A stretch of 32,191 nt of DNA, taken from NCBI GenBank assembly GCA_016779125.1, contig JADHOF010000008.1, positions 1 to 32,191 on the forward strand, written 5' to 3'. The stretch comes from Verrucomicrobiia bacterium (GTDB lineage: Bacteria; Verrucomicrobiota; Verrucomicrobiia; Limisphaerales; JAYPXF01). Below the pieces are notes generated by a model. That model did not search any database. It saw only the letters and a program-made list of their open reading frames with translations, and was not told the origin of the DNA. How positions within the stretch are numbered: position 1 is the first letter of the stretch; the number at the start of each line of letters is the position of its first letter. Below, one piece after another: positions 1-32,191 of the stretch. A program made the position numbers and the translations under genes.

Positions 1-44
1 GCGACAAAGGCAAGAACGGACGGCAGGACAAAACTCGTTTTCAT
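1..44 (-). CDS. 5' end of a secreted protein (N-terminal signal peptide only, truncated by window edge)
   Basis: Reverse-strand ATG at 44-42 reads MKTSFVLPSVLAFV..., a typical signal peptide start; runs off the window. Confidence 0.4.
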   Translation of the reverse strand, partial: MKTSFVLPSVLAFV

Positions 45-139
45 AGGCGCGACACGTTTCGGACGGATGCGACCGTATCGCACGATTCTTCGAGATCAAC
101 AGCCGGAATTTTGACCGCCCTGACTTTCCATCTTCCGGA

Positions 140-766
140 ATGGGTTTAAACTCGGCCGTGGACTTCGATTTGCCGCCAACGACCCCAGCCATGATCCTGC
201 CAGGAGTCGTGCTCTTTCCCGGCATGCTGCTGCCTCTCCACATTTTCGAGCCCCGCTACCGCCAAATGCTCGACGACGTCCTCTCCTCGGATCGAACCTT
301 CGCGATCGTTCCCCGCATACCGGGTTCGACGGACGACACTCCGCACAGCATCGGCTGCGTTGGCATGGTGCGGGTCTCCGTCCAAAACCGCGACGACACC
401 AGCAACCTGTTCCTGCTTGGATTCTCCCGCGTCCGCATTCTCGACCTCCTTCCGGACAACCCCTATCCCGTGCTGCGAATACAGGCACTGCCCGACAAGG
501 ACGACAGCACGCTCCGAACCGAGGCGCACGCCCTTCGTCTGAAGGAGATCGTCCGCGCCCGCCTGCGGGAAGCCGATGCCTCGAACACCTCCGCGCCGGC
601 CGGACTCTCGACACTGCTGGAAACCGACATGTCCGCCGGCCGCCTGACGGATCTCGTCGCCCACACCCTGATCCCCGATCTCGCCCTGCGACAGGATCTC
701 CTCGGCACTGCGTCGGTCACGGAACGCCTGCGCAAACTCATCTCTTTTTTCATCGAAAAATCCTGA
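140..766 (+). CDS. LON peptidase substrate-binding domain protein
   Basis: 208 aa with ILPGVVLFPGMLLPLHIFEPRYRQML, typical of the Lon N-terminal substrate-binding domain; no AAA or protease domain. Confidence 0.85.
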   Translation: MGLNSAVDFDLPPTTPAMILPGVVLFPGMLLPLHIFEPRYRQMLDDVLSSDRTFAIVPRIPGSTDDTPHSIGCVGMVRVSVQNRDDTSNLFLLGFSRVRILDLLPDNPYPVLRIQALPDKDDSTLRTEAHALRLKEIVRARLREADASNTSAPAGLSTLLETDMSAGRLTDLVAHTLIPDLALRQDLLGTASVTERLRKLISFFIEKS

Positions 767-788
767 AAGCGGCCCGCAGACTCGCGCC

Positions 789-1100
789 ATGAACCCGACC
801 GCCGGCGGCGAAATCATGTCCGAGCTTTTCCAGCGCCTGGTCATGCGCGAAACCAACATGGCGCTCCTGCTGCTGGGCCGTATCCCGCATCCCGAAACCG
901 GCGAGCTACTGCGCGATTTGGCCTCGGCAAAGGACTACGTCGATCATCTTGAAATGCTGGAACACAAGACCCGCGGCAATCTCGGCGACGCGGAGGAAGC
1001 CCTGCTCCGCAAAAGCATCGCGGCGGCCCGCACCGCCCTGTCCGCCGAATTGGAAGCCGACGACGTGAAACTGTCCGACGATCCCCCCGCTTCACCGTGA
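789..1100 (+). CDS. DUF1844 family protein
   Basis: LLLLGRIPHPETGELLRDLASAKDYVDHLEMLEHKTRGNLGDAEEALL resembles the DUF1844 pattern (LG..P.tge...dl..Ak..id.l.mLe.KT.GNL). Confidence 0.7.
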   Translation: MNPTAGGEIMSELFQRLVMRETNMALLLLGRIPHPETGELLRDLASAKDYVDHLEMLEHKTRGNLGDAEEALLRKSIAAARTALSAELEADDVKLSDDPPASP

Positions 1101-2833
1101 GGCCGCTCCGGCAGGCATACCCTTTCTTCGCGCCGGATCGCGCCAGACTCTCCGGCATCGCGGGCCTGCTTCTGGCCGGCACCGCCCTGGCTGTCCTCAA
1201 GCCCTGGCCCATCGCCATCGCCATCGATTCGCTGATCGGCGACCAACCCCTGCCTGCATGGCTCCCCGGCGCTTCGCGCGAAGTCCTTCTGGTCGCGCTG
1301 ACCGCGGCCACCTTCCTCATCCACGCAGCTGTCGCGCTGGTGCTGGCCGCGGGCCATCGCATGGCCATCGAGGTCGGCTTGAACGGCCTGCGACGCGTGC
1401 GCGGCGCGGTGTTCGAAAAGCTTCAGACGCTACCGATCGAGTATCACCTGCGACACCCTCAGGGCGATCTCATCCAGCGGGCCACCTGGGACACCTGCGC
1501 CTTTCAGACCATTTTCCAACAGGGATTCGTGACCGTGTTCACGGCGGGACTCTCATTGGCCCTGATGATTGTCGTCATGGCCCGGCTCAATCTCGCCCTG
1601 ACACTCGTCACTCTCGCCACCCTGCCTCCGCTCCTGATCGCGATTCGCGTCTGCGGCCCGCGCATGATGCGCGCCGGCTCGGCCGCCCAGGAGCGGGACG
1701 GCCGACTGGCCTCGCGGGTGCAACAGAACATCGCCGCGACGAGTGTCATCCGGGCATTCAACCACGAGCCGGCCGAGATCGAACGTTTCGGAACGGAAGC
1801 GGACACGTCCCGCAATCTGCGCAGCCGCCAACACGGTCTCGAGATCGCCTATCTCGCGGTCGTGGCCATCGTTTTCGGCGGTGGAATCGCGGCGATTCTG
1901 ATGACCGGCGCAACCCAGGTGACGCTCGGCCGGGCCACGGTCGGCGACCTGATCGTCTTCATTGCCTACCTTTCCCAGTTCTACGAACCGCTGAACCAGC
2001 TCTCCAATGTCGGAGTCAATGTCTCGACCGCCGGTGCCGGTGTCGACCGCGTCTGTGAAATCCTGGACACGCGCGACGAAGCCGAGCTCGGTGAGGATCC
2101 GCCTCCACCCCGGGGGGAGCTCGAGTTCAGGAACGTGAGCTTTTCATTCGGACCCGGCAAAACAGTGCTGAACGAGATCAACCTGAGGATCGCACCGGGC
2201 GAAGTGATCGCGCTGGTCGGACCCAGCGGAGCCGGCAAATCAACCCTGCTCCATCTGCTTCAGCGCTTTCGCGAACCGACGACGGGCGAAATCCTCGCGG
2301 GCGAACTCCCGCTTCGCTCCTGGTCCCGCGCCGGATGGCATCGCTCCGTCACCGCCATCCAACAGGAACCCGTCCTGTTGCCCGGCACGATCGCGGACAA
2401 CATCGCCCTGGGAAACCCCGACGCCTCCCGGGAAGAAATCGTCTCCGCCGCCAAAGCCACCTGCGCGGACGGCTTCATTCGCAACTGCGAGCACGCCTAC
2501 GAAACGATCGTCGGCGAAGGCTCCGCCCGCCTGAGCGTCGGGGAAAGCCAACGCGTCAACCTCGCCCGCGCCTTTCTGAAGCAATCCCCCATCCTTCTGC
2601 TGGATGAACCCACCAGCGCACTCGACACGGACTCCGAATCGGCGGTGGCCGAAAGCCTCGGCGTGCTCAGCCAGGGACGAACCACCCTCGTTGTCAGCCA
2701 TCGCCAGGAGGTCATGAAATACGCCCGGCGCGTCATCGTGCTGGAAAACGGACGCGTGACGGCCGACGGAACGCCCGACGCGGTCGCCGCTTCAAACGAA
2801 TTTTTCCGAAGAATGCGCGGATCGGAACGATGA
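1097..2833 (+). CDS. ABC transporter, fused permease and ATP-binding protein (exporter type)
   Basis: N-terminal TM segments; Walker A GPSGAGKST, degenerate signature LSVGESQ, Walker B ILLLDEPTSALD, H-loop VVSHR. GTG start overlaps the previous stop (GTGA). Confidence 0.93.
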   Translation: MRPLRQAYPFFAPDRARLSGIAGLLLAGTALAVLKPWPIAIAIDSLIGDQPLPAWLPGASREVLLVALTAATFLIHAAVALVLAAGHRMAIEVGLNGLRRVRGAVFEKLQTLPIEYHLRHPQGDLIQRATWDTCAFQTIFQQGFVTVFTAGLSLALMIVVMARLNLALTLVTLATLPPLLIAIRVCGPRMMRAGSAAQERDGRLASRVQQNIAATSVIRAFNHEPAEIERFGTEADTSRNLRSRQHGLEIAYLAVVAIVFGGGIAAILMTGATQVTLGRATVGDLIVFIAYLSQFYEPLNQLSNVGVNVSTAGAGVDRVCEILDTRDEAELGEDPPPPRGELEFRNVSFSFGPGKTVLNEINLRIAPGEVIALVGPSGAGKSTLLHLLQRFREPTTGEILAGELPLRSWSRAGWHRSVTAIQQEPVLLPGTIADNIALGNPDASREEIVSAAKATCADGFIRNCEHAYETIVGEGSARLSVGESQRVNLARAFLKQSPILLLDEPTSALDTDSESAVAESLGVLSQGRTTLVVSHRQEVMKYARRVIVLENGRVTADGTPDAVAASNEFFRRMRGSER

Positions 2834-4479
2834 ACACGGGCAAGGAAAGAATCCTGGTCGTCGATGACAACACGATCAGCCGAATTGCCCTGTCGGAAAC
2901 GCTCCGGGTCAACGGGTTCGATGTCGATGAATGCGACTGTGGCACCGGGTGCCGCGAATATCTCCGACGACATCATCCGGATCTGATCCTCCTTGATGTC
3001 AACCTGCCCGACGCGAACGGCATGGACCTTTGCCGGGAATTCAAGGCCGACGAACGCCTCTCCGCCGTTTTCATCGGACTCATCTCGGCCAGCCAGATCA
3101 CGCCGGACGACCAGGCCGACGGACTCAATCTCGGGGCGGATGCCTACATCACCCGCCCGGTTCCAGCCTACGAACTCATCGCACGCGTCAAGGCACTCCT
3201 GCGCATTCAAAAAGCGGAGCAGGCCTTACGCGACGCGAACGAGGAACTGGAACACAAGGTCGCCGCCCGCACGGCGGATCTGGCTGCGGCGAACCACGCG
3301 CTCCAGGAGGAAATCCAGGAACGCCGGATCGCCGAAAACGCGCAGAAACGTCTGGCCCTCCGTCTGGGTGCACTCCACGCGCTCGACCAGGCGATTCTCC
3401 AATCGACCTCCACCCGCCAGATCTCCGAGGCCAGTCTGGACTGCCTTCACGAGCTCAGTCCGGCCGAATCCCTCCAGGTCTGGCGTCTGGACAGCGAGAC
3501 AAACCGGATCGAATGCCTCGCCCATCGCGGCGCGCCAAAAATCACGATCGAAAGCCGGCCCATCGACGAGAAGCTGCGGACCATCTTCGAGCATCTGGCG
3601 CAGGCGCCCCGACTGGAAATCCCAAATGAAACCCACCCCTTCGTCACCGGAAGCGAACGGATCTGGGAGACTCTTCACCTGTTCCCGCTCAAGGCCCGGG
3701 AGGCCCTGCTCGGAGCCATCGTCGTGGCCCGGGATCACGTCGCGGAAGACGACGAACTCGCCGGCGGCGGCGAGGAGATCGCGGGCACCTTGTCCATCGC
3801 CCTGAGCCAGTCTCAGCTCTTCGACGAGGTCACGATCGGGCGCAGCCGGATGCGCGAATTGTCACGCCGCATGCTTCAGGTCCAGGAGGAGGAACGCCGC
3901 TACCTGTCCCGCGAGCTTCACGATGAGATCGGTCAAAACCTGACGGGCATCAAATCGCTGCTGGAATCCGGCATCCGGGAAACGGGAGCCACAGAAAAAC
4001 TAAACAAGGCGCTGGCGATCGTAAACGAGCTGATGAGTCAGGTGCGCCGTCTGTCGATCGATCTTCGGCCTCAGATGCTGGATGATCTCGGTCTCACCAA
4101 GGCCCTGTCCTGGCAGTTCGGACGTTTGCGGGAACAGGCCGGCCTGGATGTCGATTTCCAGCACAACAACCCCGAGGCCCGCCTCCCCGCGGATTTCGAA
4201 ATCGCCTTGTTTCGAATCGCGCAGGAGGCGCTCACGAATGTGATTCGGCACTCGGGCTCGCTCAAGGCCACCGTTCGTCTCTGGATCGAGACCGATCGCT
4301 GCCGCCTTCAAATTCATGACACCGGAAACGGCTTCGACGCCCGCTCGCGCCTCGGCGAATTCCGCACCGCCGGGCTCACAGGCATGATTGAGCGGGCCGA
4401 ACTGCTGGGCGGCGAACTGCTGATCGAATCCGGTGACGGCAACGGCACATGTTTGACCGTGGACCTCCCGCTGACATAG
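2830..4479 (+). CDS. Hybrid histidine kinase: N-terminal REC, coiled coil, GAF-like region, HisKA_3/HATPase
   Basis: REC motif LILLDVNLPDANG; H-box SRELHDEIGQNLTGIKSLL; IAQEALTNVIRHS N-box; C-terminal HATPase. ATGA overlap with the ABC gene. Confidence 0.9.
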   Translation: MNTGKERILVVDDNTISRIALSETLRVNGFDVDECDCGTGCREYLRRHHPDLILLDVNLPDANGMDLCREFKADERLSAVFIGLISASQITPDDQADGLNLGADAYITRPVPAYELIARVKALLRIQKAEQALRDANEELEHKVAARTADLAAANHALQEEIQERRIAENAQKRLALRLGALHALDQAILQSTSTRQISEASLDCLHELSPAESLQVWRLDSETNRIECLAHRGAPKITIESRPIDEKLRTIFEHLAQAPRLEIPNETHPFVTGSERIWETLHLFPLKAREALLGAIVVARDHVAEDDELAGGGEEIAGTLSIALSQSQLFDEVTIGRSRMRELSRRMLQVQEEERRYLSRELHDEIGQNLTGIKSLLESGIRETGATEKLNKALAIVNELMSQVRRLSIDLRPQMLDDLGLTKALSWQFGRLREQAGLDVDFQHNNPEARLPADFEIALFRIAQEALTNVIRHSGSLKATVRLWIETDRCRLQIHDTGNGFDARSRLGEFRTAGLTGMIERAELLGGELLIESGDGNGTCLTVDLPLT

Positions 4480-4494
4480 TTTCCGAGCATTCCG

Positions 4495-5154
4495 ATGACT
4501 TCCCCAAAAAAAATCCGCGTGGCACTGGCCGACGATCACCACATCGTGCGCGAAGGCCTCCGGCTCGTGCTCGAACGGGAGCCTGACATGGAACTGGCGG
4601 GTGAGGCCGCCGACGGACTTGCCGCCGTGGAACTCGTGGAACGGGAACAGCCCGACGTGCTGGTGGTGGACCTCATGCTCCCGCGACTTCACGGCCTGGA
4701 GGTGATCAAGCAGGTCTGCCGGGCGGGCCGCAAGACGAAGGCGCTGGTCCTTTCAATGCATTCCGACGAACCGTTCGTCATGGAGGCGCTTCGCAACGGA
4801 GCCTCCGGATATCTGCTCAAGGATTGCGATGGCGACGAATTTCTCCGTGCCCTGCGGGCCGTCGCGGCGGGGCGCAGACACCTCGCGGCGCCTCTCGCCG
4901 AACGCGCCTTGGACGGCTATATCGAGCATCCCGGCCGCACCAATCTGGATGTCTACGACACGCTGACCAACCGCGAGCGCACCGTGTTGCAACTGGCCGC
5001 CGAGGGATTCAGCAGCGCGAAGATCGCGGCCAAGCTTTTCATCAGCCCGCGAACCGCCGAGACGCATCGCGCCAACCTGATGCGCAAGTTGAAGCTCAAC
5101 TCGCAGACGGAACTCGTCCGATTCTCGATTCGAAAAGGCCTGATCACCCCGTAA
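4495..5154 (+). CDS. NarL/FixJ (LuxR-HTH) response regulator
   Basis: REC (VALADDHHIVREGL, VLVVDLMLPRLHG) plus LuxR HTH (LTNRERTVLQLAAEGFSSAKIAAKLFISPRTAETHRANLMRKL). Confidence 0.95.
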   Translation: MTSPKKIRVALADDHHIVREGLRLVLEREPDMELAGEAADGLAAVELVEREQPDVLVVDLMLPRLHGLEVIKQVCRAGRKTKALVLSMHSDEPFVMEALRNGASGYLLKDCDGDEFLRALRAVAAGRRHLAAPLAERALDGYIEHPGRTNLDVYDTLTNRERTVLQLAAEGFSSAKIAAKLFISPRTAETHRANLMRKLKLNSQTELVRFSIRKGLITP

Positions 5155-5163
5155 CCGCGAGCC

Positions 5164-6492
5164 TCAGACGTCCTTCAACGGCCCGGTGGAATCCCCGAAG
5201 CGCTCAACCGGCGCGCCCATCACATCCAGCAGCCTCACGTAGAGATTGCTCATCGGCGTCTTGCCCGACAGCTTCAGATGGCGGCCCGGCTTCAACGCGC
5301 CGCCGGCGTGCCCGGCGAGAATCACCGGCAGGTCGTCATGGCGATGCCGGTTGCCGTCCGAAAGTCCGCTCGCGTACAGCGTCATCGAATTGTGCAGCAG
5401 CGACCTGCCGTCCACGTCTTTCGCGGCGTCCATCTTCTCCAGATAATAGGCAAACTGCCGCGCGTAGAACTCGTCGATCTTTCGCAGTTTCTCCATCTTT
5501 TCCTTCTCTTCCTGATGATGGGAAAGGAAATGGTGCCCTTCGGACACCCCGATGTCCTTGAAGCTCAGATTGCTGCCGTCGTGCGCGAGGGAGAAGGTCG
5601 CGATACGCGTGCTGTCCGTCTGAAAAGCCAGCACCAGCAGGTCGATCATCAGCCGGACATGATCCTCATACTTCCGGGGAATGCCTTCCGGTGCCTCCAT
5701 CGCGACCTTCGGCAGCCGGAAATCCTCGTTCCTCTCGATGCGCAGCTCCACCTCGCGAACACCGGTCAGGTACTCGTCCAGCTTGTGGCGATCGTTTCCT
5801 CCAAGCTGCCCGCGAAGGCTTCGCGCGTCTTCCAGCACGAAGTCGAGTATCGAGCGCTTCTGGGCGATCCGCTTCGCGTGGTTCGTCCGGCGCTCGGAAT
5901 CATTCCCCACACCAAACAGGCGCTCAAAGACCAGTCGCGGATTGTTCTCCGGCGCCATCGGCGTGACCTCGCTCCGCCAGGAAAGATTGAACTGGTAGGC
6001 GCAGGAATATCCCGAATCACAACCGCCGGACTTGCGCACAGCGTCCGTCGCCAACTCCAGAGACGCGAACCGGGTGTTGCGGCCGATCGCGTTGGCGGCC
6101 ACCTGATCCACCGAGATTCCGAGATGAATGTCTGCGCCGGCCGTCTTCCTCGGACGCGCGCCTGTCAGAATCGTGGCGTTGGCGCGGGCGTGGTCCCCGG
6201 CGCCATCCTTGCCGGCCCAGCCGTTTTCATGCTCCAAGCCGGAGATGACCTGAAAGTGCGGCTTGAAACCGGCCAGCGGCTTCATCGTGCGATTCAACTC
6301 GTAGTTCTCGCCGCTTCCCTCGGGACGCCACGCGTCCAGTATGACACCGTTCGGCACATACAGATAAGCCGAACGCAACGGCGGGCCGCCGTTTCCGCCG
6401 TTGGTCTCCAAGGCGGGGGCGAGCGATTCAAAGGTGGGAAGCGCGACCGCCGCGCCAAGTCCTCGGAGGAAATTTCTACGATTCGTTTTCAT
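5164..6492 (-). CDS. DUF1552 domain secreted protein (Tat-type leader)
   Basis: MKTNRRNFLRGLGAAVALPTFESL leader; YVPNGVILDAWRPEG, HDDLPVILAGHAGGALKPGRHL are typical of DUF1552 proteins; follows a DUF1592-type gene. Confidence 0.88.
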   Translation of the reverse strand: MKTNRRNFLRGLGAAVALPTFESLAPALETNGGNGGPPLRSAYLYVPNGVILDAWRPEGSGENYELNRTMKPLAGFKPHFQVISGLEHENGWAGKDGAGDHARANATILTGARPRKTAGADIHLGISVDQVAANAIGRNTRFASLELATDAVRKSGGCDSGYSCAYQFNLSWRSEVTPMAPENNPRLVFERLFGVGNDSERRTNHAKRIAQKRSILDFVLEDARSLRGQLGGNDRHKLDEYLTGVREVELRIERNEDFRLPKVAMEAPEGIPRKYEDHVRLMIDLLVLAFQTDSTRIATFSLAHDGSNLSFKDIGVSEGHHFLSHHQEEKEKMEKLRKIDEFYARQFAYYLEKMDAAKDVDGRSLLHNSMTLYASGLSDGNRHRHDDLPVILAGHAGGALKPGRHLKLSGKTPMSNLYVRLLDVMGAPVERFGDSTGPLKDV

Positions 6493-6533
6493 GGTTTGAA
6501 CTCAGTTTGGAATGGTCTTCCGGTCCGGTCGGT

Positions 6534-8918
6534 TTATCGCCCAAGCCGCGCGAGCCTGTTGCCGTCGCCCCGGCGCATCTGAAACGGGGCGCTCTCGGCG
6601 ATCAGGTAGAACAGCGTGCGCATCTTCCCGCCATCGTGCTCCAAGCCTTCCGAGATCCAGTCGATGGTCGGGGTGTCATAATATTCCATCCCGCGCCCCA
6701 GAGCGTAGGTCATCAGCTTCTCGATGAGGCAGCGATAGAAATCTCCGCGACGGGCGTTGGCCAACACGTCCGCCATCTCACGCGCGTTGCCAAAGGTCTC
6801 GCCCGTGATCAATTGCCCTCCCGCCTCGATCGGCAAGCCGCCTTCCTCATCGCGCCACATTCCGAGCGCATTGAAATTCTCCAGCGCCAATCCGAGCGGA
6901 TCAAAGCGGGCATGACAGGAGGCGCAGGCCGGATTCGCCCGATGGATCTCCATCGCCTCGCGCATGGCGATCTGCCCCCTGCGACCGGCGGTCACTTCCT
7001 CCAACAACGGCGCATTCGGCGGCGGCGGCGGCGCAGGCGTGCCGAGGATGTTGTCCAGAATGAACAGACCGCGCTTGACCGGCGACGTGCGTGTCGGATT
7101 CGAGGTGACCAGCAACACGCTCCCATGGGTGAGCACGCCCCGGCGGGGACTCTCCGCCGGCAGGACGACCCGCTGCATCTTTGAACCGCGCACACCGTCG
7201 ATACCGTAAAATTTCGCAAGCGCCTCGTTCAGGAACGTGTAGTCGGCCGTAAGCAACTCGGGCACCGCCCGGTCCTCCTTCAACAGGTAGTCGAACAGCA
7301 TCTCGGTCTCATCCCGCATGGCCTGGCGGATGTTGTTGTTGAACACCCGATAGGCCTGACGGGAATCGCGAATACGGAGAATGCGCCGGGGATCCACGGC
7401 GATCGCCTCGACATCGCGGGTCTGGAGCCATTGCCCGACGAAGCTGCGGATGAAACGCTGGGACTTGGGATCTTCGATCATCCGATCGATCTGATTCCGC
7501 AGATCCGCCCGCAGCCCGCCACGCTCCGCCAACTGAAACAAGGTCTCATCCGGGATGGAGCTCCAAAGGAAATAGGACAGGCGGGAAGCCAGCGCGAATT
7601 CATCCAATGCCACCACCTCGGCCGGATCGTCCGGCTTCGCCTGGATCTCGGCCCGGAACAGAAACCGGGGTGAGGAAAGGATGGCCTTCACCGCCCGCGC
7701 GACACCCTGCTCGAACATCACGCCGTCCTCCGCGTCGTGATCGATCGCCAGTTTCACCAGTCGGTCCAGCGCAGGCTCGTCCACCGATCGACGAAAGGCG
7801 CGCGACGCGATATGTCGGAGAATTTTGCGGGCGTAGACCTCGCGACCCGCCTGATCGTCCGGCGGCGGGCCATCGACAAACACGCGGCGGTAGATGGGGC
7901 TTTGCTTTCCGTTCTGCGAATTCAGCGGTCCCTGCAGGTAGACCGCGCGCACCGCGAGGCGCAGGGGGTTTTCACCCGGATCCGGCGCCGTTCCCGGCAG
8001 CAGTTCGAGCCCCAGCGTGTTCACCCCACGTTTCAACTCGGTTTCACCGCTCACATAGATCGCCTTGCGGGCGTCCCAGCTGAGATCCTCCTCGGCGAGG
8101 TTGCGTCCGTTCGCCTTCAGCCGGAGCACCGCGGAGTGAATGGTCGCCTCCATGGAGCCCTGGACGGCCATTTCCACCCGCACCAGATAACGCCCCGGCT
8201 CGGAAACGGTCTCCCGATGCTCGTAAAGCGCCTTCCGCTCAAACGGCATCCATTGCGCAGAGTTTCCGGCGTCCTGCGGATCCTTGAACATTTCTCCTCC
8301 GATCTGAAGGGTCGGAAGCCGGGGATGTTCCAGAGGAATGGCCGCGTCCGCGATCTTCTCCGCCGCCGTCAAATATTTCTCCAGCAGGAGCGGCGAGATG
8401 CTCAAGACGTCTCCGATGGTGTCGAACCCGTACCCCGTATCGTCCGGCGGAAACTCCTCGTCCGCCTCGAACTCGACTCCAAACAGGTCCCTCACCGTGT
8501 ATTCGTATTCCACACGGTTCAGCCGGCGGATCGTGACGCGACCGGGATCGGGCTTCTCAGGATCCACGAGAAAAACGTCACGCTCGATCCATCGCATGAC
8601 CTTCTCGCGCTGAGCTTGGGTGGGTTGATCCTTCTTGGCCGGCGGCATCATTCGCGCGCGAAGATTCTCCCACACGGCCAGCCATGTCTTGTGATCGGTC
8701 AGGCGCTCGCGATCGCTCTTGTGATGATCCAGCAGCAGATCCCCCTTGTCCACGCCGTCGGCGTGACAGTCATGGCAGAACTCCGCCAACACCGGCTCGA
8801 TCTCACGCTTGAAATCCAAGCCCCCCTCGGCCGCGCCGGCGCTGACCGACACGGTCGCGAGCAGCGCAAATCCGGCGAAATTCACTCTAAAACTCATGTA
8901 GGCATCCAGTCTCAACAT
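6534..8918 (-). CDS. DUF1592/DUF1588/DUF1587/DUF1585/DUF1595-type Planctomycete cytochrome c-like protein
   Basis: CHDCHADG near the N-terminus and CASCHARFDPLGLALENFNALG near the C-terminus; LNRVEYEYTVRDLFGVE; SRLSYFLWSSIPDETL. Confidence 0.9.
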   Translation of the reverse strand: MLRLDAYMSFRVNFAGFALLATVSVSAGAAEGGLDFKREIEPVLAEFCHDCHADGVDKGDLLLDHHKSDRERLTDHKTWLAVWENLRARMMPPAKKDQPTQAQREKVMRWIERDVFLVDPEKPDPGRVTIRRLNRVEYEYTVRDLFGVEFEADEEFPPDDTGYGFDTIGDVLSISPLLLEKYLTAAEKIADAAIPLEHPRLPTLQIGGEMFKDPQDAGNSAQWMPFERKALYEHRETVSEPGRYLVRVEMAVQGSMEATIHSAVLRLKANGRNLAEEDLSWDARKAIYVSGETELKRGVNTLGLELLPGTAPDPGENPLRLAVRAVYLQGPLNSQNGKQSPIYRRVFVDGPPPDDQAGREVYARKILRHIASRAFRRSVDEPALDRLVKLAIDHDAEDGVMFEQGVARAVKAILSSPRFLFRAEIQAKPDDPAEVVALDEFALASRLSYFLWSSIPDETLFQLAERGGLRADLRNQIDRMIEDPKSQRFIRSFVGQWLQTRDVEAIAVDPRRILRIRDSRQAYRVFNNNIRQAMRDETEMLFDYLLKEDRAVPELLTADYTFLNEALAKFYGIDGVRGSKMQRVVLPAESPRRGVLTHGSVLLVTSNPTRTSPVKRGLFILDNILGTPAPPPPPNAPLLEEVTAGRRGQIAMREAMEIHRANPACASCHARFDPLGLALENFNALGMWRDEEGGLPIEAGGQLITGETFGNAREMADVLANARRGDFYRCLIEKLMTYALGRGMEYYDTPTIDWISEGLEHDGGKMRTLFYLIAESAPFQMRRGDGNRLARLGR

Positions 8919-9017
8919 CTGCGGGCCATCCGACGAATCACCCCCATTGGTATTCGATCGGAAGGACCCGGGTTTTCCGGCATTGCCGACGCCGCGTCAC
9001 TCAAATAAACCTGCCCC

Positions 9018-10127
9018 ATGGCCGATCCCTGGTTTCAAGTCGCTGACCTCGACAACATCCCCTCCCCCTCCCTGCTGATCTATCCGGAACGCGTCGAGGA
9101 AAACATCCGCCGCCTCATCACCCTGGCCGGCTCCCCCGACCGCCTCCGGCCACATGTGAAAACCCACAAGATGCCGGAACTGATCAAGCGTCAGCTGCGA
9201 CAGGGCATCAACAAATTCAAATGTGCCACCATCGCGGAGGCGGAAATGTGCGCCACCGTCGGGGCCCCGGACATCCTCCTCGCCTACCAGCCGGTCGGCC
9301 CCAACATCAACCGGCTCCGCCAACTGACGGAGAAGTTTCCAGATGTCCGTTTCGGCGCGGTGGTCGACACCCCTTCAATCGTCACGGATCTGGAAGGCGC
9401 GTTCCTCGACGCACCCCGAAAACTGTCGGTCTACCTCGACCTCGACTGCGGCATGCACCGCACCGGCATCGAGCCCGGCGGCCGGGCCTTGGATCTCTAT
9501 CGCAGCATCGACCAATCCGAGGTTCTCGAAGTCGGCGGACTGCACGCCTATGACGGACACAACCACGAGCAGGATCTGGATCAAAGAACCACCAAATGTG
9601 AGGTGGACTTCCAAATCATCCGCGCGCTGGCCGAGGAACTCCGCGAAGAGGGCATGTCGGTCCCGGAAATCGTCGCGGGCGGATCCCCGACGCTGCCCAT
9701 CCACCTCAAACACCCGGACGTGACGTGCAGTCCCGGCACCGTCTTCCTTTGGGACTACGGATACGGAATGGGCCTCCCCGATCTGAATTTCCAGGTCGCC
9801 GCCCTCGTTCTCACCCGGGTCGTCAGCCGCCCCTCGCGCAACCGCGTCTGCGTGGACCTCGGTCACAAGGCCGTGGCCGCCGAGAACCCGCATCCCCGCG
9901 TCCGCTTCCTCAATCTCCTCGATGGTGAAGCCGTCATGCAGAGCGAGGAGCATCTGGTGATCGAATCGCTCAACGCCGAATACGCCCGGGTCGGCGACGT
10001 GCTCTACGGCGTCCCGCGCCATATCTGCCCGACCGTCGCCCTCCACGACCGCGCCTACGTGATCGAGGACGGAAGGCTCACCGGGGAATGGGAGATCACC
10101 GCCCGCGACAGACGCCTGACGATCTGA
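9018..10127 (+). CDS. D-threonine aldolase (D-TA) family PLP-dependent enzyme
   Basis: RPHVKTHK PLP-lysine region, alanine-racemase-like barrel, GGSPTLP, C-terminal metal-site-like PRHICPTVALHD. Confidence 0.88.
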   Translation: MADPWFQVADLDNIPSPSLLIYPERVEENIRRLITLAGSPDRLRPHVKTHKMPELIKRQLRQGINKFKCATIAEAEMCATVGAPDILLAYQPVGPNINRLRQLTEKFPDVRFGAVVDTPSIVTDLEGAFLDAPRKLSVYLDLDCGMHRTGIEPGGRALDLYRSIDQSEVLEVGGLHAYDGHNHEQDLDQRTTKCEVDFQIIRALAEELREEGMSVPEIVAGGSPTLPIHLKHPDVTCSPGTVFLWDYGYGMGLPDLNFQVAALVLTRVVSRPSRNRVCVDLGHKAVAAENPHPRVRFLNLLDGEAVMQSEEHLVIESLNAEYARVGDVLYGVPRHICPTVALHDRAYVIEDGRLTGEWEITARDRRLTI

Positions 10128-10136
10128 GCCCCCTTC

Positions 10137-11873
10137 TCACTTGAGGAGCAGCGTCAGCAGCCAGATGACAAAGAGGCCTCCAGCCATGACCTTCCAGAAG
10201 AGCACCGGATCTCGCTCCAGAAGGGGCAGATCTGAGGGATCCACAAAGTCGGGGTTCGGCCGGCGAAGATCGGTGACAAATTCGGAGAGAGCCTCGTGGC
10301 GGTGCTCGGGATTGATCGACAACGCCTTTCGGAGTGCTCCATCCATCCAATTCGCGATCAACGGATTGAATTTCGCGGCCGGCGTGTATGCCAGCTTCCT
10401 GAAATCACCCAACGTCCCGGCATCCTCGAATCTTTCGCCGTAGGGATGCCGCCCCCCGGTCAGCATGCCATACGCGATCAACGCCAACGAGAAGAGGTCC
10501 GATTTGATCGTCGGGCGGCGTCCCAGTCGGTACTCGGGCGCGGAATATCTCGTCGTGCCCAGATTCCGCCCGCGTTCGATCGGCACGCGACTCTCCTTGA
10601 TGTCGACGGCGGAGGCCGACCCAAGATCGATGATTTTCACGTTGCCATCGGGCTCGATCATGATGTTGGCCGGTTTCAGATCCTGATGCAGCGTCTCCCG
10701 CCGATGCATGGACCGGAGTCCCCGCGCGGCCTGATCGATCACATCGACGACCTTGTTCACATCCGGTCGCGGATTCTCCCGGATCCAATCTTCCAGATTG
10801 CTCCCGCGAACCCGTTCCATCAGATAGAAGAGAAAGTTGGGCGCCCGCCGCTTTTCGACGACCCGCACCAAATGGGAATGACTGACGCGCTTGCCAATCC
10901 ATTCCTCCGTGACGAAGCGCTCGATGTAGGCGGGATCGTCCTCGAAATTGCGCGACGGCGTTTTCATCACCAGCTCATCCCCGCTTTCGATGTCGCGCAC
11001 ATGATAGAGCTGACCTCGGGGATTGGTATCCAGCAATGCGAGAACTTCGTAACCGTCGAGTTTGTGACCGGCCCGCAGATCCGGCGGAAAAGGAAGGCGC
11101 CCCAGTTCTTCGCAAAATTCCTTCCGCGTCGCCGTCGGCAGAGTTTCGATCCTGATCAGCTGGACGCTGATATTGTCCGCGCTCCCGTTCTGAAGCGCCA
11201 ATTCGCCGATCAACCGGCCGACCTGATCCAGATCCTCACGGTCATCCTTGAGCAGTCTTTCCAAGTCGCGCCGGTTGACGTGGTCGTGAACACCATCGGT
11301 CGTCAGCAGATACACGTCGTCCTCGTGCGCCTCCTCATGCCAGTAGTCAATGTCGAGATTCAGGTCCAGTCCCATCGCCCGGTTCAGAAAGCTCTTCTTG
11401 GCCGTCCCCCAGGTCGAATGATCGTTCGTCACCTGTTCAAGCGCGCCATCCCGAAGTCGATACACACGCGTGTCTCCGACATGAAAAACGTGAACAGTGC
11501 GGCTCTTGATCACCATCGCGCTCATCGCGCTGATGAACCCCTTGTGTTCGTCAACAAAACGACGCCCCTCGGAGTAAAGCCATTGATTCAATGAGGCCAG
11601 CACCCGGTGGGCGGAGGTCTTCACCAGCCACGTCTCCGGCGTCGAAAAATAGTCGGCGAGAAATCCCCGCACGCACAGTTCGCCCGCCTCCTTTCCGGCT
11701 CCCGCCGCCGAAACACCATCGGCGATCACCAGCGCGATTCCCTTTAGTCCCAAGGCTTCACCTTCAGGAATCCAAACACCAAGACAATCCTCGTTCTCGG
11801 GTTTCAAACCGGCGGACGTGAACTGGCCGTAGTTGACCCTGAGGTTCCCTTCAAGCTGCACGACCGCATTCAT
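10137..11873 (-). CDS. Bifunctional PP2C-type phosphatase / Ser-Thr protein kinase with C-terminal TM anchor
   Basis: PP2C motifs (ENEDCLG, IADGVSAAG, HVGDTRVYR, LLTTDGVHD, GSADNIS) followed by kinase motifs (HQDLKPANIM, IDLGSAS, TTRYSAPEY, KSDLFSLALIAYGMLTG) and a terminal hydrophobic helix. Start placed at MNAVVQ; the longer ORF reaches 11927. Confidence 0.92.
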   Translation of the reverse strand: MNAVVQLEGNLRVNYGQFTSAGLKPENEDCLGVWIPEGEALGLKGIALVIADGVSAAGAGKEAGELCVRGFLADYFSTPETWLVKTSAHRVLASLNQWLYSEGRRFVDEHKGFISAMSAMVIKSRTVHVFHVGDTRVYRLRDGALEQVTNDHSTWGTAKKSFLNRAMGLDLNLDIDYWHEEAHEDDVYLLTTDGVHDHVNRRDLERLLKDDREDLDQVGRLIGELALQNGSADNISVQLIRIETLPTATRKEFCEELGRLPFPPDLRAGHKLDGYEVLALLDTNPRGQLYHVRDIESGDELVMKTPSRNFEDDPAYIERFVTEEWIGKRVSHSHLVRVVEKRRAPNFLFYLMERVRGSNLEDWIRENPRPDVNKVVDVIDQAARGLRSMHRRETLHQDLKPANIMIEPDGNVKIIDLGSASAVDIKESRVPIERGRNLGTTRYSAPEYRLGRRPTIKSDLFSLALIAYGMLTGGRHPYGERFEDAGTLGDFRKLAYTPAAKFNPLIANWMDGALRKALSINPEHRHEALSEFVTDLRRPNPDFVDPSDLPLLERDPVLFWKVMAGGLFVIWLLTLLLK

Positions 11874-12026
11874 AGCGAACGCCGCGTCACGTGGAAACGA
11901 CGGAAGCCCCTTTTCATGCAATCGCAATCAATGAAACGGTACCGTCAGGCGGCACCCATGCCGTTGGGTCCGTCGGCTTCTCCGCGAGAATCAACAGGTC
12001 AACCAGCACAAGGCATCGGAATCATT

Positions 12027-12458
12027 TCAGGGAGAAATTTGAAACACTGCCTTCATCCCCCCTTTCTGCTGAACCAAATCGCGAAGACTGTATCGATCTA
12101 GCCTCGCCATAAACGCGGACATCGCCTCGTCAAAGATAACCTTCAGACCACAGCCGCCACGCAACCTGCATGGCGGATTGTGGCAATCCACAGGCTCCAG
12201 CTGAGGCTCCATGTGCCGCACCACGTCGCCAATGCAAATCGAGGACAACTCTCTTGCCAAACGGATGCCACCGTTCCGGCCTCGCGTTGTCTCCAGATAG
12301 CCCAGCGTCGCGAGGCGATGAACGACCTTTACAACGTGATTCTTCGAGAGACTGAAATAGTCGACAACCTCTCCGATCGTCACCTGTCGTTCCGGCGGTT
12401 GGGCGGCCAGATATAGAAGCGTTCTCAGACCGAAGTCGGTAAACCGGGTCAGATTCAT
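12027..12458 (-). CDS. nsrR: Rrf2 family regulator, NsrR-like
   Basis: MNLTRFTDFGLRTLLYLA, SKNHVVKVVHRLATLGYLETTRGRNGGIRLA; cysteines CHNPPCRLRGGC in CX4CX5C spacing as in NsrR. ORF track start (12554) overlaps the globin; internal ATG chosen. Confidence 0.85.
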   Translation of the reverse strand: MNLTRFTDFGLRTLLYLAAQPPERQVTIGEVVDYFSLSKNHVVKVVHRLATLGYLETTRGRNGGIRLARELSSICIGDVVRHMEPQLEPVDCHNPPCRLRGGCGLKVIFDEAMSAFMARLDRYSLRDLVQQKGGMKAVFQISP

Positions 12459-12498
12459 TGACGAAGTGCGAACATTGGCTTTTGCGGGCAAACGATCA

Positions 12499-12960
12499 TC
12501 AAAACGTCTTGCGATGCCACGGAGTGCCTCCCTCGGCGACACCGGCCGGCTCAATCGCGTTCGCCGCGTCCTTCATCGTGGTTGCCAGAAGGGTGTAGGT
12601 CTCGATCCATGCCGCCTTGACCTCTTCGGTGAACGCGTCGCCCAAACCCTTGTTCAGCGTCCAGATCAACGCGTCGCCCACCGTGTCGTAATGTTCGTCC
12701 CGAACCCCGTATCCCACGTGGCGACGCCCGAGGTCCTGAACCGCACCGACGATCTTTTCAAGGTTGCTCAGTCCTTTCACCGCGACGGTGATCATGGTCG
12801 TGAGCTTCTTACCCTGTTCGGAAAGGTTTTCCGGAAACATCGCCTTGAGCGACGGGTCCAGATCGAACAAACGGGAATAGAACAAACCCGCGGCGGTGTC
12901 TGCGATCGGAACGACCTTGTCCCAGCTATCCTGAACTAGTTTTACCTGATTTTCTGTCAT
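12499..12960 (-). CDS. Single-domain globin (flavohemoglobin-type globin fold, no reductase domain)
   Basis: MTENQVKLVQDSWDKVVPIADTAAGLFYSRLFDLDPSLKAMFP ... LGRRHVGYGV (proximal His region) ... AALIW-like H-helix; start moved to MTENQ from 13011. Confidence 0.88.
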   Translation of the reverse strand: MTENQVKLVQDSWDKVVPIADTAAGLFYSRLFDLDPSLKAMFPENLSEQGKKLTTMITVAVKGLSNLEKIVGAVQDLGRRHVGYGVRDEHYDTVGDALIWTLNKGLGDAFTEEVKAAWIETYTLLATTMKDAANAIEPAGVAEGGTPWHRKTF

Positions 12961-13007
12961 GTTGATTTCCTGTCTTGTTTCTCGTTTCGGCCAATCTTCA
13001 GCCGGCA

Positions 13008-13421
13008 TCATCGCCGACTGAAATGAATCATGTACAGGACCGCCCTTCGCACCTGCTCGTCGGTAAGGTCCTTGTTCCCGCCCCGCGCCGGCATCCCGGC
13101 TTCAGTTTTCCCCTCAAATCCGTTCAACGCGCTGGCCACAAGCACATCAATCCCCTTCCCGATGCGGGGACCCCATGCCGATGGGTCACCAAACCGCGGC
13201 GAGCCGGCCTTGCCGATGCCGTGGCAGTTCCGACAGTTTTCGATCCAGATCTCGCGCCCGGCCACCAGGTCCTCACCCGGGGCATGAGGCCAATCATCGG
13301 GCTCACTCCGGACAACGGCCACCTCCGGATCCGGGGCGGGCTGCGGCGAGTGATCGCCACAGCCCGCGAGAAGAAGCACGCCCGCGGAGAGGATCACCGC
13401 AAATCCCATGCGCCGTTTCAT
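13008..13421 (-). CDS. Monoheme cytochrome c lipoprotein (cytochrome c5-like)
   Basis: Lipobox LLLAGC; CRNCHGIGKAGSPRFGDPSAWGPR; C-terminal GGNKDLTDEQVRRAVLYMI. Confidence 0.88.
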   Translation of the reverse strand: MKRRMGFAVILSAGVLLLAGCGDHSPQPAPDPEVAVVRSEPDDWPHAPGEDLVAGREIWIENCRNCHGIGKAGSPRFGDPSAWGPRIGKGIDVLVASALNGFEGKTEAGMPARGGNKDLTDEQVRRAVLYMIHFSRR

Positions 13422-13430
13422 AAACCTGGA

Positions 13431-14045
13431 TTAAGAGTCCTTACCGAGAGGAATTCGAATCATGACGCCGCCCATCACGTCCCCGAGTTTGAAGTCGGTT
13501 TTCGGGGAATCCTTGTGGTCGTTATGACAATCCACGCAGGCAGCGGCGACCCCGATATCGGCGTAGAGGGCACTGAAGTATTTCTGATCTCCAAGCGTTT
13601 CCTCACCATAAAACGGAGCCGTTCCCCCGTTGCTCTTGATGAACTCCAAACCCTGTTTCTCAATGTCTGTCTTCGGGGCGTGTTGCTTGTTGATGGGCCA
13701 CTCGCTGAGAAGACCATAGGTGAATCCGATGTCCCGCTCCGTAACCAGCTCTGCACCCATGCGAAACATCTGGGCGGGCAGCGGCAGCGCCTTTTCGTCT
13801 TCATAATACTCGCTCGCCTTGATCACCTTGTGTTCCTTCACCAGGCGGTTGATCACCTTCTTGGCGTAGACGGTTCGATCCGCCGCCATGACCGCATGCA
13901 GCATGTCGGCCACCTGTTTTGGAGCCAGCCCCGACGGTGCCGCCGCAGCGGGTGGAGCCGGCGGCTCGCCGCATCCGACAGCCATAAGACCGCCGCAGGC
14001 CGCAAGTCCGGCTATGATTTTCGAGAGTTTGATCTGTGTTTTCAT
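13431..14045 (-). CDS. DUF3365/Tll0287-like domain heme lipoprotein
   Basis: Leader with lipobox-like MAVGC; C-terminal CVDCHNDHKDSPKTDFKLGDVMGGVMIRIPL resembles the DUF3365 c-heme motif region. Confidence 0.75.
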   Translation of the reverse strand: MKTQIKLSKIIAGLAACGGLMAVGCGEPPAPPAAAAPSGLAPKQVADMLHAVMAADRTVYAKKVINRLVKEHKVIKASEYYEDEKALPLPAQMFRMGAELVTERDIGFTYGLLSEWPINKQHAPKTDIEKQGLEFIKSNGGTAPFYGEETLGDQKYFSALYADIGVAAACVDCHNDHKDSPKTDFKLGDVMGGVMIRIPLGKDS

Positions 14046-14072
14046 GTTCCCTGTTCGTTTTCGTGTTGATGT

Positions 14073-15419
14073 CTAGCGTTGCTTTTCCGAGATCCTCCGC
14101 CGGACCCAGTCGAGACTCTCGATGTGTCGAGACGGTTCACCTCGAAAATTGGTTTTGATGAGCTGCACATCCGCGAGCGCATCGATCACGTATCCCAGCC
14201 CGTGACACGGCAGACAGGCGGTGCGAATCATCTTTTCATTCGGCTGCAGGTTGAAACTCTGATTGTGGGTCACAAGTGTCCGGGTGCCGGTGACATCTTT
14301 ATGTTCAATCCGCGGCATGTGGCAGGTCGCACAGGACACACCGCTCCCGGAAGGCAGCCTTCCGGCCGTTTCATCCTGCCAAAGTGCGAAATGGGAGGAG
14401 CGCTTGTAGGCGAGCGAATGTTCGTCTGCATGACAGGACAAACAGGCCTCGACAGCGGCGTACCGGGTGTCAAATCGATGCGACGGATGACAGGAGGTGC
14501 AGTTCAGTTCACGATGCCCGGCCTCGTGCTTCATCGGCAGACGCGCCATGTCGGGCCGCATGGGTTCCAGATCTTGGGCCAGCCGCATTCCATGTTTCCC
14601 AGCCAAAAAGGTTGATGCCTCGCTCTGATGGCATCTGGCGCAGCTCGCAAGCCCCGGCTTTTCAATCCATTCCAGCCCCCCTCTCTCATCCTTGGTCTCG
14701 TGGTGGCAATCACCGCAGTTGACCCCGCCCCCGGCGTGACTCGTTTCCACCCATTCCGTATTGATCGCGGCATCCGACCTTTTCGACGGTGGGGCGTCCC
14801 TTTCCTCCAGTCTCACCGGACTCGAAGCGCCAATTCCGGCCGTTTCAAAATACGCGGCAAGCCCTCGCGGTAGCACGCTGCCATGCTCCTTGTGGTTCGG
14901 CTCGTCCAGATGCCGGCTCAGGAAGTTTTCATAAAGGGCGGTATTGTCGTGAAAATTATGACAACCCGCCGTGGCGCAGGAGTCGAAGGGCAGCCCGGCA
15001 TGCGATTCCCGGTTCTCCAAGGTCTCCTGATGACAATGCGCGCAGAAATCATCGGGCAAGGTGACCCCCATGGGCCGGGTCTGATCGGGAACGTGCTCGC
15101 GGTGACAGGTCACACACTTCCGGGCATCCAACGCCCGCACCCGGTCCGCGTTTCGTGGATCCGTAAATTTCGACTTCGGATGAGAGTCATTGACCGCCTT
15201 CAAGTCGGCCGCATGGCAATCGTAGCAGGCCTGCTCCTTCACCCCGTTCAAGGGGTCATGGCACACCTCGCATCGCACCTCGATCTGGTGGTGCCCGTGC
15301 GTCGTCGCCCCCGGCAGAAACACCGTCGCGTCGGGACCTTTCATTCTCAATGTGAAATAGGAGCTCATGCTCAATGTGAGGACGACCCAGACAAACCAGG
15401 GCCAGGCTTTTTTCCACAT
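14073..15419 (-). CDS. Multiheme c-type cytochrome, approximately 11 heme-binding motifs, N-terminal TM/signal anchor
   Basis: MWKKAWPWFVWVVLTLSMSSYF anchor; ten CXXCH (CEVCH, CYDCH, CVTCH, CAHCH, CGDCH, CARCH, CTSCH, CLSCH, CATCH, CLPCH) plus one CX4CH (CATAGCH). Start placed at 15419, just after the preceding gene's stop. Confidence 0.9.
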   Translation of the reverse strand: MWKKAWPWFVWVVLTLSMSSYFTLRMKGPDATVFLPGATTHGHHQIEVRCEVCHDPLNGVKEQACYDCHAADLKAVNDSHPKSKFTDPRNADRVRALDARKCVTCHREHVPDQTRPMGVTLPDDFCAHCHQETLENRESHAGLPFDSCATAGCHNFHDNTALYENFLSRHLDEPNHKEHGSVLPRGLAAYFETAGIGASSPVRLEERDAPPSKRSDAAINTEWVETSHAGGGVNCGDCHHETKDERGGLEWIEKPGLASCARCHQSEASTFLAGKHGMRLAQDLEPMRPDMARLPMKHEAGHRELNCTSCHPSHRFDTRYAAVEACLSCHADEHSLAYKRSSHFALWQDETAGRLPSGSGVSCATCHMPRIEHKDVTGTRTLVTHNQSFNLQPNEKMIRTACLPCHGLGYVIDALADVQLIKTNFRGEPSRHIESLDWVRRRISEKQR

Positions 15420-15421
15420 GG

Positions 15422-17575
15422 TCAGTAGTAGTAGCTGGCGAAGGCGTGAAAGAAGACGAGCACCGGCAACGGCCAGGTCAACGCGACGTGAAAGGACTGC
15501 CATCCTTTCCGCAACCAGCGTCCCCATGGATCGATCATGCTTCGTTCCACCGCCGTGACCAAACCCGCCATGCCCCCGATCCCGGCGAGCAGGAGAAAGT
15601 TGACGCCCAGCAGAAAATTAAGGTTGTGACCAAGATGCAGACCCGTGTGCAGAAACAGAACCAGAAGCGTACCGACCCCGATCCCCGCGTGCAGCACCCG
15701 CCAATGTCCAAAATCTCCCAATGAAAACCTGCGTATCCGCTTCCGAAGCGAAAGCACCATGCTCAGGACCGACAGTCCCACCAGAGCAAATCCGGTGACC
15801 TGCTTTACAAAGTGATCGCTCCAGAGAGATTCGATCTTTGACACCCTTTGCACGGAGTCGGAAACCGGCATTTCAAATGCAGCAATTGGCACCAAAATCA
15901 GAAGACACAGGAGGGAAACCAGCCCCAACGCGAACCCGCCGCGGGGCTCAACCACCACGTCCTGTGGCGCACCGATAATGCGGGACACCACCGGCGCGCA
16001 GGACCCGCAGACCGAGGATGCCCCCGTTCTCGCCGCGATATCCGGAACGGAGGACGCGCCCTCGCGACACGCCGCCACGATCTCCCGTTTGCAGATGCCC
16101 ATGCAGTTGCAGACCTCGGCGGTTTCAGGCCAATCGGCGGGATCAGCCGTAACCTGCGGCCTCCAGAGGAGCCCCTGTTCAATGAAGCGGTTGATGTTCC
16201 AAGGCCAGATCCGCCTCCGCTTCCGGATGACCTCCCGCACGCGGGAGATCTCCGTCCAACCACCGATCTCAATGGCACCAACGATGCGCCCCCCCAGAAC
16301 GGAAATTCTCCGGTAGGTGCCGTTGAATTCGCTCGAATAGGAGGGGCATTCCGATTGGAACTCCCCGACCGCCGCGACCTCGATCTTCTCGAGCTTCAGG
16401 ATGGCCGACTGATCGGGCTCCCTAAAGACAGCCGCGCCTCCGTGGAGATTCTCCGCAAGCACGTCCGCCATCTCATACCCGGGCAGAACAAGTCCATAGG
16501 GCGCTCCCTTGAAGGCGGCGCATTCGCCGACCGCGTAAACCATGGGGTCGGAGGTCTCCAAACGCTCATTCACCTGGATGCCGCCACGGGGCCCCACCTC
16601 AAGTCCACACGCGCGGGCCAGCTCATCACAGGGTCGAATGCCGGTTGCGAACACCACCATGCCCACCTTCACGCAGGTGCCGCTCTTGAATACCACGACG
16701 AGCTCCTCACCTCGTCGCTCGATTGATTCAGTCGTCTGGGCATTGTGCACCACCACCCCGGATTCCTGAATCCGGGACTGAAGGATGCGGGAGGCTTCGA
16801 GCGGCAGCTGCTTCGACATCAAACCGGAACCGCGTTCCACCACATGGGTGCGCAGACCAAGCTTGATAAATGCCTCCGCCGCCTCCAGCCCGAGAAGGCC
16901 GCCTCCGATTATCAGAACGCTTCCGCACCCGGCGGCCCGGGATCGTATGCGCCGCAGGTCGCTCAGACTGCGATAGACATACACGCCTTCCAGATCCCCT
17001 CCGGGTATTTCAGGACGGAAGGCATGTGAGCCTGTTGCGAAAACGAGCCTGTCATATGGCACTCTTTTTCCGCTTTGCGAATGTACAACTTTTTCTTCGC
17101 GATCGACCAGGACGACAGGATCGCCGGTGTGAAGTTTGATTTCATGTTTCTCATACCAATCGCTTCCCTTCAGTTCCAGTTGTCGGGCGGAGGTGCCGTG
17201 GAGAAAGTCCGTCAGATTGACCCGATCAAGCGCCGGATGCGGTTCGGCTCCAAAAACGGTCACATCCCATTTTTCAAGCCCGCCTCCGGCAACCATTCGA
17301 TCCAAGACCCGCAGCCCGACCATGCCATTGCCGATGACGACCAGCCTTTCCCTGACCGCCACTGGATTGGGCAATGAAGCATGGCCGGACCTTCCGGGCC
17401 TCGCATTCCTCATTCGTTTCAATAAGCCTGCCATTCGCTTTTCGGTCCTCGACCGCTGCCGGGCTTGTAGCATCAGCGATGCCAGATGGGGCGGAATGCC
17501 TCTCGCGAAACCTCCAAATCTATAGCGGACTTCCATGCCTGAAATCGATGGATTCGCTGGAGGCCCATGCAGCAA
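15422..17575 (-). CDS. NirB-like FAD/NAD(P)-binding oxidoreductase + BFD [2Fe-2S] domain + C-terminal multi-TM (cytochrome b/ferric-reductase-like) domain
   Basis: LVVIGNGMVGLRVLDRM (FAD), VLIIGGGLLGLEAAEA (NAD), CNCMGICKREIVAACREGASSVPDIAARTGASSVCGSC (CXCX31CX2C BFD-type), then about five hydrophobic segments with several His (LHAGIG, FLHTGLHLGHN, SFHVAL, FFHAFA). True start may be downstream, e.g. 17413. Confidence 0.85.
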   Translation of the reverse strand: MLHGPPANPSISGMEVRYRFGGFARGIPPHLASLMLQARQRSRTEKRMAGLLKRMRNARPGRSGHASLPNPVAVRERLVVIGNGMVGLRVLDRMVAGGGLEKWDVTVFGAEPHPALDRVNLTDFLHGTSARQLELKGSDWYEKHEIKLHTGDPVVLVDREEKVVHSQSGKRVPYDRLVFATGSHAFRPEIPGGDLEGVYVYRSLSDLRRIRSRAAGCGSVLIIGGGLLGLEAAEAFIKLGLRTHVVERGSGLMSKQLPLEASRILQSRIQESGVVVHNAQTTESIERRGEELVVVFKSGTCVKVGMVVFATGIRPCDELARACGLEVGPRGGIQVNERLETSDPMVYAVGECAAFKGAPYGLVLPGYEMADVLAENLHGGAAVFREPDQSAILKLEKIEVAAVGEFQSECPSYSSEFNGTYRRISVLGGRIVGAIEIGGWTEISRVREVIRKRRRIWPWNINRFIEQGLLWRPQVTADPADWPETAEVCNCMGICKREIVAACREGASSVPDIAARTGASSVCGSCAPVVSRIIGAPQDVVVEPRGGFALGLVSLLCLLILVPIAAFEMPVSDSVQRVSKIESLWSDHFVKQVTGFALVGLSVLSMVLSLRKRIRRFSLGDFGHWRVLHAGIGVGTLLVLFLHTGLHLGHNLNFLLGVNFLLLAGIGGMAGLVTAVERSMIDPWGRWLRKGWQSFHVALTWPLPVLVFFHAFASYYY

Positions 17576-17615
17576 GGCAGGCCGGATTGCCTCTCGCAGC
17601 CGAAATCAGATCACC

Positions 17616-17639
17616 CGCGCGGGCTCAGGCGCCCGCGCG
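17616..17639. repeat. Perfect 9-bp GC inverted repeat with 6-nt loop
   Basis: CGCGCGGGC-TCAGGC-GCCCGCGCG read directly, upstream of the NirB-like gene. Confidence 0.8.
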
Positions 17640-17974
17640 CTTGGCTCCGCCCCCGCCGGCTGCTGCTCAGGTTTGCTCACCTGTATAAAAAACCGTCCAG
17701 ACTGCGACGAACTGAACAGGCCGAGGCATTCGCGAAATTCATGACAGAACCCCGCTTTGCTTTCGGAACTACGCATCGAAACCGAAAAGGAGAATTCACC
17801 GTGTCTCTTTCGAACAATCGTACATCATCAGGACCGATTCCCGATCGCCGCCTGTCGAATACGGGGTCCCTCGGACAAAGTTGCCAGACCCACGCTGGTT
17901 CACGGCAAAAAGAAGAGCAACCCGAAGAAGCGGAAGTAACCGACCTTGCTTCTCCTTCCGCGCAAGCGCGCCGC

Positions 17975-18149
17975 GCACGGCCCAATCGAACCACACGGCC
18001 GGGAGGCGTTCTGTCAGCTTGGGCCGAGCGCGCGCGAGGTCCTTCGTTTCGCACCGATCCCGGGCAAGGTCGTACAGCTCCCATTGTTTGGTCCGGCTGT
18101 CCCATACGACCTTCACAGTCGTCGGGGGCCGCCAACAAATTACGACAAT
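17975..18149 (-). pseudogene. C-terminal remnant of a sulfatase
   Basis: Reverse strand reads VICWRPPTTVKVVWDSRTKQWELYDLARDRCETKDLARARPKLTERLPAVWFDWAVRGAL, the typical WELYDL..DR.E..DLA...P sulfatase C-terminus; no catalytic core upstream, stop codon just before. Confidence 0.75.
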
Positions 18150-18160
18150 AATGAATCACG

Positions 18161-18249
18161 ATGTTGGCTGGGAAGGCGCCGGGAATGGAGTTTCGCTGGA
18201 GCGACCTATCAGGTCATGGCCCGGGGGAATCGATGGGAACCGCGACTCA
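18161..18249 (+). pseudogene. Frameshifted N-terminal remnant of a REP-associated tyrosine (Y1, IS200-like) transposase
   Basis: MLAGKAPGMEF in one frame continues as AGATYQVMARGNRWEP in the next, with an extra T in the TTT run at about 18191-18193; MEFAGATYxVMARGNR is the classic RAYT N-terminus. No downstream HUH core seen. Confidence 0.65.
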
Positions 18250-18298
18250 ATCTTCCCCAAAAAGGGGGCTGGGTTTGACCGCAACCCGACAGTTCCGC

Positions 18299-19747
18299 CT
18301 ATTGGCTGGGTCGCAACGGACGGTGGTCCGGGTGATCGGGGGGGGCGAGGAGGCGGCGGGCCTTGGATCGGCCGCCTTTCCAGATGTCGTATTGGGGGTC
18401 GGCGTATTCTTCAAAGAATCCGTCCAGCCGGGTCGCGAGGGCTTGTTGCCGTTGTTTGTGACCGGGTTGGCCGAAGAGGTTGAAGCGTTCGTGCGGGTCC
18501 TGCTTCATGTCATATAACTCGCCGGGGCCTTCCGGCGAACGGCGTGCGACGTATTTCCAGTCTTCGGTGCGGATGGATCGCGTGCCTTCCATCTCGTAGA
18601 ACATCCTGGTTTCCCAAGGCATCGTTCCGCCCCGCAGCACCTCGGCAAAGCTGCGGCCGGGCAGTTTCGGGCTTTGTGGAATGCGGTTCTTCAGGCCCAT
18701 GTAGTCCAGCACACTGGGAAGGAAGTCGTAGTTGGCGATCATCATGTCGGGGCGGCCGGGCTTCACTCCGCCGGGATGCCGCACGATGAAGGGGACCTGC
18801 ATCATCAAGTCGTGCGCGCCGAAGGGCCGGGTGTGATCCCCCATGCCGAAGAATCCGTTCTGGCCACCCATCCAACCCTGATCTCCGGCGAAGACGACGA
18901 TGGTGTCCTCGTCGAGCCCATGCTTCTTGAGCGTATTGAGGATCGCGCCCACTCCGTCGTCGATGCCGCTGACCTCGGCGGCCACGCGCCGGATGCTCAC
19001 CGGATTGTTATGGTAGGCCAGGTTGTTGTATTGCCAGGGATGCGCCGTGTCGCGCGGGAAGGAGAGCAGGTCCTTGTCGGCGTAGTATTCCGCGTGGCGA
19101 TTCTGCGCAGGACGCAGAAGCAGCGGGCCGAGGCAGTAGGGTCCGTTGTAGGCCAGGTAGAGGAAGAAGGGTTTGTCCTTGTTCTGCTCGATGAAGCGGA
19201 TGCCGTGTTCCGTCCAGAGATCGGTCATGTATTTGGGCGTCTGCTTGACCTCGCCGTTCTCGATGACGGGATCCTCGTACATGTTTCCCGTGCTGCCGCG
19301 CACCATGGTGGCCCAGTAGGAAAAACCGTCCTGCGGGTTGAGGTTGTCGCCCAAATGCCATTTGCCGCTGAGGCCGCAGACATAGCCTTCGGAGTGGAGA
19401 ATTCCCGGCAGCGTTTGAAACTCCTTGAGCGTGTAATAGGCCTCCGGTCCCATCATGTATTTGTTGTCGAGAAAGGAGTGCAGACCGTGCTGCGAGGGAA
19501 TCAGTCCGGTCAGGTAGGTGGCGCGGGTGGGTGAGCAGACAGGATTGCTCGCCATCGCCCGCATGAATTGCGCTCCCTCCGCCGCCATGCGGTCCAGATT
19601 GGGCGTACGGATGTCCTTGTTGCCGTAGCAGCCAAGCGTCCAGGCACCGTGATTGTCGGTAAGGATGAAGACGAGGTTGGGCCGTCTGGCCGCATGGACG
19701 GAGGCCGACAGGAGGACTGCGACTAGCAGGAACAGGCGGGCTTTCAT
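18299..19747 (-). CDS. Secreted arylsulfatase-type sulfatase
   Basis: Signal peptide; RPNLVFILTDNHGAWTLGCYG; CSPTRATYLTG (formylglycine motif C-S-P-T-R); SGKWHLG; FAGDQGWMGGQ; C-terminal GELYDMKQDPHERFNL. Confidence 0.93.
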   Translation of the reverse strand: MKARLFLLVAVLLSASVHAARRPNLVFILTDNHGAWTLGCYGNKDIRTPNLDRMAAEGAQFMRAMASNPVCSPTRATYLTGLIPSQHGLHSFLDNKYMMGPEAYYTLKEFQTLPGILHSEGYVCGLSGKWHLGDNLNPQDGFSYWATMVRGSTGNMYEDPVIENGEVKQTPKYMTDLWTEHGIRFIEQNKDKPFFLYLAYNGPYCLGPLLLRPAQNRHAEYYADKDLLSFPRDTAHPWQYNNLAYHNNPVSIRRVAAEVSGIDDGVGAILNTLKKHGLDEDTIVVFAGDQGWMGGQNGFFGMGDHTRPFGAHDLMMQVPFIVRHPGGVKPGRPDMMIANYDFLPSVLDYMGLKNRIPQSPKLPGRSFAEVLRGGTMPWETRMFYEMEGTRSIRTEDWKYVARRSPEGPGELYDMKQDPHERFNLFGQPGHKQRQQALATRLDGFFEEYADPQYDIWKGGRSKARRLLAPPDHPDHRPLRPSQ

Positions 19748-19826
19748 GAATCAGGTTCTAGCTGCGAACGGAGGCGAACACAATTCCGTTGGCGGGATAG
19801 ATTGACCCGGGGAAGGCAGGCACCTA

Positions 19827-20330
19827 TTGAAACCGGCGATGATCACCGAGATCGACGATGCCCTGTTTTCGGATCTGCTAAGCAAGGCGGAGGAGTCGCC
19901 TCGCAGACGCGCGCACCACGTCTTCCACCAGAGCCATGACGAACTTGTCCAGCGGCTGTGCATCGCTTTGCGCCCCGGCACCTACGTGCGTCCGCACAAC
20001 CATCACGTGAGCGGCAAATGGGAACTCCTGCTCGTGCTTCGTGGGAGGGTGGAACTGTTGGAGTTTGCCGATGATGGTCGGCTTTTGAGCCGGCGAACCC
20101 TGTCGGCCGACAGCGGGCTGAGCGCGGTCGAATTGTCGGCGAACACCTGGCATTCGCTGATCCCAACAGGCGACGAGGCGGTCATCATGGAGGTCAAGCA
20201 AGGCCCGTTTGCCGCAACAGCCCCCGAGGAATTCGCTGCCTGGTCGCCCGAGGAAGGAGCGCCGGAGGTCGCGTCGTATCTTGCGTGGTCCGCCAAAGCC
20301 GAGCTTGGAGACGTCTATCGTCCGAACTGA
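19827..20330 (+). CDS. WbuC family cupin-fold protein
   Basis: ITEIDDALFSDLLSKAEESPRRRAHHVFHQSHDELVQRLCIALRPGTYVRPHNH is typical of WbuC; cupin HNHHVSGKWELLLVLRG. Confidence 0.8.
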   Translation: MKPAMITEIDDALFSDLLSKAEESPRRRAHHVFHQSHDELVQRLCIALRPGTYVRPHNHHVSGKWELLLVLRGRVELLEFADDGRLLSRRTLSADSGLSAVELSANTWHSLIPTGDEAVIMEVKQGPFAATAPEEFAAWSPEEGAPEVASYLAWSAKAELGDVYRPN

Positions 20331-20403
20331 AGCCGGGGGCGCGCGAATCCCGCTTTTGGTTTGATTCCGATTTGAAAGAGCGGATGGTCCCGGGCCATTT
20401 GTC

Positions 20404-21303
20404 ATGTCCTGGGTCCTTCTCTCCATCCTGTCGGCGATGTTTCTTGGGGTCTATGACCTCACGAAAAAGGCCGGCGTGCGGGAGAACGCGGTTCCGCCCG
20501 TGCTGTTCCTCAGTGTCCTGGCGGGCGCGACGGTCTGGACGCCGTTTCTGATCTGGTCGCTGTGTTCGCCGGAGACCTTTCCCTCGGATCGCTTTCTCGT
20601 TCGCAACCTGACCTGGCTGGAGCACGGGTTGTTGTTTGCCAAATCCGCGTTGGTGGCCTCCGCGTGGATCTTCAACTACTTCGCGGTGAAGCATCTGCCG
20701 GTTTCCATCGCTTCGCCCATTCGCGCCACCTCGCCGCTATGGACCATTCTCATCGCGGTGTCGGTGTTGGGAGAACGACCGAGTCTGCCGCAATGGGGGG
20801 GAATCGCGGTGATTCTAGCGGCCTTCTACGCATTCTCTTTTGTCGGCCGATTGGAAGGGATTCACTTTCACAAGGATCGCTGGGTTGGATTCATGGTGGT
20901 GGCCACGTTGCTGGGATCCTTGAGCGCGCTTTACGACAAATACCTGTTGCAGACCCGTGGTTTGGAAGCGGCTTCCGTGCAGTGCTGGTTCTCGATCTAC
21001 CTGGTCTTCGTGCTGGCCCCCTTCTGTCTGGCCTGGCGGCTGGGTCGCTTTGGAAACCGGCGGTTTGAATGGCGGTGGAGCATCCCGCTGATCGGGGTGA
21101 CATTGCTGGTCGCCGACTTCTTCTACTTCATCGCCGTCGGAAAGGTGGACGCCTTGATTTCGGTCATCTCGGTTCTGCGCCGTTGCGCGGTGCTGATCAC
21201 CTTTTTCGGCGGTATCGCGCTCTATCGGGAAAAGAATTTCTGGCCGAAATTCCGTTGTATCCTTGCGCTGCTGCTCGGAATCCTGCTCTGCAATTGGAAA
21301 TGA
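20404..21303 (+). CDS. EamA/DMT superfamily transporter
   Basis: About 10 hydrophobic segments; SIASPIRATSPLWTILIAVSVLGERPSLPQWGGIAVILAAFYAF characteristic of EamA repeats. Confidence 0.85.
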   Translation: MSWVLLSILSAMFLGVYDLTKKAGVRENAVPPVLFLSVLAGATVWTPFLIWSLCSPETFPSDRFLVRNLTWLEHGLLFAKSALVASAWIFNYFAVKHLPVSIASPIRATSPLWTILIAVSVLGERPSLPQWGGIAVILAAFYAFSFVGRLEGIHFHKDRWVGFMVVATLLGSLSALYDKYLLQTRGLEAASVQCWFSIYLVFVLAPFCLAWRLGRFGNRRFEWRWSIPLIGVTLLVADFFYFIAVGKVDALISVISVLRRCAVLITFFGGIALYREKNFWPKFRCILALLLGILLCNWK

Positions 21304-21329
21304 AATGAACAGCCGCCCGTCGCGCCAGG

Positions 21330-24300
21330 TCAGTCGCCGCCCTTTCGCGCCCAGGACGGGCGCTGACGCTCGGGCAGATCGCGGTTGACGGTGGCGAAGT
21401 AGGCGTCGCTGCCGAGCAACTCGTTGACGGCGGCCTCAAACTCCGTGGAAGGCGCGACGGCATAGCGTTCGTGGGCCTCGATGTAGACATGTTCCCCGCC
21501 GGCCATGCGGATGCGGAGGAAGAGCGGGCAACGGCCGCGGTTGGCTTCCGCGAGGTTCATCGCCTGATTCAGCATGCCCTCGTTCAGATGAGCCGCATCG
21601 ACGCGGAGAAAGACCTGTTCCGTGAAACGCTTCGGGGCGTCCTCAAGCTTGAGGATGTCCTGCGGGAAAAACTTCGGCCGGTCTTCGGCGTTGTTGACCT
21701 CGCCGATGATCATGAGGGCGGTGTTGGCTTCGAGCAGGTGTTTGAATTTGTCGAAGTTGTCGTTCATCACCAGCACCTGAAAGGTTCCCTGCAGATCCTC
21801 CAGCGTCATCATCGCGTAGGCCTTGCCGGACTTTTTTGAAAAGCCCTGCTGAATGGCCGCGACGTAGCCGCCGATACGGGTCATGGAGCGATCTTCCAGT
21901 GTTTTCGCGGTTTCCGAATTGGCCAGGCAGTAGTTCTGCATGATCGACGCGAAAGGCGTGAGCGGATGGCCGGAGATGTAGAAGCCGAGCAGCTCCTTCT
22001 CGGCCTTGAGCATTTCGGATTGCGGCCACTCGGGCAGACGCGCGAGCTGCTTTTCCTCGATCCCCTGCGCCTCGTCCATCATGCCGAAGAGCGAGGCCTG
22101 TCCGCGTTCGCGATCCGCGATAATGGAGGCGGCCCGCTGGAGGGCCTCGTCGATCGCGGCGAACAGGGTCGCCCGCGTCTCGCCGAACGAGTCGCAGGCA
22201 CCGGCCTTGACCAGGGATTCCAACACCTTGCGGTTGACGGTGCGGCTGTCCAGGCGCTCGCAGAAGTCGTTCAGATTCCTGAAGGGACCGCCTTCTTCGC
22301 GGGCCTTGACCATGGTCTCCACCGCCGCTCCGCCGACGCCCTTGATGGCCTCCAGTCCGAAACGGATGACGGTGCCCTCGCGGGCCGGGGCGAACTGGGC
22401 GCGGCTCTCGTTGACGTCCGGCGGCAGCACCTGGATCTTCATTCCGGCCGCCTCGGCGATGTATTCGCTGAGCTTGGCCGTGTCCGCCATGTCGTTCGTC
22501 ATCATGGCGCAGTAGAATTCCACCGGATAGTTCGCCTTCAGGTAGGCGGTCTGGTAGGCGACGATGGCGTAGGCGGCGGCGTGGGATTTGTTGAATCCGT
22601 ATCCGGCGAACTTTTCAAGGATGTCGAAGATCTGGTTGGCGCGATCGGCGGGAATGTTGTTGACCTCCTTGCAGCCGGCAACGAACAGCTTCCGTTGCTT
22701 GGCCATCTCCTCGACCTTCTTCTTGCCCATCGCGCGGCGCAGAAGATCCGCCTTGCCCAGACTGTAGCCGGCGAGGAGCTGCGTGGCCTGCATCACCTGT
22801 TCCTGATAGATGAGGATGCCGTAGGTCTCGTTTGAAATCTTTTCGAGCAGCGGATGCTCGTACTTGATCTGAACCTCCCCGTGACGACGTCGGATGAAGT
22901 CCGGAATCAGGTCCATCGGGCCGGGGCGATAGAGGGCGACCAAGGCGGTGATGTGCTCGACGGACTGGATCTGGAATTTTCGGCACAGGTCGCGCATGCC
23001 CCCGGATTCCAACTGGAACACGCCGAGGGTGTTTGCGTTGTTCAACAGCTCGTAAGTCTTGTGATCGTCGAGGGGCAGCAGATCGACGTCGATCTCGATG
23101 CCCTTCGTCTTTTTGACCATGTCGCAGGCGTTGCGAATGACCGTGAGAGTCTTGAGCCCGAGAAAATCCATCTTGAGCAGACCCAGCTCCTCGACCGGAC
23201 CGCCGCCGTACTGGGTCACCAACGTACCGCTGTCGTCCATCTTCAGCGGCAGGATATCGACGAGCGGCTTGTCCGAAATGACGACGCCGGCGGCGTGGAT
23301 CGACGTGTTGCGCGTCATGTTTTCCAGCACGAAGGCCGTGTCGACGAGTTCGCGCGCCTGCGGTTCCGTCTCGTAGGCCAGCTTGAAGTCGGGCGATTGT
23401 TCCAGGGCCTTCCGGAGCGTCATCTTGAGCTCGTTCGGAATCATCTTCGCGAGCCGGTCGGTGTCGCTGAAACCCATTCCCATGGCGCGGCCGACGTCGC
23501 GGATCGCCGCCTTGGCCCCCATCGTTCCGAAGGTGACGATCTGGGCCACGGAATCCGCCCCGTATTTGTCGCGGACATATTCGATGATCTCCTGGCGGCG
23601 ATCATCCGCGAAGTCGATGTCGATGTCCGGCGGGCTGACGCGCTCGGGATTGAGGAAGCGCTCGAAGAGGAGGTTGTAGCGGATCGGATCGACGTTCGCG
23701 ATTTCGAGCAGGAAGGTGACGAGCGAACCGGCGGCCGAGCCACGGGCCACGCAGGAGACGCCGATGCTGCGTCCGTAGAGCACGAATTCGGCGACGATGA
23801 TGAAGTAGGAGACGTAGCCCATCTTCTGAATCACGCCGAGCTCGACCTCGATGCGGTCAATGAGAACCTGGATCGCCGCCCGGACTTCCGGGTCCTCCAG
23901 AGGCTTTTCGGGAAGCGGCTTTTCGGGGTCGGCCGGCTTGTAGCTGGGCAGTCGGCGCGGATCGCCGATGTGATTGATTTCAAACTCCTCGCCTTTGGGA
24001 GTGAGAATCAGGCCGTACCGCTTCGCGAAACCGTCGCAGCAAAGTTTTCTCAGGAACCCCTCGCGGGTGAAGCCCTCGGGCGGGTTGGCTGCCGGGTAGT
24101 GCTGCGACTTGAAATCGAACTCGACGGCGCATTTCTCAGCGACCTCCAGCGTGTTGGTGCAGGCTTCGGGCACCTCGGAAAAGATCGCGTTCATCTCATC
24201 CGCGCCACGGAGATGAAACTGCTCCTTCACGTAACTCAGACTCATCCGCTCGGGGTTGTTGATCGTGGTCTGGGTTCCGACGCAGACCAACACGTCGTGC

Positions 24301-24971
24301 GCGTGCGCGTGCTCCTTGTTGATGTAGTGGACGTCGTTCGTGGCCACGAGTTTGAGCCCGAACTCCCTCGCCCACGGGATGAGATGCCGGTTCACATCGA
24401 TCTGCTCCTGAATCGTGTGGTTCTGAAGTTCCAGATAGAAATTGTCGGGACCGAAAATCTGGCGGTACCAGTCGACCGTTTCGCGCGCCTTGTCGAGTTG
24501 GCCGTTCATGATGAGCTGGGGGATTTCGCTCGCGAGGCAGCCAGACAGGCAGATCAGTCCCTCCTTGCACTCTTCCAGGATCTCCTTGTCGATGCGGGGC
24601 TTGTGGTAAAAGCCCTCGACCTGCGCGGCGGTGGCGAGACGGACGAGGTTCTTGTAGCCGATCTCGTCGGACGCGATGAGGCCGAGGTGATGGTAGCGCT
24701 CCTTCTTGCCGGTCGTGTTCGCCACCTGCTTTTTCTCATGCCGGCTGCCGGGCGCGACATACATTTCACAGCCGATCAACGGCTTGATGCCCGCGTTCAT
24801 GCAGGCCTTGTAAAACTCGATCGCACCATACATCACGCCGTGGTCGGTCATCGCCAGGGCGGGGAATTTCAGCTCTCTCGCGCGCTCAACGAGCGGCTTA
24901 ACCCGGCAGGCGCCGTCCAGCATGGAATACTCCGTGTGGACGTGCAGGTGAACGAATTCCGCGTGCGACAT
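21330..24971 (-). CDS. dnaE: DNA polymerase III subunit alpha
   Basis: 1213 aa; PHP domain FVHLHVHTEYSMLDGACR; SCVARGSAAGSLVTFLLEI; PDIDIDFADDRRQEII; GYGFNKSHAAAYAIVAYQTAYLKANYPVEF; OB-fold C-terminus. Confidence 0.98.
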   Translation of the reverse strand: MSHAEFVHLHVHTEYSMLDGACRVKPLVERARELKFPALAMTDHGVMYGAIEFYKACMNAGIKPLIGCEMYVAPGSRHEKKQVANTTGKKERYHHLGLIASDEIGYKNLVRLATAAQVEGFYHKPRIDKEILEECKEGLICLSGCLASEIPQLIMNGQLDKARETVDWYRQIFGPDNFYLELQNHTIQEQIDVNRHLIPWAREFGLKLVATNDVHYINKEHAHAHDVLVCVGTQTTINNPERMSLSYVKEQFHLRGADEMNAIFSEVPEACTNTLEVAEKCAVEFDFKSQHYPAANPPEGFTREGFLRKLCCDGFAKRYGLILTPKGEEFEINHIGDPRRLPSYKPADPEKPLPEKPLEDPEVRAAIQVLIDRIEVELGVIQKMGYVSYFIIVAEFVLYGRSIGVSCVARGSAAGSLVTFLLEIANVDPIRYNLLFERFLNPERVSPPDIDIDFADDRRQEIIEYVRDKYGADSVAQIVTFGTMGAKAAIRDVGRAMGMGFSDTDRLAKMIPNELKMTLRKALEQSPDFKLAYETEPQARELVDTAFVLENMTRNTSIHAAGVVISDKPLVDILPLKMDDSGTLVTQYGGGPVEELGLLKMDFLGLKTLTVIRNACDMVKKTKGIEIDVDLLPLDDHKTYELLNNANTLGVFQLESGGMRDLCRKFQIQSVEHITALVALYRPGPMDLIPDFIRRRHGEVQIKYEHPLLEKISNETYGILIYQEQVMQATQLLAGYSLGKADLLRRAMGKKKVEEMAKQRKLFVAGCKEVNNIPADRANQIFDILEKFAGYGFNKSHAAAYAIVAYQTAYLKANYPVEFYCAMMTNDMADTAKLSEYIAEAAGMKIQVLPPDVNESRAQFAPAREGTVIRFGLEAIKGVGGAAVETMVKAREEGGPFRNLNDFCERLDSRTVNRKVLESLVKAGACDSFGETRATLFAAIDEALQRAASIIADRERGQASLFGMMDEAQGIEEKQLARLPEWPQSEMLKAEKELLGFYISGHPLTPFASIMQNYCLANSETAKTLEDRSMTRIGGYVAAIQQGFSKKSGKAYAMMTLEDLQGTFQVLVMNDNFDKFKHLLEANTALMIIGEVNNAEDRPKFFPQDILKLEDAPKRFTEQVFLRVDAAHLNEGMLNQAMNLAEANRGRCPLFLRIRMAGGEHVYIEAHERYAVAPSTEFEAAVNELLGSDAYFATVNRDLPERQRPSWARKGGD

Positions 24972-25013
24972 CCGGGCAAACTCCCGCGCCGCCGCAGTGA
25001 TGTCGAGCGAACC

Positions 25014-25895
25014 TTATTCGCAGGACAGAGGCAGGGACCTGCACCAGGGAGATTCGCCGAATTTCGACCGAAATCGTGCCTCAAGGTCCGCTGCGGCATC
25101 GGGAGATTCGGCAATGGCGAAGGTCGTGGATCCGCTCCCGCTCATCATGGCGACCACGGCGCCTTGAGTGCGGCAAAACTCCAGGTACAGGCGGAGAATG
25201 GGATACTTGGGCAGCACGGGTGCCTCCAGCGAGTTGAAGAAGTGCGGGGCTGCAGCGGCGAGGTCCGGGCCGTTCAAGGCGGCGATCAGTGCCCGGCCCT
25301 TTGTCGGATCGTCCGTGATCGCCTCGGGAAACTCGGCCAACTTCCGGAAAGCCCAGGGTGTGGGGACACCAAATCCGGGCTTCATCAACAACAAGCCCTT
25401 GCCTGACAAGGCCGGAAAAGGTTTCAGCGGCTCAATCTTTTCGCCGCGACCCGTCGCCAGGGCAGGTCCGTCTTGGAGGAAGAAATTGATGTCTGAACCA
25501 TGTCGGGCGGCGATCTCGTGCAGCTGGTCGTGCGTCAAGGGTCGGCCAAAAAGTTCATTGAGGCCGCGCAGGGTCGTGGCCGCATTGGCGGAGCCCCCGG
25601 CCAAACCGGCCGCGATCGGGAGGCGTTTCTCGTGGCGGATGTGGACGCCCGATTCGATTTTGGCCGCGTCAAGGAAGGACTCAGCCGCCCGATAGATGAG
25701 ATTGCCCGCGTCGGATTTGAGTTCCGGATGACTGCCGTCGATGACGATGCCGGCGGCGGTTTCGGAGAATTCGAGTTCATCAAACAGCGCGACCGGCTGC
25801 ATGACCGTCTCCATTTCGTGAAAGCCGTCCTCGCGCTTGCGGAGGATGTTCAGCAGGAGATTGATTTTACAGGGCGACTGGAGGGCGACCTTCAT
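25014..25895 (-). CDS. ispE: 4-diphosphocytidyl-2-C-methyl-D-erythritol kinase
   Basis: SPCKINLLLNILRKREDGFHEMETVMQPV; LPIAAGLAGGSANAATTL (GHMP motif); MSGSGSTTFAI. Confidence 0.96.
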   Translation of the reverse strand: MKVALQSPCKINLLLNILRKREDGFHEMETVMQPVALFDELEFSETAAGIVIDGSHPELKSDAGNLIYRAAESFLDAAKIESGVHIRHEKRLPIAAGLAGGSANAATTLRGLNELFGRPLTHDQLHEIAARHGSDINFFLQDGPALATGRGEKIEPLKPFPALSGKGLLLMKPGFGVPTPWAFRKLAEFPEAITDDPTKGRALIAALNGPDLAAAAPHFFNSLEAPVLPKYPILRLYLEFCRTQGAVVAMMSGSGSTTFAIAESPDAAADLEARFRSKFGESPWCRSLPLSCE

Positions 25896-25905
25896 TGGGC
25901 GGGAA

Positions 25906-25936
25906 ACAAAAAAGGCGCCAACCGCGGTTGGCGCCC
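25906..25936 (-). terminator. Rho-independent terminator downstream of the TIGR04073-like gene
   Basis: Perfect 10-bp stem GGCGCCAACC-GC-GGTTGGCGCC (25914-25935) with AAAAAA at 25908-25913 giving a U tract on the minus strand. Confidence 0.85.
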
Positions 25937-25951
25937 GTTGAGAAATCTTGC

Positions 25952-26437
25952 TCAGCGTTCGAACACGCGGAAGCGGCTGCCCGGAATGAACGGAATCAGC
26001 TCACCGCCGGCAAAGCCGACCGAGGTGTCCGTCGCGAAGATCGGGTCATGATGCTTGCCGGGGCGGTAATTGTCGGGATAAGCGAGTTCCTCGGTGAAGC
26101 CATCAATTTCCACCTTGCGGAACGGGTCCTGAAACCATTTGTCGGGGAAGAAATAGGGATCGTAGTCGGGGGTCGGGATCGGAAAGGTGACGATCTCGCT
26201 GAATCCGATCGCGGTTCGCGCGAGCGTCCGGTTCAGACCGCGAAGGATGCCGGTGGTGTAGGCGTTGTGTTGCCCTTCCCAAAGGCCGGTCTGCTCGATC
26301 GATCGTTGCAGTTCACCCAGTCGGAAGGGTTCTGAAAAATTGTTCAGGCCGCGTCCGAGCTTGCGGGTGGGTCCGTCGCACCCGGTGAGGAATGCGATTG
26401 CCACAATGGCGGTCATTAAGGTCGCGATTTTACGCAT
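25952..26437 (-). CDS. Exosortase system-associated protein, TIGR04073-like, lipoprotein
   Basis: Lipobox FLTGC; RKLGRGLNNFSEPFRLGELQRSIEQTG ... GLNRTLARTAIGFSEIVTFPIPTPDYDP matches the TIGR04073 pattern as I know it. Confidence 0.7.
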   Translation of the reverse strand: MRKIATLMTAIVAIAFLTGCDGPTRKLGRGLNNFSEPFRLGELQRSIEQTGLWEGQHNAYTTGILRGLNRTLARTAIGFSEIVTFPIPTPDYDPYFFPDKWFQDPFRKVEIDGFTEELAYPDNYRPGKHHDPIFATDTSVGFAGGELIPFIPGSRFRVFER

Positions 26438-26503
26438 AACGGCGTCGTTCAGTGAAAGCTCCCGGAGAGTATGGAATCAAAAAGGCATGTAAAGGCTCTT
26501 CTC

Positions 26504-27487
26504 TCAGCCTCGTTGCAGCAACCAGTGGGTGAATTTCTTGCGAATTGAGGCCAGGGTGAACCAATACCACTGGTCGTATTTTTGCAGGGCGATGGCCCGT
26601 TCACCCGCGTCATCGCGAATGAAACGGTGCGGCACGTCCAGCTCGACCTTCGGGTGGTTTTCAAACACGCCAAGCAATCTCACCCGCTCCAAATCGCCAT
26701 CCAGCTCCTCGATCCGGTTGATTTTAAAACCAGTCTTCATGCCCAGCCGCTGGAGCGTGCGGGGCGAAAAGTTGAAATGGTGCGCAACGTGAAAGAAGTG
26801 GCTGAGACGCGACCCCGGAGCCTGAATGTTGGGCACTTCCACGACGAAATGCCCTCCGGGCCGGAGGAGGCTCTTCACCATCGTAAACACCTCCGTCGGG
26901 CTGATCGTGTGCTCCAGAACGTGGTTCATGACCACAAGGTCAAAGGATTTGGGCTCAAACTTAGGAGCAACCTCGTCCAGCAGCCCGGCGTGGACGTCCA
27001 GTTCTTTCGAGTCCCGGCAAAACCGCGCATGCCCCTCGTGTGGCTCGATTCCCACAAAGTTCCCCTTGCCGTCGCAGCTTTGTTTCAGGGACCAGAGCAG
27101 CGCCCCGACGCCGCAGCCGATTTCCAACACGGACACCCCTTCTTTCAGGAAAGGACGAAGCATTCCGAGCATGGAGCGGATCTTGGGGATGCGCCGGTTG
27201 AAGAATCGCTCGTCCGGTGCCGATTGCCCTTTGTAGAGTCCCCAGTACTTCTTGTGATAGAACTCCGCGTTCTCCTCCGCCGTCGGTCTGGGATTCGAAT
27301 AGACCAGACCACACTCCTGGCAAATCACGGTCGTCAGCACAGAGCCCCAGCGGCCCTTGGTCGCGAAGACCTGATAGGACGCGCAGCCGCACAGGTCGCA
27401 GACCTGCCCGTGCGATTGGATTGTTTCGTTGTTGGGAATGTTCCCCATCAAAAATAAATGACGCGTGCCGAACGAGTGTGGCCGCAA
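26504..27487 (-). CDS. Class I SAM-dependent methyltransferase with N-terminal Cys-rich segment
   Basis: CDLCGC...CQECGLVYSNPRPT zinc-ribbon-like start; SVLEIGCGVGALLWSL; FDLVVMNHVLEHTISPTEVF. Confidence 0.88.
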   Translation of the reverse strand: MRPHSFGTRHLFLMGNIPNNETIQSHGQVCDLCGCASYQVFATKGRWGSVLTTVICQECGLVYSNPRPTAEENAEFYHKKYWGLYKGQSAPDERFFNRRIPKIRSMLGMLRPFLKEGVSVLEIGCGVGALLWSLKQSCDGKGNFVGIEPHEGHARFCRDSKELDVHAGLLDEVAPKFEPKSFDLVVMNHVLEHTISPTEVFTMVKSLLRPGGHFVVEVPNIQAPGSRLSHFFHVAHHFNFSPRTLQRLGMKTGFKINRIEELDGDLERVRLLGVFENHPKVELDVPHRFIRDDAGERAIALQKYDQWYWFTLASIRKKFTHWLLQRG

Positions 27488-27548
27488 TCATTCGCATGCG
27501 TCTCCAATTGTCAAAACGAAGGCGCTATTTTTTTCCCATGCGCGCAGA

Positions 27549-27908
27549 TCAAGCGCCCGGGTCCTTGTCCACCACGGCCAGAAGCGGCTTCACTTCCGAG
27601 TAGGCCGCTTCCAATCGCCCCAGCAACCCGGGTATAGGGGCACCATCCCCTTCGCGGCCACAGTTCTCGATTTCCTGACACAATCCCTTCATTGCCAGCG
27701 CACCGACATGGGCCGCGCTCGTTTTCAGCGGGTGAATCGCCTTTTCGACCGCGTCAATATCGCCCGCGTCCAGAGCCGCCCGGGCGAACCCCAGTTGCGC
27801 CTCCGCGTATTGGTGAAACATGCGGACCATATCGTTCGCAAACTCATCGCCGCCGAGTTCGCGCAGACGCGCCAAGGCTGATTCATCCAGGGTTGCGGGT
27901 TCAGTCAT
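27549..27908 (-). CDS. Hpt domain phosphotransfer protein
   Basis: 119 aa; AVEKAIHPLKTSAAHVGALAMKGLCQEIE is a canonical Hpt helix (HxLKxSAxxxGA). Confidence 0.9.
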   Translation of the reverse strand: MTEPATLDESALARLRELGGDEFANDMVRMFHQYAEAQLGFARAALDAGDIDAVEKAIHPLKTSAAHVGALAMKGLCQEIENCGREGDGAPIPGLLGRLEAAYSEVKPLLAVVDKDPGA

Positions 27909-28040
27909 GGTTGGTGAACGGCGGTGCCACCGCCGGGCAAAGGGTTCCGGCGGGTGTTCGTGTTGTCAATTCCCATGTCGTCCGCTTGTGGCTTGACTCC
28001 GCGCCAAGCCGCAATGATACCGGGGCCGATCATTCCACCC

Positions 28041-29342
28041 ATGAACGAAACCATCTCTCCCTCACCGGACCGTCGCGACTTCCTGAAATCTTCCACGGCC
28101 GCGGTTGCCGCCGGCATCGCCTTTCCAAGCGTGACGTTTGGCAAACCGACCGACAAGAAACTGCGCCTCGGCGTGGTGGGCTGCGGCGGTCGGGGCACGG
28201 GCGCCATTTCCCAGGCCCTCAAGGCGGACAGCAACATCGAGCTGGTGGCCATGGGCGACGCCTTTTCCGAAAAGATCGATCGAAGCCTTCAGGCCTTGGA
28301 GAGAAATAGCGGGATCGAAAGCGTCAAGCTGAAGGTGAAAGACAGCCGCAAATTCGTCGGCGTCGATTCCTACGAGAAGGTCCTGGACAGCGACGTCGAT
28401 GTCGTGATTTTGACCACGCCTCCGGGATTTCGACCGATGCACCTGCTGAAGGCCGTCGAGGCGGGCAAGCACGTCTTCACCGAGAAACCCATGGCGACCG
28501 ACGCGCCCGGTGTCCGACTCGTGCAGAAGGCCGTTGAAATCTCCAAGAAAAAGGAACTCGCGATGGTGGCCGGCTTCTGCTGGCGCTATGACTACGCTCG
28601 AAAGGAACTGTTCAAGCGCATCGCCGACGGCGAGATCGGCGAGGTCCGGGCCGCCTACGGCACCTATCTCACCGGTGTGGTGAAGCCCATGCCGGCGGCG
28701 GACACCCGTCCGGAAGGGATCACCGATCTCGAATGGATGGTGCGCAACTGGTACAACTTCAACTGGCTTTCCGGCGACGGCTACGTCGAGCAGGCCATTC
28801 ACACCGTCGACTGGCTCGCGTGGGTGATGGGCGACAAGCCGCCCGCAAGCTGCACCGCCGTCGGCGGGAGACAGATCCCGGCGGAGGGCGGCAACATCTT
28901 CGACCACATCGAGGTCAACTACCTCTGGGACAACCACGTGCGCGGCACCGTGGCGCAGCGGCAGATGGGCGGCTGCTTCAACGAGAACAGTTTCTACGTG
29001 CTCGGTGCGGACGGCGAAGGCTGGATCAAAAGCGGTCGGGTCTACATCACCGGCAAGAACCCTTGGCGCTATAGCGGTCCCAAGAACGACATGTACCAGA
29101 CGGAGCACGACGAGATGTTCGCCTCCATCCGCGAGGGCAACGTCATCAACAACGGCGATCGCATGGTCAGCAGCACGCTGATGGGCATCATGGGCCGCAC
29201 CGCCGCCTACACGGGCAAGGAAATCACCTGGGAGGAAATCAACAAATCCCAGCAGATCCTCGCACCGCAAGATATCACCAGCTGGAATGACACAGTCGTC
29301 CCCGAACCCCTCGCCATGCCCGGCCGCACGAAATTCATCTGA
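28041..29342 (+). CDS. Gfo/Idh/MocA family oxidoreductase with Tat-type leader
   Basis: RRDFLKSSTAAVAAGIAFP leader; LRLGVVGCGGRGTGAI; GKHVFTEKPMATD. Start moved from 27924 to MNETISPSPDRRDF at 28041. Confidence 0.93.
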   Translation: MNETISPSPDRRDFLKSSTAAVAAGIAFPSVTFGKPTDKKLRLGVVGCGGRGTGAISQALKADSNIELVAMGDAFSEKIDRSLQALERNSGIESVKLKVKDSRKFVGVDSYEKVLDSDVDVVILTTPPGFRPMHLLKAVEAGKHVFTEKPMATDAPGVRLVQKAVEISKKKELAMVAGFCWRYDYARKELFKRIADGEIGEVRAAYGTYLTGVVKPMPAADTRPEGITDLEWMVRNWYNFNWLSGDGYVEQAIHTVDWLAWVMGDKPPASCTAVGGRQIPAEGGNIFDHIEVNYLWDNHVRGTVAQRQMGGCFNENSFYVLGADGEGWIKSGRVYITGKNPWRYSGPKNDMYQTEHDEMFASIREGNVINNGDRMVSSTLMGIMGRTAAYTGKEITWEEINKSQQILAPQDITSWNDTVVPEPLAMPGRTKFI

Positions 29343-29366
29343 TCAGGGCGAAGGAAATCACCCGAC

Positions 29367-29410
29367 AGCGCGGCCGAAGACGGATTCCCGTTTTCGGCCG
29401 CGCTTGTTTT
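29367..29410 (+). terminator. Rho-independent terminator of the oxidoreductase gene
   Basis: 12-bp perfect stem AGCGCGGCCGAA / TTCGGCCGCGCT (29367-29378 / 29393-29404) followed by TGTTTT. Confidence 0.8.
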
Positions 29411-30734
29411 ATCGGGCGATGTTTGGGCGACGCTCGACTCGTTTGATCTGGGCGGGGTCGAGGGTGAATTCGGCGCGGAGATAGCGATCGCCGGCGACTC
29501 GCAGGGTTATGGGGCCGGAAGGGGGGACATCGCCGGCGCGGATCCTGAAGTGGTGGTAGGTCGAGGAGGATCGGACGCGATGAACCGGAACTTCCTTCCC
29601 TGACGCGTCGATCAAAAATACGGCGCAGGTGTGATCGGCGTCCGCGCCGTGCCGCTCCAGGTGGATCCAGTACTCCTGCTGGCTGAATGAGAGAAGCCGG
29701 TCGCCTGTTCCATTGCCGCCCGAAGTCCACGCGTTTCCACCATCTGGCGACAGGAGTTTCTTTTCGGTGATCAGGCCGTTCTCGAATTTGTAGTCGCCCG
29801 GGCCACCGATCCACACACGCTCCAGGGAGGTTCCTCCCAGATTCGCGGCGACATCGAATTCCAATACCTCCGCCGGCCCCGGCATGTTGGTGAACGGGAA
29901 GTCTCTGTATTCATTGGTCGCCCAACGCGCGGCGAATTGGCGGGAAATGGAAACGCTGACCCGCCAGGCCGGTTCGTTGGTTGGCAGCATGGAACCCTCG
30001 TTGCCGGTCGCATCTGTCAATCGCCAGGAGTAGTTGAACCAGTCTTTCAGGAAACTCCCGTTCTCGTGCGCTCTGAAACGCATGGAGAAATGTTCCCGCG
30101 TCGCAGTCCTCGATAGCTCCGCTTCAGCCAGCTCAAAGTCGAACCCGTTCACCTGCTTTGTGATCGGCATGGGCTCCGTCTTCCATTCGGGGAAGGCGCG
30201 TCCCGCAGCGGGATTCTCAATACGCATCGCGAACGGCAGCCGGTTGACCAGGCCGGTAAACAGGCAGGACGCATCCCGTCGCGGCATCACCGCGAGGTCG
30301 GGCAACATGAACCGGCGATCGGCGAAGCTGCCCGGATAGCTGCGTGTGCCGACCGCGAAGGTCTCGCCCGAATCCGAGACCACGTGCAGATAGTCCCAGT
30401 CCGGCGGGATTCCGGGAGACAGCGTCACGCTGATCCACGGCTGCACGCGTTCCTCGCGTCTGCTGTGACGCAATGAACGCACTTCCGGCCCCAGCTTGTC
30501 CCTGAGCCATCCCGGGGACATTTTTTGAAGTTTCTCCAGCCATTCCGGTCCGGTCCGGTATTCGTGCGAGGTTCCGAAGGTCACCGCTTCGAGGCGCAAC
30601 AACCGACCGTCCGGCAGCGCGATCGCGTTCTCCGCCTTGCGGGAGGATTCCGGCAGCACGGCGGTCAAAATGGCGGCCAGCAGAAAGAGCAGGATGAAGA
30701 TGGCGAAGCCCGCGCCTTTTAAACCGTTGTTCAT
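29409..30734 (-). CDS. Membrane-anchored protein of unknown function
   Basis: Start MNNGLKGAGFAIFILLFLLAAILTAVLP at 30734 is a clear N-terminal TM/signal; the track's longer start (31073) overlaps the divergent sulfatase. Confidence 0.7.
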   Translation of the reverse strand: MNNGLKGAGFAIFILLFLLAAILTAVLPESSRKAENAIALPDGRLLRLEAVTFGTSHEYRTGPEWLEKLQKMSPGWLRDKLGPEVRSLRHSRREERVQPWISVTLSPGIPPDWDYLHVVSDSGETFAVGTRSYPGSFADRRFMLPDLAVMPRRDASCLFTGLVNRLPFAMRIENPAAGRAFPEWKTEPMPITKQVNGFDFELAEAELSRTATREHFSMRFRAHENGSFLKDWFNYSWRLTDATGNEGSMLPTNEPAWRVSVSISRQFAARWATNEYRDFPFTNMPGPAEVLEFDVAANLGGTSLERVWIGGPGDYKFENGLITEKKLLSPDGGNAWTSGGNGTGDRLLSFSQQEYWIHLERHGADADHTCAVFLIDASGKEVPVHRVRSSSTYHHFRIRAGDVPPSGPITLRVAGDRYLRAEFTLDPAQIKRVERRPNIAR

Positions 30735-30804
30735 CTGGAAGGAAGCAACGCTAGGGCCGCAATGCGGAATTGTGAAGCGTTGTCCCCGCTGATATATCCG
30801 CGCG

Positions 30805-32191
30805 ATGCAACGACTCCTCCTCGCGATCTGCCTTCTGCTGAACGTGGCCGAAACGATGGCCGCCGCGAAATCGGAGCGGCCGAACGTCCTCTTCATCGCG
30901 GTCGACGATCTGAATGACTGGATCAGCGTGCTCGGCGGGCACCCGCAGGGGGCGACGCCAAACATCGATCGCCTCGTGAAACGCGGGGTCCTGTTCCGGA
31001 ACGCCCACTGCGCCGCGCCCGCCTGCAACCCTTCCCGCACCGCGCTGATGACGGGATTGCATCCTTCGAGCACCGGCGTCTACCTCAACTCCAATCCCTG
31101 GCGGCCGGTCCTGCCGGATGTCGTGACCTTGCCGCAACACTTCACCGCGCACGGCTATCGTGTCGGCGGCTCGGGCAAGATCTATCACGGCGGCTACGAG
31201 GACCCGGCCTCCTGGCAGCATTACCTCAACAAGGGCGGCGACCCGAAGCCGACGCCGGCGGTCGCGAATGATCCGCACAGCAAGGCGGGGGGAATCATCT
31301 GGGGCCGGCTGGACGGTGTCGCGGACGAGGAGATGAACGACTACAAGATGGTGTCCTATGCCCTTGATGAGTTGAAGAAGGAGCACGACAAACCCTTCTT
31401 TCTCGCCTGCGGCATTTACCGACCACACATGCCGTGGCAGGTGCCGGGCAAGTATTACAACATGTTCCCGATCTCCGATATCCAGCTCCCGGAGCATCGC
31501 GCGGATGACTTGAAAGACATTCCGCCGGCCGGATTGAAGATGGGCAAACCCAAGGGCGATCACGCGACCATCACCCGCACGGACAACTGGAAGCACGCGG
31601 TGCAGGCCTACCTGGCCAGCATGGCCTTCACCGACGCCATGCTCGGGCGATTGCTGGACGGCTTTGACGAGAGCGCCTACCGGGACAACACCATCATCGT
31701 CTTCTGGACAGATCACGGCTGGCACCTCGGCGAGAAGGAACACTGGCGGAAATTCTCGCTGTGGGAGGAGGCCACCCGCGTGCCCATGGCGATGATCGTG
31801 CCCGGACTCACCCGGGCCGGGCAGGTCTGCGATCGACCCGTCGGCCTGATCGACATTTATCCGACCTTGATCGAACTGTGCGGACTGAAGCCCAAGCCCG
31901 AACTCTTTGGCCGCAGCTTGGCCCCCCTGCTGAAGCGCCCCGGGGCCGAGTGGCCCTATCCCACCCTGACCACGCACGGTCGCCTGAATCACGCACTGAG
32001 GGACGACCGATACCGTTTCATACGCTATGCGAACGGGGACCAGGAACTCTACGACCATCAGTCCGACCCGATGGAATACACGAACCTCGCCGCCACGGAG
32101 GCGGGCAGGAAAGTGATCTCGCGCCTGTCCGAATGGCTGCCCAAGACCGACGTGCCGGAAGCCCCGTCCGAGTCGAAGGGCAGGAAGTCTG
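30805..32191 (+). CDS. Secreted sulfatase (iduronate-2-sulfatase-like), 3' end truncated by window edge
   Basis: ATG at 30805: MQRLLLAICLLLNVAETMAAAKSERPNVLFIAVDDLNDWISVLGGHPQGATPNIDRL ... CNPSRTALMTG; FWTDHGWHLGEKEHWRKFSLWEE. Not in the ORF track because it has no stop in the window. Confidence 0.92.
   Translation, partial: MQRLLLAICLLLNVAETMAAAKSERPNVLFIAVDDLNDWISVLGGHPQGATPNIDRLVKRGVLFRNAHCAAPACNPSRTALMTGLHPSSTGVYLNSNPWRPVLPDVVTLPQHFTAHGYRVGGSGKIYHGGYEDPASWQHYLNKGGDPKPTPAVANDPHSKAGGIIWGRLDGVADEEMNDYKMVSYALDELKKEHDKPFFLACGIYRPHMPWQVPGKYYNMFPISDIQLPEHRADDLKDIPPAGLKMGKPKGDHATITRTDNWKHAVQAYLASMAFTDAMLGRLLDGFDESAYRDNTIIVFWTDHGWHLGEKEHWRKFSLWEEATRVPMAMIVPGLTRAGQVCDRPVGLIDIYPTLIELCGLKPKPELFGRSLAPLLKRPGAEWPYPTLTTHGRLNHALRDDRYRFIRYANGDQELYDHQSDPMEYTNLAATEAGRKVISRLSEWLPKTDVPEAPSESKGRKS

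Follow-up and report, generated by a model that had tools for sequence, protein, structure and literature searches.

NirB/NasB-type reductases carry an FAD/NAD module, a Rubredoxin_C-like domain and a BFD-type [2Fe-2S] domain in this order; in NirB, these are followed by a siroheme/4Fe-4S reductase half. FAD-BFD proteins such as NasB are known electron donors of assimilatory nitrate reductases. The ferric reductase superfamily, which includes NOX, bacterial NOX, MsrQ/YedZ and STEAP, moves electrons of NAD(P)H across the membrane and has four His residues on the TM3 and TM5 helices. In NOX2, H101 and H209 form the inner heme pair, and H115 and H222 form the outer one (PMC3591440). For Bradyrhizobium japonicum, one globin and one NAD(P)H flavoprotein (Flp), encoded in narK-bjgb-flp-nasC, have been tied to nitrate assimilation and NO removal, with Flp serving both NasC and a globin; neither a membrane cytochrome b nor a multiheme cytochrome is among the components described in the portion of that report used here (PMC4724949). 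The locus analyzed in this study lies in a 32,191-nucleotide stretch (the window) from a metagenome-assembled genome of a Verrucomicrobiia bacterium, which is 80.9% complete. It encodes one NirB-type head that is fused to a membrane domain and followed by the gene of one eleven-heme cytochrome (Table 1).

Table 1. Features of the module and its neighbors in the window. Residues are numbered from the first codon of the 717-codon ORF.
Feature	Position	Strand	Remarks
FAD-BFD-cytochrome b fusion	15422..17434	-	from likely start ATG 17434
FAD/NAD(P)H-binding domain, Pyr_redox_2	16508..17347	-	residues 77-356; motifs GNGMVG, GGGLLG
Rubredoxin_C-like domain	16217..16405	-	residues 391-453; Pfam
BFD-like [2Fe-2S] domain (Fer2_BFD)	15974..16114	-	residues 488-534; Pfam
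Five-helix membrane domain	15425..15937	-	residues 547-717; AlphaFold2
TM3 candidate heme ligands H629 (inner), H643 (outer)	15647..15691	-
TM5 candidate heme ligands H696 (inner), H710 (outer)	15446..15490	-
Membrane-anchored c-type cytochrome, 11 heme motifs	14073..15419	-	10 CXXCH + CATAGCH
Tll0287-like (DUF3365, sCache_heme) monoheme lipoprotein	13431..14045	-	Pfam E 1.5e-19
Class I monoheme cytochrome c	13008..13421	-	lipoprotein-like signal
Single-domain globin	12499..13011	-	ORF overlaps preceding stop codon
Rrf2-family regulator, NsrR-like	12027..12458	-	C-x4-C-x5-C
PP2C phosphatase + Ser/Thr kinase	10137..11927	-	peripheral; putative member of transcript

The ORF of the fusion (15422-17575, minus strand) is open from TTG 17575 and is 717 codons in length. 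TTG 17575 is probably not the true start; compared with the relatives, ATG 17434 (codon 48) or ATG 17410 (codon 56) suits better. The initial annotation had called the N-terminal part NirB-like, and the profile searches agree: Pyr_redox_2, Rubredoxin_C and Fer2_BFD were matched in the same order as in NirB/NasB-type proteins. The NCBIfam NirB model (TIGR02374) aligns at profile positions 1-465 of 794 only, with a score under the cut-off, and Pfam (E ≤ 0.01) identified neither the NIR_SIR nor the NIR_SIR_ferr domain of siroheme-4Fe-4S reductases in the fusion. The siroheme half of NirB is thus missing as had been noticed, and a membrane domain is fused in its place; a NirB label would be wrong. 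The cysteines of the BFD domain (C489-x-C491-x31-C523-x2-C526) follow the CXCX31CX2C pattern described before, and all four are invariant in 65 aligned relatives; in a Foldseek search, the fold of the domain matches Bfd (6e6r) with a TM-score of 0.84 on the target. Because one acidic residue ends the second NAD strand, the fusion may prefer NADH over NADPH.

The C-terminal part had been described as about five hydrophobic segments, and the AlphaFold2 model of the BFD domain and tail (mean pLDDT 91.9, pTM 0.84) indeed contains five membrane helices, which are formed by residues 547-566, 580-610, 622-644, 652-677 and 683-716. The last ∼170 residues match no known family in Pfam, and no NCBIfam model covers the membrane domain. 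When the BFD and membrane model was searched with Foldseek, the membrane helices gave no significant PDB fold match. Matches of the model to V-ATPase, talin and cytochrome b561 were discarded as noise; only that of BFD is confident.

Four His residues of the membrane domain are candidate heme ligands. H629, H643 and H696 do not vary among the 65 aligned relatives, and H710 reaches at least 90% conservation; the first ten relatives aligned have all four without exception. They correspond to the four His-rich motifs picked out by the initial annotation (LHAGIG, FLHTG, SFHVAL and FFHAFA, in the order of the residues), so this part of its reading stands. The extra His residues of HLGHN, H647 and H650, are not conserved among the relatives and drop out of it; the His pattern therefore goes beyond a chance His run. 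By prediction, TM3 and TM5 both cross the membrane in the inside-to-outside direction, and the ligands are 14 residues apart on each of them. The presence of an Arg/Lys-rich loop (RKRIRRF) between TM2 and TM3 suggests an N-in/C-out orientation; with this orientation, H629 and H696 would belong to the inner candidate heme, and H643 and H710 to the outer one. The proposed heme-b-like nature of the domain is well supported by the four conserved His residues, their 14/14 spacing and their positions on TM3 and TM5, and the domain very probably holds two hemes b. The ligation and occupancy of these hemes, like the orientation of the fusion in the membrane, are inferred.

Like the proteins of the ferric reductase superfamily, the fusion has four His on TM3 and TM5 and would take NAD(P)H electrons to the far side. 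The spacing (14 and 14) is close to that of NOX2 (14 and 13), and the inner/outer pairing is common to both. Different from that superfamily, the fusion has five helices, its flavin module is N-terminal, and the BFD domain is located between flavin and heme. On the fusion tail, the Pfam Ferric_reduct model gave an E-value of 0.95 and 10 bits, compared to a cut-off of 28. Alignment by hhalign with six FRD proteins gave probabilities of 24-53%, which are weak and come with a two-helix shift (0.7% for the reversed control). The match being weak and shifted, we do not claim FRD membership on profile grounds; a circular permutation relative to the FRD proteins is possible.

Relatives were collected from the same order and phylum and by a genome-contig scan with the alignment of the tail as query (80 loci kept). 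A quick tree of the N-terminal part is compatible with one origin of the fusion as well as with several. The same fusion is present in ∼80 other genomes, which belong to Pseudomonadota, Verrucomicrobiota, Planctomycetota, Lentisphaerota, Poribacteria and Myxococcota. Of 82 loci, 75 have the cytochrome gene adjacent to that of the fusion. In six of the remaining seven, the contig ends within 1 kb downstream, and for the seventh, from Polyangium (L064), one cytochrome homologue is located on another contig (G497:C120). Within the phylum Verrucomicrobiota, the fusion (counted as full when the match reached the last residue of the query, 625) and the cytochrome (E ≤ 1e-40) are confined to the identical 9 of 390 genomes. 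Judged by these distributions, the pairing of the two proteins is obligate. Of the two acceptors considered by the initial annotation, quinone or a periplasmic cytochrome, the latter is favored by this pairing and by the position of the 11-heme gene, next to the fusion in nearly all well-flanked relatives. No match was obtained when plasmids were searched by tblastn with the membrane domain. The open-licence papers that we searched contained no description of the module; the building blocks are each known, whereas the assembly is new and still has no name. In the Polyangium ORF, which is 1268 residues in length, a Pro/Ser-rich linker of ∼500 residues separates the BFD cluster from the membrane domain.

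The cytochrome gene begins with ATG 15419, two bases past the fusion stop. In the structure model, the protein has one N-terminal membrane helix. Its heme motifs are conserved at every position in 69 to 71 of 71 relatives. One of them, CATAGCH (positions 14958-14978, minus strand), is of the unusual CX4CH type; it is often CASAGCH in the relatives, with Cys and His kept in 71/71. In addition to those in the motifs, 11 His residues are conserved in the 71 relatives; 11 such residues for 11 hemes would fit a pure wire without an open heme.

Over its last four hemes, the cytochrome aligns with Kuenenia HAO (E 5.8e-8), IhOCC, octaheme nitrite reductases (ONR) and NrfA, and HAO also tops the fold search, with a marginal Foldseek E-value of ∼1e-3. 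The cytochrome thus shares its C-terminal multiheme core with HAO, ONR and NrfA; different from them, it has 11 motifs, a membrane anchor, a dissimilar N-terminal half and no CXXCK. The alignments with HAO and with ONR/NrfA bring different heme motifs of the cytochrome into register. H379 (numbered in the 484-residue ORF) aligns with the position that we take to be that of the active-site His in HAO and ONR. If H379 is the active-site His, ten distal ligands are left for eleven hemes; if it instead ligates a heme, bis-His coordination may hold throughout and the cytochrome would be a wire.

Downstream of the cytochrome, the Tll0287-like lipoprotein is strongly conserved, and its CXXCH was found in 65 of 67 relatives; phmmer gave no solved structure for it. 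It shares the Pfam match and a single CXXCH with Tll0287-like/sCache_heme proteins. Tll0287 has Cys/His ligation, whereas this is unlikely in the window lipoprotein, as none of its internal Cys is conserved outside the heme motif and the lipobox. The cluster-ligand cysteines of the Rrf2 regulator, present as CHNPPCRLRGGC in the translation, have the C-x4-C-x5-C spacing of NsrR; NCBIfam NF008240 (NsrR) is the best family match, with 142.9 bits, under the cut-off of 182. An NsrR-like gene beside the module was found in this window only. In a Limisphaerales locus (L035), one homologue of the PP2C/kinase protein is found close to both the module and a NasA-like gene, and the protein may belong to nitrate-assimilation control. 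An apparent NirA gene close to the window was rejected, as the gene encodes the kinase and the label came through the L035 protein.

The nitrate-assimilation and NO context of the module had no place in the initial annotation. Across the 82 loci, many of which end at a contig edge and whose gene calls are mechanical, the neighbors include Tll-like proteins (66), globins (37), cytochromes c (24), NrtA (20), NrtB (20), 2Fe-2S ferredoxin reductases (14), and NasA, NirA and NirB (4 each); labels were assigned by BLAST to cluster representatives, whose names were given by eye and in part verified with Pfam/NCBIfam. NasT-like ANTAR regulators adjoin the module in 6 of the 82 loci, nitrate-assimilation genes are present in 26 and porin-like genes in 16. 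Neither nitrate genes nor a globin lie near the module in 30 of the 82, or in 19 of the 60 loci with at least 6 kb downstream; the Poribacteria loci have the three core genes alone.

L111 and L112 are complete Nrt/NasA/NirA operons that contain the module. Their order is NrtA-B-C, porin, the three core genes, and then CysJ-like, NirA, DmsB/DmsC-like and NasA-like genes; the porin of L111 is Alginate_exp, and L111 also has a globin. For the NasA-like protein, the NCBIfam models of formate dehydrogenase and assimilatory NasA score nearly equally, both under the cut-off, and the name is taken from the context. Within the phylum, a NasA-like match (E ≤ 1e-85) was found in 9 of 9 module genomes and in 56 of 381 others (Fisher p = 6e-8, an optimistic value as the genomes are related). 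Of 21 further module genomes searched (G029 plus 20 that were traced from loci, G309 being among these 20), all but one gave a match with the limit relaxed to E ≤ 1e-30, where formate-dehydrogenase-like proteins are admitted as well. The window genome has a cluster of NasA/NirA type, named by eye, on another contig; G001, which belongs to the same genus, has neither the module nor such a cluster.

Two genes of L111 deserve mention in their own right. Next to the NasA-like gene, L111:2440-4065 (minus strand) encodes a DmsB + DmsC-like membrane fusion, and this gene suggests that some Verrucomicrobiota supply the assimilatory nitrate reductase from quinol. L111:5884-7533 (minus strand) encodes a CysJ-like flavoprotein adjoining NirA, which suggests that nitrite reduction in L111 is NADPH-driven, not ferredoxin-driven.

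Based on the domain order, the conserved ligands, the predicted helix positions, the obligate pairing with the cytochrome and the gene context, which are all read from the sequences, we propose the following path. On the cytoplasmic side, NADH would reduce FAD and, through it, the [2Fe-2S] cluster of the BFD domain. From this cluster, electrons would pass to the inner heme b (H629/H696), then to the outer heme b (H643/H710), and on to the undecaheme cytochrome, anchored in the membrane and facing the periplasm. The Tll0287-like lipoprotein and the small cytochrome c may receive them next. Ultimately, the electrons would serve periplasmic nitrogen-oxide reduction, most likely of NO or nitrite; inside the cell, the globin would remove NO in the cytoplasm, and in this window NsrR would sense it. 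The anatomy and the obligate pairing strongly suggest such a wire, and an outward direction of electron flow is likely. For nitrogen-oxide use, the balance tips slightly in favor. Taken as a whole, a transmembrane NAD(P)H-to-periplasm wire that serves nitrate/nitrite assimilation and nitrosative-stress defense is the reading to which we incline, if by a modest degree.

In L111 and L112, the nitrate and nitrite reductases each have a likely electron donor already, the DmsB/DmsC-like protein and the CysJ-like flavoprotein, and the wire is therefore unneeded in the two assimilation steps. With separate donors in complete operons, the extra arm most plausibly handles toxic intermediates, comparable to the globin/Flp pair of Bradyrhizobium (PMC4724949). 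The substrate, and any role of the cytochrome as reductase itself, are inferred. A further, tentative possibility is that the two proteins form one enzyme, a quinone-independent, NADH-driven transmembrane NO, nitrite or hydroxylamine reductase of nitrate assimilators, with the eleven-heme HAO/NrfA-related protein as its catalytic subunit.

Several other explanations were weighed against the proposed outward wire. The similarity of the N-terminal part to NirB would fit an ordinary NirB with a mis-assembled or frameshifted C-terminus, and a frameshift had been named as one finding that would overturn the initial annotation; this is refuted by the recurrence of the fusion, ligands included, across several phyla in ∼80 other genomes. 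Some of these genomes (G292, G309, G334 and G415) separately encode a second homologue, which is of NirB length (838-849 aa) and tail-less. It seems unlikely that the cytochrome is a mere conduit to an extracellular or metal (Fe(III)/Cu) acceptor, reached through the Tll0287-like lipoprotein and the alginate-export-type porin that often neighbors the module. The equal number of conserved distal His and hemes does suggest that all hemes are bis-His, and the porin-like genes, the porin type of L111 and the bare Poribacteria loci point in the same direction. However, the porin genes also adjoin Nrt transporter genes, so that a nitrate/anion pore is equally likely; the module clusters have no recurrent outer-membrane multiheme cytochrome, and this reading does not account for the genes of globin, NasT and NsrR.

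An inward or sideways flow is also improbable. The fusion would then be a membrane-bound donor of NasB/Flp type for a cytoplasmic nitrate reductase or the globin, while the b and c hemes gather periplasmic or quinol electrons. The donor role of NasB, that of Flp towards NasC and globin alike and the co-occurrence of NasA with the module all speak for it. However, NasA and NirA have their own likely partners in the complete operons, a cytoplasmic donor needs no obligate 11-heme periplasmic partner, and reducing NAD+ with electrons of c-type hemes is usually an uphill step. We consider it very unlikely that sensing is the main function of the module, with the Tll0287-like protein responding to NO or redox state and the wire resetting it. 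This protein is strongly conserved, and Tll0287/DUF3365 domains fused to signaling modules bind NO, but the same study assigned redox roles to stand-alone domains (PMC12889525); the window protein is a stand-alone lipoprotein without a signaling domain, and at some loci it is absent beside the module.

Respiratory multiheme reductases are usually quinol-fed. By joining a NirB-type head to a NOX-like domain for two hemes, the proposed wire would provide a direct NADH-to-periplasm route, a distinct solution that occurs across several phyla. It also suggests that many nitrate assimilators run a periplasmic redox arm missing from current pathway maps. Automatic annotation hides the module: the head draws NirB names, Pfam lacks a model for the membrane domain, and the cytochrome is scattered over generic cytochrome c families. 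Elsewhere in the window, positions 5164-8918 (minus strand) encode a DUF1552 protein beside a PSCyt/PSD (DUF1592/1588/1587/1585/1595) protein.
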